Shown: in pieces, positions 1-64,000 of the stretch
Numbering within the stretch: position 1 is the stretch's first letter
How the letters are laid out: every line of letters starts with the position of its first letter
Source of the DNA: Natrinema saccharevitans
Lineage (GTDB): Archaea; Halobacteriota; Halobacteria; Halobacteriales; Natrialbaceae
Reading direction: 5' to 3'
Length of the DNA: 64,000 nt
Assembly: GCF_001953745.1 (NCBI RefSeq)
Contig: NZ_LWLN01000001.1
Coordinates: 3,286,001 to 3,350,000 of the forward strand
The notes under the pieces: generated by a model
What the model saw: the letters and a program-made list of their open reading frames with translations, nothing else
What the model was told of the DNA's origin: nothing
Database searches by the model: none
Program-made: the position numbers and the translations under genes

Positions 1-828
1 GGCGCGCTGACCAGCCCGGAGTTCTTCCGGGAACTGGGCTGTCGGGTCGTCACCGTCAACGGCCAGCCCGACGGTCGATTCCCCGGTCGCGACCCCGAAC
101 CCGTCCCCGACAACCTCGCCGATCTGGGCCGGCTCGTCCGGTCGACCGACGCCGACGTCGGGATCGCCCACGACGGCGACGCCGACCGGGCGATCTTCTT
201 CGACGAGGACGGCGAGTACGTCGAGGGCGACGCCACCCTCGCGGCGCTTGCCGCCGCCGAACTCGAGGCCGGCGACACGACCGTCTCGGCGGTCAACGTC
301 TCCCAGCGGCTCGTCGACGTCGTGAACGAGGTCGGGGCCGACCTCGAGCTCACGCCGATCGGCTCGACGAACATCATCACCCGCATCCGCGAACTCGAGG
401 ACTCGGGCAAGCGGGTCCCGATCGCCGGCGAGGGCAACGGCGGGATCTTCTTCCCGAACTACCGGCTCTCGCGGGACGGTGCCTTCACCGCCGCCCGGTT
501 CCTCGAACTCGTCGCCGAACGGCCGGTCAGCGAGATCGTCGCCCCCTACGACGGCTACGTCAACGTCCGGCGCAACCTCGAGTACGAGTCGACGGCGGAA
601 CGCGACGCGATGCTCGACGCGGCGGCCAACCAGGCCAAAGCGGCCGACGCGGACCTCAACACTCGAGACGGCTACCGGCTCGATTACGGCGACGCGTGGG
701 TGCTGGCCCGTCCGTCCGGCACCGAGCCTCTCGTCCGGATCTACGCCGAGGCCCGCGAGGGCGACCGCGCCGAGGAACTCGTCGCGGACATGTACGACGC
801 GTTGGCCGACGCGAAAGCCGACGCCTGA
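1..828 (+). CDS. Phosphohexomutase (phosphoglucosamine/phosphomannomutase family), 3' part
   Basis: The reading frame is open from the first base, so the start lies outside the window; 275 residues are present. The visible part carries the metal-binding loop DGDADR (from nt 172), the sugar-recognition loop GEGNGG (about nt 430) and the C-terminal phosphate-binding loop RPSGTEP (about nt 709). These three loops define the alpha-D-phosphohexomutase superfamily, which interconverts hexose 1- and 6-phosphates for nucleotide-sugar and glycan synthesis in the cytoplasm. The catalytic phosphoserine loop must lie upstream. The sequence in view does not separate GlmM from phosphomannomutase or phosphoglucomutase; haloarchaeal paralogues are often annotated as GlmM. 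Confidence 0.92.
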   Translation, partial: GALTSPEFFRELGCRVVTVNGQPDGRFPGRDPEPVPDNLADLGRLVRSTDADVGIAHDGDADRAIFFDEDGEYVEGDATLAALAAAELEAGDTTVSAVNVSQRLVDVVNEVGADLELTPIGSTNIITRIRELEDSGKRVPIAGEGNGGIFFPNYRLSRDGAFTAARFLELVAERPVSEIVAPYDGYVNVRRNLEYESTAERDAMLDAAANQAKAADADLNTRDGYRLDYGDAWVLARPSGTEPLVRIYAEAREGDRAEELVADMYDALADAKADA

Positions 829-926
829 ATCCGGTTTCTATCGTCCGCTCGAGCGGCCTAACTGTTTCAGTACAGGTGGTATAGTTATCGGGACTACGCC
901 TCGTCTCTTCGGTTGCTATCCAAGTA

Positions 927-1346
927 TCAGCACCTTCTATCGGCTGATAGCATAAGGTCAGTGAGTTCACTATTACTATTGGATAGCTTATACCAGAAGG
1001 CCACTTGAAGACAAAAATCTTCATCAACGTCATCCACTCCACTGAACTCAACATAATCTGCGAAGTCGTCAGCAGTTCCATGTAACGCTACGGGTGATGA
1101 ATCTTCAGGTGGCGTAATCTCGACCGATTTTGCGGTTTCTGCGTCGACAGGGTACGACTCCCATTCCATGATTTCGCTTTCAAGTTCGAGAGCGAGGTGA
1201 AACTCGTGAGTTTCGTCATCTCCGTTGTGGAGTTCAACGTGTACTTCCTGAAGTGAGCCAGTTGTTTTGAATGTATCCAGACAACCAGCGAACGTCGAAC
1301 TCAGAAGAGGTCCGCCAGCGAGGAGCGTTTCACGTCGTGAGGGCAT
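927..1346 (-). CDS. Hypothetical Tat lipoprotein, 139 aa
   Basis: The N-terminus has SRRE followed by a short hydrophobic run and a lipobox ending in FAGC, so the product is probably a Tat-exported lipoprotein anchored outside the membrane. The rest is acidic and soluble with no family I recognise. I chose the ATG at 1346 over the one at 1361 because a TTTAA box centred near 1373 is 27 nt upstream of it, typical of leaderless genes. An inverted repeat, TATCAGC/GCTGATA (about 925-949), overlaps the stop codon and could act as a terminator. Base composition is clearly less GC-rich than the flanking genes, which suggests acquired DNA. Confidence 0.6.
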   Translation of the reverse strand: MPSRRETLLAGGPLLSSTFAGCLDTFKTTGSLQEVHVELHNGDDETHEFHLALELESEIMEWESYPVDAETAKSVEITPPEDSSPVALHGTADDFADYVEFSGVDDVDEDFCLQVAFWYKLSNSNSELTDLMLSADRRC

Positions 1347-1664
1347 AGTATGAGTTATCAATTCGCTTGATTAAACTGTTATGGGCCACGGGACACCCAT
1401 GCTGCGTGAATTAACCATCCCCACACACCATTCAATCTACCATCGAAGTAGATGCAATCAACACCGTGGGATGAGTTCTAGGACACCCTCTTCAACATTT
1501 GAAATAGTGTAGAAATGGTTTGTGTAAACATATCAGTAGTTGGTAGTACGGTTTCTTTATTCAGAGTTCAGTGCGAAACTCACGGTCAGTATAGGTGAAC
1601 GACTAATCGCTCATTGGAATCCCAGGACAGAATATGTTCAAGGGCCGAGGATGTACGTACCTAT
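1347..1664. other. AT-richer divergent intergenic region
   Basis: About 320 bases separate the lipoprotein start (minus strand) from the PPOX-like start (plus strand). It should hold both promoters: TTTAA near 1373 for the lipoprotein and AATATG near 1631 for the plus-strand gene. Otherwise I see no gene, RNA or strong repeat. The GC content is visibly lower than elsewhere in the window. Confidence 0.5.
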
Positions 1665-2108
1665 ATGACTACTGAGTTATCTCGCGCAGAGAGTGATACC
1701 TTACTCCGCGAGTCAGGCGTTGGTGTGTTAGCACTTACTGACAGCACAGAAGCGTATTCAATTCCCGAATCATTCGGCTACGACGGTGAGACACTGTACT
1801 TCCAGTTCGTCTACACACCGGAGAGCAAGAAGATGGCGTTCCTAGAACCAACAGAGACAGCGACGTTCACCGTCTACGACGAACAGCCAGCAAAGAGCGT
1901 CATCGTAAGTGGAACGCTCGAACCGGTCCCAGAAGACGAAGAACCCAAGGCCGCGACAGCGATCACGGAAAACGCTTCCATTCCTACGCTAAACGTCTAT
2001 CCTGACACGAAACCTGACGAGTTCGCAGTGGACTACTATCGCTTAACACCAAACTCAATCACTGGTCGACAGTTCAACGCCTTCACCCCCGCACCCAACG
2101 ACCAATAA
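1665..2108 (+). CDS. Pyridoxamine 5'-phosphate oxidase-like (flavin-binding split barrel) protein, 147 aa
   Basis: The sequence follows the haloarchaeal PPOX-like pattern: an N-terminal helix, the strand pair GVGVLALTDSTEAYSIP, then ETLYFQFVYTPESKK and TATFTVYDE, and a final strand near YYRLTPNSITG. Members of this fold bind FMN, F420 or heme and act as small oxidoreductases or binding proteins; the substrate cannot be told from sequence. The frame extends upstream to 1614, but MTTELSRAES at 1665 matches the usual family start and has AATATG about 31 nt before it. It shares the lower GC and relaxed codon use of the preceding lipoprotein, so the two may have arrived together. Confidence 0.75.
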   Translation: MTTELSRAESDTLLRESGVGVLALTDSTEAYSIPESFGYDGETLYFQFVYTPESKKMAFLEPTETATFTVYDEQPAKSVIVSGTLEPVPEDEEPKAATAITENASIPTLNVYPDTKPDEFAVDYYRLTPNSITGRQFNAFTPAPNDQ

Positions 2109-2135
2109 GCATCTGTACTGAACGGCGCGACCGAC

Positions 2136-2531
2136 TCAGGGAACAATCGTTACCGGAACCTCGGCCCGCCGCGCAACCCCCTCTGCGACGCTGCCGAGCA
2201 ACAGCCGCGAGACGCCCGCCTTCCCCTCGCTGCCCATCACGACCGCGTCGACGTCGGCCTCGTCGACGTACTCGAGGATCGCCTCGGCCGCGCCCTCGCC
2301 CTCGACGACGGCCGTCTCGAGCGACCGGCCGAACTCCGCGGCGGTCGCCCGCGCGTCCGCGAAGAAGTCGGGTTCGTCGTCCGCCGCGACGATGCCCGCG
2401 TAGTCGGCCGTGAGGTCGTCGACCGCGTGGACGACCGTCAGGCGGTCGGCCGGCACCCACTCGAGGGCGTGGTCCAGCGCCGCCCGCGCGGGTTCGGAGT
2501 CGTCCATCGGAACGAGGACGTGTCTGCCCAT
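2136..2531 (-). CDS. UspA-family universal stress protein, 131 aa
   Basis: This is a single USP domain of normal length. It begins MGRHVLVPMDDSEPARAAL, and the C-terminus has the ATP-binding signature VMGSEGKAGVSRLLLGSVAEG followed by VPVTIVP. Proteins of this fold are cytoplasmic dimers that bind ATP or other nucleotides and help in stress responses; the specific role is unknown. It lies 87 bases downstream of the coiled-coil gene on the same strand and could be cotranscribed with it. A second USP gene lies at 8197-8652. Confidence 0.93.
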   Translation of the reverse strand: MGRHVLVPMDDSEPARAALDHALEWVPADRLTVVHAVDDLTADYAGIVAADDEPDFFADARATAAEFGRSLETAVVEGEGAAEAILEYVDEADVDAVVMGSEGKAGVSRLLLGSVAEGVARRAEVPVTIVP

Positions 2532-2618
2532 ACGCGTCGTTCGGCTGGCGGCGGCTAAAGTACGGGGGGCGGCTCGAGGGGGGCGCGCCGACGCGGAGAC
2601 TCGCGTCCGGTCGACGCC

Positions 2619-3797
2619 TCAGACCGGGTCCTCGGTTTCGAGCGCGTCCTCGAGCCGATCGCGCTCGTTCCGCAGGGACTCGAGTTCGTCTTCGACGCGG
2701 CCGTCGGTCAGCCGTCGGCGCTGGTCGGCCGACAGCTGTGCGACGGCCTGGGCGGCGGTCTGGAGTCGGTCGTAGTCCGGGTCGGTCGCGAGCAGCCGGA
2801 CCGCGCGGAGTTTCGCGACGACCGACTCGTCGGCGATCCGGGCGACGAAGGGGCGATACTCCCGCGCTCGGCGACGCAGGGCACCGGCCGGTTCGGGCGG
2901 CCAGTCGATCGTCAGCGGCTCGGCGTCGATCCCGTCGAGATACGTCTGCTGGGTCGCGACCGACCGCTTGAGCGCGTCCGCGCTGTCGACGTAATGGGAG
3001 AGCTTCGACCGGGAGTAGTCGGCGTACTCGAGCAGTTCGGGGATCGTGTACTCGCCGGCGTCGTTCCCGCGGACGTACTCCGACAGGTCCGCGGGGGGCT
3101 GCTCGTAGCCCACGAACGGGTACCACCGGCTCCGCTCGAGGAGGTCGAACACCTCGCGGGCGCTCGCCTCGAGTCGGTACTCGCGAACGGCCTCGCGGAC
3201 GGCCTCGTTGTAGCGCTCGATCGGTTCGCGGAGCCGCTCGACGGGGGCGTCCAGATCCGCGGTCGCCAGCTCGAGCAACCGCTCGCGGTCCTCGATCTCC
3301 TCTCTGACGGTCCGGAGGCGCTTGCTCGCGTCCTTGCGGGCCTCGGCGAGGGTCGCGCTGGCGCGCTCGCGATCGTCGAGCAGGTCGGCGTAGTCGGCCG
3401 CCGGGGCCAGCGCCTCGCGGGCCCGCTCGAAGTCTTTCTCGCTGAGCCGGCGCTTGTCGATCGCCTCGAGGGCGTCCTCGAAGGCCTCGTGTTCGGGCAG
3501 GTCCTCGGAGAGTCCCGAGACGAGCCCGTCGAACTTCCCCTCGAGTTCGATGTATGCCTGGAAGTTCTCCTTGCCGGTGCCGGTCGCGCGGTCGACGTAG
3601 TCCTCGAGGAGGGTCTCGGCCCGCCGGTAGGCCGTCGCGACCTCGTCGACCGTCTCCTCGCCGTGGTCGGCGATGCGGTCCTCGATCGTCTCGAGGCGGT
3701 TCCGGGCGGCCTCGAGTTCCTCGAGCGGGGTCGGTTCGCCGTCGCTCCCTGCAGTGGCGCTCGAGCGAGCGTCGGAGGGCGGAGCGCGTTCGCTCAT
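2619..3797 (-). CDS. Conserved haloarchaeal coiled-coil protein of unknown function, 392 aa
   Basis: The protein is rich in Glu, Arg, Leu and Ala, with long helical segments predicted to form coiled coils (for example around LEELEAARNRLETIEDRI and near the end, ELESLRNERDRLEDAL). A more globular section lies in the middle (RSRWYPFVGYEQPPADL). No signal peptide or membrane segment is visible, so it is probably cytoplasmic. The frame runs further upstream, but the ATG at 3797 starts one base after the hisI stop, a typical operon junction, so the longer version is unlikely. Coupling to hisI may be only transcriptional. I do not recognise a function. Confidence 0.8.
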   Translation of the reverse strand: MSERAPPSDARSSATAGSDGEPTPLEELEAARNRLETIEDRIADHGEETVDEVATAYRRAETLLEDYVDRATGTGKENFQAYIELEGKFDGLVSGLSEDLPEHEAFEDALEAIDKRRLSEKDFERAREALAPAADYADLLDDRERASATLAEARKDASKRLRTVREEIEDRERLLELATADLDAPVERLREPIERYNEAVREAVREYRLEASAREVFDLLERSRWYPFVGYEQPPADLSEYVRGNDAGEYTIPELLEYADYSRSKLSHYVDSADALKRSVATQQTYLDGIDAEPLTIDWPPEPAGALRRRAREYRPFVARIADESVVAKLRAVRLLATDPDYDRLQTAAQAVAQLSADQRRRLTDGRVEDELESLRNERDRLEDALETEDPV

Positions 3798-3798
3798 T

Positions 3799-4167
3799 TT
3801 ATTCGTAGACGGCGTCGGGGTCGAACACTTGTTCGCCGACGTTCTCGCCCTCGATCGTCCGGTAGAAACACGACCGGTGGCCGGTGTGACACGCGCCGCC
3901 TTCCTGGTCGACCAGATAGAGCAGGGTGTCGGCGTCGCAGTCGACGCGGATCTCCGCGACGGACTGGACGTGGCCGCTGGTCGCACCCTTCTCCCACAAC
4001 TCGTCGCGGCTCCGCGAGTAGTAGTGGGCCCGACCCGTCTCGCGGGTCCGCTCTAGGGCCTCCGGCGAGACGTACGCGAGCATGAGTACCTCGCCGGAGT
4101 CGGCGTCCTGTGCCACGGCGGGGACGAGCCCGTCTTCGCCGAAGTCGACCGCAACGTCGTCGTTCAT
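3799..4167 (-). CDS. hisI: Phosphoribosyl-AMP cyclohydrolase (HisI), 122 aa
   Basis: It catalyses hydrolysis of N1-(5'-phosphoribosyl)-AMP to ProFAR, the third step of histidine synthesis, in the cytoplasm. The protein has the expected length for a monofunctional HisI without a HisE domain. Family motifs are visible: [12 protein letters not shown], the [13 protein letters not shown] segment, the metal-ligand region DCDADTLL, and the zinc cysteines in [14 protein letters not shown]. It is first in a two-gene unit with the coiled-coil protein, one base apart. Another histidine gene, hisG, is at 33225-34082, so the pathway is scattered in this genome. Confidence 0.96.
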
Positions 4168-4269
4168 ATTCGAGACGTTGTTCGTCCGAGCGATAGGTCT
4201 TTTGCTGGTCGGGTCGCCATGTCGACGGCGAACGCTCGCCGTCCGCTCCGGACGTGGGTACCGTCAACG

Positions 4270-4276
4270 TTTATAA
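4270..4276 (+). promoter_or_regulatory. TATA box of the cupin gene
   Basis: TTTATAA centred about 29 nt before the ATG at 4302, the spacing expected when transcription starts at or next to the start codon. It excludes the longer start at 4254, which would lie upstream of the box. Confidence 0.65.
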
Positions 4277-4301
4277 TGCGTCGTGTGGGCAGGAGTCCGT
4301 G

Positions 4302-4622
4302 ATGTCCGACTACACCAAAGTGAACTACCACGATGTCGACGATCGGAACGGGATGTACTTCCTCCGTGACGAACTGGACTGCGAGAACATGGGTGTGACC
4401 GTCGTCGAGTGCGATCCGGGCTGGGAAGGAAAAGAACACGCCCACGAGGCGGAAGGCCACGAAGAAGTCTACCTGCTGATCGAGGGCGAAGCGACGGTCA
4501 CCGTCGAAGACGAGTCGGTCGAAATGGACCCAGGCGATGCGATCCGGATCGCCCCGGATGCGACCCACCGGATCCACAACGGAGACACCGAGAGTCGATT
4601 CGTGCTGATGGGCGCACCGTGA
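4302..4622 (+). CDS. Small cupin-domain protein, 106 aa
   Basis: A single cupin barrel. The metal-binding motif 1 is HAHEAEGHEEVYLLIEGE (two His, a Glu, a third His position) and motif 2 is PGDAIRIAPDATHRIHN. Such small cupins bind a metal and are enzymes, sensors or binding proteins; the substrate is unknown. The frame extends upstream to 4254, but the ATG at 4302 has a TTTATAA box 26-30 nt before it, which decides the start. The stop is followed by palindromic repeat A. Confidence 0.88.
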   Translation: MSDYTKVNYHDVDDRNGMYFLRDELDCENMGVTVVECDPGWEGKEHAHEAEGHEEVYLLIEGEATVTVEDESVEMDPGDAIRIAPDATHRIHNGDTESRFVLMGAP

Positions 4623-4658
4623 TCGCCAGCGTCGACCGTCGCGGGCGGCTGTCTCCTC

Positions 4659-4740
4659 GGACGGACTACTGTCAGTCATTGCCGGCGCAACCGCGACCCG
4701 CACTGCGGTTGCACCGGGACATCGGTACAGCGGTCCGTCT
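4659..4740. repeat. Family 1 palindromic repeat, copy A
   Basis: An 82-bp imperfect palindrome. One arm reads ACGGACTACTGTCAGTCATT, then CCGGCGCAACCGC; the other, read inward on the minus strand, reads ACGGACCGCTGTACCGATG, then CCCGGTGCAACCGC. The core GCAACCGC/GCGGTTGC pairs perfectly. The right end coincides with the last base of the TGA of the minus-strand gene at 4740-5534, so the element starts exactly at that gene's end. It lies between two convergent genes and could form a terminator hairpin for both. Four related copies occur in the window. Confidence 0.8.
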
Positions 4741-5534
4741 CAGGGTCGTTCGTACTCGACACCGTCGGCCGTCACGACGGCGAGCGTCACGCTGCGAGCC
4801 AGCTTGCCGCCCGTTTTGACGTGGTGTTCGGGTAGCAAGGGCAAGGATACTGGCCGGTAGGCGTTGCCCTTCATCGCGGCAATACCGGCGTAGCGGCCGA
4901 CTTCGCGGTGCCGATCGAAGACGTGGATGCGCTTGTCCGCGCCGCGGCCGTACCGGTAGGGGAACGCGTCCGGTTCGGGACCGGGACAGGTCAGCGCGTC
5001 GGCTGCGAGGGCGGCCTGAACCGTGCCGTCGGCCTCGAGCAAGAGTCGTGGTTTGTCGGTCCCCGTCCGATCGCGGCCCTCCTCGATCGGCGGGTCCTCA
5101 CGTCCAGTCTCGAACGCGGTCGCCGACTCCTCCCGCCACTGCGGGTTCGTGTCGGTTCGCACGCAGGCGTACCGGCCGTCGGTCAGCGCGATCCGGTCCG
5201 GAATCGAGTAGAACTGGCGGCGTCCATCCGTCCGGGCGCGGAGCAAGAACGGGCTGCCGAGGATCGCCTGGGCGTCCTCGACTCCCCACTCGTCGACGAC
5301 GAGAACCGGCGCGCGACCGGCGTGGGCGGCATCCGCCAGTCCGCTGACGATCGACAGCGGCGTGACCTCCCGGACGCGATCGACCGACAGCGGTGCGTCC
5401 GGACCGTTCGCAGGGTGGTCGCCACCAGTCATCACGACCGGCGCTTCGACGTCGATCGGATCCGGGTAGCGGTAGCCGCGGTCACGGAGGTCAGCGATGA
5501 CGGCCGCGAGCCGCGAGATCTCGGGAGATTTCAT
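4740..5534 (-). CDS. Conserved haloarchaeal protein of unknown function, about 264 aa
   Basis: A soluble acidic protein with no signal peptide or membrane segment. Patches look structured: RGYRYPDPIDVEAPVVMTGG near the start, RAPVLVVDEWGVEDAQAIL in the middle, then FYSIPDRIALTDGRYACVRT, and KTGGKLARSVTLAVVTADG at the end. I cannot place it in a family. The frame starts at 5561, but MKSPEISRLAAVIADLRDRG (ATG at 5534) looks like the natural N-terminus. It is divergent from the methyltransferase at 5651. Its stop codon abuts palindromic repeat A. Confidence 0.72.
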   Translation of the reverse strand: MKSPEISRLAAVIADLRDRGYRYPDPIDVEAPVVMTGGDHPANGPDAPLSVDRVREVTPLSIVSGLADAAHAGRAPVLVVDEWGVEDAQAILGSPFLLRARTDGRRQFYSIPDRIALTDGRYACVRTDTNPQWREESATAFETGREDPPIEEGRDRTGTDKPRLLLEADGTVQAALAADALTCPGPEPDAFPYRYGRGADKRIHVFDRHREVGRYAGIAAMKGNAYRPVSLPLLPEHHVKTGGKLARSVTLAVVTADGVEYERP

Positions 5535-5650
5535 CGCCCCCTCTACGACGCCGAGTGACAAGAGCGTACGGCCAACGCGGTCGATCGGGCCGGCCCACTG
5601 CCGTACTCGTTTGGCACCAGCGCCATGCCCTCCGGGGCCATCTCCCGCCC

Positions 5651-6271
5651 ATGGACCGACGAGAACTCCGGCGGGCGTGGGACGCCGTCGCCGACGACTA
5701 CGCCAGGAACCGCCGGGCAGATGGAGAAGACGCCGCCCTGATCGACGACCTGCTCGCGGCGCTTCCCGCGGATGCGACCGTCCTCGACATCGGCTGTGGT
5801 GACGGGATGCGAACGCTCACAAACCTCACTGGAGTCGAACGGATCGGGCTCGACCTCTCGAGTCGCCAACTCGAGTTGTCCGCGGCCACTGTCCCCGGCG
5901 CGCACCTCGTCCAGGGAGAGATGACAGCCCTCCCGATCGCGGCGGACTCGGTCGACGGAATCACGGCGTATCACGCCGTCTTCCACGTTCCTCGTGCGGA
6001 CCATCCCGCCGTCTACGCGGAGTTCGCGCGTGTCCTTCGACCGGGCGGTCGGCTCCTCATGACGGTCGGCTCGAGCAGTTACGAGACGGTCCGGCGCGAC
6101 TGGCTCGGGAGCGGCCGATCGATGTTCTTCAGCACTCATGGCCGCGAGTGGACTCGTACAGCGCTTGAAACGGCTGGATTCGAACTCGTCTGGGAGCGCC
6201 GTGTCGACGACCCGCTCGGGAGTTCGGTCCCGTTCGTGATGGCCGAGTATCGCGGCTCCAGTCGCAACTGA
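5651..6271 (+). CDS. Class I SAM-dependent methyltransferase (type 11), 206 aa
   Basis: Motif I VLDIGCGDG (SAM glycine loop) is at about residue 45, followed by GLDLSSRQLELS (acidic loop), ALPIAADSVDGI and FARVLRPGGRLLMTVG, the standard order for UbiE/type 11 methyltransferases. The substrate cannot be predicted. The N-terminal helix WDAVADDYARNR is typical of this group. The open frame reaches 5555, but the ATG at 5651 gives the family start. The TGA ends at 6271, where repeat B begins on the same base. Confidence 0.88.
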   Translation: MDRRELRRAWDAVADDYARNRRADGEDAALIDDLLAALPADATVLDIGCGDGMRTLTNLTGVERIGLDLSSRQLELSAATVPGAHLVQGEMTALPIAADSVDGITAYHAVFHVPRADHPAVYAEFARVLRPGGRLLMTVGSSSYETVRRDWLGSGRSMFFSTHGREWTRTALETAGFELVWERRVDDPLGSSVPFVMAEYRGSSRN

Positions 6272-6352
6272 TACGGTTTCCTGTCAGTCAGTGCCGGCGT
6301 ACCTGCGACCCGGGCGGCGGGTGCGCCGGGACATCGGGACAGCAATCCGTAC
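6271..6352. repeat. Family 1 palindromic repeat, copy B
   Basis: An 82-bp imperfect palindrome that starts with ATACGGTTTCCTGTCAGTCA and ends with GACAGCAATCCGTAC. The first A is the last base of the methyltransferase TGA. The inner arms (GCCGGCG...GCGCCGGG) pair. It fills the space between two convergent genes (methyltransferase and serA) and may end both transcripts. Confidence 0.78.
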
Positions 6353-6373
6353 GATAGGGTACAGTAAACCGCC

Positions 6374-7960
6374 TCAGTTCTGCCCGTTCAGCGTGATGTC
6401 GTTGATCCCGATGATCCGCTCGTCGGACTCGAGCTCCTCCTTTGCGGCCTCGGGGACCTCGCTGTCGACGTTGTAGACGGTCAGGGCCTCGCCGCCGATA
6501 GTCTCGCGGGCGTTGAACATGCCGGCGATGTTGACGTCGTACTCGCCCATCACGGAGCCGATCTGGCCGATGACGCCGGGCTCGTCGGTGTTGCGGGCGA
6601 TGACCATCCGGCCGTGGGGGATGGCGTCGACGCGGTAGCCGTCCACGCGGACGATTCGGGGATCGTTGCCGGCGAACAGGGTCCCGTCGACGGAGACTTC
6701 GTCGTCGTCGTTGCTGACGGTCACCGAGATCAGGCTCTGGAAGTCTTCGGCCTGGCGGGTCTTGGACTCGGTGACGTCGACGCCCCGATCCTCGGCGATC
6801 TGGGGCGCGTTGACCGCGTTGACCTGCCACTCCAGCGGCTGGAAGACGCCCTTGAGTGCGCTCGCGGTGACGAACTCGACGTCCTCGTCGGCGATCTCGC
6901 CCTCGTAGACGACCTCGACGTCCTCGATGCGGCCCTCGAGCAGTTGCGCGGCGACCTTGCCGGCGGTCTCGCTGATCTCGATGTAGGGCTCGACGCGGGG
7001 GAACGCGCTCTCGTCGATCGAGGGGGCGTTCAGGGCGTTGGCGACGGGTTCCTCGGCGAGCGCGGCGTTTACTTGCTCGGCCGTCGAGGTGGCGACGTTC
7101 TCCTGTGCGGCCTCCGTCGACGCGCCCAGGTGCGGGGTGACGATGATCTCGTCGTGTTCGAGCAGCGGTGAGTCAGCCGGGAGGGGCTCCTCGGCGAAGA
7201 CGTCAAGTGCCGCGCCGGCCAGCGTTCCGTCCTCGATCTTGGCGGCGAGGGCGTCCTCCTGGATGATACCGCCGCGGCCGACGTTGACGATGTAGCCGCC
7301 CTCGAGGAGGTCGAGTTCCGATTCGCCGATCATGCCTTCCGTCTCGGGTGTCAGCGGCGTGTGGATGGTCAGGAAGTCGGCGCGCTCGAGACACGGCTCG
7401 AAGTCGACGAGTTCCGCGCCGAGCCGTTCGGCACGCTCCTCGGAGATGTAGGGGTCGAACGCGACGAGGTCCATGCCCAGCGTGTCGAGTTTCTTGGCGA
7501 CCTCCTGGCCGACGCGGCCGAGGCCGACGACGCCTAAGGTCTTGCCGTCGAGTTCGGTGCCGAGATAGTCGCTTTTGGCCCACTCGCCGTTCTTCAGGCG
7601 GATGTGGGCCTGCGGGATCGAGCGCGCCGTCGCGAACGTCATCGCGACGGTGTGTTCGGCGGCCGCCCGAACGTTACCCTCGGGGGCGTTGGCGACGATG
7701 ACGCCGGTGTCCGTCGCGGCGTCGATGTCGATGTTGTCGACGCCGATGCCGGCCCGGCCGACGATGACCAGATCCTCGGCGGCTTCGAGGACCTCCTCGG
7801 TGACCTCGGTCCCGGAGCGAACGATCATGCCGTTGGCGTCCGAGACCGCCTCGAGGAGGTCGTCGCCCTCGAGTTCGTAGCCCGTTTCGACCTCGTGGCC
7901 GGCGCCTCTGAGTACGTCCAGACCCGCGTCCGCGATCGGATCCGTGACGAGAACCTTCAT
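6374..7960 (-). CDS. serA: D-3-phosphoglycerate dehydrogenase, 528 aa
   Basis: It catalyses NAD-dependent oxidation of 3-phosphoglycerate to phosphohydroxypyruvate, the first step of serine synthesis. This is the long (type I) form. Residues 1-310 are the substrate- and NAD-binding domains with GLGRVG (146-151), the NVGRGGIIQEDAL segment with the catalytic Arg, and TPHLGAS with the catalytic His. An intervening domain follows at about 315-450. The C-terminal ACT domain (about 455-528; MVIARNTDEPGVIGQIG) senses serine in other family members. A GGGTTTACC box about 30 nt upstream suggests a leaderless mRNA. serB lies about 2.3 kb away. Confidence 0.97.
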   Translation of the reverse strand: MKVLVTDPIADAGLDVLRGAGHEVETGYELEGDDLLEAVSDANGMIVRSGTEVTEEVLEAAEDLVIVGRAGIGVDNIDIDAATDTGVIVANAPEGNVRAAAEHTVAMTFATARSIPQAHIRLKNGEWAKSDYLGTELDGKTLGVVGLGRVGQEVAKKLDTLGMDLVAFDPYISEERAERLGAELVDFEPCLERADFLTIHTPLTPETEGMIGESELDLLEGGYIVNVGRGGIIQEDALAAKIEDGTLAGAALDVFAEEPLPADSPLLEHDEIIVTPHLGASTEAAQENVATSTAEQVNAALAEEPVANALNAPSIDESAFPRVEPYIEISETAGKVAAQLLEGRIEDVEVVYEGEIADEDVEFVTASALKGVFQPLEWQVNAVNAPQIAEDRGVDVTESKTRQAEDFQSLISVTVSNDDDEVSVDGTLFAGNDPRIVRVDGYRVDAIPHGRMVIARNTDEPGVIGQIGSVMGEYDVNIAGMFNARETIGGEALTVYNVDSEVPEAAKEELESDERIIGINDITLNGQN

Positions 7961-8196
7961 GCGCGAGACAACCGGCCGGAACAGGTAAACCCTTCCGTTG
8001 TGGTCGGGACCGGCAAAAAATACCGCAGTCTGTCAGTCCGCGTGTCGGCGATGTGCGGCGCCGAACCCGTCGGCTCTCGCGTCGTCGATGTCGTGGCCCG
8101 TGTCTCGGCGTCGTCGACCATGGTTTCCGCTCTCGTTCTCCCAGCGCCCGAGAAGTACGGCCAAGAGTTATCAATCGACGGACGACACTAGCACGT

Positions 8197-8652
8197 ATGT
8201 ACGACAAACTCCTGCTTCCAACCGACGCCGCGGAGGGAACGGAACTCGCGACCGAACACGCCATCACCGTCGCCGAGGACACCGACGCGGAGCTTCACTT
8301 GCTCTATGTCGTCGACAGCGACGTCTATAGCTCCTACAGCGGGGACGAGTACGTCCACGAGTTCGAGAGCCTCGAGACCGCGCTGGAACACGTCGGCGAG
8401 GAATCCCTCGAGTCGGCGGCCGAGGCGGCCCGGGACGCGGGCCTCGAGCCGACGACGGTCGTCAGACACGGCCGCCCCCACGAACAGATCCTCCAGTACG
8501 CCGACGAGGCCGACGTCGACATGCTCGTGATGGGGTCGAAGGAACGGCCCGGCGAGTACCGCCAGCTGCTCGGGAGCGTCACCGATCGCGTCGCACGATT
8601 GGCGTCCCGGCCGGTGACGATCGTCAAGACCCCGGTCGAGGACGGCGAGTAG
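8197..8652 (+). CDS. UspA-family universal stress protein, 151 aa
   Basis: A single USP domain that starts MYDKLLLPTDAAEGTELAT and ends with VMGSKERPGEYRQLLGSVTDR, then RPVTIVK, which covers the nucleotide-binding G-2x-G-9x-G region in modified form. The start at 8197 is the conserved family start and has GAGTTATCAAT about 28 nt upstream as TATA box; the frame upstream is not supported. It differs from the USP at 2136-2531 in its longer central insert (YSGDEYVHEFESLE). It is convergent with the histidine kinase, 9 bases apart. Confidence 0.93.
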   Translation: MYDKLLLPTDAAEGTELATEHAITVAEDTDAELHLLYVVDSDVYSSYSGDEYVHEFESLETALEHVGEESLESAAEAARDAGLEPTTVVRHGRPHEQILQYADEADVDMLVMGSKERPGEYRQLLGSVTDRVARLASRPVTIVKTPVEDGE

Positions 8653-8661
8653 GGCTGTTCG

Positions 8662-10116
8662 TTACCGCGCCCGGGGAAGGCGGACGGTGACGCAACTCCC
8701 CGAACCGTCGTCGCGTGACGTGTAGTCGAGAGTGCCGCCGTAATCGTCGACGATCAGGCTGGCGAGCCACAGTCCCAGCCCGTTGCCGTGTCTGACCTGC
8801 GTGACCGGCTCGTCGTTGAAGATCCCGGCCCGCTCGGATGCGGGGATGCCGGGGCCGGTATCGCGGATGTGAACGCCGACCGTTTCGACGCCCTCGTCGA
8901 CGGCGATTTCGACGACCGGCTCGTCGGCGTGGGCGACCGCGTTCTGGACGAGTTCCTCGAGAACGGTCGCGAGCCGAGCGCCACCGAGGACGGCCGCGTC
9001 CGTGTCCCCGGTGATCGTGATCGTACTCGCGGGATACTGGTCGCGGAGATCGGCGACGCCCGTCTCGAGGGCGTCGCCGACGGTCATCGGCGTCCGTGGC
9101 CCGCCGTCCGAGAGGGTCGCGTCGGCGAGTTCCTTCGCCGACTCGTTGAGGTCGATCAACGACGCGGCCGCCGTCGCGATTTCGGCCGCGTTCTCGCGGT
9201 GGGTCTCGTCCTCGAGGTCCGTCAGCAGCGTCTCCGCGAACCCGCTGATGACGTTGAGTTCGTTGCGGAGGTTGTGCCGGAGCAGGCGGTGGAGGACTCG
9301 CAGGTGCTGTTCGCGGAGTTTCAGCGGTGTGATATCCCGTCCCTCCGTGACGAGAAGCTGAATCTCGCCCCGTTCGTCGGTGATCGGCCGGATCGAGAAG
9401 TCGATGACTGCGGTTCGGTCGGCACCCCGGATCCGGAGTTCGTCCCGGAACAGTTCCCCCTCGCCGGCGCGCTCGACGGCTTCGAGCGCGGTTTCGCGTG
9501 CCCCGTCGGCCAGCTGGAACCAGTAGGTGTCCCAGACCGGCTCGCCGACGACGTCGGCTCGTTCGACCCCGGCGAAGGAAAGCGCCGTCCGATTGACCTC
9601 GAGGACGGTCCCGTCGGGCTCGAGGAGGCCGGTGAACTGGTAGGTGTTGTTGAAAACGGCCTCGAAGCGGCGCTGTCGGGCCTTCCGGTCGGAGATGTCA
9701 CGAAAGAGACCGGTGAACAGCCGCTGGCCCTCGTGGGTGTGTTCCCGGAGACTCACCAGCACGTGGACTTCGTGGCCGTTCTTGTGTAACGCGGGGAGTT
9801 CGATCCCGTCCCAGTCGATGTGTTTCTCGCCGGTGCGGAGGTACTTTTCCAACCCGGCGGCGTGGGCGTCCTGTAGCCGCTCGGGGATCAACGTCATCTT
9901 CGAGGAGCCGATGAGGTCCGCGGGGCTGTAGCCGAGGATTTCCTCGATCGCGGGGTTGGCGAAGACGATGGTACTCTCCTCGTCGATGGTCAGCAGCCCC
10001 TCGGAGGTGTTGGCGACCAACTGCCGGAAGAACTCGCCTTCCTCGAAGGGAAACAGCGGCGACTCGAGGTCGGCGGCCGAACCCGATCGCGCTCGCTCCC
10101 GATTACCGCCGGTCAC
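8662..10116 (-). CDS. PAS-domain sensor histidine kinase, 484 aa
   Basis: No membrane segment is visible, so this is a cytoplasmic sensor kinase. It has two PAS domains (about residues 30-150 and 155-270), then a HisKA-like helix with the phosphoacceptor His in RLLRHNLRNELNVISGF. The ATPase domain follows, with the N box LEELVQNAVAHAD, G1 DTGPGIP and G2 GNGLGLWLASLIVDDYGG. Haloarchaeal kinases of this group are usually orphans and no response regulator is adjacent, so signal and target are unknown. I chose the GTG at 10116 rather than the ATG at 10158 because a strong TTATATAAA box lies 28 nt upstream of the GTG and would fall inside the longer reading frame. Confidence 0.9.
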   Translation of the reverse strand: MTGGNRERARSGSAADLESPLFPFEEGEFFRQLVANTSEGLLTIDEESTIVFANPAIEEILGYSPADLIGSSKMTLIPERLQDAHAAGLEKYLRTGEKHIDWDGIELPALHKNGHEVHVLVSLREHTHEGQRLFTGLFRDISDRKARQRRFEAVFNNTYQFTGLLEPDGTVLEVNRTALSFAGVERADVVGEPVWDTYWFQLADGARETALEAVERAGEGELFRDELRIRGADRTAVIDFSIRPITDERGEIQLLVTEGRDITPLKLREQHLRVLHRLLRHNLRNELNVISGFAETLLTDLEDETHRENAAEIATAAASLIDLNESAKELADATLSDGGPRTPMTVGDALETGVADLRDQYPASTITITGDTDAAVLGGARLATVLEELVQNAVAHADEPVVEIAVDEGVETVGVHIRDTGPGIPASERAGIFNDEPVTQVRHGNGLGLWLASLIVDDYGGTLDYTSRDDGSGSCVTVRLPRAR

Positions 10117-10138
10117 GCGAGGGAAACGGGCCGCGACG

Positions 10139-10147
10139 GTTATATAA
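10139..10147 (-). promoter_or_regulatory. TATA box of the histidine kinase gene
   Basis: A near-perfect archaeal TATA element (TTATATAAA) centred about 28 nt before the GTG at 10116. Its position decides the start of the kinase gene. Confidence 0.7.
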
Positions 10148-10273
10148 ACTCCGGCCATCCGGGCCGAGATCGATCGTAGCGTCGATCGTCGCTGCGGACG
10201 ACGGAGTTCGCAACCAGCGTCCCGCGACGGGAAACCTGAACTGGTTTATCCCGGGACCGTCAACCGGCGATCG

Positions 10274-10918
10274 ATGACAGTCGTCGCTTTCGACTTCGAC
10301 GGGACGCTTTCGGACTCCGAGATGACGGTCCTGCTGGGCGATCGCCGCGGCGTCGCCGCGGACATGGACGAGATCACAGAGCGCGCGATGAACGACGAGA
10401 TCGAGTACGCCGAGAGCCTGCGCAAGCGCGCGGCCCTGCTCGAGGGGCTGCCGGAAGCGGAGGCCGAGGCCGCCTTCGACGAGGTCGTCCTCCGGGAGGG
10501 CGCGGCCGATCTCGTCGCCGAACTGAACGACGCCGGCGTCACGACCGCCATCCTCACCGGCGGGTTCGAACGCGGAGTCGCGGCCGCCCTCGAGCGCGAT
10601 GGCGTCTCGGTCGATCACATCGTCTCGAATCGGCTACCGATGAGCGGGGGGAAACTCACCGGCGCGGTCGAGGGGCCGCTGATCGAGGGCACCAAGGACG
10701 ACGCCCTCGCGGACCTCGCCGCCGAGGTCGGCGTCGACCTCGCCGACACCGTCGCGATCGGCGACGGGGCCAACGACCTGCCGATGCTCGAGGTCGCGGG
10801 GCTGGCGATCGGGTTCGAACCCAAGCCGGCGGTCGAACCCCACTGCGATACCGTCGTCTCGACGATGACCGAGGCCCGCGAGGCGCTCGTCGCGGACGGC
10901 GTCCTCGCCGAGGACTGA
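10274..10918 (+). CDS. serB: Phosphoserine phosphatase (HAD family), 214 aa
   Basis: It dephosphorylates O-phosphoserine to serine, the last step of the serine pathway begun by serA at 6374-7960. HAD motifs are complete: motif I DFDGTLSD with the nucleophile and acid/base Asp at residues 7 and 9, motif II LTGGF, a Lys in GTKDDALADL, and motif IV GDGANDLPM. The helical cap lies between residues 15 and 80. A TGGTTTATCCC box about 30 nt upstream fits a leaderless transcript. Other HAD phosphatases of the SerB group are possible, but the pathway partner nearby supports this call. Confidence 0.92.
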   Translation: MTVVAFDFDGTLSDSEMTVLLGDRRGVAADMDEITERAMNDEIEYAESLRKRAALLEGLPEAEAEAAFDEVVLREGAADLVAELNDAGVTTAILTGGFERGVAAALERDGVSVDHIVSNRLPMSGGKLTGAVEGPLIEGTKDDALADLAAEVGVDLADTVAIGDGANDLPMLEVAGLAIGFEPKPAVEPHCDTVVSTMTEAREALVADGVLAED

Positions 10919-10978
10919 TCGACCCGTAATTCCCTGTTGTCTCACTCGGCGATATCGGATTCTCGGAACTGGCCGTTT

Positions 10979-11064
10979 CTATAGTAGCCGCTGAACGTCA
11001 TTGCACACCTGATCGCACGACTGCGCTGCGATCAGTGTGTGAATCGTTTCGACGGCTACTATAG
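10979..11064. repeat. Family 2 palindromic repeat, copy 1
   Basis: An 86-bp element with ends CTATAGTAGCCG and CGGCTACTATAG that pair exactly, and an inner stem TGATCGCA/TGCGATCA around a short loop. It lies between serB and a small membrane-protein gene on the same strand. Copies 2 (18944-19028) and 3 (20856-20941) share the layout. No transposase gene is present in or beside it. Confidence 0.85.
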
Positions 11065-11163
11065 CCGCCGTCTCGGCTCGTTTTTCCGCCCGGCGTGACG
11101 TTCAGGGCTAACTGCCGATTTCCGCACCGAGAGAGTTATTAACTCGAGATCGGGTAAGTTCTG

Positions 11164-11556
11164 ATGATGATGTGGCAAGACCTCGTATTCATGCTCGGCA
11201 GCGGCCTCTCGATCGTCTTTCTCGCGCCGACCCTGCGCGACTCGAGCGCGCGGGTCCCCCTCGGCACGAGCCTGCCGTCGATGGGGATCGGCTTCGTCTA
11301 CGCGACGACGTTTTTCACGCTCGGGATGACCTTCTCGGCGATGGGCGCGTTCGCCGCCGGGACGATGTGGTCGCTGATCGCGCTGTTCCGCTCGCCTCAG
11401 GGCGTTTCGATGAAGTTACTCGCCCGGGAGAACCTCGCGCTGTTCGTCTCGGATCTCCAGTACTGGCTCGCCCGCCGACGGTCGGACGGGTCTCACGCGG
11501 AACAGTACGTCTCGATCGACACCGTCCAACCACGCGGGCAGAGCGACCGCCCCTGA
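11164..11556 (+). CDS. Small membrane protein of unknown function, 130 aa
   Basis: Three hydrophobic stretches are visible: DLVFMLGSGLSIVFLAP, the long GIGFVYATTFFTLGMTFSA segment, and the adjoining AFAAGTMWSLIALF. A charged cytosolic-looking tail of about 50 residues follows. It is probably an integral membrane protein with two or three helices. I know no function for it. The start has a GAGTTATTAACTC box about 27 nt upstream, itself a palindrome. Another start two codons downstream is possible (MMMW). Confidence 0.75.
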   Translation: MMMWQDLVFMLGSGLSIVFLAPTLRDSSARVPLGTSLPSMGIGFVYATTFFTLGMTFSAMGAFAAGTMWSLIALFRSPQGVSMKLLARENLALFVSDLQYWLARRRSDGSHAEQYVSIDTVQPRGQSDRP

Positions 11557-11632
11557 AACCGACTCCAGTCCTCCTCGTCGCTGGTCATTCTGCCGACCGG
11601 GTCGTAAAAAACGGCGCCCCCTGAACGCCGGT

Positions 11633-12403
11633 CTACGTCTGTTCGTCTACCTTCGCGATCGCGGCGTCGATGATGTCCTCACCCTGCGTGATGAGCGCCC
11701 CGACGATCGCGAAGACGGCCGGGAAGACGATGCCAGCGAAGAGGATCGCGTCGCTGGTCGATGGCCCGACCTCGATATCGGACGTGACGGTCTGCTCTTG
11801 TGCGTCGATGAACTGGTCCGATTCAAGTACGGGGACGGCCTCGAGGGCACTCATTACCGTCGCGTAGTCGGAGAACGTCGTGGTCATCACGAAGGCAGCG
11901 AGCGCCGCGAACACGAGGTACGGTGGAACGACAGTGATCCCAGCCTTTGCCGCTTCGACCGGACCGTCAGCATCGGTGTATCGAGCGATACCGTAGCCGG
12001 CCGCCATCACTGTTCCGACTGTAACTGCGAACAGAATAACCCCCGAAAAGAGGAACGGCGTGTTGGTAAGCGCGGCGGCATTGTTCGGAATGTTTCCGAG
12101 TACGATGGACTCTCCGTTGGCCTCGAACCCGACACCGAACATTCCGAGGTAACTCCAGCCCGCCGCGATCCACGAACCGACGAGATCCGTCATGACCGGT
12201 GAATCCCCGGTGGTGTTCACCTCCGGCATCGTCCGTGCGGATGCAATCATCGTCAAGAACAAGTGCGTGAGATACGTCGCGACGACGGCGATGGCCCCGA
12301 ACACCGCCCCCTCTTTGACCGGCAGATCGCTCCCGCCGTCCTGCGGGACCTGCCGCTGTACGTCCGATTCATCCTCGTAATCGAGCTGCTTCCCGTCTGA
12401 CAT
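11633..12403 (-). CDS. Integral membrane protein of unknown function, 256 aa
   Basis: The N-terminal 30 residues are polar and acidic. At least four membrane helices follow: GAVFGAIAVVATYLTHLFLT, FLFSGVILFAVTVGTVMAAGYG, ITVVPPYLVFAALAAFVMT and ILFAGIVFPAVFAIVGALI. It has no motif that I can tie to a transporter family. The frame extends to 12499, but the ATG at 12403 has a TTATAAT-type box about 30 nt before it on the minus strand. The layout looks like a haloarchaeal lineage-specific membrane protein. It is convergent with the 130-aa membrane protein upstream in the window. Confidence 0.8.
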   Translation of the reverse strand: MSDGKQLDYEDESDVQRQVPQDGGSDLPVKEGAVFGAIAVVATYLTHLFLTMIASARTMPEVNTTGDSPVMTDLVGSWIAAGWSYLGMFGVGFEANGESIVLGNIPNNAAALTNTPFLFSGVILFAVTVGTVMAAGYGIARYTDADGPVEAAKAGITVVPPYLVFAALAAFVMTTTFSDYATVMSALEAVPVLESDQFIDAQEQTVTSDIEVGPSTSDAILFAGIVFPAVFAIVGALITQGEDIIDAAIAKVDEQT

Positions 12404-12539
12404 CACCAATACATCAGTCAGAAAGGTATTATAATTTACGGCACTATTCCCCGCTGATACCGATAGTGGCCGGCGAAATCCCGACTGAGCCGCCCCCAAA
12501 CCTATCGACCTAATTACTTATATCGCGGCTGGCACGATC

Positions 12540-13793
12540 TCACTCGGAGAACAGGCTCGTGTGGACCGGCGCGAACTCCCCGGAGTCGTCGGACTCGGGT
12601 TCGGTGTCGGTGATCGCCCGTCCCTCGAGTCCCGCCGCGAGCAGGTCCGACAGCGGCGGGCCGACCTTCTCGGGTTCGACGAGGAAGGCGTCGTGGCCGT
12701 GGTCGGACTCGACGACGTGATGCGCGACGTCGACGTCGGCCTCGCGGGCGGCTTCGGCCAGCGCTTCGGCCTGTTCGGTGGTGAAGTGCCAGTCACCGGT
12801 AAAGGAGAGCAAGAGGAGCTCGCCCTCGAAGGCCGCCAGCGCGTCGGCGTCTCCCTCGTACCCCGCCGCGAGGTCGAAGTCGTCCATCGCGCGGGTCATG
12901 TAGAGGTAGCTGTTGGCGTCGAACCGGTCGACGAACTTGTCGGCCTGATAGTCCAGATAGGACTCGACCTCCCGATACGGGAAGAAGGCTGCCGCGGGAT
13001 CGGGCTGCTCCTCGCGGACCGTCTCCCGGCCCGCCGACCGTCGGCCGAACTTCCGGCTCATCGAGGCCTTCGAGAGGTACATGATGTGGCCGATCTGACG
13101 GGCTCGAGCCAGTCCGTCCTCGGGTTCGGCCCTCCCGCCGGACGAGTCCGACGGCCCTCCGTTCGCGTCGCTCTCGGAGGCGCCGTAGTAGTGGCCGCCG
13201 TTCCAGTTCGGGTCGCTCGTGATGGCCCGGCGGGCGACGGTATCGAGCGCGAGACACTGCGGATCGAGTCTGGCCGCAGTGGCGACCGCCCCCGCGCGTT
13301 CGACGTCGTCCGGGTAGCGCCGGAGCCAGTCGAGGACGTTCATCCCGCCGACGCTGCCGCCGACGACCGCGCGGAGCCGACCGACGCCGAGTTCGTCCAG
13401 CAGTTTCCGCTGGGCGCGGGTCCAGTCGCCGACCGTGACCGGCGGGAAGTCGGTGCCGTAGGGCTCGCCCGTCTCGGGGTTCTCGCTGGCTGGTCCGGTC
13501 GTCCCGTAGCACGACCCCGGCGCGTTCGCACAGACGACGTAGTACTCCGTCGTGTCGATCGCCTTCCCGGGGCCGACGACGTCGCCCCACCAGGCTCGGG
13601 CCTGGCCCGCGGTCTCGTCGCCGGCGTCCGGCCGGCGGGCGACGTGGGCGCTGCCGGTCAGCGCGTGACAGATCAGTACCGCGTTATCGCCGGTGAAGTC
13701 GCCGTAGGTCTCGTAGGCCACCTCGAGGTTCGGGATCGACTCCCCCGAGAGGAACTGGAACTCCCCGAGATCGACCGTCTCCTTGGTCGTCAT
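12540..13793 (-). CDS. metX: Homoserine O-acetyltransferase, 417 aa
   Basis: It transfers an acetyl group from acetyl-CoA to homoserine, giving O-acetylhomoserine for methionine synthesis. The alpha/beta-hydrolase fold has the nucleophile Ser147 in GGSVGGMN, a catalytic Asp near SFTGDWHF, and a His near ESDHGHDAF. The ALTGSAH segment near residue 45 forms the oxyanion region. Residues about 215-260 hold an acidic insert common in haloarchaeal versions. Its start overlaps the stop of the upstream sulfhydrylase by four bases, so the two are one operon and translation is probably coupled. Confidence 0.95.
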
Positions 13794-15169
13794 GCCGTCT
13801 CACCCGCCGCTCGTGTCGCGGCGTCGATCGCTCCCTCGAGGTCCGCCAGAATGTCCTCGGGGTCCTCGATACCCACCGACATCCGGATCAGATCGTCGGT
13901 GACGCCGGCCTCCTCGCGCTCTTCGGGCGTGAGTTGGCCGTGGGTGGTGCTGGCGGGGTGGATCACCAGCGTCTTCGCGTCGCCGATGTTCGCGAGGAAC
14001 GAGGCCAACTCGACGTTCTCGCAGAAGGCCTTTCCCGCGGCGTATCCGCTCTCGAGGCCGAACGCGACCATCCCGCCGTAGTCCTCGAGGTACCGACTCG
14101 CGTTGTCGTGGGTCGGGTGGTCCGCGAGGCCGGGATGGGTGACCCAGGCGACGGCCTCGTGATCGTCGAGATAGTCGGCAACGATCCGGGCGTTCTCGCA
14201 GTGTTTCGCGACGCGCAGCGGCATCGACTCGAGACCTTGCAGCGTCTGCCAGGCGTCGAACGGCGACTGCTGGTTCCCCAGACTGCGCAGCGACCGAAAA
14301 CGGGCCGCGGCCGCGAAGGGGGCTTCGGGGAAGTCCCGCGAGAAGTCGACGTCGTGGTAGGCGTGGTTCTGGCCCGCGATCTCGTCGTAGCCGTGCTCGC
14401 CCCACGGGAAGGAACCGCCGTCGACCAGCACGCCGCCGACGGTCGTGCCGGAGCCGTGGAGCCACTTGGTCGTCGACTCCCAGACGACGTCCGCGCCGTG
14501 TTCCAGCGGTCGACACAGTGCCGGCGTCGCGAACGTGTTGTCGACCACGAGCGGCACGCCGTTGTCGTGGGCGATCTCGGCGACGCGCTCGAAGTCCGGC
14601 GTCACCAGCGAGGGGTTGCCGATCGTCTCGACGTGGACGAAGGCGGTGTTCTCGTCGATCGCCGCCTCGTAGGCGTCGTACTCGAGCGTGGGGACGAATT
14701 TCGGTTCGATGTCCCGCCGCGTCGCGGTCTTCGAGAAGTAGGCCGTCGTCCCGCCGTAGGTGTCGGTCGAACAGACCACGTTGTCGCCGGCCTCCGCGAG
14801 GATCAGGACAGCGGCGTCGAGCGCGGCCATCCCGCTGCCGGTCGCGACCGCGCCCGCCCCGCCCTCGAGGTCGGCGAGGCGCTCCTCGAGCGTGGTGACC
14901 GTGGGGTTTGCCATCCGCGAGTAGATGTAGCCGTCGTCCTCGAGGGCGTAGCGGTCGGCGGCCGTGTCGGCGTCCTCGAAGACGTAGGAGGTCGTCTGGT
15001 AGATCGGCGGTGCCCTCGCGCCGGTTTCCGGGTCCGGGGACTGGCCCGCGTGGACGCTACGGGTGCCCAGCCCGCGCTTCTCGCGATCGGCGGTGTCACC
15101 GCCTCCGCTTCGAGACGTCTCCGACGTCTCGCGATCGCCGTCGCACCCGTCGCTGGCGTCGTCGCTCAT
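13790..15169 (-). CDS. O-acetylhomoserine sulfhydrylase / Cys-Met metabolism PLP enzyme, 459 aa
   Basis: This is a PLP enzyme of the Cys/Met metabolism family. The PLP Lys is in [11 protein letters not shown]; the family signature also shows DNTFATPAL and [11 protein letters not shown]. It most likely makes homocysteine from O-acetylhomoserine and sulfide, because the gene is fused by a four-base overlap to metX, which makes that substrate. Cystathionine gamma-synthase activity cannot be excluded. The first 30 residues are a polar extension ([19 protein letters not shown]) with no homology I can see. The frame stays open to 16270, but the ATG at 15169 has CATATG-type AT-rich DNA 28 nt upstream and is the first reasonable start. 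Confidence 0.9.
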
Positions 15170-15174
15170 GTTCT

Positions 15175-15184
15175 GTATGCATAC
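15175..15184. promoter_or_regulatory. Palindrome GTATGCATAC in the metX operon promoter
   Basis: A perfect 10-bp palindrome lies between the likely TATA region (about 15196-15203, itself containing ATATGCAT) and the ATG at 15169. A protein bound here would block a leaderless start, so it is a candidate operator. No regulator is identified. Confidence 0.35.
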
Positions 15185-15232
15185 TTCTCCACGTTCATAT
15201 GCATCGTAGTAACGGCAAAAACAGCAGCCTAG

Positions 15233-15436
15233 ACATTCACACGCACAAAATCTGGGACTCCCTCCGTCGACGGCAGCGAGACGGTCGAATCGCTGCTCGA
15301 GACGGGCGTCGCGGTCCACGGCCTGCAGCGACACCTGGACCTGAAGGACCTCGTCGAGGGGGGCGAAACGGTCCCCTCGGGCGGCGGCGAACTCACGCGA
15401 CCGCAAGACGAGGGCTACGCCGACATCCGTTCGTAG
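15233..15436 (+). other. Possible gene remnant, 67 codons without a start
   Basis: The plus-strand frame from 15233 to the TAG at 15436 has haloarchaeal-type composition and reads like a protein C-terminus (HLDLKDLVEGGETVPSGGG, then QDEGYADIRS), but it has no ATG, GTG or TTG in the first part. It fills most of the gap between the sulfhydrylase and the lipoprotein gene. It may be the tail of a decayed gene; I cannot name its family, and chance is possible. Confidence 0.3.
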
Positions 15437-15468
15437 CTCGTCTCCGTCGCGACCTCGGCTCGGCGCAC

Positions 15469-16125
15469 CTACGCGTGTTCGATCGACTCGAGCATCGTCC
15501 GAACGGCCCCGGACTCGGTCTCGAAGCCGTGAACCTGCGGGAAGACCGCGACGGGGATCACGAAGTCGTCGCCGTGGGTCACCGGTTCGCCGACCAGCAG
15601 GAAGACCTCGATCGACGCGCTGGCGTCGACGAGCTGTGCACGCGCCTCGTACCGGACGAGCGTCGTCGCGGATCCAAGGACCGTCGCCGACTCCTCGCCG
15701 ACGCGGTCGACGTCCTCGAGCCGGTCGTACCGGTCCTGGATCAGCGCGACGAGGTCGTCCGTCGAGTAGTCGCCGACGGGGTTGAACGTCTTCCCGAGGA
15801 CCGACACCTGCGGCGTCGAGAGGACGGCGACGACCGCCGCCTGGACGCGCGTCAGTCCGACGGCGTCGAGCGAAATCGAGCGGTCGTACTCGGCGTACCA
15901 GTTCCGTGCCTCGATCGTTCGCTCGATCCCGAACCGGCTCACGGTCCGTTCGACGGGTACTTCCTCGACGGTCCGTTCCTCGTAGCCGGTCTCCTCGAGC
16001 GCAGCCGGGGCGACGGTCGCCGCCTCCGAGGCCAACGAGTCCGCAACGAATCCGGTACAGCCGGCAACGAGCGCGGTTCCGGCGGTCGTCCCCGCGACGA
16101 GCAGTCGGCGGCGCGTGAGCGTCAT
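15469..16125 (-). CDS. Haloarchaeal Tat lipoprotein of unknown function, 218 aa
   Basis: The N-terminus MTLTRRRLLVAGTTAG, then LVAGC, is a Tat signal with lipobox, so the mature protein is anchored at Cys22 or so on the outer face. The body has repeated hydrophobic/charged strands (YDRSISLDAVGLTRVQAAVV; QVSVLGKTFNPVGDYSTDDL) and resembles the family of lineage-specific haloarchaeal lipoproteins annotated only as DUFs (from memory DUF6517-like; not checked). It is divergent from the MFS gene at 16233. Confidence 0.8.
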   Translation of the reverse strand: MTLTRRRLLVAGTTAGTALVAGCTGFVADSLASEAATVAPAALEETGYEERTVEEVPVERTVSRFGIERTIEARNWYAEYDRSISLDAVGLTRVQAAVVAVLSTPQVSVLGKTFNPVGDYSTDDLVALIQDRYDRLEDVDRVGEESATVLGSATTLVRYEARAQLVDASASIEVFLLVGEPVTHGDDFVIPVAVFPQVHGFETESGAVRTMLESIEHA

Positions 16126-16232
16126 CGCTATGTAGAGGTCGTCGGTGACCGAAAACGCGTCGGTTCCGTGCGGACGACGCGGCGTCGCCCGAGACGGACG
16201 ACTTGATAGGCCCGTAGTACGAAGGGCCGCTC

Positions 16233-17465
16233 GTGCACTCGAGTGACCGCGACCGTGTCGTGTTGGCCACTCTCGTCTTCGCGGTGATGTTCTCCCAGTT
16301 GCTGCTCTATCCGGGCGTCGCGACGCTCGTCGGGACGCTGGGGGCCGACGCGACGACGTCGGTGTTCGCCGCGACGCCGCTGGACGCGAGCATGTGGTTC
16401 CTCGTGGCCGAGTTCGCCGCCTACGTCGCCTTCGTCGGCCTCTGGGGGGTCGCAAGCGACGCGACCGGCCGACGGGTCCCCTTCATCGTCGCGGGCTCGT
16501 TCGCTGGCGCGGTCGGCTACGCGGCCCTCGCCGCGGTCCCGGCGGTCGGCTCGATTCCCTTCGCGGGCGTCCTCGCCCTCCGGGTCCTGCAGGGTTCGAT
16601 GACCATCGGTGCCTTCTCACTGACGATGACCATGCTAATGGACCTCGAGGGGGGACACGGGCGGAACATGGGGGCGGCTGGGATCGCCATCGGCACCGGC
16701 GCGGCGCTGGGCGCGCCGATCGGCGGCCAGTTGACCGAGATCGATCCGATCGCGCCGCTGCTGGTCGCCGCCGGGCTCCTCGTCTGCGTCGGCACGCTCG
16801 TGACCCGTATCGAGGACCGAACGCCCGATCGGGGCCGGAGCGCTCGCGCCCTCATCGACGGGGTCCGGCGGCGACCGACCCTATCGATTCCCTACGCCTT
16901 CGGTTTCGTCGACCGGCTCACCGCGGGCTTTTTCGCGCTCGTCGGCACGCTGTACTTCCAGGAGACGTTCGGGCTCGACGCCGGGGCGACCGGTCTCATG
17001 CTGGCGTGTTTCTTCGGTCCGTTCGCCCTGTTGCAGTACCCCATGGGCGCGCTCTCGGACCGGATCGGACGGACCGTCCCCATCGTCGTCGGATCGGCCT
17101 GTTACGGCGGTGGGATCCTCCTCGTCGGCGCGTCCCCGTCGGTCGCCGCCGCCGCCGTCGCGATGATCGGCGTCGGTGTCCTCGGCGCTCTCGTCTCCCC
17201 CGCGACGATGGCGCTGGTCACCGACCTCGCCGACGAGAGCGAACGCGGGCTCGCCATGGCCGGGTTCAACCTCGCCGGAAGCCTCGGCTTCCTCGGCGGC
17301 TTCCTCGTCGGCGGCACCGTCGCCAGCGGCTACGGCTACGAGGTAGCCTTCCTCGTCGTCGGCGGCCTGGAGATCGCGATCGCCATCGTCACCGTCCCGG
17401 TGTTTCTGCGACTCTCGCTCGAGCGGACCGAACGGTTCCGGTCGGGCGATCACGGGGACGCCTGA
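16233..17465 (+). CDS. Major facilitator superfamily transporter, 410 aa
   Basis: About twelve hydrophobic helices with the two-fold MFS layout are seen. The loop 2-3 signature appears as GVASDATGRRVPFI, and its counterpart after helix 8 is GALSDRIGRTVPIV. The sequence is closest in style to drug/proton antiporters, but the substrate is unknown. The start is a GTG (16233) with a CTTGATAGG box about 28 nt upstream. The stop TGA is directly followed by palindromic repeat C, which begins on the last base of the stop. Confidence 0.9.
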   Translation: MHSSDRDRVVLATLVFAVMFSQLLLYPGVATLVGTLGADATTSVFAATPLDASMWFLVAEFAAYVAFVGLWGVASDATGRRVPFIVAGSFAGAVGYAALAAVPAVGSIPFAGVLALRVLQGSMTIGAFSLTMTMLMDLEGGHGRNMGAAGIAIGTGAALGAPIGGQLTEIDPIAPLLVAAGLLVCVGTLVTRIEDRTPDRGRSARALIDGVRRRPTLSIPYAFGFVDRLTAGFFALVGTLYFQETFGLDAGATGLMLACFFGPFALLQYPMGALSDRIGRTVPIVVGSACYGGGILLVGASPSVAAAAVAMIGVGVLGALVSPATMALVTDLADESERGLAMAGFNLAGSLGFLGGFLVGGTVASGYGYEVAFLVVGGLEIAIAIVTVPVFLRLSLERTERFRSGDHGDA

Positions 17466-17545
17466 GACGGTTTGCTGTAACTATGTACCGGTGCAACCGC
17501 AGGGTAGTCGCGGTTGCGCCGGCACTGACTGATCGCGGTCCGTAT
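17465..17545. repeat. Family 1 palindromic repeat, copy C
   Basis: An 81-bp imperfect palindrome. The left end AGACGGTTTGCTGTAACTATG leads into ACCGGTGCAACCGC; the right half has CGCGGTTGCGCCGGCACTG, then GGTCCGTAT. The first A is the last base of the MFS stop codon. It lies upstream of a halocyanin gene on the same strand, so it could be a terminator that insulates the two genes. Confidence 0.8.
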
Positions 17546-17658
17546 GAGGCGGCCGTCCGAACAGTTGGCTTGACAGTCTTTGATCGTGGTATGTGTGACC
17601 ATAACATAGCAGTACTAGAAGGTATCAATTTTTATGCGCGCGAGCTAAATCCCGGGTG

Positions 17659-18126
17659 ATGGCACGAGATAATCCGGTTTCACGGCGGACAGCACTGAAG
17701 GTGACGGGCGCGGCGGCGACGACCGCGCTCCTTGCCGGTTGTAGCAGTGGCGGCAACGGTAACGGCAACGGTAACGGCAACGGCGACAGTGAGGGCCCGT
17801 TCACGATCGAGTCCGGAACGACCATCGAGCTCAAGTCGCTGGCTCAGTCCTGGGAAGGCGTCGCGCCGTCCCAGATCGAAGGCGTGGAGAACCCCGACCT
17901 CAGCCTCACCGAGGGCGAGACCTACACGATCGAGTGGGTCGAGAACGAGACGGGTACGCACAACCTCGCGGTCTACGACGACAGTGAGTCGGCCGTCGCA
18001 GGACCGACTGAAGAGACCAGCGAAGCCGGTGCGTCGGTCGAGTTCGAGGCGTCGAGCGACACCGTCGAGTACGTTTGTGAGCCCCACTACAGCGTCGGCA
18101 TGACGGGCAACATCGAACTCGAATAA
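17659..18126 (+). CDS. Halocyanin-type blue copper protein (lipoprotein), 155 aa
   Basis: A small type 1 copper electron carrier exported by Tat and held to the membrane by a lipid. The signal is SRRTALKVTGAAATTALLAGC, shown here as SRRTALKV and LLAGC, followed by a Gly-Asn repeat linker (from 17752; alternating GGC/GGT AAC codons). The copper ligands are a His in GTHNLAVY and Cys, His and Met in VCEPHYSVGM. The domain is about 110 residues. A TTTTTATG box 28 nt upstream supports the ATG at 17659. A second halocyanin-like gene follows in tandem, 172 bases on. Partner oxidoreductases are not in the window. Confidence 0.92.
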   Translation: MARDNPVSRRTALKVTGAAATTALLAGCSSGGNGNGNGNGNGDSEGPFTIESGTTIELKSLAQSWEGVAPSQIEGVENPDLSLTEGETYTIEWVENETGTHNLAVYDDSESAVAGPTEETSEAGASVEFEASSDTVEYVCEPHYSVGMTGNIELE

Positions 18127-18298
18127 CGGAATCGACGCCGCAACCCGGGTGAAACGGTCGATACCGTCTGACCGTTGCAGTTTCCGACCGCTTTTCGACG
18201 TTTTTGTCCGATGGGCTACAGTATACGTTTCCGGGTGTGGCCGCTCCGTCCCCGGTCGAATCAGCACTTTTTAGTGTAACTGATATGTCCTCGAGTTC

Positions 18299-18958
18299 GT
18301 GAAAAGCGACAGTGATCGAACTCGTCGTAGACTGCTCCGAACCGCCGGACTGACGGCGGCGACCGGCGTCCTCGCGGGGTGTCTGGAAGAGAGTACGACC
18401 GACGACCCCGGCGGCTCGACCGACGACGGCGATGGCGACGAACCCGATACGGGGGACGAGACCGATGGAGACGACGGGTCGGGAGCGGACGGATCCGACG
18501 GTGACGAGGCGTCTGACGGGGACGGTACCACCGACGCCGCCGACGCCGATTCGGAGACCGACCCAGAGGACGGGGAGACAGAACCGACCGAGACCGATCG
18601 CGAGTACGAGATCGAACCCGGAACGGAGATCCTGTTCGGCGGGGAGACCACCGAATGGGTCGGTCTCGAGCCGTCCGCGATCGAGGGGGTAGCGAACCCG
18701 ACGCTCGTTCTCGAGGCGGGCGAGGAGTACACGATCGGCTGGACCGAGGGAGACGGCGCCCAACACAACGTCGAAATCTGGGACGAAAACGAGGACGTCG
18801 TCGACGGCCTCGAGACCGAACTGGCCGCCGAGCCCGACGAGGGGCAGCGGCTGACGGTGACCGCCAGCGAGGAGATGGCCGCGTACGTCTGCCATCCGCA
18901 CACCATCACTATGCAGGGGACTATCCGGGTCCGAAGCGGCGAGTATCGTAGCTCTTGA
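18299..18958 (+). CDS. Second halocyanin-type copper lipoprotein with long acidic linker, 219 aa
   Basis: A GTG start (18299) begins a Tat lipoprotein signal (RTRRRLLRTAGLTAATG, then LAGC). A linker of about 80 residues, almost only Asp, Glu, Gly, Ser and Thr, follows, then a cupredoxin domain with ligands in AQHNVEIW and VCHPHTITMQG. The paralogue at 17659 has a much shorter linker, so the two may reach different partners across the surface layer. The TTTTTAG box is about 28 nt upstream. The last codons and the stop TGA lie inside family 2 repeat copy 2, so the C-terminus YRSS is encoded by the repeat. Confidence 0.9.
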   Translation: MKSDSDRTRRRLLRTAGLTAATGVLAGCLEESTTDDPGGSTDDGDGDEPDTGDETDGDDGSGADGSDGDEASDGDGTTDAADADSETDPEDGETEPTETDREYEIEPGTEILFGGETTEWVGLEPSAIEGVANPTLVLEAGEEYTIGWTEGDGAQHNVEIWDENEDVVDGLETELAAEPDEGQRLTVTASEEMAAYVCHPHTITMQGTIRVRSGEYRSS

Positions 18959-19028
18959 AACGATTCACACACCGATCGCAACGCTGTCCTGCGATCGGAT
19001 GTACATTGATTTTCAAGAGCTACTATAG
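18944..19028. repeat. Family 2 palindromic repeat, copy 2
   Basis: About 85 bp; the arms GTAGCTCTTGAAA and TTTCAAGAGCTAC pair perfectly, and an inner CCGATCGCA/TGCGATCGG stem pairs too. It resembles copies 1 and 3, but the arm sequence CTCTTG/CAAGAG differs from their CCGCTG/CAGCGG on both sides, so pairing is kept. It contains the TGA of the preceding halocyanin gene. Confidence 0.82.
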
Positions 19029-19180
19029 TTCGATCGCCCTCGAGCGGCGAGCGCGTCCCCGATCGAGCCGTTCCGCCTGCCCGCGTCGGGGTGCCTTCCC
19101 GCCGGTGCTCCGCACTCTCAGGATGGCATCAAAAGTACCATACCGCCTCGCTTCGCAGTAGCCCGTATCAGGTGATTTCC

Positions 19181-20293
19181 GTGACCGAAAAACGCGAATA
19201 CACGGCCGACTACCCCGACAAGACGCTGTATATCCCGGGTCCGACCGAGGTGCGCGAGGACGTCATCGAGGCGATGTGCGAGCCGATGTTCGGCCATCGC
19301 ATGGACCGGATGACCGACCTCTATACGACCATCGTCGAGGACACCAAGGAGTTCCTCGGCACCGACAACGAGGTCGTCATCCTGACCGGCTCGGGCACGG
19401 AGTTCTGGGAGGCCTCGACGCTCAACCTCGTCGACGAGAACATCCTCGTCCCGACCTGTGGCAGCTTCAGCGAGCGCCACGCCAACGTGGCCGAGCGGCT
19501 GGGCAAAGACGTCGACCGCCTCGAGTACGACTGGGGGCAGGCGATCAAACCGGAGGATATCCGCGAGACGCTCGAGGAGAGCGACAAACACTACGACGTC
19601 GTCGCGACGGTCATGAACGAGTCCTCGACGGGCGTGCGCAACCCCATCGAGGAGATCGGCGACGTCGTCGCCGAGTATCCGGACACCTACTTCGTCGTCG
19701 ACGCCGTCTCCTCGCTGGGCGGGGACTACGTCGACATCGACGAACACAATATCGACGTCATCTTCGCGTCGACCCAGAAGGCGTTCGCGATGCCCCCCGG
19801 ACTCGCGGTCTGTGTCGTCAGCGACGACGCCTACGAGCGCGAACTCGAGAAGGACTCCGCGTCGTGGTACGGCGGCTTCCAGCGGACGATCGACTACTAC
19901 GAGCGGAAGGGCCAGACCCACTCCACGCCGGCGATCCCGATCATGCTCGCGTATCGCAAGCAGATGAAACACATGCTCTCCGAGGGTCACGACGCCCGGG
20001 ACGAGCGCCACCGCGAGATGGCCGAGTACACCCGCGAGTGGGCCCGCGACCACTTCGACATGTTCCCCGAGGAAGGGTACGAATCGCAGACGGTGTCCTG
20101 CATCGAGAACACGCAGGGCATCGACGTTGCCGAGACCATCGAGGCCGTCTCCGAGGAGTACGACTTCGTCTTCTCGAACGGCTACGGCTCGCAACTCGGC
20201 GAGAAGACGTTCCGCATCGGCCACATGGGAGAACACGACCTCGAGTCGATCAAGGAGTTGACCGACGCGATCGAAGACGTCGCCGGGCTGTAG
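19181..20293 (+). CDS. Class V aminotransferase (serine-pyruvate / alanine-glyoxylate type), 370 aa
   Basis: A PLP enzyme of fold type I. Family features: PGPTEVREDVIEAM at the N-terminus, GSGTEFWEASTLN in the PLP-phosphate region, DAVSSLGGDYVDI with the Asp that pairs with the pyridine nitrogen, and the PLP Lys in ASTQKAFAMPPGL. It probably transfers the amino group between alanine or serine and glyoxylate or a keto acid; the true substrate pair is unknown. I chose the GTG at 19181 (VTEKREYTADYPDK) over the ATG at 19091; a GGTGA Shine-Dalgarno-like site ends about 5 nt before it, unusual in this window. Proximity to serine genes is loose. Confidence 0.9.
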   Translation: MTEKREYTADYPDKTLYIPGPTEVREDVIEAMCEPMFGHRMDRMTDLYTTIVEDTKEFLGTDNEVVILTGSGTEFWEASTLNLVDENILVPTCGSFSERHANVAERLGKDVDRLEYDWGQAIKPEDIRETLEESDKHYDVVATVMNESSTGVRNPIEEIGDVVAEYPDTYFVVDAVSSLGGDYVDIDEHNIDVIFASTQKAFAMPPGLAVCVVSDDAYERELEKDSASWYGGFQRTIDYYERKGQTHSTPAIPIMLAYRKQMKHMLSEGHDARDERHREMAEYTREWARDHFDMFPEEGYESQTVSCIENTQGIDVAETIEAVSEEYDFVFSNGYGSQLGEKTFRIGHMGEHDLESIKELTDAIEDVAGL

Positions 20294-20358
20294 CTACGCT
20301 CGAGGACGTTGGACCTGTCGGCCGTTTTTGATTCGAGATTTTCGTCGTGGATCGGCGA

Positions 20359-20855
20359 TTAGGCGAACAGCCCCCAGAGCCACTCGAAGGTGTCCGCGAT
20401 CAGGTCCACGATCCGCTCGAGTATCGCCAACGGCCCACCGCCGTCGAGGAGGCCGCTGTCACCGTCGACCTCGGGGTCGGCACCGAGCGCCCGCGGGGCC
20501 GGCACCGAGCGCCCGCGGGGCGTTCACGAGTCCGTGGCCCTCCGCGCACGCTCCGAGTCCCGCCTCCGCCGACTCAGTGAGGGCGACGCTGACCGCCGCA
20601 CTCGGTTCCGGTCCCGCTTCCTCGCGGCTCTCCCAGACGAGCGCCGCGACGCCGGTGACGAACGGACAGGCCATACTCGTCCCGCTCGCCTGCGCGTACC
20701 GGTTGTCGACGGCCGTCGAGTCGATCTCCGTTCCCGGGGCCAACAGGTCGACGGCCGACCCGACGCTGCTGTAGGACGCCAGCGTCTCGTCCTCAAGAAC
20801 ATCGAGATTCGATTCGTACGGACGCGACTCTCGATATCGCGTTCTCCGGTGGAAC
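20359..20855 (-). pseudogene. Broken subtilisin-like (S8) protease, C-terminal part
   Basis: The reading frame begins at the edge of a family 2 repeat and holds only the end of a subtilase: SSVGSAVDLLAPGTEI, then the catalytic-Ser motif GTSMACPFVTGVAALVW. The catalytic Asp and His regions are absent. A 22-bp tandem duplication (20478-20521) shifts the frame and gives the early stop at 20459. Removing one unit restores a sensible tail, ending IADTFEWLWGLFA with a TAA at 20359. So the gene has lost its 5' two-thirds and is also frameshifted. Intact relatives are secreted Tat-dependent halolysins. Confidence 0.85.
20478..20521. repeat. Perfect 22-bp tandem duplication in the S8 pseudogene
   Basis: Two identical units of CGGCACCGAGCGCCCGCGGGGC (written here as CGGCACCGAG plus CGCCCGCGGGGC) at 20478-20499 and 20500-20521. 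Because 22 is not a multiple of three, one extra unit shifts the protease reading frame. Identity of the units suggests a recent event. Confidence 0.9.
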
Positions 20856-20941
20856 CTATAGTAGCCGCTGAAAGTCATTGCGCACCTAATCGCACGACAG
20901 CGTTGCGATCAGTGTGTAACTCGTTTCAGCGGCTACTATAG
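20856..20941. repeat. Family 2 palindromic repeat, copy 3
   Basis: An 86-bp element with ends CTATAGTAGCCGCTGAAA and TTTCAGCGGCTACTATAG that pair perfectly over 18 bases, with an inner ATCGCA/TGCGAT stem. It sits exactly at the truncated 5' edge of the S8 protease pseudogene. Confidence 0.87.
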
Positions 20942-20966
20942 TTCATGCGATCGTCGGCGAGTGAGT

Positions 20967-21019
20967 GGTTCGAAGAACCCGAACGACGCCGTTCGCCGCG
21001 AGCGCCGCATGGCGCTCGC
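20967..21019. other. Hairpin-rich intergenic block downstream of eIF1A
   Basis: Two perfect short hairpins: GGTTC-GAA-GAACC (20967-20979) and GCGAGCGCC-GCAT-GGCGCTCGC (20998-21019). They are followed by GAACGAAGTGAGTG, a motif like that in the hairpin block at 30331-30524. No coding capacity is convincing here. It may be a repeated non-coding or structured sequence. Confidence 0.4.
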
Positions 21020-21079
21020 GGGCCGACGACTGACTCGGACCGAACGAAGTGAGTGGAGAGGAAGGAGGAGCGCTTTTAT

Positions 21080-21130
21080 ACTAAATTTTGCCGAGGGCCG
21101 CCTACGGCGGCCCGCAGAGACAAATTTAGT
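21080..21130 (-). terminator. Hairpin just after the eIF1A stop codon
   Basis: Outer arms ACTAAATTT/AAATTTAGT (9 bp) and inner arms GGGCCGCC/GGCGGCCC around TAC. The element begins two bases after the eIF1A TAG on the minus strand. A 3'-end structure or terminator is the simplest reading; there is no long T run after it. Confidence 0.55.
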
Positions 21131-21131
21131 T

Positions 21132-21422
21132 CTACTGAATGTGGCCTTCTTCGCGAAGCTGGTCGGCCTCGCTTTTCTCGTAGCGCCAGGTGATGTCGGC
21201 CTTCTCGTCCTGCCAGTCCCAGGGTTCGACCAACACGACGTCGTCCTCGCGGATCCAGATGCGCTTTTGCATCTTCCCGGGAATCCGTGCGGTGCGTTCG
21301 GTGCCGTCGGCACAGCGTACCTTGACTCGATTCGCCCCGAGCATGTTCGTGACGGTCGCGAAGACCTCGTCGTCCTCGGGCATCCGGAGGTTCTTCCGAC
21401 CGCCCTCGCCGTCGTCGCTCAT
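21132..21422 (-). CDS. eif1A: Translation initiation factor aIF-1A, 96 aa
   Basis: This small OB-fold (S1-like) protein binds the A site of the small ribosomal subunit and helps start-codon selection. The sequence covers the normal length. Typical segments are [38 protein letters not shown] and [20 protein letters not shown]; the last helical bit is [21 protein letters not shown] box about 28 nt upstream fits a leaderless mRNA. A strong hairpin follows the stop. Haloarchaea often have two eIF1A genes; the other is not in view. Confidence 0.97.
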
Positions 21423-21557
21423 GGCCGCAGGTTGGCGGTCGAGGGGTTTAACGCTTTACTGATAGCGCGACGGAACCGCTAGCCGTTGCGGTCGCGACCC
21501 GCTCGATCGGTCCCCGAAACCACGCCGCTTATTTCGCTCGGCTCTGCAACCCAGCGT

Positions 21558-21737
21558 ATGCTCCGTAATCTCGGCGCGCTCGGTCTCGTCGGTATCGTCC
21601 TCTTGCTCGCGGGGATCGGCCTCATCGCGTACGCGAACTGGATCGTCGCCGTCGGGATCGCGCTGGTACTGGCCGGGCTCGGGCTCGTCGTCAGGTCCCT
21701 GATCTCCGGCATGCTCCAGAGCTTCGGCATGTTCTGA
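21558..21737 (+). CDS. Small two-helix membrane protein, 59 aa
   Basis: Almost the whole protein is hydrophobic: ALGLVGIVLLLAGIGLIAYA and WIVAVGIALVLAGLGLVV form two membrane helices joined by a short turn, with a short tail. The codon pattern is haloarchaeal and the ATG at 21558 is the only sensible start; the upstream extension to 21486 is arginine-rich and looks non-coding. Short proteins of this type are common and uncharacterised in haloarchaea. Confidence 0.72.
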   Translation: MLRNLGALGLVGIVLLLAGIGLIAYANWIVAVGIALVLAGLGLVVRSLISGMLQSFGMF

Positions 21738-21796
21738 CGGCCTCGTGCCCCCGACTCGGCTCAAGCGTTTTGCGTCTGCGTCTCGTCGGTTCCGGT

Positions 21797-22051
21797 ATGG
21801 GACCGACGCTTCACTACTACGATCTCGTGTTGATCGCGATCGCGGCGAGTCTCGGAACCGGTGCCCTCGTCGGCTACGCGACGCCGGTACCGTCGCCGCT
21901 GGCTATCCTCGGCCTCGGAGTCGTCGCCATCGCCTTCATCGGGCACGCGCTGTTTGTCAACGGCCCGGTCGACGACGCCGAGGACCTCGGCGAGGAGGTC
22001 GACCTGGAGGAGGTTCCGCAGGTGCTGTCGCCGACCGAGTCGGCGGACTGA
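21797..22051 (+). CDS. Small membrane protein, 84 aa
   Basis: Two hydrophobic helices (YYDLVLIAIAASLGTGALVG and LAILGLGVVAIAFIGHALFV) are followed by an acidic tail (DDAEDLGEEVDLEEVPQVL). The ATG at 21797 (MGPTLHYYDL) is preferred over 21770. The gene ends six bases from the stop of the convergent DUF460 gene. Function unknown. Confidence 0.75.
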   Translation: MGPTLHYYDLVLIAIAASLGTGALVGYATPVPSPLAILGLGVVAIAFIGHALFVNGPVDDAEDLGEEVDLEEVPQVLSPTESAD

Positions 22052-22057
22052 TCTCGA

Positions 22058-24034
22058 TCAGACCTCGTTGTCGCCGGCCCGGTGTTCGCTGATGAGCTGG
22101 TCGACCATCGAGGCCTTGCGCTGTTTCCGTCGCTCGCGGGCCCGGTCGTGCCAGTCGTCGACGACGGCCTCGACGTCGTCCTCGCGGGCGACTGCGAGCT
22201 CGTCGACCTCCTGCATCGCCACGTCGTCGGCGGGACCGACGGGAATCTCGGCCTCGAAGAGGATCTCGTCGGCGATCTCCGAGAGCCCGCCGTCCTTGAG
22301 GATCACGCGGGGGTCGAACTCCGCCACGAGCTGGGCCGTCGAGCGACCCGCGCCGCTCGCGTCCCGGATGTACACCACGTCGCCGCTGACGATCCCGTAC
22401 TGCTCGTCGGCCTCGCGGATCGCGCCCTTGGTGAACTTCTCGACGATCTTGACAGGGACCAGCCCCTCCTTCTCCGCCGAGACGTCGCTGAAGTTCGAGT
22501 GATCGAGCTTCCAGAGCGCCTTCATGCGCTCGACTTTCTTCTCGAGCGTCTCGACTTCTTCACGGGCCTCGTCGCGCTCGCGTTCCAGACGGGTGGCCTT
22601 TCGCTCGAGCCGGCTGACCTCGCGGTCCTTGCGCACCTGCGTGCGTTCCTCGCGTCGGGCCAGCGAGAGTTCGGATTCGAGTTCGTCGATGCGGTCGTCG
22701 CGGTCCTCGAGGCGGCCCTCGAGGGTCTCGACGTGTGACTGGAGGCGTTCGACCTGTCGCTCCAAGTCCTTGATCCGCCGTTCCTCCTCGGTGAGTTCGC
22801 GGGGCTCGTGTTCGGTGGTCTCGTCGTCCTCGCCGTCGTCGTCGTCGGTCAGGTCGGTCAGGACGGCCTCGACGCTCTCCTCGCCGGCGACGACGCGGGC
22901 GGTGACCTTCCCGCGGTCGATCCCCGGCGGCAGCTTGTTCGCGATCCGCTCGAACTGATCCGCGTGGTCGTCGATGGCATAGAGCGCGGCGGCCATCGCG
23001 TCGCGCTGGTGGTCGTCGTCGTAGGGCTGCTCGCGCGTGCGGTGCTGTTTCTCGTCGACCGGGAGGTCGCTGTCCGGCGTCCAGCCGGCGGCGTCGAAGC
23101 TCCGGCGGAACTTCTCGACGGTCTCGGGCATCGGCGTCACGTCCGCGGCGACGATGACCGGCCGGCCGCGCTCGACGATCCACTCGATCACGTCGGCGGT
23201 GTCGCTGGTCCGGGAACTCCAGACGTCCAACACCTCCCCCTCGAGGGAGACGATGGCGACGGCGGTCGTCGTCCCGGGGTCGATGCCGACGACGACGTGA
23301 TCGCGCCGCTTCGCGAGCGGGCGGAATTCGATGCCGTCCCGTCGTTCCCGTTCGATCTCGACGCGGACGTCGCCCGACCGGTTGCGCGAGACGGGGATGT
23401 CCTGTGGCCGCGCTTCGACGGTGAAGACGGCGTTGGCGAAGCCCCCGTAGGCCTCCCGGACCTCGCGCTCGTAGGCGAGGTTCGCGTCCTCGAGTTCGGC
23501 CTCGACCTCGCGGGCCCGCTTTCTGACCGAGCCGTGGATGCGACGGGTGTAGCGGTCCTCGCTCCAGCCGCCGCTGCCTGTCGAGCGGCCGCGAGCGACC
23601 TTGACTTCGGTCGTGTCGGTGAAGGCCGAGACCTCGTGGCCGACGTTGTGGGCGGCCAGCCGGGCCGCGGCCTCGGCTTCCTGCATCGGATCCTTCCCGT
23701 AGGGGATACCGTGGCGTTTCGCGACCCGCGAGAGGGGTTCGGGCTGCTCGGCACCCGTCACCTGAACGAGCATGGTGTCGGCTGGCAGCGATCCCAGAAA
23801 GTGGATGAGCTGGTCTTTGTCGGCGGCCAGCTCGTACATGTTGTCGGTCGCGACGATCGCCGGCTCCTCGTCGTCGATCAGTCGCCGGAGTTTCCGGTGG
23901 GTGACGACATCCCGGGTGACGTCGTCGCCGTCGTAGACGGCCAGTGCGTACGATGGCGCGTCGCCGCGTACGTCACCGCTCTGGATGTCGACACCGAAGA
24001 CGACTGCATCGAGCGCACTCGTTCGGGTACTCAC
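22058..24034 (-). CDS. DUF460 family protein (RNase H-like fold plus coiled coil), 658 aa
   Basis: The protein matches the archaeal DUF460 family (COG2433), whose role is unknown. An N-terminal domain (GVDIQSGDVRGDAPSYALAV) and a central RNase H/RuvC-like segment (VVGIDPGTTTAVAIVSLEG) suggest a nuclease-like fold. A long charged coiled coil (about residues 390-520: RQVERLQSHVETLEG and similar) and a C-terminal globular part follow. I chose the GTG at 24034 (VSTRTSALDAVVFGVDIQS) because a TTTATAG box is about 27 nt upstream; the open frame beyond it to 24346 runs into repeat D and RNase Z and is not coding. Some members are suspected RNA- or DNA-processing enzymes; that is inference. Confidence 0.88.
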   Translation of the reverse strand: MSTRTSALDAVVFGVDIQSGDVRGDAPSYALAVYDGDDVTRDVVTHRKLRRLIDDEEPAIVATDNMYELAADKDQLIHFLGSLPADTMLVQVTGAEQPEPLSRVAKRHGIPYGKDPMQEAEAAARLAAHNVGHEVSAFTDTTEVKVARGRSTGSGGWSEDRYTRRIHGSVRKRAREVEAELEDANLAYEREVREAYGGFANAVFTVEARPQDIPVSRNRSGDVRVEIERERRDGIEFRPLAKRRDHVVVGIDPGTTTAVAIVSLEGEVLDVWSSRTSDTADVIEWIVERGRPVIVAADVTPMPETVEKFRRSFDAAGWTPDSDLPVDEKQHRTREQPYDDDHQRDAMAAALYAIDDHADQFERIANKLPPGIDRGKVTARVVAGEESVEAVLTDLTDDDDGEDDETTEHEPRELTEEERRIKDLERQVERLQSHVETLEGRLEDRDDRIDELESELSLARREERTQVRKDREVSRLERKATRLERERDEAREEVETLEKKVERMKALWKLDHSNFSDVSAEKEGLVPVKIVEKFTKGAIREADEQYGIVSGDVVYIRDASGAGRSTAQLVAEFDPRVILKDGGLSEIADEILFEAEIPVGPADDVAMQEVDELAVAREDDVEAVVDDWHDRARERRKQRKASMVDQLISEHRAGDNEV

Positions 24035-24151
24035 AGGAGGGCGTAGGGACGAGGCGGCTATAAATCCGACGCGGGTTCGCAGTATGTCGATCGAACGTGC
24101 GCTCTCGTCGCCGACAGACGAGCGGTTTCGATCGGCCGCGAGTCGTCTCTC

Positions 24152-24224
24152 ATACGGTTTGCTGCCCCGTTGGGGCCGCAGGGCGGTCGCGGTCCCGCCA
24201 GCGACGACGGACAGGAAACCGTCT
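24152..24224. repeat. Family 1 palindromic repeat, copy D
   Basis: The shortest copy (73 bp): ATACGGTTTGCTGCCCCG at the left; GACAGGAAACCGTCT at the right. The inner core (GCCGCAGGGCGGTCGCGGTCC) is degraded relative to the others. The right end is directly next to the RNase Z stop codon (TAG, minus strand, 24225-24227), with no base between. Confidence 0.7.
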
Positions 24225-25163
24225 CTACTCGCTGTCGGGATACGGAATCTCGAGGCGATCCCCGTCGTCGGGAACGAACACGGCGTCGGGATCGCCGGTG
24301 AAGACCTCGCGGGCCTGCGACTCGTGATCGGCGGTAGAGCCGGCATAGCGCGAGGAGAGATGCATCAGTGCGAGCCGGTCCGCACCCGCTCGGTTCGCCA
24401 TCTCGGCGGCCTGTCTCGCGGTGGCGTGGGCGGTCTCGGCCGCCCGATCGGCCATGTCGTCGGCGAAGGTGCCGTCGTGGATCAGCAGGTCGGGATCCTC
24501 GGCGGCCGTGATCGTCGCCTCGGTCGGACGGGTGTCGCCGGTGTAGACGATCGATCGGCCGGGACGGGGATCGCCGACGACCTGTTCGGGGTCGACGACG
24601 GTCCCGTCCTCGAGTTCGACCGACTCGCCCTCGTGGAGTTTCGAGAACGCAGGGCCGACGGGGACGCCGAGTTCCTCGGCGCGCTCGCGGTCGAATCGGC
24701 CCTTGCGGTCGTCCTCGACGAGGGCGTAGCCGACCGAACGGGTGTCGTGGTCGGTCTCGAACGCCCGGATTTCGTACTCGTCGGCGCGGTAGGCGACGTC
24801 GCCGGCCCCGACCTCGTTGATCCGCACGGGAAACGAGGGGCGGTTTCCGAGGGCGGTGACCAGTTCCGTGATCCGCTGGCGCGTGCCGTGGGGGGTGTGG
24901 ATCGCCAGCGGTTCCTCGCGGTCGTTGAACGCCATCGTCTGCAGCAGGCCCGGGATTCCGAGGACGTGATCCCCGTGGCAATGCGTGACGAACAGCTGCG
25001 AGACGGAAAACCCCGTACTGAACCGCATCATCTGGCGCTGTGTCCCCTCGCCGGCGTCGAACAGCAACTCCTCGCCCTCGCGGGCGACGAAGACGCTGCT
25101 CGGATTCCGGTCGGTCGTCGGGATCGCCCCGGCCGTCCCCAGAAACGTCACGCGCAGTGGCAT
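24225..25163 (-). CDS. rnz: Ribonuclease Z (tRNA 3'-end processing), 312 aa
   Basis: This metallo-beta-lactamase-fold endonuclease removes the 3' trailer from tRNA precursors. The zinc motif is THCHGDHVLGIPGLL. Other family parts are VTFLGTAGAIPTTDRNPSS at the N-terminus, IVYTGDTRPTEAT with the metal-ligand Asp, and ALMHLSSRY with the final His. Residues about 150-200 contain the flexible exosite arm. The ATG at 25163 (MPLRVTFLG) fits the family and has TTTAGT about 27 nt upstream; the TTG at 25169 is less likely. Repeat D follows the stop directly. Confidence 0.96.
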   Translation of the reverse strand: MPLRVTFLGTAGAIPTTDRNPSSVFVAREGEELLFDAGEGTQRQMMRFSTGFSVSQLFVTHCHGDHVLGIPGLLQTMAFNDREEPLAIHTPHGTRQRITELVTALGNRPSFPVRINEVGAGDVAYRADEYEIRAFETDHDTRSVGYALVEDDRKGRFDRERAEELGVPVGPAFSKLHEGESVELEDGTVVDPEQVVGDPRPGRSIVYTGDTRPTEATITAAEDPDLLIHDGTFADDMADRAAETAHATARQAAEMANRAGADRLALMHLSSRYAGSTADHESQAREVFTGDPDAVFVPDDGDRLEIPYPDSE

Positions 25164-25440
25164 CGCCAAAGGATCCGCGGGCCGCGACTAAACCGCCTTC
25201 GGATCGCTCGAGGGTGTCGCTCTGTCACACTGGTTCGTGGTAGGCAGTGACAAACATCGTGACCGGGGCGTGCCGGTCGAGCCTCGAGTCGACGCTCGGA
25301 CGGACCCGTCGCCGACAGGCCTCGCGAACTGTGGTAAGCGGTGACTATTCGGAGAAACCGATTCGAACCGGTTTGCCGTCCTGCGAACGGACGACGCGTT
25401 TTACCACCGTCGACCCCAAGGGGGAGACGACGACCCCCAG

Positions 25441-26559
25441 ATGAGCCCGCAACTGACGTTCGGCACGGTAAAGCGGATCGGCGCGATCCTGCTGGCGATC
25501 GCGATCGTCCTCGCCGCCGGGATCGTGGTCGGGCAGGCCCCCGCCATCTTCGGCGTCGAGGAGGATCCCGAGGCGTCGATCACGTTCGAGGATCAACAGG
25601 GCAACGGCACCGCGGTCACGATCCGCGAGGTCTCGCTCTCGGAGGGCGGCTACGTCGTCGTCACCGACGGCGGCGACGAGCCGCTCGCGGTCTCGGATCG
25701 GCTCGAGGCCGGCACCCACGAGAACGTTACCGTCGAGCGCGCGGACGACGGGACCCGCGAACTCGTCGGCCAGCTGACGGCGACGGTCCACCGGGACACC
25801 TCGGAGCAGGACGGGTACGCCTACGACGACACCGACGGCGAGGAGGACCGGCCCTACCTCGAGGCCGGGTTCCCGGTCAGCGACACCGCGACGGTGACCA
25901 CGAGCGAGGCGGACGCGCTGGGCGATTCGTTCGCCGTCGGGTCGATCGACGCGCCCGCGACCGCGACGACCAACGAGACGATCCGGGTGAACGCGACGGT
26001 CCGCAACCCGACCGAGTTCCAGACCCAACAGCCGGTCGAAGTCCGTATCGATGGCACCGTGTTCGAACGCCAGGTTCTGGAACTCGAGGGCGGCGAGTCC
26101 CGAACCGTCACCTTCGAGACCGACACGAGCGGCGCGCCGCCGGGCGAGCGGACGATCGGCGTCTACACCGACGCAGACGGCGCGGTCGCGGACATCGATC
26201 TCGAGTTCCACACGGACCCGAGCGTCGCGGTCGAGAACGCGAGCGACGAGCGCGTGACGGTCTCGACGGCGACTCCCGAAACCGGATTCGTCGCCGTCGA
26301 GGGCGACGGGACGGTTCTCGGGACCAGTGACGAACTCGAGCCCGGCGAACACGAGAACGTGACGGTCGAACTCGACGGGAACGCGTCGATCGGCGAGGAC
26401 GACGAACTGACGGCTGCCCTCTACGCGGGCTCGCCGGACGATGCCGACGCGGCGTCGCCGATCGAGTTCGAGGGCGAGCCGGTCGAAACGACGTTCGCGA
26501 TCGCGGACGCGAGAGACGGCGCGGACGACGGCGGCGGAAACGAGTCCGACGGCGGGTAG
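25441..26559 (+). CDS. Membrane-anchored surface protein with duplicated domain, 372 aa
   Basis: One hydrophobic segment near the N-terminus (GAILLAIAIVLAAGIVVG) anchors an outside domain. Two related modules, near residues 45-125 and 260-350, share the pattern GGYVVVTD...RLEAGTHENVTVE / TGFVAVEGD...ELEPGEHENVTVELD. They resemble the haloarchaeal DUF7282-type module (from memory, not checked). Between them a CARDB-like beta domain (DSFAVGSIDAPATATTNET, then ATVRNPTEF) is seen. Several N-x-T/S sequons are present, as in glycosylated cell-surface proteins. The C-terminus is Gly/Asp-rich. Function unknown, probably structural. Confidence 0.78.
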   Translation: MSPQLTFGTVKRIGAILLAIAIVLAAGIVVGQAPAIFGVEEDPEASITFEDQQGNGTAVTIREVSLSEGGYVVVTDGGDEPLAVSDRLEAGTHENVTVERADDGTRELVGQLTATVHRDTSEQDGYAYDDTDGEEDRPYLEAGFPVSDTATVTTSEADALGDSFAVGSIDAPATATTNETIRVNATVRNPTEFQTQQPVEVRIDGTVFERQVLELEGGESRTVTFETDTSGAPPGERTIGVYTDADGAVADIDLEFHTDPSVAVENASDERVTVSTATPETGFVAVEGDGTVLGTSDELEPGEHENVTVELDGNASIGEDDELTAALYAGSPDDADAASPIEFEGEPVETTFAIADARDGADDGGGNESDGG

Positions 26560-26623
26560 CCGACCCCGCTCGGCCGCCGACTAACCGACCGATTCTTACC
26601 CGCCTGTCCCCTATCGGCTGGCG

Positions 26624-27628
26624 ATGGACGCGCCGCTGTGGACCGAAACCCACGCCCCGGAGCTGGCCGAGTTGCCACAGGACGACGCCCGCGAGTACTT
26701 AGAGCGGGCCGTCGAGGAGCCGATCAACCTCCTCCTGCAGGGCCCGCCCGGGAGCGGGAAGACCGCCGCGGCGCGCGCACTGGCCCGCGAGGCCCACGCC
26801 GATCCGGACAACGACTTCGTCGAGATCAACGTCGCCGACTTCTTCGGCCGGACCAAGACCGAGATCACGAACGACCCCCGGTTCGAACACTTCCTCGTCG
26901 GCCGCTCGTCGATGTCGAAACGGGACATGATCAATCACGTCCTCAAGGAGTCCGCGAGCTACGCGCCCGTCTCGGGCGGCTACACGACGATCTTGCTCGA
27001 CAACGCCGAGGACGTCCGCGAGGACTTCCAGCAGGCCCTGCGCCGGATCATGGAACAACACCACCGGACGACCCAGTTCATCGTCGGGACGCGCCAGCCC
27101 ACCAAACTCATCCCGCCGATCCGCTCGCGGTGTTTCCCCGTTTCCTTCCCCTCGCCGACCAGCGAAGAGATCGTCACCGTCCTCGAGCGCATCGTCGAGC
27201 GCGAGGGCGTCGACTACGACGACGACGGCCTCGAGTTCGTCGCGGGCTACGCCGACGGCGACCTCCGGCAGGCCATTCTCGCAGCGCAGGCGACCGTCGA
27301 GGACGCGGGCGAACTCACGATGAGCGCGGCCTACGAGACCATCGGCGAGGTCGGCCTCGAGGACGAGATCGAGTCCATGCTCGACGACGCCGAGGCCGGC
27401 GACTTCACCGACGCCCGCTCGACGTTAGACGACCTGCTCGTCGACGAGGGGTTGGACGGCAACGAGGTCCTCGAGGCGATCCTGGCGGTCGCTCGCAAGC
27501 GGTATCAGGGCGAGCAACTCGCCGAGATCCACCGGCTGGCGGCCGACGTCGACTTCGAGATGCACGAGGGGACCAGCGATCGGCTTCACGTCTCGGGGCT
27601 GCTTGCGGAACTCGGCCGGGACGGGTAG
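26624..27628 (+). CDS. Replication factor C small-subunit homologue (clamp-loader AAA+), 334 aa
   Basis: An AAA+ protein of the RFC family that helps load PCNA (also encoded here, 57838-58581) on DNA. Walker A is GPPGSGKT (about residue 41), the SRC motif is IRSRCFPV and sensor 2 is GDLRQAI. The C-terminal collar runs from about 220 to 334. The Walker B stretch reads LLLDNAED-like (TILLDNAEDV), lacking the DEAD/DExx glutamate of standard small subunits, so this may be a divergent, weakly hydrolysing subunit. Haloarchaea have several RFC small-subunit paralogues; I do not assign rfcB or rfcC. A partial duplicate of its last 25 codons is at 29441-29515. Confidence 0.9.
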   Translation: MDAPLWTETHAPELAELPQDDAREYLERAVEEPINLLLQGPPGSGKTAAARALAREAHADPDNDFVEINVADFFGRTKTEITNDPRFEHFLVGRSSMSKRDMINHVLKESASYAPVSGGYTTILLDNAEDVREDFQQALRRIMEQHHRTTQFIVGTRQPTKLIPPIRSRCFPVSFPSPTSEEIVTVLERIVEREGVDYDDDGLEFVAGYADGDLRQAILAAQATVEDAGELTMSAAYETIGEVGLEDEIESMLDDAEAGDFTDARSTLDDLLVDEGLDGNEVLEAILAVARKRYQGEQLAEIHRLAADVDFEMHEGTSDRLHVSGLLAELGRDG

Positions 27629-27744
27629 CGTCACAGCGGACAAATCGACCGATCAATACTGTTTTTGCGTCAACTGATCGGATACGACGGGCGAGTACCG
27701 GCCGGACGGTCTGATCACCAGTACGACATTCCGGTATTACATTT

Positions 27745-27822
27745 TTAGATAAATATACTAGAAATATCTTATTAGATGTTAGGATTTTTATCTGAAATAT
27801 AAAAATACTATCTTATAGATAG
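27745..27822. promoter_or_regulatory. Very AT-rich promoter region with inverted repeats
   Basis: In contrast to the GC-rich surroundings, about 27735-27850 is strongly AT-rich. It holds TTAGATAAA (27745-27753) facing TTTATCTGA (27787-27795), and a perfect palindrome CTATCT-TAT-AGATAG (27808-27822) that contains a TATA-like stretch about 35 nt before the TTG start at 27849. It is the likely promoter of the halocin-like gene, perhaps with an operator. Confidence 0.5.
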
Positions 27823-27848
27823 CAGATGAAAAAGACGATACTTATAAA

Positions 27849-28928
27849 TTGAACCGACGAGAGATCTTGCGGAGAACTGCTGCGAGCAGTGTCGGTGCGG
27901 GATCGGCGTTGAGCACCCTTTTCGGGTCTGTAAGCGCCGAGAAGACGACTCGGGACGATCTCGACCAGATCGAGGAGGCGCCCGGAGTGCGGAAGATTCT
28001 CACTGAACTCGGCGTTCAGCGCCTTCCCGGACCGGGACGCGCCGAAAAACGACGAATCGAAGACGGCGGACGCCTCACCGAAGGTGAACTCGTCACGTGG
28101 AAGATCGAGATCCGCCCGTACGGTATCTTGCACGCATTCGAATACGAGGAGCGAATTGGTGCGGTATTCACGTTCGATCTCGACACTGCGAGGATCCCTG
28201 CAGGGTACTCGATGGCGGCGGAAGCGAACGCGTCGCTGGGTGCCAGCGGATCAGATCTCGTTTTCAGTCGCAACGCCACCGATGCCGAAACTGAACACGT
28301 ACTGTCGGTGATCGACGTCGACGGCGACATCGACAGCGCGAGAGTACACGCCACGACGGCGGCCAACGGATTCCGGGCTACCGTGCAGGTTGCGTCCGAA
28401 GAACCGGACGAACTCGATACGCGCGAGTACGTCATTTCCGTCGGCCCTGACTTCGACCCGCGGTCTGAGTCGATGTCGGACGTACTCACCGTTGAGGACG
28501 ACGCGGCTGACATTCTGACAGTTGAACCGCTCGTCCAGACGGCTGCGATTTCGTTCCCCAATCCCAAGGATATCGTTCTCGATGTCATCGAGAGTTGGCT
28601 CGTCGACAAGGTGGTCTCGGAAAGCCTCGAGTTCCTGGGGCGCGAATGTGATTCCTGTGGTGACTGTGCGAACGTCATTATCAGCATCCTAGACGGTTGC
28701 TCCCTGTGTAGACCTCTCATGGGAACCGGCGCATCTGGTGTCGGTGCGATACTGTTCGTGACGTGTTACTATGCGTGGTGTGGCAAAGTGTCGGACAAGG
28801 TAGAGTGCGCCGCCTGTTTCGCATGCCTGCTCACGAACGAAGATCCCGATATCCCCGACGCGGCGGATGCGCTTGCGTGGGTGTGGGACGAGTTGCCGTC
28901 TCCTCCGTCGCGCCCCTCCATCCCCTGA
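27849..28928 (+). CDS. Halocin C8-like secreted protein precursor (Tat signal, ten-cysteine C-terminal domain), 359 aa
   Basis: The TTG start gives a Tat signal (NRREILRRTAASS, then a hydrophobic run to about residue 30). Residues 31-266 have no Cys and form a soluble beta-rich pro-region. All ten cysteines are in residues 267-326 (267, 270, 273, 284, 287, 306, 311, 320, 323, 326), as pairs and CxxC groups around a hydrophobic Gly-rich stretch (GTGASGVGAILFV). Halocin C8 has a Tat signal, a pro/immunity region and a C-terminal peptide with ten Cys, so I infer a related antimicrobial peptide precursor. The tail ends in a Pro-rich segment (ELPSPPSRPSIP). An AT-rich promoter and the location in a decay zone suggest horizontal gain. 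Other Cys-rich secreted proteins remain possible. Confidence 0.6.
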   Translation: MNRREILRRTAASSVGAGSALSTLFGSVSAEKTTRDDLDQIEEAPGVRKILTELGVQRLPGPGRAEKRRIEDGGRLTEGELVTWKIEIRPYGILHAFEYEERIGAVFTFDLDTARIPAGYSMAAEANASLGASGSDLVFSRNATDAETEHVLSVIDVDGDIDSARVHATTAANGFRATVQVASEEPDELDTREYVISVGPDFDPRSESMSDVLTVEDDAADILTVEPLVQTAAISFPNPKDIVLDVIESWLVDKVVSESLEFLGRECDSCGDCANVIISILDGCSLCRPLMGTGASGVGAILFVTCYYAWCGKVSDKVECAACFACLLTNEDPDIPDAADALAWVWDELPSPPSRPSIP

Positions 28929-28985
28929 GCGGACGCGAGCCTTCCCGGGCCGTCTCGACCGACTCACAACTGCCCGCGCGAGAAC

Positions 28986-29342
28986 TCAATGATTCCGATT
29001 GAGGAGGTCGGGCTTCACAAGTATTGCCACGCCGTAGCCGATCGAAAAGAGACCGAGGTAGATGGTCCCGGAACGGAGGTGACCCACCGCACCTAACCAA
29101 AACGCGATCCATCCCGCTACGGCCAGCAGCGCGCCGACGAGTCGACTGTTCTCGGAACTGTCCATGAGTACGTAGACCAGGACGAGGAGGAACCCAGCGG
29201 CAAAGTACCCGTCGTATTCGGTATTGTCTACTCCCGTTACGAGACCGATCAGCCACGCCAGAAGGGCGACGAGGAGTACGGCGACGAGGATCCACTTGAG
29301 ACCGTCGTCGAGCAGACGTTCTCTAACGCCGTCCCGTTCCAT
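28986..29342 (-). CDS. Four-helix membrane protein of unknown function, 118 aa
   Basis: Four hydrophobic helices are visible: WILVAVLLVALLAWLIGLV, GYFAAGFLLVLVYVLM, LVGALLAVAGWIAFWLGAV and IYLGLFSIGYGVAILV. It is convergent with the halocin-like gene, 57 bases apart. Because many bacteriocin loci encode small membrane immunity proteins, an immunity role is possible, but it is on the opposite strand and there is no direct evidence. ATG at 29342. Confidence 0.72.
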   Translation of the reverse strand: MERDGVRERLLDDGLKWILVAVLLVALLAWLIGLVTGVDNTEYDGYFAAGFLLVLVYVLMDSSENSRLVGALLAVAGWIAFWLGAVGHLRSGTIYLGLFSIGYGVAILVKPDLLNRNH

Positions 29343-29440
29343 AATTCAACTCCCGGAGGATACTTGATAACTGTTTCGTCCCGACTCGGGACGGCGGTTC
29401 CCGATGCCGAACCGACGGCGCTGGTCGTCACGGCATCGAG

Positions 29441-29515
29441 TTCGAGATGTAGGTTGGGACCAGCGACCGGCTCCACGTCTCGGGACTGCTGGCCGAACTG
29501 GGCCGAGAGGCCTGA
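29441..29515 (+). pseudogene. Degenerate second copy of the RFC-like gene 3' end
   Basis: These 75 bases align without a gap to 27554-27628, the last 25 codons of the RFC-like gene (59 of 75 identical by my count). The peptide SDRLHVSGLLAELGR is the same. Differences in the core 17 codons are all synonymous third-position changes, but a TAG replaces the His codon at 29450. So this was once a coding copy, not a recent duplicate. Weaker similarity may extend a little upstream. Confidence 0.85.
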
Positions 29516-29553
29516 CTGATGACGGTCCGGGCAGACTGTGTACCCATTCCCGA

Positions 29554-29890
29554 TCAGTCGGTCCCGTTCTCGAGTCGTTCCATCGCGTTCGGTTTCCAGA
29601 CGTACAGGCAGCCGATCACGAGGCAGATTCCGCCGGTGCTAATCGCATCGAGCGATCGCTCGGTTCCGTGGGCGGTCAGCCCGATGCCGACGATGCCGAC
29701 CCCGCAGCCGAGACGAGGACGCCGAACGCGCGACTCGAGAGGGAGACGCACCGCGAGAGAACCAACGCGAGCGCGAAGGGGATCGCCGCGGCGAAGGTGA
29801 TCGCCAACTCGCGGTCCAGCCGCTGCCCGTCGGCGGCCGTCAGCAGGGAAAGCACCGCGGCGGCTCGCGGGCTGGGGTCTCTCGACTCAT
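29554..29890 (-). pseudogene. Frameshifted small membrane-protein gene
   Basis: Reading from the ATG at 29890, the protein starts MSRETPAREPP. It then continues only after a frame change as AVLSLLTAADGQRLDRELAI, then a helix (FAAAIPFALALVLS), then a second frame change leads to LGCGVGIVGIGLTAHGTE and a last helix (GICLVIGCLYVW). Together they make about 110 residues with three or four helices, typical of haloarchaeal membrane proteins. Two frameshifts make it a likely pseudogene. Confidence 0.65.
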
Positions 29891-29978
29891 GGGATTTCCT
29901 CCGAGTTCGGTACGAAAACCGTCTCCCATCTCACACGTGGGGGTCGTTTTCTTCAGATCGTCGTGCGAACGGCTCCGT

Positions 29979-30299
29979 ATGCCAACGCTCCTCGAGACCC
30001 ATATCCGGAATCGCTTTCGCGTCCAGCCCAATCACTACCTTCGAACGTAAGTCGGTGAACGAATTCGCCCGAGTGCCGGGCGAATTCGGGTAACCGTTAC
30101 GTTCGAAGGTAACGCGAACAACAACGACACGCTCCGCGGCGGCAACCTGCTGAAGCGGCTCGACGAGGTGAGCGCGATGTCGGCGATGCGCTTTGCCGGC
30201 GAGACCTGCGTCACCGCCCGCGTGAACGAACTCGACTTCTCGGTCGAGACCGAGAAAGGGGAACGGCTTCGGGACCGCGTCCACGAGATCGAGGACTGA
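29979..30299 (+). pseudogene. Acyl-CoA thioesterase (hotdog) pseudogene
   Basis: The start MPTLLETHIRNRFRVQPNH and the later piece NNNDTLRGGNLLKRLDEVSA, then MSAMRFAGETCVTARVNELDF, match the acyl-CoA hydrolase family (usual form ...LHGGNLMKW.DE...AMRFA...). A 76-bp palindrome (30036-30111) splits the gene and brings in a TAA. After DFS the sequence jumps to VETEKGERLRDRVHEIED, the usual C-terminus, so about 60-70 codons in the middle are deleted. The His of the LHGGN motif is Arg. Clearly non-functional. Confidence 0.85.
30036..30111. mobile_element. Family 3 palindromic element (MITE-like), 76 bp
   Basis: Outer arms TACCTTCGAACGTAA/TTACGTTCGAAGGTA pair perfectly (15 bp); inner arms CGAATTCGCCCG/CGGGCGAATTCG pair perfectly (12 bp) around AGTGC. 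It interrupts the thioesterase pseudogene, and the bases AC occur on both sides (30034-30035 and 30112-30113), a likely 2-bp target duplication. Taking it out restores the reading QPNHANNND. No transposase is encoded, so it would need one in trans. Confidence 0.82.
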
Positions 30300-30330
30300 A
30301 CGGAATCCCTGCGGTGGCGCGCGCCGGGGC

Positions 30331-30524
30331 GCGGTTCGTCGTCGACGAACCGCGACGTAACGTTGCGCGAGGGATGAGCGAGTGAACGAAGTGAACGAGT
30401 GTTAGCGCGGGACCGGAGGTCCCGCGAACCATGCGAACGGGCGCGTGGCGCCCGTGAGCAGAAATCGGTTGGGGAGGGCGTGGCTACTCCGTGTTGCCAC
30501 GATACCAGCGACTACTCAGTCGCT
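30331..30524. other. GC-rich multi-hairpin intergenic block
   Basis: Four perfect hairpins in 194 bases: GCGGTTCGTC-GTC-GACGAACCGC (30331-30353), GCGGGACC-GGA-GGTCCCGC (30407-30425), ACGGGCGC-GTG-GCGCCCGT (30437-30455) and AGCGACT-ACTC-AGTCGCT (30507-30524). Between them lies GAGTGAACGAAGTGAACGAG, like the motif at 21046. No good reading frame. I remember similar blocks next to many haloarchaeal genes, so it is probably a dispersed structured repeat. Confidence 0.55.
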
Positions 30525-30556
30525 CTGTATCCGTTAGTACAAACGATCGACAGACG

Positions 30557-31681
30557 TTACGGAGATTCTCCTCGCTCGAGGACCAGTACGTACCGCGTCA
30601 GCGATCGATGCACGCGACGCTCAAACGTTGACTCGATCTCCCAGCCCGCGGCCCGCGCCTCGCCGGCCCACGAGCGATCGGCGATCACGACCGCTCGCGG
30701 CGCGACCCGGTGGGCCTCCGCGAGCGCGCCCGCGACGAGGTCCTCGAGCCGGTGGGTGTCGATCTTCGACTGGCGGCCGTAGGGCGCGTCGAAGACGACG
30801 CCGTCGACCGCGTCGTCGGCCAGCGGGAGCCGCGTGCCGTCGCTGCGGGCGACGTGCCAGTCTCCGCGGGCGACGCCCGTCCGCGACGGGCGCTCGGGCT
30901 CGAGGAAGTGGGTCAGGTTCTCGCGCGCGCCCCGGACCATCTTCGCCTGCGCGTCGGTGCCGATCACGTCCGCGCCGACGAGGCCGGCCTCGACGAGGCC
31001 GCCGCCGGTGCCACACATCGGATCGAGGATCGTCGCCCCCGGCCGAGCGCCGGCGACGTTCGCGACGGCCCGCGCGAGCAGGGGATCCATGCTGCCGGGC
31101 TGGAAGAAGGGTTTGTCCGTCGGCTTGCGCATGCCGAAGTCGCGGACGCTCTCGGCCGCGAGCCAGCCCAGCGCACAGACCGAGACCCGTTCGCTGCCGG
31201 TGTCGGGATCGGCCCCCGTCTCGTCGCCGGCCGACTCGAGGACCTCACCGCCGCCCTCGAGCGCACCCTCGGCGAAGACGGCCCGCAGGCAGTGATCGGG
31301 GTCCTCGAGGTCGACCGAGAACCCCCGGTCGACTAACACCGCTCCCAGTTCGCGCTCGGCGCGTTCGGTACTCACGCCCGTCGAGCCGTGAACGTCGGTC
31401 GCCCGGACCGCGACCGATCCCTCGCGGTCGATCGCGGCGGTCTCGAGGACCGCACGCGCGCTCGCGAGATCGGCCGCGCCCCGGCCGACCAGTTCGCTGG
31501 CGCGGTGGGTGTAGGCGAGTCCGCGGACCCGCTCGGGCACGACCGCATCGGCGACGGCCAGCCCGGGCGCGATCCGGTCGACGCCGACCGCGGCGCTTGC
31601 GGCCTCGCGGGCCGCGAAGGCGTCGTCTTCGCCGCCCAACTCGAGCAGATACACGCCCGATGGTCGCGGCGGCGCGGCCAT
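30557..31681 (-). CDS. trmG10: tRNA (guanine10-N2)-dimethyltransferase, 374 aa
   Basis: This enzyme methylates G10 of tRNA with SAM. The N-terminal half contains a THUMP-like RNA-binding part (about residues 50-165). The C-terminal Rossmann methyltransferase has motif I ILDPMCGTGG, the acidic GTDAQAKMVRGA and the catalytic motif DAPYGRQSK in place of the DPPYG of N6-adenine enzymes. GMRKPTDKPFFQPGSM is typical of the TrmG10/Trm11 group. The start at 31681 (MAAPPRPSGVYLLEL) fits the family; the 20-residue extension is not needed. It is divergent from tbp. Confidence 0.92.
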   Translation of the reverse strand: MAAPPRPSGVYLLELGGEDDAFAAREAASAAVGVDRIAPGLAVADAVVPERVRGLAYTHRASELVGRGAADLASARAVLETAAIDREGSVAVRATDVHGSTGVSTERAERELGAVLVDRGFSVDLEDPDHCLRAVFAEGALEGGGEVLESAGDETGADPDTGSERVSVCALGWLAAESVRDFGMRKPTDKPFFQPGSMDPLLARAVANVAGARPGATILDPMCGTGGGLVEAGLVGADVIGTDAQAKMVRGARENLTHFLEPERPSRTGVARGDWHVARSDGTRLPLADDAVDGVVFDAPYGRQSKIDTHRLEDLVAGALAEAHRVAPRAVVIADRSWAGEARAAGWEIESTFERRVHRSLTRYVLVLERGESP

Positions 31682-31815
31682 GAGCCTACCGCTTTCCGCG
31701 AACCGGATCCTGTTACCGAATACCACGGCCTGAAACCCCAAGGTGCCCGGAATCGATGTCTCGGACGTTTCGGCCCGGCGGGTATATACCGGATATATCA
31801 GGTGGCGGTACCAAC

Positions 31816-31833
31816 CTTTATAAACCTTAAATA
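31816..31833 (+). promoter_or_regulatory. Tandem TATA-like boxes of the tbp gene
   Basis: CTTTATAAACC (about 31816-31826) and CTTAAATAC (31827-31835) lie next to each other, about 31 and 21 nt before the ATG at 31852. The first has leaderless-type spacing. The second could be an alternative element or a place where TBP represses its own gene; that is inference. Confidence 0.55.
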
Positions 31834-31851
31834 CGTCCTTTTAAGCGACTA

Positions 31852-32412
31852 ATGACGGACCCGAAGGACACCATCAACATCGAAAACGTGGTGGCGTCGA
31901 CCGGCATCGGACAGGAACTCGACCTCCAGAGCGTCGCGATGGACCTCGAGGGGGCCGACTACGACCCCGAGCAGTTCCCCGGTCTCGTCTACCGTACCCA
32001 GAATCCCAAGTCCGCCGCGCTGATCTTCCGGTCGGGGAAGATCGTCTGTACCGGCGCGAAAAGCACCGACGACGTCCACGAGAGTCTCCGAATCGTCTTC
32101 GACAAGCTCCGTGAACTCCAGATACAGGTCAACGAGGACCCCGAGATCGTCGTCCAGAACATCGTCACCAGCGCCGACCTGGGTCGGAACCTCAACCTGA
32201 ACGCGATCGCGATCGGGCTGGGGCTGGAGAACATCGAGTACGAACCCGAGCAGTTCCCCGGACTCGTCTACCGACTCGACGACCCCGAAGTCGTCGCGCT
32301 GCTGTTCGGCTCGGGCAAGCTCGTCATCACCGGCGGTAAAAAGCCCGAGGACGCCGAACACGCCGTCGACAAGATCGTCTCCCGGCTCGAGGACCTCGGG
32401 CTGCTCGAGTAA
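31852..32412 (+). CDS. tbp: TATA-box-binding protein, 186 aa
   Basis: The general transcription factor that binds TATA elements and recruits TFB and RNA polymerase. It has the two-fold saddle: repeat 1 NIENVVASTGIGQELDL... EQFPGLVYRTQNPK and repeat 2 VVQNIVTSADLGRNLNL...EQFPGLVYRLDDPE. Both carry the FRSGKIVCTGAKS / FGSGKLVITGGKK strands. Length and acidic tail (LEDLGLLE) are normal for archaea. Haloarchaea often have several TBPs; this looks like the main one, given its high conservation and strong promoter. Confidence 0.98.
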   Translation: MTDPKDTINIENVVASTGIGQELDLQSVAMDLEGADYDPEQFPGLVYRTQNPKSAALIFRSGKIVCTGAKSTDDVHESLRIVFDKLRELQIQVNEDPEIVVQNIVTSADLGRNLNLNAIAIGLGLENIEYEPEQFPGLVYRLDDPEVVALLFGSGKLVITGGKKPEDAEHAVDKIVSRLEDLGLLE

Positions 32413-32772
32413 CGGCGTCCGTTTTCGCGCCGCGTGACCCGCGGCCGACGCTACCACCAGATCAGTCGCGGACGCGTCGATGTCGACCGGCGTGTCCGAC
32501 GGCGTTGCCGATCGTTCCTCTCAGTGCCTCGATGGTAGCTGCGATGTCGTTCTCCGCCGCGCCGGTAATATCCTCTTACCCGCTTTCGGTGTCGCCCGTT
32601 CCGTTCGGTCGGTCTCGCTCACCTCGGGAGTCGATCGTTCGGCCGTCGCTTTCATCGAATTATCGACCGTTCAATTCCCGCCCAGCGCGGCCGACTCGCC
32701 TGAATCGAGTCGGATTCGTCGAAACGACCGCTCGCGTTTATGCGGGTCTCCGCCCCTGACTCTCACGTGCCC
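32413..32772. other. Intergenic region downstream of tbp
   Basis: A 360-bp gap. Reading frames across it are arginine/serine-rich or interrupted, with no family resemblance, so I see no gene. It should contain the tbp terminator and the promoter of the wHTH gene: TTTATG near 32736 lies about 34 nt before the ATG at 32773. Confidence 0.5.
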
Positions 32773-33192
32773 ATGACGATCCACCCAGATCGACCGACGG
32801 TCGTTTCGGACGAGGTTCGGCTCGGCAACGACGGCGGAATCGGTCGCCGTCCCCCCTCGCGGGAGACGATCCATCAGGCCGTTGACAGCGACCGGCGGCG
32901 CGAGGTCATCCGCTGTGTCCTCGCCGCCGACGGCCCCGTCCCGTTGCGGACGCTGGTCGGCCGACTCGCCGACGCCGAACACGATCCGACCGTCGGGACG
33001 ACGATCCACCGCCTGCGCCAGCGGATCCACACCTCGCTGTGTCGGACCCACCTGCCGCTGTTAGAAGACCTTGAGGTCGTCACGTGGGACCGCGCCCGCA
33101 GTCTCGTCGGGCCCGCTGCCAACTGCGGGGCGTTCGAATCCGCCCTCGAGATCGACTCGCTCGAGCGACCGATCCCCGCGCGACTCGAGTAG
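32773..33192 (+). CDS. Winged-helix DNA-binding-like protein, 139 aa
   Basis: After a 30-residue polar leader comes SDRRREVIRCVLAADGPVPLRTLVGRLADAEHD, a helix-turn-helix-like start seen in haloarchaeal DUF7344-type proteins (from memory). TIHRLRQRIHTSLCRTHLPLLEDLEVVTWD follows and completes a wHTH fold with a wing. It probably regulates transcription; no target is known. The ATG at 32773 is preferred to 32740 because the TATA-like TTTATG would overlap the longer frame. It is convergent with hisG, 32 bases apart. Confidence 0.72.
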   Translation: MTIHPDRPTVVSDEVRLGNDGGIGRRPPSRETIHQAVDSDRRREVIRCVLAADGPVPLRTLVGRLADAEHDPTVGTTIHRLRQRIHTSLCRTHLPLLEDLEVVTWDRARSLVGPAANCGAFESALEIDSLERPIPARLE

Positions 33193-33224
33193 TCCGTATT
33201 TCGCGGGTCGGCCCTCGCCCGCGG

Positions 33225-34082
33225 CTACTCGACGAGGCGCTCGATTTCGGTCACCAGAATATCGCTCGCGCCGGCCTCCTTGACCGCCGTGATCGTCTCG
33301 AAGACGTCGCTCTCGTCGACGACCGCGTGGACGGCCACCTTCTCGCCGTCCGCGTCGTCTGCGATGTCCATGATCGTCGGGCCGCCGAGTCCCGGAATGA
33401 CGTCACGGACCGCCTCGAGTCGATCCTGTGGCACGTTCATCATCAGGTAGCGCTTGCCTTCGGCCTGCTTGACGGAGGCGAGTGCGGTCCGGACCTCGTC
33501 GACTTTCGGCTCCTCGAGGACGTCCTCGCGGCCGAACAGTCGGACCGAACTGGACAGGACCTCATCGACGACCGCCAGCCGGTTCATCTTCAGCGTGGTC
33601 CCGGTACTCGTGATGTCGACGATGGCGTCGGCCATCTCGACGTGGGGGGTGAGTTCCGTTGCGCCCGTGACCTCGACGACGTCGGGATCGACGCCGGCGT
33701 CGGCGAAGAAGTCCGCGGTGATGTTTGGGAACTCGGTCGCGACGGTCTTGCCCGCCAGATCCGCGACGGCATCGATCTCGCCGTCCTCGGGGGCCGCCAG
33801 CACGAGCCGGCAGCGCCCGAACTCGAGGTCCAATAGCTCCGAGACGTTGTCCACGTGCGCTTCCTGCACCTGATCGAAGCCCGTGATGCCCAGGTCGGCC
33901 GCGCCGTCGGAGACGTACTCCGGAATATCAGCAGCGCGGGCGAAAAGCACCGTCACGTCGGGGTCGACGGTATCCGCGTAGAGCTTTCGGTCCGCTCCGT
34001 TCTCGAGGTGCAGCCCCGCCCGCTCTAGGAGGTCGATCGTCGGCTCGTGCAGGCGGCCCTTGTTGGGAACGGCGATTCGCAT
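33225..34082 (-). CDS. hisG: ATP phosphoribosyltransferase (HisG, long form), 285 aa
   Basis: It catalyses the first committed step of histidine synthesis, joining ATP and [19 protein letters not shown] at the N-terminus and the PRPP-binding loop [13 protein letters not shown] (about residue 155) are diagnostic. The C-terminal about 80 residues ([27 protein letters not shown]) form the ACT-like regulatory domain that binds histidine in long-form enzymes, so feedback inhibition is expected. The ATG at 34082 is the family start; an in-frame ATG lies two codons upstream. hisI is at 3799. Confidence 0.97.
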
Positions 34083-34163
34083 ATACACGTCCTTGGACGG
34101 CGGCGGGGAACTGTCTTTTCATCCGAGCGGTCGGCTCGAGGGCTCGCCGGCCAGTCCGTTCGC

Positions 34164-34532
34164 TCACTCGTCCCGCTCGAGCGCGTCTCGGCGCTGTTCG
34201 TACTCCTCGTCGCTCAGGTCGCCCCGAGCGTACGCCAGCCGCAGTTCTTCGAGCGCCCGGTCGGTGTCGTCTCCGCCGGCGATCGCCCGGTAGAGGAGGT
34301 AGCCGCCGCCGACGACGGCGGCGACGAACAGGAGCTGCATCAGGACGGCGACGAGCGGCAGCCAGCCGGGTGCCGTTCCGCCGTTCCACATGCCGTGGCC
34401 CCACGTGCCGCCCATCATCGGGCCGGCTCTCATCATTCCGAACCCCATGAACGCCGTCGGTAGCACCACGAGGACGGCGATGGCGACGAGGACGATCGTG
34501 GCGAGTCGCGTGTCGGATGTGTCGGTTGCCAT
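34164..34532 (-). CDS. Membrane protein with C-terminal SHOCT domain, 122 aa
   Basis: Two membrane helices (LATIVLVAIAVLVVLPTAFM and WLPLVAVLMQLLFVAAVVGGGYLL) flank a Gly/Met-rich loop (MMRAGPMMGGTWGHGMW). The end is a SHOCT motif, ALEELRLAYARGDLSDEEYEQRR, a short helical pair found at the end of many small membrane proteins. The Met/His-rich loop could bind copper, interesting next to the copper cluster, but this is only a suggestion. Function unknown. Confidence 0.85.
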   Translation of the reverse strand: MATDTSDTRLATIVLVAIAVLVVLPTAFMGFGMMRAGPMMGGTWGHGMWNGGTAPGWLPLVAVLMQLLFVAAVVGGGYLLYRAIAGGDDTDRALEELRLAYARGDLSDEEYEQRRDALERDE

Positions 34533-34938
34533 GCAATCTCACCGGTGACGGAGCGGTCCGTCTCCAGTTGCGGATACGGGTTCGTCACTCAATGCGGTTC
34601 TCCCTTGGAATCCAATGTGTCGGTGGCGACTCACTTCGACTTTCACAGTTCTACCGCCGGCCACTGACGCGATCGAACCGCGATTCGTCGCTGTCACACT
34701 GTGGTGTTTACCGCCCGACCGGGAATTCGAAGCGGGACAGCCACGGTGGGACGGTGCCGGCAGTCCGGAAATCACTGCTCAGCGCCCCCGAAACGGGATG
34801 TTGAGTGGTGATGAACGGTCGGTACTGTACCACAACGGCGTAGTTCGGCGACCGCTTTCGACCCCGTCGTTCCGGCCGGTGGACGCCATCGGGTTTCCAA
34901 GGGAAATCGCAATAGCCGATTCTCCCGACGTCCTACAC
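34533..34938. other. Intergenic region before the metal permease
   Basis: A 406-bp gap between the divergent SHOCT-protein and permease genes. The permease frame stays open back to 34615, but this part has no family resemblance and uses unusual codons, so I treat it as non-coding. I see no repeat. GCAATAGCC near 34909 could be a weak TATA box about 28 nt before 34939. Confidence 0.45.
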
Positions 34939-36336
34939 ATGGACCCGTCACTCGTCGGGGGAACCCTCGAGTCGCTCCGGATCGGCGTCGGATTCCTCTG
35001 GACGGCGGCGTGGGCGATCATCATGGGACTGACGATCACCAGTCTCGTGCAGGTCTACGTCTCGAAAGAGCGGATGGCCCGCGTTCTCGGGGAGAGCAAC
35101 GTCTCGAGTCTCGCGACGGCGACGGCGTTCGGGGCGGCCAGCAGCGGCTGTAGTTTCGGTGCCGTCGCCATCGGAAAGGGACTGTTCGCGAAGGGCGCGC
35201 ACGTGGTCAATTTCCTCGCGTTCATGTTCGCTTCGACGAATCTCATCGTCGAACTCGGACTGATGATCCTGCTCCTGCTGGGATGGGAGTTCCTCGTCGC
35301 GGAACTGCTCGGCGGCCTCGTCCTCATCGCGGTCATGGCCGTCATCGTTCACCAGACCCTCCCGGAGACGCTGTTCGACGAGGTCCGCGCGGAACTCGAG
35401 CGCCAAGACCGTGCGGCCGGCGGGATGACGGACCCGACCTGCGGCATGGAGGGATCGGACGAACACGCGATCGTGACCGACGGCGGCGAGACGCTCCGGT
35501 TCTGTTCCGAGGGCTGTCTCGAGACCTATCGGCAGCAGACGGCAAGCAGCGGCGCGTGGAACGACGAACTCCGATCGTGGGGCGGCTGGTACAAGATCGC
35601 GAACCAGTACCGGAAGGAGTGGTCGATGATCTGGAAAGATGTCGTCGCGGGTTTTCTCGTCTCTGGCTTTGTCATCGTGTTTGTCCCCCAGTCGGTCTGG
35701 AACGCGCTGTTCCTCGAGGGCGACGGCCTGCTCGTGACCGCCGAGAACGCGGTCATGGGCGTCGCGATCGCCGTCATCAGTTTCGTCGGGAGCATGGGCA
35801 ACGTCCCGTTCGCGGTCGCCCTCTGGGGCGGTGGGGTCAGCTTCGCCGGCGTCATCGCGTTCGTCTACGCCGACCTCATCACGGTGCCGGTGTTGAACGT
35901 CTACCGGAAGTACTACGGCTGGTCCGTCATGCTGTACATCCTCGGCGTCTTCTTCGTGACGATGGCGTTTACCGGCTTTCTCATGGAGTTGCTGTTCGAC
36001 GCGCTCGGTATCGTCCCGAACCTGGCCGGCGGCGAGACGGCGACCGAGCAGCGGTACTTCGAGTTGAACTACACCTTCTATCTCAACTTCGTCGCCTTCG
36101 CCGTCTCCGGGTTCCTCCTGTTCGTGTACCGTCGCGGGCTCGGTGCCCCCGGGCAGTACCGCGACCCGGTCTGTGGGATGCGAACCGACGACGACGGCCC
36201 GAGCGCGACACACGACGGCGAGACCTACTACTTCTGTTCGACCACCTGCAAGCGGGCGTTCGAGGACGCACCGGCCGACTTCGCGGCGCACCCGCCGCGG
36301 GTTTCGGACGACGGATCGTCGCACGATCACCACTAA
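34939..36336 (+). CDS. Predicted permease (DUF318/ArsP-like) with two YHS metal-binding domains, 465 aa
   Basis: An eight-to-ten-helix permease of the family Pfam PF03773. The duplicated core motifs are GAASSGCSFGAVAIGKGLFAKG-like (shown here GCSFGAVAIGKGL) and FVGSMGNVPFAVALWGGG. In the cytosolic loop between the halves lies a YHS/TRASH module (about 165-200; Cys168, Cys189, Cys193), and a second one closes the protein (about 408-450; Cys412, Cys433, Cys437), followed by a His-rich tail (SSHDHH). It probably moves a metal or metalloid, perhaps copper given its neighbours. Relatives without YHS modules include arsenical exporters. Substrate not proven. Confidence 0.85.
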   Translation: MDPSLVGGTLESLRIGVGFLWTAAWAIIMGLTITSLVQVYVSKERMARVLGESNVSSLATATAFGAASSGCSFGAVAIGKGLFAKGAHVVNFLAFMFASTNLIVELGLMILLLLGWEFLVAELLGGLVLIAVMAVIVHQTLPETLFDEVRAELERQDRAAGGMTDPTCGMEGSDEHAIVTDGGETLRFCSEGCLETYRQQTASSGAWNDELRSWGGWYKIANQYRKEWSMIWKDVVAGFLVSGFVIVFVPQSVWNALFLEGDGLLVTAENAVMGVAIAVISFVGSMGNVPFAVALWGGGVSFAGVIAFVYADLITVPVLNVYRKYYGWSVMLYILGVFFVTMAFTGFLMELLFDALGIVPNLAGGETATEQRYFELNYTFYLNFVAFAVSGFLLFVYRRGLGAPGQYRDPVCGMRTDDDGPSATHDGETYYFCSTTCKRAFEDAPADFAAHPPRVSDDGSSHDHH

Positions 36337-36451
36337 TACCGCCGTCAGCCGCTGAAAAACAGGTCCCTTGTCGGCCTCCGGCGTCGGTACCGGACGACGG
36401 GCGGTTGCGAGCGGCCGTCGCAGTCCGGCCGCCCGCGACTCGCGTTCGAGT

Positions 36452-36649
36452 TTAGGCCGACGCGTCGTAGCCGGCCTCGCTGACCGCGCTGACGAGTGCC
36501 TGCGGGTCCGCATCCCCCTCGACGGTGGCCTGCTCGCTCTCTCGGTCGACGTCGACCGACTCGACGCCGTCGACGCCCTCGAGGGCGTCCTCGACGGTCT
36601 GTTCGCAGTGTTCACACGACATCCCTTCGACGGTGATGGTCTGACTCAT
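36452..36649 (-). CDS. CopZ-like heavy-metal-binding protein, 65 aa
   Basis: A single ferredoxin-like HMA domain with the motif GMSCEHC near the N-terminus (MSQTITVEGMSCEHCEQTV). Such proteins carry Cu(I) in the cytosol to CopA-type ATPases. The length is exactly one domain. It sits between the permease and the Lrp/TRASH regulator, divergent from the latter. Frame extension to 36745 is not supported. Confidence 0.93.
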   Translation of the reverse strand: MSQTITVEGMSCEHCEQTVEDALEGVDGVESVDVDRESEQATVEGDADPQALVSAVSEAGYDASA

Positions 36650-36717
36650 ACGAAAGTGTAGGGACGGCCCTTCTTTGTGCGTTACTGCTTTCGATGCTAG
36701 CGAGTGGACGACCACGG

Positions 36718-36732
36718 CTTTGGATCTCAAAG
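36718..36732. promoter_or_regulatory. Inverted repeat CTTTG-GATCT-CAAAG in the copper gene promoter region
   Basis: A perfect 5-bp arm palindrome 44 bp before the regulator start and upstream of the divergent CopZ-like gene. Related stretches CTTTCGATCCGAAG (37370-37383) and CTTTGGATTCC (37398-37408) precede copA, and CTTTCGATG lies near 36688. They may be sites for the Lrp/TRASH regulator. Confidence 0.4.
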
Positions 36733-36775
36733 ATATCGTCGCCACTTTCTTTGTCTGGCGGGCCGATCCGACGGT

Positions 36776-37366
36776 ATGCGCGACCTCGACGAGACCGACA
36801 TGGAAATCCTGCGGCTGCTGGGCGAGAACGCTCGCCGGCCGTTCAGCGAGATCGCCGACGAAGTCGGCCTCTCCGGGCCTGCGGTTTCCGACCGCGTCGA
36901 CCGCCTCGAGGCGGCCGGGATCATCAACCGCTTTACGATCGACGTGGACCAGTCACAGCTCCGGGCCGGGGTGCCGGTGTTCGTGCGAGTCACGGCTCCG
37001 CCGGGTGCGGTCGAGGACTGCCGGACGGCGGCCGCCGAGGCCGACGCCGTCGAACACGTGTTCGTCACTGCCGACGGCGGAGTCTGGTTCTACGCCCGCG
37101 CGCAGGTCCGACGGGTCCGCGAGTGGCTCGAGGGGCTGTTGCCCGACGCGGACGGCCTCGCGTACGACGTGACGCTCGTCGACGACGCCGAGTGGACGCC
37201 CTCGCTCGAGGGGACGGAGTTCGCCCTGACCTGCGCGGAGTGTGGCAACACCGTCGACAGCGAGGGGGAATCGAGCCGGATCGACGGCGACGTGTATCAC
37301 TTCTGCTGTTCGTCCTGTCAGGGGCGGTTCGAGGAACGCTACGACCGATTCGAAGCGGAAGCCTGA
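36776..37366 (+). CDS. Lrp/AsnC-type regulator with C-terminal TRASH metal-sensing domain, 196 aa
   Basis: Residues 1-60 form an Lrp-like helix-turn-helix (LDETDMEILRLLGENARRP; IADEVGLSGPAVSDRVDRLE). A ligand-like middle part follows. The C-terminus is a TRASH/YHS-type metal site, TCAECGNTVDSEG then YHFCCSSCQGRFEERY. In Halobacterium salinarum, a protein of this design (VNG1179C) is needed for copper-induced expression of the P1-type ATPase gene; that is established knowledge. Here the gene lies 84 bases before copA on the same strand, so the same role is likely. Confidence 0.93.
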   Translation: MRDLDETDMEILRLLGENARRPFSEIADEVGLSGPAVSDRVDRLEAAGIINRFTIDVDQSQLRAGVPVFVRVTAPPGAVEDCRTAAAEADAVEHVFVTADGGVWFYARAQVRRVREWLEGLLPDADGLAYDVTLVDDAEWTPSLEGTEFALTCAECGNTVDSEGESSRIDGDVYHFCCSSCQGRFEERYDRFEAEA

Positions 37367-37450
37367 CTTTCGATCCGAAGCTACGCCCCGCGCTGAACTT
37401 TGGATTCCGACCAGTAAAGGGAGTAAGGAGTGGTCCCCTAGAACCCATCA

Positions 37451-40045
37451 ATGAGTACCCGGACCGCACACCTGGATATCCGGGGCATGAGCTGTGCGAA
37501 CTGTTCGCAGACGATCAGCGATGCCCTGGAGTCCCGAGACGGCGTGAGCGAGACGACCGTCAACTTCGCGACCGACGACGGCACCGTCGAGTACGACCCC
37601 GAGGTGATCACGCTGGCCGAGATCTACGAGACGATCGACGAGGCCGGCTACGAGGCCGACCGCGCGCGCCGCTCGATCGGGATCACCGACATGAGCTGTG
37701 CGAACTGCGCCGAGGCTAACGAGACGGCCCTCGAGTCCGTCCCCGGCGTCGTCGACGCGGAGGTCAACTACGCGACCGACGAGGCGACCGTCGTGTACAA
37801 TCCGGCCGACGTCTCGCTCGAGGCCCTCTACGAGGCCGTCGAGTCGGCCGGCTACACGCCCGTCCGCGACGAGGGCAGCGACGACGAGTCCGATCAGGAC
37901 CGTCGCGACGCGGCCCGTCAGACGGAGATTCGCAAACAGCTCCGGCTGACCCTCTTCGGCGCGGTGCTTTCGGCCCCGTTCCTGTTCTTTCTCACCGACA
38001 AGTTCCTGCTCGGCGGGACCTACGTCCCGGAGACGGTCTTCGGGGTCTCCTTCGGCTGGGTCGAGTTCCTGCTCGCGACGCCGGTCTACGTCCTGCTGGG
38101 CCGGGAGTTCCTCGTCAACTCCTACACGGCGCTGGTGCGCAATCGCACCGCCAACATGGACGTGCTGATCGCGCTGGGCTCGTCGACGGCGTATATTTAC
38201 AGTCTCGTGGTCCTGCTGGACCTGCTGGCGGGCAACCTCTACTTCGACACCGCCGCGATGATCCTCGTGTTCATCACGCTGGGCAACTACCTCGAGGCCC
38301 GCTCGAAGGGCCAGGCCGGCGAGGCCCTGCGGAAGCTCCTCGAGATGGAGGCCGAGACGGCCACGCTGGTCGACGACGAGGGCACCGAGGAGGAGGTCCC
38401 GCTCGAGGACGTGGCGGTCGGCGACCGGATGAAGGTCCGGCCGGGCGAGAAGGTGCCGACGGACGGCGTCGTCGTGGACGGCCAGTCGGCGGTCGACGAG
38501 TCGATGGTGACCGGCGAATCGGTCCCCGTCGAGAAGGAGGAAGGCGACGAGGTGATCGGCTCGACGATCAACGAGAACGGCGTGCTGGTCGCCGAGGCGA
38601 CGAAGGTCGGCGAGGACACGGCCCTGCAGGGAATCGTCCAGACCGTCAAGGAGGCCCAGTCGCGCCAGCCGGAGATCCAGAACCTCGCGGACCGGATCTC
38701 GGCGTACTTCGTCCCCGCAGTCATCCTGAACGCGACGTTTTGGGGCCTTATCTGGTTTTCCTTCCACGAGGCGCTGGCCGGCGTCGTCGGGTCGCTGCCG
38801 CTGTGGGGGCTGGTCGGCGGCGGTCCGGCGACCCTCTCGACGTTCGAGTTCGCGATCGTCGTCTTCGCCTCCGCGGTCCTGATCGCCTGTCCCTGCGCGC
38901 TCGGGCTGGCGACGCCGGCCGCGACGATGGTCGGTTCCACGCTGGGCGCACAGAACGGCGTCCTGTTCAAGGGCGGTGACATCTTAGAGCGCGCGCGAGA
39001 CGTCGACACCGTCGTCTTCGACAAGACCGGGACGCTGACCACCGGCGAGATGACGCTGACCGACGTGGTCGCGCTCGAGGGCGAGGCGGCCGCGGCGGAC
39101 GGCGGCGAGACGGCGACCGACGGCGGGGCGGTAGTGACCCGCGAGTCGCTCGACGAGAGCGAGGTCCTCCGCTTCGCTGCCAGCGCCGAGCGCGACAGCG
39201 AACACCCGCTCGCGCAGGCCATCGTCGAGGGCGCTGCAGAGCGGGGCCTCGAGCTAGCCGATCCCGAGGACTTCGAAAACGTCCCCGGACGGGGCGTCCG
39301 GACGACCGTCGAGGGCCGCGAGGTGCTGGTCGGCAACCGGCGGCTGCTCGAGGGCGAGGGCGTCGATCCCGCGCCCGCCGCCGAGGAGATGGAACGGTTA
39401 GAGCGCGAGGGGAAGACGGCGATGTTAGTCGCGGTCGACGGCGCGGTCGCGGGCGTGGTCGCGGACGCCGACACCGTCAAGGAGAGTTCGGCCGACGCGG
39501 TCGCGGCCCTGCGCGAGCGCGGCCTCGACGTCGCCCTGATCACCGGCGACAACGAGCGGACGGCCCGGGCCGTCGCCGAACGGGTGGGGATCGACCCCGA
39601 CAACGTCCGCGCCGGCGTCCTGCCGGGGGACAAGGCCGACGCCGTCGAGGATATCCAGTCGGCGGGCCGCAAGGCGATGATGGTCGGCGACGGGGTCAAC
39701 GACGCGCCCGCGCTGGCGGTCGCCCACGTCGGCTGTGCCATCGGCTCCGGGACGGACGTGGCCATCGAGGCCGCGGACGTGACGCTGATGCGTGACGACC
39801 CGCTCGACGTGGTGAAGGCGATACGGATCTCCGAGGCCACGCTGGCGAAGATCAAGCAGAACCTCGTCTGGGCGCTGGGGTACAACACCGCGATGATCCC
39901 GCTGGCCTCGCTCGGGCTGCTCCAGCCCGTCCTCGCGGCCGGCGCGATGGCGCTGTCGTCGGTGTCGGTCCTCTCGAACAGCCTGCTGTTCCGCCGGTAC
40001 ACGCCGGATCGCGACTACGAACTGCTCGGCCGACTCCGGCGCTGA
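37451..40045 (+). CDS. copA: Copper-exporting P1B-type ATPase, 864 aa
   Basis: It pumps Cu(I) out of the cell using ATP. Two N-terminal HMA domains carry GMSCANC (Cys15, Cys18) and DMSCANC (Cys83, Cys86). Eight membrane helices follow. The transport motif CPC is in [12 protein letters not shown] (about residue 478), the TGES actuator loop in [11 protein letters not shown], the phosphorylated Asp in DKTGTLTTG (about 524), the SEHPLAQ motif binds ATP, and the hinge is [13 protein letters not shown] plus SEHP points to Cu(I)/Ag(I). It is expected to be activated by the upstream TRASH regulator and supplied by the CopZ-like protein. Confidence 0.97.
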
Positions 40046-40073
40046 TCGGCGCTCGAGCGACCGTCGATCCGGT

Positions 40074-40229
40074 TTAGAAGGGGTCAGCCGGTCGTTCCTC
40101 CGAGCGCGGCACGATCGAGGGACCGTCGTCCGCCGAGTCAGTCGCCGGTTGTCCGCCCATGCCGCCGGCACAGCCGGCGACGGCCACGAGGGCCGCGACG
40201 ACTACCAGTTGGATCGTGCGTCTGTTCAC
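40074..40229 (-). CDS. Very small lipoprotein, 51 aa
   Basis: The GTG at 40229 opens MNRRTIQLVVVAALVAVAGC, a typical lipoprotein signal with lipobox VAGC; only about 31 residues follow (GGMGGQPATDSADDG, then IVPRSEERPADPF). CTTTTTACC lies about 25 nt upstream as TATA-like box. It is convergent with copA. Haloarchaeal genomes contain many such short lipoproteins with no known role. The ORF is small, so moderate confidence. Confidence 0.55.
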   Translation of the reverse strand: MNRRTIQLVVVAALVAVAGCAGGMGGQPATDSADDGPSIVPRSEERPADPF

Positions 40230-40327
40230 AGCCGGTGACGGTCAGTAATCGGTAAAAAGGGCGCGACGATTGGGACCGTTCAGGACCGTTCATCGGACTG
40301 AACTGGTCGAAATCGTCGGATCGCGTC

Positions 40328-41005
40328 CTAGGGTGCCCCCGTCCCCCCGAGCCGCTCGGCGAACAGCGCCTCGAGCAGGGCGGGCGTGACGAAGGCCTCG
40401 ACGAACGCGGCGACGACCAGCAGGAGCCAGCCGGCGAGGACGAGGAGTCCGGTCCGGTAGAGGTACCGCTTCGTGACGATCGCGTCGCGGCTGCCCCGGA
40501 GCCGTTGTCCGACCCGGTACAGCAGGCGGAAGCCGACGCCGGCGGCGATAAACAGCGCGGGCAGTTCGAAGACCCCGTGGGGGAGCAGGCCGACGATAAT
40601 GAAGCCGAGGCCGACCTCGCCGGCGATGGCGGCACCGACGTTGCCGACGATGATCCCGTTGAACACCATCGCCCAGGCGGTCAGGAGCCCGAGCGACAGC
40701 GCGCCGACGATCGAGAGCAGGAACGCCTGCGTGTTGTTCACGAGCAGGAACCGCGCCAGCTCGAGCCCGGAGAAGTCGGCGATCTCCTCGGGGAAGAGGC
40801 TCTCACCGATCAGATCGGCGATTATCTCGAGGAGGTTGTAGCCGGCCGCCAGCAGGAGGGCGCCGACGACGACGCCGACGGCGAACAGCCCGGCTGCGAA
40901 GCCGACGAACCGATCGTGTTCGTCCCAGGCGTCGGCCAGCGCCGCTCGCGGCGGGTAGCCGGCGACGAACGCCCGGAGTCCGGTTTCTCGGGGTGGGTCG
41001 TCCAT
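40328..41005 (-). CDS. SpoIIM/DUF95-family membrane protein, 225 aa
   Basis: Five or so membrane helices are visible, including FAAGLFAVGVVVGALLLAAG, QAFLLSIVGALSLGLLTAWA and GLLVLAGWLLLVVAAFVEAF. The family hallmark PHGVFELPA is present at about residue 141. In Bacillus SpoIIM acts in engulfment; archaeal members have unknown roles, perhaps in membrane organisation. ATG at 41005, divergent from mtaD with repeat E between. Confidence 0.88.
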   Translation of the reverse strand: MDDPPRETGLRAFVAGYPPRAALADAWDEHDRFVGFAAGLFAVGVVVGALLLAAGYNLLEIIADLIGESLFPEEIADFSGLELARFLLVNNTQAFLLSIVGALSLGLLTAWAMVFNGIIVGNVGAAIAGEVGLGFIIVGLLPHGVFELPALFIAAGVGFRLLYRVGQRLRGSRDAIVTKRYLYRTGLLVLAGWLLLVVAAFVEAFVTPALLEALFAERLGGTGAP

Positions 41006-41111
41006 ACCGGACGTTCCGTCACCGAACTGTTAAACCCGCCGACTGGTCCGGCCGGCGCGAGCCGCCGGTCGCTCGTGGGATCGGGGTTTGCCACCACGGG
41101 ATCGACAGTAC

Positions 41112-41191
41112 ATACGGACCGTTGTACGTCAGCTCCGGTGCAACCGCAGGGGGGCGCGGTTGCACCGGCAAATCGGTACAACAATCCGTAT
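41112..41191. repeat. Family 1 palindromic repeat, copy E
   Basis: An 80-bp element from ATACGGACCGTTGTACGTCAG to TACAACAATCCGTAT. The core CCGGTGCAACCGC/GCGGTTGCACCGG pairs perfectly over 13 bases around AGGGGG, the best-preserved core of the five copies. Unlike the others it lies in a divergent promoter region and supplies the TATA box of mtaD. Confidence 0.87.
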
Positions 41192-41193
41192 AA
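41189..41193 (+). promoter_or_regulatory. TATA box of mtaD at the end of repeat E
   Basis: TATAA formed by the last bases of repeat E (CCGTAT) and the next two bases, centred 29 nt before the ATG at 41220. If used, the repeat has become part of a working promoter. Confidence 0.55.
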
Positions 41194-41219
41194 GGCCGCC
41201 CGGCGAGAACCCACGGGCA

Positions 41220-42518
41220 ATGACGACGCTTGCGATCACCGGCGGGCGGGTCCTCCGGCCCGATCTGTCGGTGACGACCGCGGACGTACTGCTCGATGGG
41301 GACGCCGGCGAGGTTCTCGAGGTCGGTCCCGACCTCGGCGGCGCGGCCGACGAGACCCTCAACGCCGACGGATCGCTGGTCACGCCGGGATTCGTCAACG
41401 GCCACTGCCACGTCGCGATGACGCTGCTTCGTGGGTACGCCGACGACAAACCCCTCGATGCCTGGCTCCAGGAGGACATCTGGCCGGCCGAGGCCGAACT
41501 GACCGCCGAGACCGTCCGCGCGGGGACCGAACTCGGCGTCCTCGAGATGATCAAGTCCGGCGTCACCGCCTTCGCGGACATGTACTTCTTCGTGCCGACG
41601 ATCGCCGAGACGGTCGCCGACGCCGGCCTGCGCGCCCGGCTCGGTCACGGCGTGATCTCGGTGGGCAAGGACGACGAGGCGGCCCGCGAGGACGCCCGCG
41701 AGGGGCTCGCGGTCGCCGAGGAGATCGACGGGCTGGGCGACGGCCGGATCTCCTCGGCCTTCATGCCCCACTCGCTGACGACCGTCGACGGCGAGTACCT
41801 CTCGGAGTTCGTGCCGCAGGCCCGCGACCTCGACGTGCCGATCCACTACCACGCCAACGAGACCGCCGACGAGGTCGCGCCGATCGTCGACGAACACGGC
41901 GAGCGGCCCCTCGAGTACGCCGCGGAGCGGGGCATGCTCGAGTCGGAGGACTTCATCGCTCACGGCGTCCACGTCGACGATCGGGAGATCGAACTGCTGG
42001 CCGAGGCCGGGACCGGCGTGATCCACTGCCCGGCCTCGAACATGAAATTGGCCAGCGGGATGGCACCCGTCCAGCGGCTGCGCGAGGCCGGCGTCACCGT
42101 CGGCCTCGGCACCGACGGCGCGGCCTCGAACAACGACCTCTCGATGCTCGACGAGGCCCGCGACGCGGCCATGCTGGGCAAGCTCGCGGCCGACGACGCG
42201 AGCGCGGTGCCCGCCGAGGCGGTCGTCGAGATGGCGACACACGGTAGCGCCGACGCGGTCGGCCTCGAGTCGGGCCGGCTCGAGGCGGGCGCACCGGCCG
42301 ACCTGGCCGTCATCGACCTCGAGACCCCGCACCTGACGCCGCGCCACGACCTCGTGAGCCACCTCGCGTACGCGGCCGCGGCGGCCGACGTGCGCCACAC
42401 CGTCTGTGACGGCCGGGTCCTCATGCGCGACCGCGAGGTCCAGACTCTCGACGAGGCGACGGTCCGGGACCGAGCGAGCGAGGCCGCCGAGTCGCTGGTG
42501 GCTCGTGCCGGCGAGTGA
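41220..42518 (+). CDS. mtaD: 5-methylthioadenosine/S-adenosylhomocysteine deaminase, 432 aa
   Basis: An amidohydrolase that deaminates adenosine analogues made from SAM, helping to recycle their adenine moiety. Metal ligands are the His pair in NGHCHVAMTLLRGYADD, a His in IHYHANET, a His in IAHGVHVDD and the Asp in GLGTDGAASNNDLSM. The MtaD/SsnA group is supported by ahcY, its metabolic neighbour, 1.2 kb downstream. Related enzymes act on other purine compounds, so the exact substrate is inferred. The ATG at 41220 is fixed by a TATA box at the end of repeat E. Confidence 0.9.
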   Translation: MTTLAITGGRVLRPDLSVTTADVLLDGDAGEVLEVGPDLGGAADETLNADGSLVTPGFVNGHCHVAMTLLRGYADDKPLDAWLQEDIWPAEAELTAETVRAGTELGVLEMIKSGVTAFADMYFFVPTIAETVADAGLRARLGHGVISVGKDDEAAREDAREGLAVAEEIDGLGDGRISSAFMPHSLTTVDGEYLSEFVPQARDLDVPIHYHANETADEVAPIVDEHGERPLEYAAERGMLESEDFIAHGVHVDDREIELLAEAGTGVIHCPASNMKLASGMAPVQRLREAGVTVGLGTDGAASNNDLSMLDEARDAAMLGKLAADDASAVPAEAVVEMATHGSADAVGLESGRLEAGAPADLAVIDLETPHLTPRHDLVSHLAYAAAAADVRHTVCDGRVLMRDREVQTLDEATVRDRASEAAESLVARAGE

Positions 42519-42550
42519 GCCGGGGCGACCGCCTGTCGGTCCGACTCGAG

Positions 42551-42579
42551 ATAAACGCTCAAAACGGTCTATAAACGCT
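42551..42579. repeat. Direct repeat ATAAACGCT, two copies 20 bp apart
   Basis: ATAAACGCT at 42551-42559 and 42571-42579, i.e. two helical turns apart, 55-85 bp before the likely TATA box (TTTATGTAA, about 42635) of the GPPSHAG gene and just after mtaD. It could bind an activator. Confidence 0.35.
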
Positions 42580-42668
42580 TAGGGGGATTCTGGTTCGGTT
42601 TTGATCCGAAGCAAACGCCGAGAACTGCCGGCCGGGTTTATGTAACGGACCGGGAAAGTCCGGAGCGG

Positions 42669-43400
42669 ATGAAGACCAAGCTGCTCACGATGACACTGGT
42701 CGCCGTTATGGTCACGTCCGTGTTCGCTTCGGCGGGCACGGTCGCGGCGGAGACCGACGGTGACCTCGACGTGTCCGTCGACGGCGAGGACGTCGTCGTC
42801 GGCGGCGTCACGGCAAACGACACCGCGGTCGCGAACGCGACCGTCGACGTATCGACCACCGACGAGAACGCGACCTACGAGGGGACCGGGACGTACACGA
42901 CCGGCGACGCCGGCGAGGTCGAACTGCCCGATCCCGTCGAGAACGTCACCGTCTCGGTGACGGCGACGGCCGACAATCGGACGGCCTCGACCACGGCGAC
43001 GCTGACCGCAGCGAGCAACGAGACCGTGAATGGAAACGAGACCGACAACGAGTCGGCCAACGAGACGAGCTTCGGGTCGCTCGTCTCCGACTTCGTCGAG
43101 ACACAACAGAACGAGTCCAACGAGTCGACCGGGATCGCCGTCGCGAGTTTCGCGGTCGCGAACAACCCCGGCAACGCGCCGAGCCACGCCGGTCCGCCGA
43201 GTCACGCCGGTCCGCCGTCCGACGACGCTGACGGCAACGAGAGCGATGACGATAAACGAGGCCCGCCGAGTCACGCGGGCGGACCGAGTGACGACGGCGA
43301 CGACGCTGACGATGGGGACGACGCTGACGACGGCGACAACGAGGACGGCGACGACAGCACGGGCGGCGGCCCGCCGAGTCACGCGGGCGGACCGAACTAA
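42669..43400 (+). CDS. Secreted acidic protein with GPPSHAG repeats, 243 aa
   Basis: A Sec-type signal (MKTKLLTMTLVAVMVTSVF, cleavage near TVAAE) precedes a beta domain with many N-x-T/S sequons (ANDTA, NATVD, DNRTAS, NETVN), then a low-complexity tail. The tail has four PSHAG units (PSHAGPPSHAGPPSDD; GPPSHAGGPSDD; GPPSHAGGPN) separated by runs of Asp, Gly and Asn. Probably an extracellular, heavily glycosylated protein; His in each repeat may bind metal. A TTTATGTAA box is about 30 nt upstream. I know no function. Confidence 0.78.
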   Translation: MKTKLLTMTLVAVMVTSVFASAGTVAAETDGDLDVSVDGEDVVVGGVTANDTAVANATVDVSTTDENATYEGTGTYTTGDAGEVELPDPVENVTVSVTATADNRTASTTATLTAASNETVNGNETDNESANETSFGSLVSDFVETQQNESNESTGIAVASFAVANNPGNAPSHAGPPSHAGPPSDDADGNESDDDKRGPPSHAGGPSDDGDDADDGDDADDGDNEDGDDSTGGGPPSHAGGPN

Positions 43401-43671
43401 CGCTGGTGCCGCTGACGAATAGTCCACTGCAATCACACTCGAACGACTGACGCCGGTCGACGCGGATTAGCCCGGTCGTCGCCGGTGTCGGTCCCCGATC
43501 GCGGTCGTCTCCCGACCGCCGCGAGCAGGCACGTAGTGCGGCCGATCCACCCACCACGTTCGTTGCGCTTTTTTCGCAGTCGCCGAGTCGAGACGCGACG
43601 GCCTCGAGTCCCGGGGCCGTGTCCGAACCGGGTTCGGTAGCGTTTTGGCCACGGTCCCACTCTGTCGAGCC

Positions 43672-45006
43672 ATGACCGACACCGAGTATCCACCGATCAG
43701 CGAGCAACTCGACGAAACCGCCGAGCAGAGCTCAGCGAACCCTGAAATGGCATTTCAGGACCTCGAGTCCGCTCGCGAGGAGGGCCGTCGGAAGATGGAC
43801 TGGGCCGCCCAACACATGCCGATCTGCGAGCGCGTCCGCGAGGAGTTCGTCGCCGACCAGCCCTTCGAAGGCGAGCGCATCGGGATGGCGATGCACGTCG
43901 AGGCCAAGACGGCGATCCTCGTCGAGACGCTCGCGGAGGGCGGCGCGGAGGTCGCGGTGACCGGCTGTAATCCGCTCTCGACCCACGACGACGTCTCGGC
44001 GGCGCTGGATACCCACGAGAACATCACCAGCTACGCCAAACGCGGCGTCGACGACGACGAATACTACGCGGCGATCGAGGCCGTCATCGCCCACGAGCCG
44101 ACGATCACGGTCGACGACGGGATGGACCTCGTCGCCGCGATCCACGAGGACTACCCCGAACTGATCGACGGCATCGTCGGCGGTGCGGAGGAGACGACCA
44201 CCGGCGTCCACCGCCTGCGCGCGATGGACGACGACGACGCGCTCGAGTATCCCGTCTTCGCCGTCAACGACACGCCGATGAAGCGACTCTTCGACAACGT
44301 CCACGGCACCGGCGAGTCCTCGCTGGCCTCTATCGCCATGACCACGAACCTCTCGTGGGCCGGCAAGAACGTCGTCGTCGCCGGCTACGGCTACTGCGGC
44401 AAGGGCGTCGCACAGAAGGCGTCGGGTCAGAACGCCAACGTCATCGTCACCGAGGTCGAGCCCCGGCGCGCCCTCGAGGCCCACATGGAGGGCTACGACG
44501 TGATGCCCATGTCGGAGGCGGCCGAAGTCGGCGACGTCTTCCTGACGACGACGGGTAATCGCGACGTCATCGTCGAGGAACACTTCGAGAAGATGCAAGA
44601 CGGCGTCCTGCTCGCGAACGCGGGTCACTTCGACATCGAGATCGACCTCGAGGCCTTGGACGACCTCGCGGTCGACCGCTACGAGGCCCGTGACGGCGTC
44701 GAGGCCTACGAACTCGCCGACGGCCGGAAACTGAACGTCATCGCCGAGGGACGACTCGTGAACCTCGCCGCGCCCGTCTCGCTTGGCCACCCCGTCGAGG
44801 TCATGGACCAGTCGTTCGGCATTCAGGCCGTCTGTGTCCGAGAAATGCTCGAAAACGGCGACGCATACGACGCAGGGGTCCACGACGTCCCCGACGAACT
44901 CGACAAGGAGATCGCCGAGATCAAACTCGAGGCCGAGGGCGTCGACTTCGACTCGCTGACGGACACCCAGCGCGAGTACATGGACAGCTGGGACCACGGG
45001 ACATAG
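43672..45006 (+). CDS. ahcY: Adenosylhomocysteinase, 444 aa
   Basis: It hydrolyses S-adenosylhomocysteine to adenosine and homocysteine, relieving product inhibition of methyltransferases. The NAD-binding Rossmann motif is VVAGYGYCGKGVAQKA. Substrate and catalytic residues are in EAKTAILVETLAEGGAEV, GGAEETTTGVHRLRAM (the site corresponding to the reactive Glu) and NAGHFDIEIDLEAL. The length is normal. ATG at 43672 (MTDTEYPPISEQL). It joins MtaD in recycling products of SAM, and homocysteine feeds the Met pathway. Confidence 0.97.
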   Translation: MTDTEYPPISEQLDETAEQSSANPEMAFQDLESAREEGRRKMDWAAQHMPICERVREEFVADQPFEGERIGMAMHVEAKTAILVETLAEGGAEVAVTGCNPLSTHDDVSAALDTHENITSYAKRGVDDDEYYAAIEAVIAHEPTITVDDGMDLVAAIHEDYPELIDGIVGGAEETTTGVHRLRAMDDDDALEYPVFAVNDTPMKRLFDNVHGTGESSLASIAMTTNLSWAGKNVVVAGYGYCGKGVAQKASGQNANVIVTEVEPRRALEAHMEGYDVMPMSEAAEVGDVFLTTTGNRDVIVEEHFEKMQDGVLLANAGHFDIEIDLEALDDLAVDRYEARDGVEAYELADGRKLNVIAEGRLVNLAAPVSLGHPVEVMDQSFGIQAVCVREMLENGDAYDAGVHDVPDELDKEIAEIKLEAEGVDFDSLTDTQREYMDSWDHGT

Positions 45007-45196
45007 CGGTTAGCGCTCCGGCCTGTCGTCGCCGCGCTCGACGACGAACACCAGACTCCCGTCCTCGAGTCCGTCCATCGGTCGGCCGTACCCGAACACC
45101 GTCGTCGGCCGCTTCGGCGAGCGGGCCCAGCGTCGTCGATCACCGGCAGCGGAGTGCGGTCGGCAGTCAGTTCCGGTGTGTTCGAGCCGTCCCGGA

Positions 45197-45454
45197 CTAT
45201 CTACTCTCATGGACCGTCCCGTCGACGGTGACGGTCCCGTCGCCTCGGACTTCGACGAGCATGCCGTAATACTCGAACTCGACGCGGACGTCCGCCCCCG
45301 AGCCCGACTGGAAGAGCTGGTCGAGCGCCTCCGGATCGACGACGTCGTACAGCGGCTCGAGTTCGCTGGCGTCGGTGTTCGTCGCGTCCGCGAGCGCGTC
45401 GATTACTCGCAGACTGATGGAGTCGGTGTGGTAGTCGAGAGTGGCGCTGGTCAT
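45197..45454 (-). CDS. HalOD1 output-domain protein, 85 aa
   Basis: A stand-alone HalOD1 domain, found only in haloarchaea and often linked to sensor systems. Features: SISLRVIDALADATNTDASELEPLYDVVDPEALDQLF and VRVEFEYYGMLVEVRGDG. It is the same fold as the protein at 57444-57755. It is convergent with ahcY and divergent from the multi-PAS regulator. Confidence 0.9.
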   Translation of the reverse strand: MTSATLDYHTDSISLRVIDALADATNTDASELEPLYDVVDPEALDQLFQSGSGADVRVEFEYYGMLVEVRGDGTVTVDGTVHESR

Positions 45455-45522
45455 CGTAGCCTGACGAACGCGTCCCGGTGGTATCGGGCTGGCCGTTATA
45501 CACGTAATTCCGTCGCGACCCC

Positions 45523-45542
45523 GACGCTATGTGTATAGCGTC
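45523..45542. promoter_or_regulatory. Inverted repeat GACGCTAT-GTGT-ATAGCGTC
   Basis: A perfect 8-bp arm, 4-base loop palindrome in the divergent promoter region between the HalOD1 gene (45454) and the multi-PAS regulator (45706). It could be an operator or a hairpin. Confidence 0.4.
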
Positions 45543-45705
45543 GCCCCGACGACTGGCGGTCGGCGGCCGACCGGACTGACCGACATCGGGCCGCCGTCTC
45601 CGGAACCGCCGCTCGAGTCGTCGACCGATCGGATCTCGTGTGTTACTATTCGGCCGTCGAACAGGGGGTGAAAATAACCGCTCGTATCATTGCGGGTGAT
45701 TTCGT

Positions 45706-48700
45706 ATGGGTGGTATGATCGCTGTCGCGGCTCCGCTCGAGTCGCTCGCGCAACGGCGGGGACGGCTCACGGTCGTCGTCGCGACGCTCGGCGTTCTCGT
45801 CGCGCTCGCACTCGGGACGACGCCGGCCGTCTCGCTCCCGTCCGTGCCGTTCCCCGGGATCGTCGTGTTCGGGCTCGCCGCCCGCCGGGGCTCCGACCGA
45901 CCGACCGACATCGAACGACTCACCGACGAACTCCGGGGGTTCGTCTCGAGACTCGAGGACGCCGACCCGACCGCCGACGGCGGCTCCCTCCCGACCGAGC
46001 CGGACCTGGCCGACGTCGGGCGCGACCGGGACGACGAGATCGGCCGACTCTCCGCGGCCGTCGACGAGCTGGCGTCGACGGTCCGAGACCGCGAACGGCA
46101 ACGGGCCGAGAGCGAGCGCTACCGGCGGGAACTCGCCCGGATCACGTCCGATCCGGAACCGGGGACTGAGACGAAGATCCGTCGGCTGCTCGAACTGGGT
46201 TGTGAGCGCCTCGGCCTCGAGACGGGGCTCGTCTCGCACATCGACGAACCGGCCGACCGATACGAAGTCGAGACGGCCGTCGGGACCGGGGCCGACCTCG
46301 AGGGGGCGGTGCTGGACCTCTCGGAGACCCATTGCCGGAACGCCGTCACGTCGGACGACGTGGTCGGGATCTCGGAGACGCCGGCGGCCGACACCGAGGC
46401 GGGAGCGGCCGTCGAATCCGACGTCGGGTGTTACATCGGCGGGAAGATACTCGTCGACGGGGACCTCTACGGCACGGTCTGTTTCGTGGGTAGCGAACCG
46501 CGGGACCGGTCGTTCTCGCCGGCGGAGCGATCGTTCGTCGATCTGCTCGCCCGGTGGGTCAGCGGGGCGTTCGAACGCCGCGAGTACGTCGCGGCCATCG
46601 AGGAGCGGGAGCGACGACTCGAGCGGACACAGGCGTTTACCGACGATATGTTAGACGCCGTCGACGACGTCGTCTACCTGCTCGAGGAAGACGGCGATCT
46701 CAGGCGATGGAACGAGACGCTGGTCGACGTGACGGGCTATTCGGACGCGGCGGTCGCGGAGATGAACGCCCTGGACTTCTTCGACGCCGAGAACGAGGGG
46801 GCGATCCGGGAGTCGATGCGGGACGCGTTCGAGACCGGCGAGACCCGCGTCGAGGCCGAACTGCGGACGAAATCGGGCGAGCGAATCCCCTACGAGTTCA
46901 TCGCGTCGGTCCTCGAGGACCCGAACGGGAACCCGATCGAGGTCGGAATCGGCCGCGACATCAGCGACCGCCGGGAACGCGAGCGACGCCTCGAGCGGAC
47001 GACGTCCCTGCTCGAGCAGTCCCAGCGGCTGGCCGACGTCGGCGCGTGGGAACTTGACGTTTCCACGGAGCCGTACGCCCTCCAGTGGACAACCGAGATC
47101 CGTCGCATTCTCGGCGTCCCACCGGACGAACCGATCGATCTCGAGGCGTCGATCGAGTTCTACCACCCCGAGGATCGGCCTCGAATCCGCGAGGCGATCG
47201 AGCGCGCGATCGCCGACGGGGAGCCCTACGATCTGGAGCTTCGAGCCCGGACGGCCGACGACGACCTGCGGTGGGTTCGGTCTATCGGCGAACCCGTCCG
47301 CGAGGACGGCGAGATCGTCACGCTCCGCGGCTCGTTTCAGGATATCACCGACCGCAAGAAGCGCGAACGCGATCTCGAGCGCGCCGAGACGGTCCTCCAG
47401 GCGCTGGACGAACTCGTCTACACGATCGACGAAGACGGGGAGTTCACCTTCCTGAACGACGCCATCGAGGGAATCACCGGCTACGAGGCCGACGACCTGA
47501 TCGGCGAGAACGTCTCGACGGTGATGGACGAAGCCGACCTCGAGACGGCCCGCGACCGGATCCGTGACCTCCGCAGCGCCGGCGAGCCAACCCGGACCTT
47601 CGAGATGGATCTCGAGACCGTCGACGGCGACGTGATCGACGCGGAAAACCACATGGCGCTGTTGCCGAGCGAGGACGGGGAGTTCGCCGGGACCGCGGGA
47701 GTCGTCCGCGATATCACCGACCGCAAGGAGCGCGAACGCGATCTCGAGCGGTTCGAGGCGATCGTCCAGGCGCTGGACGAACTGGTCTACACGCTCGACG
47801 ACGAGGGCCGGTTCACCTATCTGAACGACGCCGCCAAGCCCATCCTCGGCTACGAGCCCGCGGAACTGCTCGGCGAACCCGCGGCGACGGTGATCCCCTC
47901 ACCGGACGTCGAGCGGGCACAGGACCGGATCCGCGATCTCCTCCGGTCGGACGAGCCGTCACAGACGGTCGAGATCGTCCTCGAGACCGCCGACGGCGAG
48001 GTGATCGACGTCGAGAACCACATCGCGTTGCTGCCGGGCGACGACGGCGAGTTCGTCGGGACCGCGGGGGTCGTCCGCGACATCACGGCGCGCAAGGAAC
48101 GGGAACGGCGACTGGAAACGACGCGGGCACGGCTCGAGGCGCTGTTCGAGAACTCCCCCGATATGATCGACGTCCTCGATCCAGCGGGAACTATCGTCGA
48201 CGGGAATCGGCGATTCTACGACGAATTGGGATACGACGAGTCCGACCTGCTCGGAACGAAGATCTGGGACCACGACGACCGGTTCGACGCCGACGAGGTT
48301 TCGGCGCTGCTCGCGGAGATGGCGGTCGGTGAGCGACGCCGGTTCGAGGGTCGGTATCGTCGCCGCGACGACTCGACGTTCCCCGTCGAGGTCCATCTGA
48401 TTCGGCTCGATATCGTGGAAGACAACCGCTATCTGGCGATCACTCGGGATATCACCGATCGCAAGGAGCGCGAACGCGACCTCCGCGAGACGAAACGCCG
48501 CCTCGAACTCGCGCTCGAGGGGACGAACACCGGCGTCTGGGAGTGGGATCTGGACAGTGACACCGTCGCCTGGAACGAGACGTTGGAGCGGCTGGTCGGA
48601 CTCGATCCGGGTGCGTTCGAGGGAACCTTCGACGCCTTTAGAGAGCGTCTTCATCCGGACGACGTCGGTCGAATCGAGACGATGGCCCAGCGCGCCATCG

Positions 48701-50565
48701 AGAACGATACCCTGTTTCAGACGGAGTTCAGACTGCGCCACGAGGACGGCTCCCGGATCTGGGTGGGGGCCCGCGGTCGCCTCGTCGACGACGAGGCGGG
48801 ACAGCGTCTGGTCGGGATCAACAACGACATCACCGACCGCAAGGAGCGCGAACTGGCACTCGAGTCGCTACACGACGCGGCCAGGAATCTGCTCGGCACC
48901 GACACTGAAGCGGAGGTCTCGGCGCTGGTCGTCGAGACCGCTGTCGAGGTCATCGAGGCGTCGGGCGCGGCCGTCTACCGGCTCGATCCGGCGGTCAACC
49001 GACTCGTTCCCGCGGCCTCGACCGAGGCCTTCGATCGCCTCTGTAACGACGCGCCGTCGGTCCCGATCGGCGACGGCGAGTCCGCCCTCTGGAACACCTA
49101 CGTGACCGGGACGGGGACCGTCGTCGACGACCCGTCGTCGTTCGATCGGTCCCGGTTATTCGGTCCGGCCGTCGAGAGCGGCGTCGTCGTCCCGATCGGC
49201 GACTACGGCGTCTTCGCGGTCGCGACCGACGCCGAGCCGATCGACGCCGAGGCCCGACGGCTGATCGAGACGCTCGTGGCGACGACCGAGGCCGCCTTCG
49301 ACCGTCTCGAGAGCGAGGCCAGCCTCCGCGAACGCGAGGCGCAACTCGAGCGACGGAACGAACGACTCAACCGACAGATCGAGACGACGGAACTGATCAG
49401 GCGGATCGATCAGGTCCTCATCGGGGCCGAGAGCCGGGGGGAGATCGAGCGGACCGTCCCCGAGCGATTGCTCGAGGCCGACTCGGTCGCCCTCGCCTGG
49501 ATCGGCGACCGCGACCCGAGCGGGACCCGTCTCGAGCCCCGCGCCTGGGCCGGCGACGGGGAGGCGTATCTCGACGACGTCTCGCTCGCGGACGACGCTG
49601 CCGAGCCGGCCGTTCGAACCGCCGCCGACGGGACGCCGACGGTCGTCTCCAACGTGGTCGAGGGGCTGCAGAACGACCCCTGGCGGCGGCAGGCGGTCGA
49701 CCGTGGGTTCCAGTCGGTCATCAGCGTCCCGCTGTCCCACGCGGAGTACTCCTACGGCGTGCTGACGGTCTACGCCGACGAGCCCGAGGCCTTCGGCGAC
49801 CTCGAGCGGACGGTCCTGACGGAACTGGGCGAGGGGATCGCCAACGCGATCACCGCGATGAAGACCCGGGAGGCGCTCCACGCCGAACGGCTGCTCGAGT
49901 TGACGCTGAGGATCGACGACGACGAGGACCTCCTCTCGCGGCTCGCGGCGAAGACGGGAGCCAGTATCGAGTACGCGGGACTTGGATCGCACGCGAGCGA
50001 CGAGACGCTGCTGTTCGTCGAGACCGACGGTGTCGCGCCCGACGACGTTCGATCGGCGCTCGCGGACCTCGTGTCGGTCACCGACGCCCGACTGATCAGC
50101 GAGACCGACGGGACGTGTCGGTTCGAGGCGACCGTCACCGGCGATCCCCTGGCCGCCCGCCTGGTTCGTCACGGCGGCAGTCCGCGCTCGATACGGACCG
50201 ACGGCGAGGGGCTCGAGGTCGTCGTCGACGTCCCGACCGGGACCGACGTCCGCGAGTTCGTCGAGACCCTCGAGGAGGGACGCGGTGCCGTCGAGTTGCG
50301 GGCGCGTCGCCACGTCGAGCGCTCGATGGGGACGCGAAGCGAACTCGTGACGTCGCTGTTCGACGCCCTGACCGACCGCCAGCTCGAGGTCCTCCGGACC
50401 GCCTACTTCGCCGGCTTCTTCGAGTGGCCCCGCGAGAGCACCGGCGAGGAGATCGCCGAGATGCTCGCGGTGACACAGCCGACGGTCAACCGTCACCTGC
50501 GGCTCGCGCAGGGCCGGCTGCTGGCACAGCTGTTCGAAGATCGGGTCCCGGTCGCCCCGAGCTGA
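45706..50565 (+). CDS. Large multi-PAS/GAF sensor with Bat-type HTH_10 output, 1619 aa
   Basis: One or two hydrophobic segments near the N-terminus (LTVVVATLGVLVALALG; PGIVVFGLAARR) may hold it at the membrane. Then follow a GAF domain (about 150-305), six PAS domains (about 305-420, 440-550, 555-675, 680-800, 808-925, 931-1040) each ending in DITDRKERER or a variant, two GAF-like domains (about 1050-1200 and 1230-1390), the Bat-specific region, and a C-terminal HTH_10 (DALTDRQLEVLRTAYFAGFF; ISTGEEIAEMLAVTQPTVNRHLR region, about 1553-1611). Bat-like proteins sense oxygen/light in bacterio-opsin regulation; the signal here is unknown. PAS3 and PAS4 are near-duplicates. No histidine kinase ATPase domain is present. 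Confidence 0.92.
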   Translation: MGGMIAVAAPLESLAQRRGRLTVVVATLGVLVALALGTTPAVSLPSVPFPGIVVFGLAARRGSDRPTDIERLTDELRGFVSRLEDADPTADGGSLPTEPDLADVGRDRDDEIGRLSAAVDELASTVRDRERQRAESERYRRELARITSDPEPGTETKIRRLLELGCERLGLETGLVSHIDEPADRYEVETAVGTGADLEGAVLDLSETHCRNAVTSDDVVGISETPAADTEAGAAVESDVGCYIGGKILVDGDLYGTVCFVGSEPRDRSFSPAERSFVDLLARWVSGAFERREYVAAIEERERRLERTQAFTDDMLDAVDDVVYLLEEDGDLRRWNETLVDVTGYSDAAVAEMNALDFFDAENEGAIRESMRDAFETGETRVEAELRTKSGERIPYEFIASVLEDPNGNPIEVGIGRDISDRRERERRLERTTSLLEQSQRLADVGAWELDVSTEPYALQWTTEIRRILGVPPDEPIDLEASIEFYHPEDRPRIREAIERAIADGEPYDLELRARTADDDLRWVRSIGEPVREDGEIVTLRGSFQDITDRKKRERDLERAETVLQALDELVYTIDEDGEFTFLNDAIEGITGYEADDLIGENVSTVMDEADLETARDRIRDLRSAGEPTRTFEMDLETVDGDVIDAENHMALLPSEDGEFAGTAGVVRDITDRKERERDLERFEAIVQALDELVYTLDDEGRFTYLNDAAKPILGYEPAELLGEPAATVIPSPDVERAQDRIRDLLRSDEPSQTVEIVLETADGEVIDVENHIALLPGDDGEFVGTAGVVRDITARKERERRLETTRARLEALFENSPDMIDVLDPAGTIVDGNRRFYDELGYDESDLLGTKIWDHDDRFDADEVSALLAEMAVGERRRFEGRYRRRDDSTFPVEVHLIRLDIVEDNRYLAITRDITDRKERERDLRETKRRLELALEGTNTGVWEWDLDSDTVAWNETLERLVGLDPGAFEGTFDAFRERLHPDDVGRIETMAQRAIENDTLFQTEFRLRHEDGSRIWVGARGRLVDDEAGQRLVGINNDITDRKERELALESLHDAARNLLGTDTEAEVSALVVETAVEVIEASGAAVYRLDPAVNRLVPAASTEAFDRLCNDAPSVPIGDGESALWNTYVTGTGTVVDDPSSFDRSRLFGPAVESGVVVPIGDYGVFAVATDAEPIDAEARRLIETLVATTEAAFDRLESEASLREREAQLERRNERLNRQIETTELIRRIDQVLIGAESRGEIERTVPERLLEADSVALAWIGDRDPSGTRLEPRAWAGDGEAYLDDVSLADDAAEPAVRTAADGTPTVVSNVVEGLQNDPWRRQAVDRGFQSVISVPLSHAEYSYGVLTVYADEPEAFGDLERTVLTELGEGIANAITAMKTREALHAERLLELTLRIDDDEDLLSRLAAKTGASIEYAGLGSHASDETLLFVETDGVAPDDVRSALADLVSVTDARLISETDGTCRFEATVTGDPLAARLVRHGGSPRSIRTDGEGLEVVVDVPTGTDVREFVETLEEGRGAVELRARRHVERSMGTRSELVTSLFDALTDRQLEVLRTAYFAGFFEWPRESTGEEIAEMLAVTQPTVNRHLRLAQGRLLAQLFEDRVPVAPS

Positions 50566-50672
50566 GCGACCGCGGCGCCGGCTCCCTCGCCGTCCTCGCT
50601 CGAGCCGGCTCGAGCGACCGACTCAATGCCGGGAGTGAAACGCCCAAGGGTCCGGTGGCCGTACGGTCGATC

Positions 50673-51485
50673 ATGGCAACATCTACCCGCCGCCGGACCG
50701 ACGGGCCGCTCCGTTCGACGCTCGTCGCCGCCGGGCTCGCGGTCGTCGGCCTGCTCGCGACGCAGTTCACGACGCTGCCAGCACTCCTGCTCGATATCCG
50801 GCTGGCCACGGCGCCGACCGAGACGTCGATCGCCAGCCGAACGCTCTTTTTCGTCCTCAACTTCGCTGGGTTCGTGCTGGTCGGGGCCGTCTATCTCGTC
50901 GTCACTGACCGAGGCTGGTCGTACGTCGACGTCCGGCCGCCGACGCGGCGCGGCTGGGCGTACGTCCTGCTCGGTATCGTCGCCAGCGTCGCGTTTTACG
51001 TCCTGATCAGCGTGACCATTCAACTGCTCTCGCTGCCGGCCTCGGAGAATCAGGTCGCGAGCTTCATCGGCGACGACCAGACGATGGTCCTCGTCATGAT
51101 CGCGATCGTCTTCTTCTTCAACGCGCCGGCCGAGGAGTTCCTCTACCGGAACATCGTCCAGAAACGCCTCTACGACGCCTTCACCCGGCTCCAGGCGGTC
51201 GCCATCGCCAGTCTCGTCTTCGGACTGATCCACTTCCCCGTCTACGCGGTCAGTTCGCCGTCGCTGCTCGCGACCATGGTTCCGGTCGCGGTCGTCATGG
51301 GCGGTGCTGCCGTCTTCGGCTACCTCTACGCGAAGACCGACAACCTGCTGGTGCCCATCGCCGCTCACGCGGCCTTTAACGCCCTCCAGTTCGGCCTGCT
51401 GTATCTCGCCCTCGAGTACGACCTCGAGGAGGCGGCGCCGGCCGGCGAGGCGATCCTCGCGGTCGTCACGGCGATCCCGCTGTAA
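50673..51485 (+). CDS. CPBP-family (CAAX-like) intramembrane protease, 270 aa
   Basis: About seven helices with the family motifs: EEFLYRN (catalytic Glu pair, motif 1), FGLIHFPVY (His, motif 2) and HAAFNALQF (motif 3). Type II CAAX prenyl endopeptidase-like enzymes of archaea probably process membrane proteins; some protect against bacteriocins in bacteria. Immediately follows the regulator gene on the same strand (108-base gap). Substrate unknown. Confidence 0.92.
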
Positions 51486-51568
51486 CGCCTCCTGCATCGG
51501 AGACCACTTTCACTGCGCCATCCGCCGCCGTCCGGTCCTTTATTACCGCCCGCGGAAGAGAATCGTCC

Positions 51569-52090
51569 ATGTCTCAGGCGAAGGGCGACCGCCGCGAGCG
51601 CGAACTCGTCAACGCGCTCGACGAGGCCGGCTTCGCGGTGATGCGAGCGCCCGCCAGCGGCTCCGCGACCGAGCGGGAACTCCCCGACGTGCTGGCCGGC
51701 GACGGCGAGCGCTTCTACGCGATCGAGGCCAAGTCGAGTTCCGGCGACCCGATCTATCTCACCGGCGAGGAGGTCGAGGCGCTGACGTTCTTCGCGCGGA
51801 ACTTCGGCGCGAAACCCCGGATCGGCGTTCGCTTCGACCGCGAGGACTGGTACTTCTTCCACCCGGGCGACCTCTACGTCACCGACGGTGGCAACTACCG
51901 CGTCAAGAAGGAAACGGCGCTGGCGGAGGGCACCGACTTCCCCGAGTTCACCGGCCGATCGGAGAAGGTCACCCTCGAGGAGGCCGCCGCCGACGGCGAC
52001 GACGGCATCGACGAGGACCTGCGGCGCGTCCTCAACGCCGTCGAGCAGGGCGTGATGGACGTCGACGAGGCCGCAGACGTCCTCGAGTAG
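51569..52090 (+). CDS. hjc: Holliday junction resolvase Hjc, 173 aa
   Basis: It cuts four-way DNA junctions during recombination. The nuclease core has the pattern [15 protein letters not shown] (catalytic Glu), [15 protein letters not shown] (catalytic Asp) and [10 protein letters not shown] (ExK). The C-terminal about 50 residues are an acidic haloarchaeal extension. A CTTTATTACCG box about 27 nt upstream fits a leaderless mRNA. It is convergent with the acyl-CoA dehydrogenase, six bases apart. Confidence 0.95.
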
Positions 52091-52096
52091 CCCGTT

Positions 52097-53932
52097 TCAG
52101 TCGTCGGCCGGGACCGCCTCCGCGACCGTCTCGGGGTCGACCGGCGCGTGGTGGACGATCGGCTCGAACGCCTCGAGGACGAACCGGTCGCCGTCCGCGA
52201 TCCCCCGCGCGTCCGGGGTTTCGAGTTCGTTCGTGACGAACCGCCGCGCGACCATCGCCGTCCGCCCGTCGCCGTCCTCGAGGTCGGCCTGGGCCTCTTC
52301 GAGCAACAGCGCGGCGGTAAACACCTCGAAGAGGTAGTGTGCGAGCCGCTTGGCCGACAGCTGGGCGTACTCCGAATCCTCGCCGGCCAGCGCCAGGAGC
52401 GCGCCGGTCAGGTCCTCGTACTCCGCGGCGACCGTCTCGGCCGCGTCGGCGAGCGCGGGATGGGTGACGGCCTCGAGTCGTCGCTCGACGGTCCCCGTGA
52501 ACGGCTCGTGGGCCTCCTCGCGCTCGAGGGCGCGGACGACGTCGAGCGAGAGGACGTTCTCGGTCCCCTCCCAGATCGGCAGCACCTGCGCGTCCCGGAG
52601 CAGGCGGTTGGTGACGAAGTCGTCGACGTAGCCGTTGCCGCCCTGGATCTCCATCGCGTAGGAGGCGGTGTCGACGGCCATCCGGCCCGTGCGGAGCTTG
52701 GCGATCGGGATCAGCAATCGCAGCAACCGGTAGGTCTCCTCGTCCTCGGTCGTCGCGTCGCTGCGTCGGGCCCGTTCGCGCGCCGAGAACAGTCGTCCGA
52801 CCTCGTGGACGTACGCCGTCGCGGCCTCGTAGTCGACGGTCATATCGACGAGGTCCTCGCGCATCAGCGGGAACTCGTCGATCGTCGTCCCGAAGGCCTC
52901 GCGGGTGGCTGCCTGCACCTTGCTCTCGAGCAGAGCCCGCCCCATCAGTCCGCAGGAGGCCGCGGCGTTCGCGAGCCGCTCGAGGTTCAGCATCTCGGTC
53001 ATCTGTCTGAAACCGGCTTCCTCCTCGCCGACGAGGGCGGCCTTCGTCTCGTCGAACTCGACCTCGCCGGTCGGAACCGCGGTGGTTCCGAGTTTGTCCT
53101 TCAGGCGGCGGTACAGCTGGTCGTTGAGCGCGTCGCCCGGCGGCGGGCCCTCGAACTCGCGGCGATCCCCCTTCGTCAGGACCCCTTCGTCGGGATCGCC
53201 GTGGGGCACGAGAAACATCGAGAGGCCGTCGGTCCCCGAGGGGGCGTCCTCGGTCCGAGCGAGCGCGAGCGTCCCCTCGGCGTCGATGTTCGAGCAGAAC
53301 CACTTCTCCCCGGTGAGCCGCCAGCAGTCCGCCTCGTCGTCGTACCGCGCCGTCGTCTCGTTGGCTCCCACGTCGCTGCCGCCTTGCTCTTCCGTGAGGA
53401 ACATCGCGCCCTCGATCAGGTCGTCGTAGTCGCGGCTGGTCAGCGCCCGGTAGTAGGGCTCGAGGTCGCCGTCGTCGAAGCGCTCGAGGACCAGCGCCGA
53501 TCCGGCGGTCATCGCGACGGGACAGCCGAACCCGGCGTCGGCGTAACACAGTAACTGCAACATCCCGAGGAAGTGACTGATCGGCATCGGCTCGTCGCGG
53601 CCCGGCGGGGCCTCGAAGGCGTCGGCCACGATGCCCGCCCCGTAGGCCAGTTCGTCGTTCTCGAGCTGTTCGGCCGGATACCGGACGGCGTTGTGTACGT
53701 CGCCGTACTTGTCGTAGGTCTCGAGTTCCGGGCCGTGGTCGTCGACGTAATCGGCGTTGTCGGCGACGGTGTGACCGATCAATTCGCCGAACTCGGCGAG
53801 CCGAGGCTCGGCCCACTCGAACTCGTCGTCGTCGTACACCCGCCGCAGTTCCCGCTGGAGCGTCCGGTCGAGTTCCCAGTAGTTTACGTGCCGTCCCTCG
53901 TCGAACTCGCCGTACTCGATACCCGTTTCCAT
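52097..53932 (-). CDS. Acyl-CoA dehydrogenase, long AidB-like type, 611 aa
   Basis: FAD-dependent enzyme. The flavin and substrate region carries FLTEEQGGSDVGANETTARY and WRLTGEKWFCSN; the C-terminal half has IQGGNGYVDDFVTNRLLRDA and IWEGTENVLSLDVV, features of the AidB-like branch. The extra C-terminal part (about residues 450-611) is longer than in short-chain dehydrogenases. AidB in Escherichia coli binds damaged DNA, but most family members oxidise fatty acyl-CoAs; substrate here is unknown. ATG at 53932 (METGIEYGEF). Confidence 0.92.
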   Translation of the reverse strand: METGIEYGEFDEGRHVNYWELDRTLQRELRRVYDDDEFEWAEPRLAEFGELIGHTVADNADYVDDHGPELETYDKYGDVHNAVRYPAEQLENDELAYGAGIVADAFEAPPGRDEPMPISHFLGMLQLLCYADAGFGCPVAMTAGSALVLERFDDGDLEPYYRALTSRDYDDLIEGAMFLTEEQGGSDVGANETTARYDDEADCWRLTGEKWFCSNIDAEGTLALARTEDAPSGTDGLSMFLVPHGDPDEGVLTKGDRREFEGPPPGDALNDQLYRRLKDKLGTTAVPTGEVEFDETKAALVGEEEAGFRQMTEMLNLERLANAAASCGLMGRALLESKVQAATREAFGTTIDEFPLMREDLVDMTVDYEAATAYVHEVGRLFSARERARRSDATTEDEETYRLLRLLIPIAKLRTGRMAVDTASYAMEIQGGNGYVDDFVTNRLLRDAQVLPIWEGTENVLSLDVVRALEREEAHEPFTGTVERRLEAVTHPALADAAETVAAEYEDLTGALLALAGEDSEYAQLSAKRLAHYLFEVFTAALLLEEAQADLEDGDGRTAMVARRFVTNELETPDARGIADGDRFVLEAFEPIVHHAPVDPETVAEAVPADD

Positions 53933-54027
53933 AGTCTGGCGTTCGATACCTGTCCCCAAGAAACGGGGCGATAGCAACGCCACTCGCGTTGCAAGCCGTT
54001 TTCTTCTCGATCCGACGGGGACGGACG

Positions 54028-54666
54028 TCAGCTCCGCGTCCTCGGTGTCGCCCGCTCGAGGCGGGTTCGCGGGAAGGTGTAGACCTTCAGCGACGAGGGG
54101 ACGACGCCGTTCGCGGCGACGGTCGCGTGGGGGTAGACCGCGCCGACGACCGGGACGTCGGGGTCGTAGTCCTCGTTGGTCCCGTACTCGGCGACGGTAC
54201 AGTCGGCCGCGCCGATCTCGACGGCGTCGGCACGGAGGTCGGAGACGTCGACGACGGTGAGCCGGTCGCCGGTTTCGCGGTCGACGACGGTGTCGCCCGG
54301 CGAGAGCGCGTGGTCGTCGCAGTAAAACGGCGGGGCGTCGTCCTCGGCGACGATGCACGTCTCGCCGCAGTCGTGACACGCGACGGCGATCTCGCCCGGC
54401 GGCGGGGTTCGCCCCTCCGTGATCTCGATCGCGACCCGGCGAACGTGCTTACAGCGGGCCTCGCGGAAGACGTGATCCGGGCAGGTACACCTGCCGGCCT
54501 CGAGATCGACGAGATAGGTGTGATCGCTCGCGGACTCGACCTCGTAGAGGCCGTCGCCCAGCGCCAGCACCGACATCGGTTCGGTGCGGGCGCGGCGCGA
54601 CCGCCCGGTGAGGTGGTCTGTAGACGGGACGGGAAGCGGCGCTTTCGGTGACGCTGTTGTTTTCAT
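54028..54666 (-). CDS. SWIM zinc-finger protein, 212 aa
   Basis: The SWIM motif is CTCPDHVFREARCKH (CxC...CxH) near residue 63, a zinc site that can bind DNA or proteins. A second possible zinc site, CHDCGETC plus later YCDDH, follows. The rest has a VVDVSDLRADAVEIG beta region. The N-terminus is basic and disordered (KTTASPKAPLPVPSTDHL). The ATG at 54666 is used; the TTG at 54675 is less likely. Function unknown. Confidence 0.88.
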   Translation of the reverse strand: MKTTASPKAPLPVPSTDHLTGRSRRARTEPMSVLALGDGLYEVESASDHTYLVDLEAGRCTCPDHVFREARCKHVRRVAIEITEGRTPPPGEIAVACHDCGETCIVAEDDAPPFYCDDHALSPGDTVVDRETGDRLTVVDVSDLRADAVEIGAADCTVAEYGTNEDYDPDVPVVGAVYPHATVAANGVVPSSLKVYTFPRTRLERATPRTRS

Positions 54667-54853
54667 GTGCGTCAAGGGGTGAAATCGGCAGTCGGATGGC
54701 TACTCGACCGCCCTAGAGCCCCGAGCAGTATAACGAGTCCGCCTGCGTTCGCAGGGTCTACGTTTAAAAACGCCGGCGATACGGTCACCGCTCGACCGTC
54801 GTCGAGGCCCCCTTCGAAGCGCTTTTCACCGGGCCGACGAAACCGATCCGACA

Positions 54854-55120
54854 ATGCCAAATCGCGAGCAGCTCATCGAAATCGTTTCGGCGGTCGGTGC
54901 GGTCCTCCTCGTGCTCGCAGCGATGATCGCTATCGGCTCTTCTTACACTGCCGACAACGGGAGCCTCACCCCCGAGGGGGCACAGCTGCTCGTTGCGGCC
55001 ATCACCGGCTTCATCCTCCTGCTGACGGCGGTCGGCATCGGGCTGGCCTACACCCTGAACGACGGCGGCGACGGCCTCGAGGCCGACGACGACGAGGCGG
55101 AGACGAACGGGACGTTCTGA
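54854..55120 (+). CDS. Small two-helix membrane protein, 88 aa
   Basis: Two hydrophobic helices (VSAVGAVLLVLAAMIAIG and LLVAAITGFILLLTAVGIGLAY) with an acidic tail (NDGGDGLEADDDEAETNG). It lies between the SWIM gene (divergent) and priL (convergent). Haloarchaeal proteins of this length and layout are common and uncharacterised. Confidence 0.78.
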   Translation: MPNREQLIEIVSAVGAVLLVLAAMIAIGSSYTADNGSLTPEGAQLLVAAITGFILLLTAVGIGLAYTLNDGGDGLEADDDEAETNGTF

Positions 55121-55210
55121 GGAACTGTTCGCCCGCTGGTTTCGGTTCGTCTCGGTGGTGACGCTTCTCGACGATCGACCGACTGGTACGAACCCGCGCG
55201 AGCGACCCCG

Positions 55211-56302
55211 TCAGTCGCCGCTTGCGGCACTGCCGTCGCTTCCATCGTCCGATTCCCGCCAGTCCTCTAACTCCTCGTCGTCGGCGTCGTCGATCCGCCG
55301 TTCGTAGTAGGCCATCGGGTGGGGGATCCGCTCGCAGAGGTCGTCCTTGTTCACGCAGTCGCCGTAGGACTGCATGGTCGCACACGAGGGCGGCGAGTAC
55401 TCCGTCGGCGAGGTGTCCCCGCGGATGTGATCGGTCTGGTAGCGAGTCATCTCCTCGCCGAACGACGAGTTGACCCGGTAGAGATCGACGATCTCGTCGG
55501 TGTCCATCCCGATGCTCGTCAGGAAGGCCGTGATCGCAAAGCGGGAGTGGTGGGGCAGATGCTCGCCCTTCTGGATCTGGTCGAGCAGCGCCTTCATACA
55601 CGGCGGGAAGAGGTCGGGAACGACGGTGTCGATGTCCTGTGTCAGGTCCAGCTCCGCGAGGACCTCGCGGATCTCGTCGGCCTCGTCCTCGAGGGCGGTC
55701 GCGATGGACTCGGGCACTTCGAAGGGGAGCCCGTCGTCGATCCGGCCCCGGATCGCCTCGCGGACCAGCGTCAGGAGTTCGCCCTCGTCGACGGGGACCT
55801 CGCCCGCCTCGAGGGGTCGGTTGACGAGCCGCCAGCCGTCGTCCCGGAGGTCCTCGGCCAGCGGCAGGTAGGTACCGACGTCGATCCGGTACCCGCCGTC
55901 GGGGGCCGTCCGGACCGCGTCCCGCAGGTCGAACTCCGCGAGCAGGTCCGCGAGGTCGAGTCCCGTCGACTCGACGCTTTTCAGTTCGGTCGTGTCGGCC
56001 ATGTCCTCGGTGAACCGGTCGTAGGCCGTCGCGGCCTCGGCGCGGGCGTACTTGCGCACGAGGACGCGCTCGTCGACCATCGAAACTAGCACCCGCGCGA
56101 CCGGATACGAGAGCAACTCGATCCGAGTATCACGGTGTGGCTCCCCCGTCTCCCCCGACTCGATCGCGGTAATAACCCGTTGGCGCGCCCGGTCGACGAC
56201 CGCTTCGTCCCCCTCGACGACGGTCACCAGATCGACCGCTTCCGTGGCGACGGTCTCGCGGGCGGCCTCGAGGAACGGATACCGGGCGTGGAGTCGCTGC
56301 AT
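55211..56302 (-). CDS. priL: DNA primase large subunit, 363 aa
   Basis: Non-catalytic partner of PriS, needed for making primers in replication. N-terminal half: MQRLHARYPFLEAARETV and RIELLSYPVARVLVSM. The C-terminal half has four Cys in LFPPCMKALLDQIQKG, PPSCATMQSYGDCVNKDDLC, which bind a [4Fe-4S] cluster in this family. Length is normal with an acidic C-terminal tail. A GCGTTTATCCC box about 28 nt upstream indicates a leaderless mRNA. Confidence 0.96.
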   Translation of the reverse strand: MQRLHARYPFLEAARETVATEAVDLVTVVEGDEAVVDRARQRVITAIESGETGEPHRDTRIELLSYPVARVLVSMVDERVLVRKYARAEAATAYDRFTEDMADTTELKSVESTGLDLADLLAEFDLRDAVRTAPDGGYRIDVGTYLPLAEDLRDDGWRLVNRPLEAGEVPVDEGELLTLVREAIRGRIDDGLPFEVPESIATALEDEADEIREVLAELDLTQDIDTVVPDLFPPCMKALLDQIQKGEHLPHHSRFAITAFLTSIGMDTDEIVDLYRVNSSFGEEMTRYQTDHIRGDTSPTEYSPPSCATMQSYGDCVNKDDLCERIPHPMAYYERRIDDADDEELEDWRESDDGSDGSAASGD

Positions 56303-56557
56303 CGGTAATCATGTTTTACTCCGGCGGGATAAACGCCCTGATTACGCGGATCGTCTTTTATATGCGGCAGTCCGCTATGCCGACCCGTGACGGGCGATCG
56401 GGCCGCCGTCGATATCGCTCCCGCTCGGTCTCACGGCGGCGATAATCCGATATTACGCGTCGCCGTCTGCCGATTGGCGATCGATCCCGGCCGGCGACCG
56501 TCGTCCCGTTCCGCCTCGAGGATCGATTTCAAGGGCGTTCGACACGTCGGTTCGGCC

Positions 56558-57427
56558 ATGCCACAGGCGACGAGGGACGGCGTGTCGATCTATTACGAGT
56601 ACGAGCGAAGCGACGGCGACGGTCGGTCGCCCGTCGTCTTCCTCCAGGGGCTCGGGTTCGGACGGTGGATGTGGCGCTGGCAGCGGGAGGCCGTCGCCGA
56701 CGAGTACGACGTGATCGCCCCCGACAATCGGGGGACGGGTCGCTCCGACGTCGGCCTCCCGCCGCTCGTCGCGCGGCTGCCCGGCACGCTTCGGGGGCTC
56801 GTGTTGCTCAAACTCGCCGGCTACTCGATCGGCGGGCTGGCGGCCGACCTCGAGGCCGTCCTCGACGACGCCGGGGTCTACGACGCCCACATCGTCGGGG
56901 CGAGCATGGGTGGGATGATCGCCCAGCGCTACGCCCTCGAGTACTCCCGGGCGAAGTCGCTGACGCTGTTCTGTACGAGCCACGGCGGCCCCGACGCCGC
57001 GCCGGTCCCCGACGAGACGCAAGAACACATGTTCGACGCGCCCGACGGCGCGACCGAACGTCAGGTGCTGCGCCATCGAATGCGGCCCGCGTTCAACGAG
57101 CGGTTCACCAACCGCAACCCGCATCTCATCGATCGGATCCTCGAGTGGCGGCTCGAACAGGACGCCGACGATCCCGCCCGCGAGGCACAGGCCGCCGCGG
57201 TCCGGGGCTTCGACGTCAGCGACCGCCTCGAGCGACTTCGGGTGCCGACGCTGGTCTGTCACGGGACGGACGACGAGGTGGTTCCGGTCACGAACGCGCG
57301 ACTGCTCGAGGAGAAGATCACCGACAGCCGACTCGAACTCGTCGAGGGCGGTTCGCATCTGTTCTTCATCGAAGACGCCGACGCCGTCAACGACTTGCTG
57401 CGTTCGTTTCTGGACGAGCAGGACTGA
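56558..57427 (+). CDS. Alpha/beta-hydrolase, 289 aa
   Basis: The nucleophile elbow is GASMGGMI (Ser at about residue 116), the Asp is in CHGTDDEVVP and the His in GGSHLFF; the oxyanion part is LQGLGFGRWMW. So the catalytic triad is complete. It resembles esterases, lactonases and epoxide-hydrolase-like enzymes; substrate unknown. The ATG at 56558 (MPQATRDGVSIYYEY) is preferred to 56387. Confidence 0.92.
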   Translation: MPQATRDGVSIYYEYERSDGDGRSPVVFLQGLGFGRWMWRWQREAVADEYDVIAPDNRGTGRSDVGLPPLVARLPGTLRGLVLLKLAGYSIGGLAADLEAVLDDAGVYDAHIVGASMGGMIAQRYALEYSRAKSLTLFCTSHGGPDAAPVPDETQEHMFDAPDGATERQVLRHRMRPAFNERFTNRNPHLIDRILEWRLEQDADDPAREAQAAAVRGFDVSDRLERLRVPTLVCHGTDDEVVPVTNARLLEEKITDSRLELVEGGSHLFFIEDADAVNDLLRSFLDEQD

Positions 57428-57443
57428 CTCGAGCGACCGCCCG

Positions 57444-57755
57444 TCAGTCGGTCGTCGCGTCCCGGATCCGGATTTCGCCGCCGGTGCGAACGCCGACGTC
57501 GAGCCCCTGGTAGGTGAACCAGACCTGATGGCTGCCCGCGGTGCCGACCCGGTCGGCGTGGTCGACCAGCGAGTCGAGCGCGTCCGGATCGACGACCGCG
57601 TGCAGCGGCTCGAGCGCGGCCGGCCTCGAGCCCCGGACCGCGGCGACGGCGGCGACGACGGCCTCGCTCGCCGGCTCGCCGTCGGGATCGAACGTCGTCA
57701 CGAACTCGAGATCGTCCAGTTCCGGGTCGTCGGTCGTATCGTTGGTGGAGGGCAT
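57444..57755 (-). CDS. HalOD1 output-domain protein, 103 aa
   Basis: After a 25-residue acidic leader, it has EAVVAAVAAVRGSRPAALEPLHAVVDPDALDSLV and HQVWFTYQGLDVGVRTGG, a HalOD1 domain like that at 45197-45454. It lies downstream of pcn on the same strand (82 bases) and is convergent with the hydrolase. Role in signalling is inferred only from the family. Confidence 0.88.
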   Translation of the reverse strand: MPSTNDTTDDPELDDLEFVTTFDPDGEPASEAVVAAVAAVRGSRPAALEPLHAVVDPDALDSLVDHADRVGTAGSHQVWFTYQGLDVGVRTGGEIRIRDATTD

Positions 57756-57837
57756 ACCCGATCGTCGGCGGGCGGTCGGGTAGCCGCTCCCCTTCGCATA
57801 TCGAACGTTTAAGTGGTTGTGAGAACGGTCGAGTCGG

Positions 57838-58581
57838 TCAGTCGCTCTGGATGCGCGGCGCGAGCATGTAGGTGACCTGGCCCTGTCCCTCGGCGAAGCC
57901 GAAGTAGATCTTGACGGGGAACTCCTCGCCCAGCGCCAGCGTGACCTCGGTGTCGCCGGGGATCGCCTTGTTCATGTCCTTGAGATAGTCCAGCGAGAAC
58001 AGCGAGTGGGCGGGGCCGAGCTGGAGGTCGATCAGATCTTCCCGAGTCAACTCGAGGTGGACGTCGTCGGTGTCGCCCGCCGCGTCGACGTAGAAGTACT
58101 CCTCGCCCTCGTCGACGCCCAGGGCGATGTGGTCGGAGACCATGTCGGCGGCGGTCACCGAGCGGTTGACGTCTTTGCCCTCGAGGACGACCTCCGCGGG
58201 GAGATCGAGGTCCGGGATGTCGGGCTCCTGTCGGATGGAGTCGGGGTCGATGAGCGCGAGCGTGTACTCGAGTCCGTCGATCTGGATGTGGAGCTTGCGG
58301 GTCTCCTCGTCGAGTTCGAGCTGGATGAGCTGGCCGGCGTCGGCCATGCCCGCGATGTCTTCGAGCCGCGAGAGGTCCACGCCGATCAGTCCGCCGTCGG
58401 CCTCGTAGGACTCGAACGCAGACGCATCGAGCGAGAGGTCGACCATCCCGACGTTGGCCGGATCGACGGCCCGGATCTCCAGCCCGTCTTCCTCGAGGTG
58501 GATCTTGCACTCGTCGACCAGCACGCTGATCGAATCGAGCGCGCTGGTGAGCGTTTCGGCGCTCACGATGGCCTTGAACAT
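57838..58581 (-). CDS. pcn: DNA sliding clamp PCNA, 247 aa
   Basis: Homotrimeric ring that holds DNA polymerase and repair enzymes on DNA. Full length. Segments: [20 protein letters not shown] at the N-terminus, a long acidic loop [20 protein letters not shown], the second domain with [15 protein letters not shown], and the C-terminal strand [23 protein letters not shown] box 29 nt before the ATG at 58581 sets the start; the frame beyond is non-coding. The clamp-loader homologue is at 26624. Confidence 0.98.
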
Positions 58582-58823
58582 ATAGATCGGCGTACGGACG
58601 GTCGGCATAAAAAGGCACCCTTTACGCGCGGGCGGGAAGGGACGTCGGTGCGTCCTCGAGGCGAATCGGGCCGACGTGATCGGCGATCCCGAGGCCGCGT
58701 TCGAACCCGCCGACGCCGTCGACCGCCGACGCGGCTCGGACGGCTCGAGCGAGTGAGCCGCCGCGCGGGCCGCTCTCGCCACACCTATCCGTCCCGGCCG
58801 CCTAGCCCGTCTAAGAACGACAC

Positions 58824-59645
58824 ATGGCTCGCGACCACTACTACAACAAGGCCAAACAGGAGGGCTACCGCTCCCGGGCGGCCTACAAGCTCAAACAGCT
58901 CGACCGACTCGAGGACGTCATCGACCGCGGCGACACGGTCGTCGACCTCGGGGCCGCGCCCGGCGGCTGGCTCGAGGTCGCCGCCGAGGAAGTCGGCCCG
59001 GAGGGACAGGTCATCGGGGTCGACTTCCAGCGGATCGACGACTTCGAGGACCACGACAACGTCGAGACGCTCCGCGGGGACATGACCGAGGACAAGACCC
59101 GCAAGCGGGTCGTCGACGCCGCCGACGGAAGCGTCGATAGGGCGGCTACCGCCGCCGATCGGAAGCGGGCCGGCGGGCCCGCAGACGCCGTCATCTCGGA
59201 CATGGCGCCCAACATGTCCGGCGAGTACTCGCTGGATCAGGCCCGATCGCTGCACCTCGCGCGCCAGGCCTTCGAGACCGCGCTCGAACTGCTCGAGGCA
59301 GGCGGCGACTTCGTCGTGAAGGTCTTCGAGGGCCCCGACGTCGACGACTTCCGGGCCGACGTCGAGGAGGAGTTCCAGTACGTCCGCGCGACCTCGCCCG
59401 ACGCGAGCCGCGACGAGTCCTCCGAGGTCTACTTCATCGGGAAGGGCCGACTCACCGCCCCCGTCCGGCCCGGCGACGAACTCGAGGTCGAGATAGACGA
59501 CGTCGGCAGCGAGGGCGACGGTATCGCCTCGGTCGAGGGGTACCGGCTGTTCGTCTCGGGTGCCGACGAGGGCGAGACGGTCGCGGTCCGCGTCGAGGAC
59601 GTCAAGCCGACGTTCGGGTTCGCCCAGCGACTCGACCGGGCGTAA
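58824..59645 (+). CDS. rlmE: 23S rRNA (uridine-2'-O) methyltransferase RlmE/FtsJ with TRAM domain, 273 aa
   Basis: FtsJ fold with the KDKE tetrad: Lys in [11 protein letters not shown], Asp in DMAPNMSG, Lys in [11 protein letters not shown], Glu in [11 protein letters not shown] loop [15 protein letters not shown]. The C-terminal about 60 residues ([37 protein letters not shown]) are a TRAM RNA-binding domain, usual in archaeal versions but absent in bacteria. Methylates the ribose of a uridine in large-subunit rRNA. ATG at 58824. A short acidic insert lies at about residues 95-115. Confidence 0.95.
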
Positions 59646-59646
59646 G

Positions 59647-59826
59647 TCACTCGTCGGCGGACTCGAGGCGGTCGTGGCGTTCGTCGATCTCGTCCAAGAT
59701 GTCCAGGTTCTTGCGGATCGAGGACCGAATCGCGTCGCTGCGGTTGACGAACTTGCCGTCGTCGCCGACGTGATCGTCGAGATCGTCGAGGAGTTCCTGC
59801 GGGATTTCGACGCTGATCTTTGGCAT
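59647..59826 (-). CDS. Ribbon-helix-helix (CopG-like) DNA-binding protein, 59 aa
   Basis: The ATG at 59826 opens MPKISVEIPQELLDDLDDHV, an RHH beta strand and first helix; FVNRSDAIRSSIRKNL is the conserved second helix with the NRSDAIR pattern of archaeal CopG/NikR-type regulators. A helical tail follows (DEIDERHDRLE). It ends one base from the stop of rlmE on the other strand. Likely a dimeric DNA-binding regulator; target unknown. It is short but matches the family well. Confidence 0.88.
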   Translation of the reverse strand: MPKISVEIPQELLDDLDDHVGDDGKFVNRSDAIRSSIRKNLDILDEIDERHDRLESADE

Positions 59827-59986
59827 CAGTGGTTCGATCGTTCACAAGTCGCGGCCTTAAGCGTAGCTGGTCGGCGACGTTCGTCTCGCTCGAGGGAGCG
59901 CTGGCGGCTCTCGATCGCTCGAGCGGCGAGCCACTGTCGTGGGCGGAGTGCGATTCGAAACTGTGTCGTACCGTCGATCGGCCCCC

Positions 59987-62311
59987 TTACTCCGGAGTCG
60001 CGCCGGTCTCGTCGGGGTCGGCCGTCGAGCCGCCGCCGCCACCGCCGAACAGCCGGCCGCCGCCGGTCAGGAGATAGAGGATGCCCAGCCCGAGCAGGTA
60101 GGTGAGCGCGATCGGGATCGAGAACATGAGCATCATCAGCACGCCCTTCGGGCTGAAGAAGGCCGCGAGGGTGAAGATGCCGACGACGACCGGCCGCCAG
60201 CGCTCGAGCATCGAGCGGTAGCTGACGATCCCGCCGACGTGGAACAGGGCCATCGTGACGATGATGTTCAGCAGGAAGCCGATCCCGACGGTCGTGAAGA
60301 TCACGAGCCAGAAGAAGCTCTTGATCCGGTAGGAGACGACCATCCGGTTGGCTAGCGCGTCCGAGACCAGATACGAGATGACCGACGGCGCGACCCAGAA
60401 GAACCCGAGGTAGGTTCCGACGGCGAAGCCGGCCAGCAGCCCGCCGCCCCAGACGAGGAACGTGCGGCGGTCGCCGTAGACCAGTCCTCGTTCCTTGGCG
60501 GCCGGCCAGGCGTAAAACAGGATCAGCGGGAGGACGGCCACGAAGCCGGCGAGCGCGCTCACCTTGGCCTCGAAGATGAGGACCTCGACGGGATGGAGCG
60601 CGACGACGATGTCCATCGCTTCGATGAGTTCGTCGAGGCTCATCTGGCTGGGGTCGATGTCGTTGCGGGCCGCGACCTCGTCGAGGACGCGCTGTGGCAC
60701 GCGGTCGAGGAAGAGCCGCAACACGTCGCCGAGCCCGCCGGAGTAGAGCCAGAAGAAGGTCCCCCCCATGACGACCATGAAGAGGCCGACGATGCGGAAC
60801 ATCTTCGAGGTGAGGCTGTTGAAGATGAACGCGACGTCGTAGGCGTAGCCGCCGATGTCGTCCTCGGTGGTCTCGTCCTCCGTGAACGGATCGAGCATGC
60901 CGGCGGCGGTACTCGCGACGAGTCCCTCGTCGTCGCCCTCGCCGGTACCGGCCGCCCCCGCCGCTGCACCGCCCGCGGCGGCCCCGTCTCCGGAGTCCGC
61001 CGACTCCTGGATTGCATCGAAGCGATCGAGGATCGCCTGGGCTTTCTCCCGGTCGTCGTCGTACATCGCCTGCCGGGAGTACTCCAGGGCCTGGTCCTCG
61101 CTCATCGTCCGGAAGACCTGTGTCGACACGTCCGCGACGTCCTCGGTCGAGAGCGTCTCGAAGTCGACGTCCTCGTGGCTGTCGGCCCGCCGGATGTCGT
61201 CCGGCCGCGGGTAGACCGGCTGTTGCAGGACGTAGATCGTGTAGCCCAGCAGAACGAGGAAGCCGACGCCGCCGGCGACGACCAGCCCGACCGCCGCGTC
61301 GCCGGCGAGGCCGTTCGCCGTCGCCATCGTCTCGAGGGGCCCCGCGCCGCTGGGACGGATCACCGAGGGGAACGCGGGGTACACCGACTCGTGGAGGTAG
61401 CCGAGCGCGCCCTGATTGACGGCGGCGGCGGCCGCGACCGCGACGACCGCGAGGACCCCGCCGAACTGGAGGAGGCGCCCTTTCACGTGGCCGGTCCCCG
61501 TCCCCGCCGATTTCGCCGCGCCGCGTCGCCGGACGTTGGTGAGGACCTTGGCCAGCCCGAGGCTGAAGACGTAGAGGACGACCATCGGCATCGCCCACAT
61601 GACCTGCGTGAACGGGTCCGGCGGCGAGAACAGGGCGCCGAAGATCACGATCGCGACGACGGCGTGTCGCCACTTGTCCCGGAAGGTCTCGTAGGGAATG
61701 ATCTCGGTGTACGACAGCGCCCCCATCAACAGCGGAAGCTGGGCGGCGAGCCCGAAGGAAAGCGTCAGCAGTGCCATGAACTCGGTGAACTCGGTGATAC
61801 CGTAACTCGGCTTGACGCCGGCGCTGACGGCGTTTTTCGCTAGGAAGCCGAACGCGTACGGGAAGAAGATGGCGTAGGCGTAGACGACGCCGGTCACGAA
61901 CAGCGTCAGCGCCAGCACGACGAAGCCGGCGATATACCCCTTCGAGATCGGGACGGCGCTGGTGTAGCCGCGGCGGCGAAGCGCTTTCCGCGAGAAAAAG
62001 AGCAGGGCGGGGATCGCGACGACGATCCCGGTTATCATCCCGATCTTGGCCTGCAACAGGATCACCTCGAACGGCGTCCGGGTGATGATGTCGGTCGATC
62101 CGGCGACGTTCTCGGTCATCCGAGATTTGGCGGTCGCCTCGAGGAAGTCCCAGACGACCATACGAAGCGCGTAGAAGGAGCCGAGGAACCCGAGCAGGAA
62201 GACGACGAACACCTTCTTGAGGTGTTGCTGGGCACCCGAGAGGAGCGCGCCGATCGTCTCCCGGCCGGAGTTTATGGCCCGGGCGGTGTCCTCGTCGACG
62301 GCAGAACTCAT
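59987..62311 (-). CDS. tatC2: Twin-arginine translocase TatC2 (TatCt, double TatC), 774 aa
   Basis: A haloarchaeal-specific fused TatC: two TatC-like units of six or so helices each, joined by a polar linker (about 365-480) and extra helices. Unit 1 begins ATEHLKK-like (SGAQQHLKKVFVVFLLG) and has LSFGLAAQLPLLMGALSY; unit 2 has FMVVMGGTFFWLYSGG, then the TatC-type PSVISYLVSDALANRM. It acts in the membrane with TatA to export folded Tat substrates, which are numerous in halophiles. The ATG at 62311 is preferred to 62332 because a GTTGATAACT box is about 28 nt upstream. Confidence 0.95.
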   Translation of the reverse strand: MSSAVDEDTARAINSGRETIGALLSGAQQHLKKVFVVFLLGFLGSFYALRMVVWDFLEATAKSRMTENVAGSTDIITRTPFEVILLQAKIGMITGIVVAIPALLFFSRKALRRRGYTSAVPISKGYIAGFVVLALTLFVTGVVYAYAIFFPYAFGFLAKNAVSAGVKPSYGITEFTEFMALLTLSFGLAAQLPLLMGALSYTEIIPYETFRDKWRHAVVAIVIFGALFSPPDPFTQVMWAMPMVVLYVFSLGLAKVLTNVRRRGAAKSAGTGTGHVKGRLLQFGGVLAVVAVAAAAAVNQGALGYLHESVYPAFPSVIRPSGAGPLETMATANGLAGDAAVGLVVAGGVGFLVLLGYTIYVLQQPVYPRPDDIRRADSHEDVDFETLSTEDVADVSTQVFRTMSEDQALEYSRQAMYDDDREKAQAILDRFDAIQESADSGDGAAAGGAAAGAAGTGEGDDEGLVASTAAGMLDPFTEDETTEDDIGGYAYDVAFIFNSLTSKMFRIVGLFMVVMGGTFFWLYSGGLGDVLRLFLDRVPQRVLDEVAARNDIDPSQMSLDELIEAMDIVVALHPVEVLIFEAKVSALAGFVAVLPLILFYAWPAAKERGLVYGDRRTFLVWGGGLLAGFAVGTYLGFFWVAPSVISYLVSDALANRMVVSYRIKSFFWLVIFTTVGIGFLLNIIVTMALFHVGGIVSYRSMLERWRPVVVGIFTLAAFFSPKGVLMMLMFSIPIALTYLLGLGILYLLTGGGRLFGGGGGGSTADPDETGATPE

Positions 62312-62441
62312 TGGGTAGGTGGTAACTGACATCCAGTTATCAACCTTTCGTGTGGGTACGGGCGAGTCAGCGGGCTTCTCACTCGTGCAGGGTCACCGTA
62401 AGAAAAAGGCCTATAACCGGTGGCCTATCAATATCCCGTAG

Positions 62442-63392
62442 ATGTCGGACGAGCCGGTGGACGGACGGGACGCCGAGGGCCCCGAAGAGCCGCGGGAAGG
62501 TGCTCCCTCGGAATCGCCGGCCGAATCCGAGCTCGACGGGCCGGCCGCCGACCCCGACGCGGAGCGGCCCGACCTCGAGACGGACGGCGAGGGCGTCGTC
62601 GGCGATCGACACGATCCGACGCCGACCTATCCCGACGCCGACGAGGAGATCGGCGGGATCGAGACGCCGCCGGACGACGAGGAGATGCCGCTGGCCGACC
62701 ACATCGAGGAGATGGTCCTCCGGCTGGCGGTCGTGTTGCTGTTCGGGGCCGGCGGGACGGCGATCGGCCTGCTGTGGGCCTCCGACGCGATCCAGTACGT
62801 CTGGTTCAACGTCTTCCCCTACGCCGAGGGAGAGGTGCCGCCGCCGCATCTCTACAACCCGCTCGAGCTGTGGCTGACCCGGATCAAGATCTCCTCGCTG
62901 TTGGGGATCATGGTCGCGCTGCCGGCGTTCGTCTACGAGTGTTACCTGTTTATGCGTCCGGGGCTGTACCCCCACGAACGGAAGTATTACCTCGCGGCCG
63001 TGCCGACGAGCGTCGTCCTCGGCGCGCTCGGGATGCTGTTCTCGTACGTGCTGGTGTTGCCGATCCTCTTTCGATACTTCACCTACTACGCCGAGGGTAG
63101 CGCCGACGTCGCCTACGCGCTGGGCGATACGTTCAACCTGATCATCACGCTGACGGGCTTTCTGGCGATCGTCTTCCAGATTCCGCTCTTTATCATGCTG
63201 GCGATCATGATGGGCGTGACGACCCGCCGCTGGCTGGCCCAGAAGCGGCTGTACTTCTGGGCGGCCTTCGCGGGGCTGTCGTTCATGTTCACCCTCGACC
63301 CGACGGGGATGGCTCCCATCCTGGTCGCGGTCACGATGATCCTGCTGTTCGAGGGGACGCTGTTCGTCCTCAAGTGGGTCGGGACGGAGTAG
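62442..63392 (+). CDS. tatC1: Twin-arginine translocase TatC1 (TatCo), 316 aa
   Basis: A normal six-helix TatC with an unusual acidic N-terminal extension of about 75 residues (EPVDGRDAEGPEEPREG and similar). The conserved MPLADHIEEMVLRLAVV start, PALLxxx-like LPAFVYECYLFMRPGLYPHERKY and FRYFTYYAEG, then LDPTGMAPI near the end are seen. Divergent from tatC2 with 130 bases between; CCTATAACCG lies about 28 nt upstream. It recognises Tat signal peptides. Confidence 0.96.
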   Translation: MSDEPVDGRDAEGPEEPREGAPSESPAESELDGPAADPDAERPDLETDGEGVVGDRHDPTPTYPDADEEIGGIETPPDDEEMPLADHIEEMVLRLAVVLLFGAGGTAIGLLWASDAIQYVWFNVFPYAEGEVPPPHLYNPLELWLTRIKISSLLGIMVALPAFVYECYLFMRPGLYPHERKYYLAAVPTSVVLGALGMLFSYVLVLPILFRYFTYYAEGSADVAYALGDTFNLIITLTGFLAIVFQIPLFIMLAIMMGVTTRRWLAQKRLYFWAAFAGLSFMFTLDPTGMAPILVAVTMILLFEGTLFVLKWVGTE

Positions 63393-63716
63393 CCGTCCGG
63401 GTCGCTCCCGTTCGCCGCCGTCGCTATTCGGCCTCCAATCGGTCCAGCGGACTCGAGTTTCGTGACCGAACGGCCACATCGACCCGGCGACACTCGACGG
63501 ATAATTCCTTTATACACCTCCCGTCCGTTCGCATACTGTCGGGGCCAGCCCCTCCCCAGAGGGAAAAGCGATGGTTGGGAAACGATCAGCGTTTAGTGGG
63601 TGCGAACGTTTTCCTGATCCGTGAACAGCCCCCCATGATCTCGAGCAAATACTCTCGCGGAGGGTGTGATTGCAACTCTCACGCCGTGATTCGCGCCGGC
63701 CCACGGCGGTGGTCCC
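63393..63716. other. Intergenic region before the molybdoenzyme gene
   Basis: A 324-bp gap. It has CCTTTATACACC near 63507 (TATA-like) and GCAAATACTC near 63645, which could serve promoters for a leadered transcript of the downstream gene. The frames in it look non-coding. No repeat seen. Confidence 0.45.
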
Positions 63717-64000
63717 GTGACTGATACGGTCCCGACGACGTGCATGCGGTGTGCGGTCGGCTGTGGACACGTCCAGCAGGCCCCCGACCGTGGGTACGGT
63801 CTCGACACCGTCCGGGGCGACGCCGACCACCCGGTCACTCAGGGGCTGGCGTGTCAGCGCGGTCTCAGCGAGACCGCCGATCCGGACGGCGAGTTGCTGA
63901 CCCGGCCGCTCGTCCGCGAGAACGGCGCCCTCGTGCCGACGACGTGGGAGTCGGCCCTCGAGCGTGCGGCGGCGGGGCTCGACGCTGCGCTCGCGGACGG
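63717..64000 (+). CDS. nasA: Molybdopterin oxidoreductase, probably assimilatory nitrate reductase, 5' part
   Basis: A GTG at 63717 starts TDTVPTTCMRCAVGCGHVQ, a [4Fe-4S] site (Cys-x2-Cys-x3-Cys, the fourth in GLACQRGLSE), then LLTRPLVRENGALVPTTWE, the usual start of bis-MGD molybdoenzymes. From memory this N-terminus resembles haloarchaeal NasA. It would reduce nitrate to nitrite in the cytoplasm. Only about 94 residues are in view, so formate dehydrogenase-like enzymes cannot be ruled out. Confidence 0.72.
   Translation, partial: MTDTVPTTCMRCAVGCGHVQQAPDRGYGLDTVRGDADHPVTQGLACQRGLSETADPDGELLTRPLVRENGALVPTTWESALERAAAGLDAALAD

Follow-up and report, generated by a model that had tools for sequence, protein, structure and literature searches.

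Our results suggest that the subtilase fragment in this 64-kb stretch of the Natrinema saccharevitans genome (hereafter the window) is very probably an ordinary unitary pseudogene with nothing functional left. The syntenic subtilase gene from which it derives would have been lost through three separate events, namely insertion of a MITE, a deletion of ~1 kb and a 22-bp tandem duplication, listed here without implied order. The ancestor would have been a Tat-exported subtilase of ~453 residues encoded between an aminotransferase gene and the gene for aIF-1A, and a gene of this kind still occupies that position in relatives. The flanking genes and the parts of the former coding region are as follows.

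19172-20293, plus strand: aminotransferase class-V gene, flanking synteny marker (Pfam PF00266, E 4.4e-23).
20359-20477, minus strand: C-terminal tail of the former subtilase with its stop codon, out of frame (tblastn and alignment with nine relatives).
20478-20499, minus strand: second 22-bp unit in minus-strand order, absent from the nine intact orthologs.
20500-20521, minus strand: first 22-bp unit, in frame with the remaining catalytic part; the same 22 bases occur once in the N. thermotolerans ortholog.
20522-20794, minus strand: retained C-terminal part of the S8 catalytic domain, with 91 open codons, the Ser motif GTSMACP and PF00082 positions 185-271; homology to relatives ends at 20794.
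21132-21422, minus strand: aIF-1A translation initiation factor gene, flanking synteny marker (NCBIfam NF003083, E 9e-56; Pfam PF01176).

The remnant belongs to the S8 family by its match to the PF00082 profile, with partial coverage (positions 185-271 of 288, E 3e-12, 46.9 bits against a cut-off of 21.8). It starts at approximately residue 316 of 453, so that residues 1 to ~315, the front two thirds of the gene, are missing. A preliminary description of this DNA had held that the S8 protease lacks its Asp and His parts, and this proved correct; the Asn part (AAGN) is also absent. Only the Ser motif is kept, and the remnant does not hold the catalytic Asp, His and Ser of PF00082 in one open frame, the Asp and His regions having been deleted. 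The promoter, start, Tat signal and propeptide are gone as well.

Comparison with other members of the genus shows what was lost. A whole subtilase gene of 452-459 residues lies between the aminotransferase class-V and aIF-1A genes in 9 of the 28 other genus genomes, and none of these nine orthologs is truncated. Among the genus genomes compared, a subtilase fragment occurs in this interval only in the window's genome. This pattern, with an intact gene at that site in relatives and a truncated, frameshifted one in the window, is that of a unitary pseudogene. No subtilase gene was found in the interval in the other 19 of the 28, five of which (G011, G019, G002, G024 and G016) have the flanking genes in a different relative orientation. 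Genome labels of relatives were matched to records for Natrinema mahii H13 (G004), N. thermotolerans DSM 11552 (G006), N. versiforme JCM 10478 (G044) and N. zhouii YPL30 (G021). All nine orthologs encode a twin-arginine motif at residues 11-12 and the motifs LDTGI, HGTHVAG, AAGN and SGTS, which we take to represent the catalytic Asp, the catalytic His, the oxyanion Asn and the catalytic Ser of subtilases. Pfam found a full S8 domain in both orthologs scanned (two of the nine), and the nearest solved sequences to the orthologs are subtilisins. The nine proteins end ~40-60 residues after the S8 domain, and this tail is conserved in every one. The syntenic S8 orthologs of Natrinema and related haloarchaea (e.g., that of N. 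mahii H13, JHUT02000004.1) share with the remnant their site, C-terminal catalytic sequence and tail, whereas the window copy lacks residues 1 to ~315 with the start region and carries the frameshifting 22-bp duplication. A further small duplication is seen in this interval in the genome resembling N. mahii, where 68 bp from the aminotransferase 3' end recur (G004:C4:123869-123936, 93% identity) between that gene and the subtilase gene.

The perfect 22-bp tandem duplication at 20478-20521 that had been described earlier is indeed present as two adjacent, identical units. At unit lengths of 12-60 bp, the window has no other perfect tandem duplication except a 12-bp array at 17751-17783. As 22 is not a multiple of 3, the duplication shifts the frame; past it, the C-terminal tail that is conserved in the relatives continues in another frame. 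Residues 432-453 of the N. mahii-type intact protein were located there by tblastn, the stop codon lies at 20361-20359 and the tail end is amphipathic/hydrophobic like that of intact relatives. In the alignment, none of the nine intact syntenic orthologs (one genome per species) has the extra unit, which bears out the view that this unit frameshifted the pseudogene. The exact 22 bases occur once in N. thermotolerans and in none of the other eight orthologs, whose sequence has diverged. The proposal that deleting one unit would restore a tail of about 41 residues holds insofar as a conserved tail lies out of frame; its length is ~39 residues. It was the duplication that threw these last 39 residues out of frame, and replication slippage would be its most likely origin.

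The second unit is decidedly unlikely to have arisen as an error of sequencing or assembly in a palindromic, GC-rich stretch. Such an error would fit the perfect identity of the units, the high G+C content and the absence of the extra unit from 9 of 9 relatives. However, the genome is in 3 contigs and is listed as 99.99% complete, there is no positive sign of error, and genes without function commonly acquire tandem duplications of this size. We consider it highly improbable that the duplication came first, in the whole gene, as a reversible switch between tailed and untailed protease, with the deletion following afterwards. Hardly any weight can be given to the related idea that, before the deletion, the 22-bp unit toggled the C-terminal tail of the whole, active protease and so decided between surface retention and release. 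A switch would explain why only the region behind the catalytic domain is affected by the duplication, why the tail is conserved in 9 of 9 orthologs and why the unit pair is perfect, but two units are present in none of the 9 relatives and the catalytic half is now gone. The earlier reading of the frameshift as recent and perhaps still reversible was over-interpreted and exceeds the evidence. Identity of the two units is weak evidence of recency because a short stretch can stay identical for a long time by chance. Loss of one unit could not restore the enzyme or its function because the promoter, start, Tat signal, propeptide, Asp, His and Asn are all missing.

In our preferred reading as an ordinary pseudogene, the loss of the front of the gene is attributed to a deletion distinct from the MITE insertion. 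The features at this edge are as follows.

20784-20793, minus strand: AGGACGAGAC, probable deletion junction; also present ~60 bp upstream of the start of the N. thermotolerans ortholog.
20795-20855, minus strand: probable 61-bp remnant of the gene's former upstream region, from local alignment to positions -160 to -1 of the G014 ortholog.
20856-20941, no strand assigned: MITE unit of 86 bp, consisting of C, a TA target copy, the 80-bp element (20859-20938), a second TA target copy and G, with inverted ends TAGTAGCCGCTGAAA.

The preliminary description had correctly spotted a pseudogene and was sound in this, with one wrong detail: it put the break exactly at a family 2 repeat and considered the gene to have been cut by that repeat. 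Similarity to the intact genes ends at 20794 and the repeat occupies 20856-20941, leaving 61 bp between them. When aligned with positions -160 to -1 of the G014 ortholog, these 61 bp scored 37 against a shuffle mean of 18.8 (sd 3.3), a score reached by 0 of 500 shuffles. The match to the upstream region of G042 was weak (score 27, reached by 8 of 500 shuffles), and the upstream regions of the other seven orthologs did no better than shuffles. There is a convincing upstream match in only one of nine relatives, G014, which is not the nearest relative. This likeness emerged solely in a direct alignment to the upstream regions of the orthologs; when the 61 bp with two bases on each side were searched in 29 genus genomes, the only strong match was the window itself, and the best other match had an E of 0.003 over 36 bases. 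The G014 alignment continues over the position of the MITE, where G014 has an unbroken CATGAACTAGGTTC, an empty site with the sequence CTAG. These 61 bp most likely derive from the gene's former upstream region, and the MITE would have inserted within that region, at an intergenic CTAG whose empty site is kept by one relative.

An inverted promoter fragment was also considered as the source of the 61 bp, on the basis of a ten-base stretch, noticed by eye, that these bases have in common with the N. mahii upstream region in the opposite orientation. This idea was dropped, the reverse-complement alignment scoring 20 against a shuffle mean of 17.9.

The deletion of ~1 kb would have joined DNA ~60 bp before the start to approximately codon 316, probably between direct repeats of AGGACGAGAC. 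In N. thermotolerans, AGGACGAGAC occurs in the upstream region at the aligned position of the junction, and these ten bases recur in the window at the gene edge. Deletion between these short repeats is a reasonable interpretation from sequence, for which the mechanism rests on one relative and a 10-bp repeat that may be due to chance. An alternative is that the MITE itself caused the truncation, either by inserting in the gene or by an imprecise transposition that deleted the adjacent 1 kb. We regard this as unlikely. The MITE lies just 61 bp from the deletion edge here, and BLAST found no copy in the nine intact intervals, as might be expected if it were involved. However, the intervening 61 bp resemble the upstream region of the gene and not subtilase coding sequence, a deletion next to the MITE would begin at the end of the element, and the other flank of the MITE joins orthologous intergenic DNA normally. 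As the gap of 61 bp resembles the upstream region, the MITE insertion and the deletion look like separate events.

Within the 273 bp of retained catalytic sequence, five sites that do not vary among the nine intact genes differ in the window. All five changes are at codon position 1 or 2 and four alter the residue, a hint of a period under relaxed constraint. Over the same 273 bp, dN was lower than dS in comparisons with eight relatives by both YN00 and NG86 and with the ninth by NG86, as expected if the loss is young relative to the divergence of the species. Together with the 91 open codons, this would indicate that the loss cannot be very old, or that the signal predates it. By eye, the alignment shows the remnant to be a mosaic, its start like N. 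mahii and its end like N. thermotolerans, and dating of the branch was therefore given up.

The genome contains six subtilase matches, the window remnant included. The preliminary description had suggested looking for an intact halolysin elsewhere. Whole genes do exist, as two tandem chromosomal halolysin-type genes with complete catalytic motif sets and one whole gene on a plasmid (C3:11218-11988), but these are paralogs. Halolysin SptA of Natrinema sp. J7 is, like the family of the remnant, a haloarchaeal secreted S8 protease, and the two chromosomal paralogs are related proteases with whole motif sets elsewhere in the window's genome. Halolysins carry a C-terminal extension of ~120 residues (PMC3158780), in contrast to the ~40-60 residues of the remnant's family. 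No extension of the SptA type was found in the nine orthologs of the remnant, and given this short tail 'halolysin' is strictly the wrong label. Two adjacent subtilase pieces in different frames lie at 82678-83334 and 83333-83449 of the small replicon C3 (L014 and L016), with C3:11218-11988 as their closest kin; they probably represent a second, frameshifted subtilase.

At least 40 copies of the 86-bp MITE unit are present in the genome (92 candidates, 40 scored). Among the 30 best of these copies, TA is found at the left edge of 30 and the right edge of 29, with C first in 26 and G last in 27. The element folds to a hairpin (z -8.2) and has the TA target duplication looked for in an IS630-type MITE. 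These edge statistics, with the empty site in G014, point to insertion into CTAG with the TA copied. IS630 itself prefers TA within CTAG. Congeners carry IS630-family elements of 1061 bp (DDE_3, PF13358) whose ends begin CTATAGTARCCGTTAGAA, similar but not identical to CTATAGTAGCCGCTGAAA of the MITE, and a DDE_3 family search of the window's genome detected no autonomous IS630 partner. Mobilisation by an IS630-family element of the congener type would be the natural reading of these ends. The closest known elements are haloarchaeal MITEs, such as those of Haloquadratum walsbyi (PMC3119063), and IS630-family elements; the traits in common with the Natrinema element are the absence of a transposase, terminal inverted repeats, a target duplication and IS-like ends. 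The Natrinema MITE differs from the H. walsbyi MITEs and IS630 in being an 80-bp palindromic element with a TA target copy inside CTAG. A literature search covering few subscription journals found no publications on this Natrinema MITE.

Three palindromic members of the MITE family occur in the window (20856-20941, 10979-11064 and 18944-19028). The last of these is diverged, at ~79-81% to other copies. A copper-binding (plastocyanin/azurin-like) protein has an open frame (18299-18958) that enters it at 18944, and the MITE supplies the final few residues and the stop codon of that protein. N. thermotolerans has head-to-tail MITE pairs separated by 2-5 bp (C49:27970-28055 and 28060-28144; C5:50920-51004 and 51006-51091; C48:137695-137779 and 137781-137868), which fits repeated insertion into the CTATAG created by an earlier copy.

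In summary, the finding would mean little beyond a correct annotation, that of an accessory exported protease lost in one lineage and kept by its relatives. A useful by-product is a MITE insertion that can be dated and whose empty site is seen in a relative; this fixes the target (CTAG, with TA copied) of a small element that is abundant in the genus.

Follow-up and report, generated by a model that had tools for sequence, protein, structure and literature searches.

The question raised by this locus is whether an open reading frame (ORF) of Natrinema saccharevitans encodes a halocin C8-like antimicrobial peptide precursor, as a sequence-only reading of the window (the whole stretch of 64,000 nucleotides analysed here) had proposed, and whether the product of the small membrane gene next to it might be an accessory immunity factor. 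The structural observations of that reading have been confirmed, i.e., the 359-aa ORF has a twin-arginine (Tat) signal (MNRREILRRTAASSVGAGSALSTLFGSVSA), there is no Cys in the 236 residues of its middle part (31-266), and the only ten Cys all fall in residues 267-326, at positions 267, 270, 273, 284, 287, 306, 311, 320, 323, and 326 (spacing 2-2-10-2-18-4-8-2-2). This pattern is not due to chance, because all ten Cys are kept in L009, a homologue from another genus (Natronolimnohabitans sp. A-GB9) that shares 89% identity with the window precursor, and because the pattern recurs across a protein family. The dN/dS values calculated against L009, about 0.16 for residues 31-255 and 0.07 for the C-terminal part, indicate purifying selection on both parts. 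Searches of the precursor against Pfam, NCBIfam, PHROGs, PADLOC, and PDB sequences yielded only Tat signals and chance-level matches, the Cys-free domain having no match in Pfam, NCBIfam, or PDB, and the other family members also match only Tat-signal models. AlphaFold models made from the window protein and L009 (two sequences) were unusable, with mean pLDDT values of 34 and 45. The features of the locus are collected in Table 1.

Table 1. Features of the precursor locus, in window coordinates.
Feature	Coordinates	Strand	Remarks
rfcB-like clamp-loader gene, resident at the cassette site	26624..27628	+	334 aa; in 29/29 genomes of the genus
Left direct-repeat copy (rfcB 3' end)	27549..27623	+	Turns from host-type to cassette-type inside the repeat
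Upstream region with AT-rich promoter-like stretch	27629..27848	+	TTTTTATCT and AAAATACT kept in L009
Possible upstream coding extension	27819..27848	+	Open frame; ATA aligns with the L009 ATG
Secreted precursor ORF	27849-28928	+	359 aa; TTG start
Twin-arginine signal peptide, residues 1-30	27849..27938	+	NRREIL motif, hydrophobic stretch, SVSA end
Cys-free N-terminal domain, residues 31-266, probable propeptide	27939..28646	+	Conserved across the protein family
Ten-Cys domain, residues 267-326	28647..28826	+	Bridges inferred from concerted Cys losses across the family
C-terminal tail, residues 327-359	28827..28925	+	WVWDELPSPPS-type motif common to the closest homologues L099, L101, L107, L111
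Membrane protein, candidate immunity protein	28986..29342	-	118 aa; 3-4 hydrophobic segments; convergent with the precursor
Right direct-repeat copy	29436..29515		Host sequence resumes here; matches the uninterrupted site of L158

The AT-rich promoter described by the sequence-only reading is also real, since the GC content of positions 27730-27848 is 21.8%. The TTG start is a different matter: this codon does open the 359-aa ORF, but in the alignment L009 starts at an ATG that lies exactly ten codons further upstream, at a site occupied in the window by an ATA (27819), and thus the start is in doubt. The precursor might start at the TTG or at the rare ATA, or an ATG start might have been lost recently. 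Since the start codon appears to be impaired in this genome, expression of the precursor may be weak here. The TTG, which lies ten codons downstream of the ATA and is the sole other start candidate in 27819-27851, is overlapped by a short ORF, ATGAAAAAGACG...TGA, at 27826-27852.

The precursor has the plan of a halocin-type precursor, comprising a Tat signal, a Cys-free middle part, and a C-terminal Cys peptide, but we have not found it to belong to the halocin C8 family. The family model TIGR04449 (curated cut-off, 24 bits), which the sequence-only reading had suggested as a check, gave no match with an E of 10 or less for the window protein, no match to any of 15 members of its family at E 0.05, and none elsewhere in the window's own genome. 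The positive control, a 283-aa protein of the same genus (L012) that we take, from its sequence, to be the halocin C8 precursor, scored 57.6 bits. TIGR04449 has matches in 17 of 100 relatives and, above the cut-off, in 51 of the 392 genomes of the order. When the signals were removed, hhalign comparisons of the two families gave probabilities of 0.4, 0.5, and 3.0% in tests of the N-terminal part, the C-terminal part, and the whole protein. In addition, the window peptide has neither the TIGR04449 Cys spacing 2-7-3-7-(9-14)-7-x-x-x nor that of the 2-7-11-3 subclass. Up to an E of 10, the NCBIfam model NF040679 (halocin C8 precursor-like protein) likewise did not match the window protein, the sole NCBIfam match being a chance-level Tat model. 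The absence of a model match, which the sequence-only reading had named as a ground for refutation, therefore tells against family membership, and the precursor appears to be halocin C8-like in plan without being a detectable member of that family.

Its relatives place the precursor instead in a haloarchaeal family, not previously described, for which about 47 loci were found. With an E-value limit of 1e-3 for the taxonomic family and 1e-5 for the order, one-sequence and profile searches found relatives in 22 of 125 and 51 of 392 genomes, respectively; a minority of these weak matches cover the Tat signal alone. Among the fetched loci, matches with an E of 1e-4 or less were obtained for 50 ORFs, corresponding to about 47 loci once duplicates are removed. 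In the family plan, a Tat signal is followed by a Cys-free domain and then by a C-terminal Cys domain, for which 12 Cys are ancestral. The Cys-rich C-terminal end behind the Cys-free domain is kept in each of the 50 ORFs except L111_6332, which corresponds to the first half of a gene divided between two frames. No relative was found outside the own genus in a phylum-wide sample of 295 genomes with few haloarchaea, none was detected in viral contigs, and no paper describing this family was found in the open-access literature. The gene does not behave as a housekeeping gene, since among the 29 genomes of the genus intact close members exist only in this genome and one other, with a more distant one in G005. 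Decayed copies are also present in the genus: L067 (G001) has an altered C-terminal end, L049 (G012) is a C-terminal remnant, and L048 (G023) is an N-terminal remnant. Tandem or divergent arrays of two to four members occur at L115 (G321), L120 (G069), L126 (G036), and L137 (G148), L115 containing four family members within 7 kb together with two related small membrane genes. The tandem pair of L120 shares 78% identity in the N-terminal part and 43% in the C-terminal part, a divergence that would be expected of a common propeptide followed by diversifying peptides.

The two genes look foreign in composition, their GC3 being 0.686 and 0.697 against 0.925 in the adjacent gene, which we take to be an rfcB-like clamp-loader gene from its sequence (RfcB identity across the 29 genomes of the genus, 89-98%). 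In L158, the closest relative (98% RfcB identity), the rfcB 3' end runs directly into the counterpart of window positions 29516-29863, whereas the window has about 1.9 kb of extra DNA between two copies of a direct repeat of 73-80 bp (by self-BLAST, 73 bp at 83.6% identity, 29436-29508). The repeats are chimeric: the left copy agrees with the relative as far as '...ctcggggctg' and is cassette-type thereafter, and the right copy shows the reverse arrangement. The insert contains only the precursor and membrane genes and no integrase. L009 has the same cassette in the same place between its own host-type flanks, and dS against L009 is 0.40 and 0.36 in the two cassette genes versus 0.505 in rfcB. 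Acquisition by transfer appears likelier than descent, because the cassette is missing in the three closest genomes of the genus, all of them far closer than L009. Like repeats flank L107 (44 bp, at the end of a membrane gene) and L132 (74 bp, at the start of a pelota-like gene), and flanking direct repeats were found at 4 of 49 family genes and at 5 of 632 control tiles (p = 0.002). We have discarded tRNA genes as insertion targets, as a tRNA lies nearby at only one locus. Elsewhere in the window, a 76-bp imperfect palindrome (30036-30111) folds far better than its shuffles (z = -9.3); it occurs at a single locus in the genome, is missing in L158 and inverted in L160, and looks like a flipping or recently inserted hairpin. 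The GC content falls to 48% at positions 1001-2000, compared with 67% for the window, and this stretch is possibly another insertion.

The adjoining membrane protein is real, and its proposed role as accessory immunity factor has gained support as that of a linked candidate, since the gene is full-length in only 2 of the 125 genomes of the taxonomic family, exactly the two that carry the cassette. Small membrane ORFs, defined as having at least two hydrophobic segments and at most 240 aa within 300 bp, and called by hydropathy only from mechanical ORFs, lie beside 27 of 48 family genes (56%) versus 20 of 113 control genes (18%) (p = 2.6e-6). Of the TIGR04449 genes, 23 of 44 have such a neighbour (p = 4e-5). 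These p-values and that of the flanking repeats are guides only, as independence is overstated because the family sequences are related. The remaining 44% of the family members have no such gene within 300 bp, and the same is true of the loci of halocin C8 itself and its near copies. In the window locus and the closest homologues (L067, L099, L100, L101, L106, L107, L111), the membrane gene is always downstream and convergent. The membrane partners are very diverse, but related precursors have related partners, as in the groups L099, L101, L107, L111; L113, L114, L137; and L010, L011, L013, L019. No homology was detectable between the 118-aa protein of the window and the membrane proteins encoded beside the other precursors. 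Six TIGR04449 precursors (L010, L011, L013, L019, L143, L149) have a related gene for a four-segment membrane protein of 120-132 aa directly downstream, and these genes are a candidate immunity family for halocin C8-type peptides. At this locus, the adjacent membrane protein is a better immunity candidate than the N-terminal part of the precursor.

The order of the disulfides could be approached through the Cys residues that the family members have lost. The family consensus contains 12 Cys, C1x3C2x2C3x10C4x2C5x3C6-(loop with S/T-G-x-G-A)-C7x2C8x4C9x8C10x2C11x2C12, and the members were aligned to its 12 slots with a scoring that credits every Cys on its own and is blind to pairs; the template does not accommodate about eight distant members. 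The losses come in pairs. C6 and C7 are missing in the window peptide, where Met291 and Phe303 occupy their place, and in L009, L112, L115, L117, L122, and L123; C2 and C11 in a dozen lineages; C4 and C9 in L113 and L121, and by a stricter fit also in L115_10126 and L126_5668; C5 and C8, together with C2 and C11, in L135; and C1 and C12 in L131. Among 35 non-redundant sequences (under 60% identity), the nested pairing of Ci with C13-i was the best of all 10,395 matchings, with a discordance of 5; the permuted discordance averages 35-42, and none of 20,000 shuffles reached 5. With stricter spacing rules, informed by the first run, 34 of the 35 members are exactly symmetric in their Cys loss, the sole asymmetric one (L128) having a C4x3C5 spacing that the stricter rule forbids. 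Since the nested pairing is the best of all matchings, the peptide is probably a disulfide-laddered hairpin, and hairpin bridges are the simplest cause of the paired losses; the bridges of the window peptide would be C267-C326, C270-C323, C273-C320, C284-C311, and C287-C306. Among the TIGR04449 peptides, one subclass has a nearly palindromic spacing (2,7,11,3,12,3,11,7,5), and the first and last Cys are both missing in L032, L033, and L036.

Taking these results together, we consider it likely that the region of about 1.9 kb is a mobile two-gene cassette encoding a secreted bacteriocin-type antagonistic peptide and its membrane immunity protein. The signal, the Cys pattern, the family, the paired Cys loss, the insertion at the rfcB 3' end, and the linkage and co-occurrence of the two genes were computed directly, and from them we infer the disulfides behind the paired losses, the hairpin, the cleavage, the killing, and the immunity. 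The precursor would be exported by the Tat pathway, with the Cys-free N-terminal domain serving as propeptide, and an extracellular protease would release the C-terminal part as a helical hairpin laced by the five nested disulfides. The released peptide would probably act at the membrane of related haloarchaea, and the convergent 118-aa protein would shield the producer. A bacteriocin-type precursor with a separate immunity gene is proposed because the selection on both parts, the divergence at L120, and the decayed copies fit together.

It is unlikely, in comparison, that the product is a secreted structural or signalling protein, such as an adhesin, a protease inhibitor, or a pheromone, with no toxin role and with the membrane gene as a passenger or receptor. 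Small disulfide peptides do serve many roles, and protease inhibitors are often laced hairpins, but the linkage of the precursors, here as in the halocin C8 family, to small membrane proteins of great diversity, the diversification of the C-terminal part in tandem paralogues, the sporadic distribution, and the pseudogenes are typical of toxin-immunity pairs. Equally improbable is that the precursor is a true but very divergent TIGR04449 member whose N-terminal part gives self-immunity, as reported for halocin C8. Both share the architecture, the size range, the ten Cys, and the Tat export, and TIGR04449 also shows paired Cys loss, palindromic spacing, and neighbouring small membrane genes; nevertheless, the model matches its control and not the window protein, the hhalign probabilities reach only 0.4-3%, the ancestral Cys number is 12 instead of 10 with a different spacing, and at L120 the N-terminal part barely diverges while the peptide does, which ill suits a cognate immunity domain. 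The CxxC repeats and the Tat pathway, which carries folded cofactor proteins, would suit an exported redox protein with a module that binds metal (Fe-S or zinc), but this reading is very improbable and was rejected because the Cys vanish two by two in symmetric and varied pairs, as suits bridges and not four-Cys sites, and it also fits poorly with a mobile and decaying distribution and with the lack of any match to a redox or metal domain in Pfam, NCBIfam, or PDB.

A wider reading of the bacteriocin-type cassette, to which we give an even chance, is that haloarchaea hold a large undescribed group of mobile peptide-toxin/membrane-immunity cassettes whose prevalence roughly equals that of the halocin C8 family, that both groups share one nested-disulfide hairpin architecture, that the single-gene immunity of halocin C8 is the exception, and that the cassettes insert at gene ends, duplicating them, without an integrase. 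Few archaeal antimicrobial peptides are known at the sequence level, and this reading, if true, would provide dozens of new candidate toxins, each with predicted bridges and a predicted immunity gene. According to the title of a 2005 report by Sun et al. (cited in PMC12893001), a single gene reportedly gives both halocin C8 production and immunity; the generality of this one-gene model would also come into question, because in both families a small membrane gene adjoins roughly half of the members. The 1.9-kb cassette with its duplicated rfcB end also suggests how such a weapon could spread without an integrase of its own.

Among the known systems, the closest in plan is halocin C8, for which a 283-aa precursor, a 76-aa peptide, and HalI have been described (PMC11509114), and whose C-terminal fragment is presumably freed by an unidentified protease (PMC12893001). 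ProC8-HalI and the window precursor have in common the Tat export, the Cys-free N-terminal part, and the C-terminal Cys peptide, and TIGR04449 shares with the window family the paired Cys losses and, outside halocin C8 itself, the neighbouring small membrane genes. However, there is no sequence or profile similarity between the two precursors, the ten Cys of halocin C8 have a spacing of 2-7-3-7-13-7-8-8-5 in contrast to a 12-Cys ancestral ladder in two triplets, and the L012-type locus has no membrane gene within 300 bp, whereas the window has a separate, convergent one. Halocin H4 and HFX_0892 (HapP) are secreted precursors activated by an extracellular serine protease (PMC12893001), and by analogy this activation is a plausible maturation route for the window precursor, although the active part of HapP is its released N-terminal helices (PMC12893001). 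NF040679, judged by its description and without a model match, covers proteins of the same general kind. The plant alpha-hairpinins, eukaryotic and unrelated, are helical hairpins laced by nested disulfides and have two bridges instead of five or six; as an analogy only, they have the nested-disulfide helical hairpin that is predicted for the window peptide.

Follow-up and report, generated by a model that had tools for sequence, protein, structure and literature searches.

Short palindromic elements of haloarchaea

The described elements closest to the one reported here are haloarchaeal MITEs and the small mobile repeats (SMRs) of Haloquadratum (PMC3119063). MITEs, as defined in Haloquadratum walsbyi, share with it a non-coding length, terminal inverted repeats and a target duplication (PMC3119063). 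SMR-A and SMR-B (~80-110 bp; HqIRS41 is 80 bp) resemble it in size, in their prominent inverted repeats and in having no known transposase, and the strong target preference of SMR-A is a further likeness (PMC3119063). SMRs are reported to insert into other mobile elements without target duplication, and their mobilisation has been called enigmatic (PMC3119063). PATEs and the ends of IS200-IS605 elements are alike in forming hairpins with features readable on single-stranded DNA, but PATEs and IS605 elements, unlike the element here, have no terminal inverted repeats and produce no duplication (PMC3119063).

The window analysed is a 64,000-nucleotide stretch of the Natrinema saccharevitans genome (G000), in which a 76-bp palindrome interrupts a thioesterase gene. 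As in MITEs, the element is short, has terminal inverted repeats and no coding capacity, and is flanked by a target duplication (AC) that is demonstrated by empty sites in other genomes. No parent transposon was found for it (no pair of matching ends at IS distance among the matches listed in six genomes). It differs from MITEs in consisting entirely of a single hairpin, whose internal loop recurs, and in that a genome has just one copy of its subfamily, at a site that is hit recurrently. SMR membership was rejected on the duplication of 2 bp here and of 3 bp (TNA) in relatives, and the target here, unlike that of SMRs, is a metabolic gene. A derivation from IS630/Tc1-mariner was rejected because the empty site contains no TA to be duplicated; TA flanks do occur at copies beside tRNA-Ser and at copies of a resident family, TAGTAGCC. 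REP and REPIN elements are likewise short and palindromic, and they are mobilised in trans, as is presumed here. REPs are smaller (20-40 bp) than the element here, and we know of no TNA duplication associated with them.

No description of the superfamily to which the element belongs was found in the open literature that was searched, which is weak evidence. A search of papers for the end sequences of the element gave chance matches only, among the ten listed.

The interrupted thioesterase gene

The features of the locus, and of three distant relatives of the element in the window, are as follows.

10982..11061, + strand: distant relative, TAGTAGCC family, 80 bp, flanked by CTA/TAG
18946..19025, - strand: distant relative, TAGTAGCC family
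20859..20938, + strand: distant relative, TAGTAGCC family, near-perfect palindrome
29979..30035, + strand: thioesterase 5' fragment, codons 1-19, MPTLLETHIRNRFRVQPNH; orthologues run directly on into ANNND
30034..30035, + strand: left copy of the 2-bp duplication AC, single in empty sites
30036..30111, no strand assigned: palindromic element TACCTTCGAACGTAA...TTACGTTCGAAGGTA, 76 bp
30036..30050, + strand: outer left arm, 15 nt, with an in-frame TAA at 30048-30050
30051..30059, + strand: left side of the recurring asymmetric internal loop, GTCGGTGAA
30060..30088, + strand: inner hairpin with a 5-nt loop; arms of 12 nt at 30060-30071 and 30077-30088
30089..30096, + strand: right side of the recurring asymmetric internal loop, GGTAACCG
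30097..30111, + strand: outer right arm, 15 nt
30112..30113, + strand: right copy of the 2-bp duplication AC, single in empty sites
30114..30299, + strand: thioesterase 3' fragment, stop included; in-frame loss of 65 codons at 30239/30240

Intact orthologues of the interrupted gene are 4HBT hotdog thioesterases, whose nearest solved relatives are acyl-CoA hydrolases. An earlier note on this DNA had proposed, from the letters alone, a non-autonomous palindromic element with perfect 15-bp outer and 12-bp inner repeats, inserted with a 2-bp duplication in a gene whose frame (QPNHANNND) returns when the element is removed. Each of these proposals was supported. The outer and inner arms are 100% complementary, and folding of the element strand with its flanks gave z = -4.9, with 0 of 200 shuffles equally good. 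The element lies between codons 19 and 20, and ~20 Natrinema species read uninterrupted across the insertion site, with CAGCCSAAYCAC followed directly by GCGAAC; the restored frame is therefore real. These clean empty sites show that the AC on either side of the element comes from insertion with a 2-bp duplication. The disruption of the gene by a non-autonomous element is further supported by the relatives of the palindrome in other genomes. A resemblance between the element ends and the target site was also considered and rejected, since they have CGAAC alone in common, a likeness that other parts of the gene match equally well.

The loss of about 60-70 internal codons, also proposed earlier, was measured as 195 bp, exactly 65 codons, and lies between CGACTTC and CGACCTC, an imperfect repeat pair. 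In addition, the window gene carries the substitutions H27R, M32L and W34R at positions that are invariant in 31 orthologues. Together with the deletion, these changes mark the window thioesterase as a pseudogene.

Perfect inverted repeats of at least 15 bp with a short loop occur only twice in the 64 kb: in the element, and from 20856 in a distant relative of it. The own genome holds ~20 distant relatives, including the three in the window, and its resident TAGTAGCC family is 80 bp long and flanked by CTA/TAG. The further copies and the IS with the same ends that the earlier note suggested looking for were not found, the former in the full own genome, the latter among the matches listed in the six genomes. 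The element had no match in Rfam or in plasmid records, and none was returned by IMG/VR when queried with the subfamily core. A weak palindrome, TACGGTTTCC...AATCCGTA, was seen at 6272-6351 of the window (20 bits, adjoining TGA) and is perhaps a decayed relative.

Recurrence at the same nucleotide

BLAST and a covariance model placed the element at the same nucleotide, besides G000, in the Natrinema genome G026 (99% identical, 79/80 bp), in Natrinema altunense AJ2 (G008; 86% identical) and in a species of another genus of the same family (G073). It is absent from the site in the sisters G004, G006 and G013 and in the G073 congeners G074/G075. The flanking-gene tree groups G000 with G004, G026 with G006, G008 with G013 and G073 with G074/G075; on this tree the carriers require 4 changes, and one origin was seen in 0% of bootstrap trees. 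As the nearest relatives of the carriers are empty, the pattern calls for four or more independent insertions, or for many exact losses. It is most simply read as independent insertion at what appears to be a preferred site; since very similar elements occupy this nucleotide in three or more further lineages, the subfamily is probably selective in where it inserts. The earlier suggestion that the element moves in this lineage thus stands for the same-nucleotide insertion in four species of two genera, but not for a dispersed repeat with these ends.

Thioesterases broken in the 5' part or middle were found only in the four carriers and in G018, among the orthologues listed in a search of the 125-genome family. 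In G018 (L084, L145), the fifth species affected, a different palindrome of the superfamily lies at the Tyr75 codon, with 2 target bases missing, not duplicated. Decay is visible in the genes of G000 and G008, the latter with L4R, A20P, M32L and a 4-codon deletion; there is almost none in G026, where the coding sequence is otherwise intact, or in G073, where it is likewise intact on both sides of the insert. Recent insertion would explain these undecayed copies. In three of the carriers the reading frame acquires a stop from the insert, and in G073 the frame is shifted. The net insert length is 78 nt in two of the four species and 81 nt in a third. A palindrome inside functional thioesterases of relatives, which according to the earlier note would speak against its proposal, is partly matched by the otherwise intact coding sequences of G026 and G073, but function is unsupported given these stops and this frame shift.

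We consider it probable that a non-autonomous, MITE/SMR-like hairpin element inserted into a dispensable thioesterase gene, and that it did so independently and recurrently at one nucleotide. Haloarchaea recombine freely, and the main rival, in which a single insertion in an ancestor, or an allele that moved between species by homologous recombination, was followed by repeated precise loss in the sisters, would also account for elements at the site that form one subfamily found nowhere else, and for the M32L codon near the insert that G000 and G008 have in common. Repeat-mediated exact deletion has been proposed for haloarchaea (PMC3119063). This history appears unlikely, although it deserves some weight: the elements of G000 and G026 differ at 1/76 bp while the flanking DNA differs by ~10%, third-position differences come within 4-7 bp of the insert, so that any shared recombination tract would have to be very short, four or more exact losses would be required, and the G073 gene groups outside Natrinema.

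Removal of the hairpin at the RNA level, by splicing or bypass, would leave the gene functional and would be in keeping with the codon boundary common to four species, the net insert lengths, the compensatory changes that keep the arms paired and the otherwise intact coding sequences of G026 and G073. It is nevertheless very improbable, as G000 is without 65 codons and has changes at three residues that are invariant elsewhere, and G008 carries the changes given above. A flush 15-bp helix runs up to both joints with no bulge-helix-bulge in the fold, on which ground an archaeal BHB intron was rejected; the element has no Rfam match, and relatives have target duplications (TNA), with some of those inspected individually being intergenic. 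The small probability that is left rests with the nearly undecayed genes of G026 and G073. A chance palindrome or an assembly artefact, for which it can be said only that hairpins are hard to sequence, is refuted by the comparative data: four separate genomes, the empty sites and a family of hundreds of copies.

A wider superfamily of hairpins

A covariance model (R1) was started from ten sequences, with the internal loops built into the model. At the thresholds used, and with weak matches included, R1 found 75-80-bp hairpins in 94 of the 125 family genomes and in 106/392 genomes of the order; one weak match in the own genome (964160-964245) is plainly not a superfamily member. Copy number reaches ~180 in G126. 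The inspected members, some of them intergenic, have a common plan of outer arms, then an asymmetric loop, then an inner hairpin, and their outer arms have very different sequences with complementarity kept. Across families the internal loop is GTCA-TG-like on the left and AACCG/AATCG-like on the right, a conservation that is partly by construction because R1 was built with the loops. Arm covariation amounted to 22 cells changed on both sides, compared with 6.6 in shuffles, and both-side changes affected 9/27 pairs in the ten starting sequences.

Among members with TACTG(T/C)CGG ends, both flanks carry the same TNA triplet in 23 of 26 pairs (8.5 expected), and for one TGA-flanked copy an orthologous empty site exists. 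Continuity of reading frames across sites of the wider family was uninformative, since GC-rich DNA has long reading frames by chance. A second TACC subfamily adjoins tRNA-Ser in eight Natrinema species, mostly with TA on both sides. Target sites are altered in different ways: 2 bp (AC) are duplicated in the window, TACTG-family copies duplicate 3 bp, and the filled sites of G018 and G081/G083 instead lack 1-2 target bp. Given these differences, the superfamily may not have one common mechanism.

For the window locus, a hairpin element of the 75-80-bp haloarchaeal superfamily would have entered between codons 19 and 20, duplicating AC and putting a stop codon into the thioesterase frame. The gene would then have decayed through missense changes and the 65-codon deletion between short imperfect repeats, and very similar elements would have entered the same nucleotide independently in at least three other lineages. 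Since the matches listed in the six genomes included no autonomous transposon with such ends, a recombinase presumably acts in trans, possibly reading a folded single strand; recognition of such a strand is suggested by the recurring internal loop and the freely co-varying arms, and it is testable. Short non-autonomous elements usually scatter, whereas the window element keeps to one nucleotide across separate lineages, and this recurrence beside intact empty sites is a natural test of target choice by transposase-free repeats. More tentatively, a coding-free hairpin of <80 bp that repeatedly enters one nucleotide of one metabolic gene across genera, with a second subfamily fixed beside tRNA-Ser, might represent a minimal site-specific mobile element recognised by its structure and not by its arm sequence, which we regard as possible but not yet probable.

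In two species of one genus (G081 and G083; L087, L095), a TACTG-type palindrome breaks an apparent gene start (ATG-AAY-TAC); the filled sites are without one target base, and the site is empty in a third species (G084, L190). Comparison of L091/L193 with L196 showed a TNA-type copy at the apparent TGA stop codon of a gene, with the codon duplicated. Several other copies are flanked by TGA or TAA, and a bias for gene ends may exist, but TNA targets explain these flanks too. In the 3' flanks of tRNA-Ser in Natrinema (L157, L159, L163-L165, L169, L173; L025, L027-L029), tandem fragments of the tRNA 3' end, TTCAAATCCCTGTCCTGGCG, are spaced by different hairpins, one of which is the TACCGTCACTG palindrome, and the series looks like an array of attachment-site remnants.
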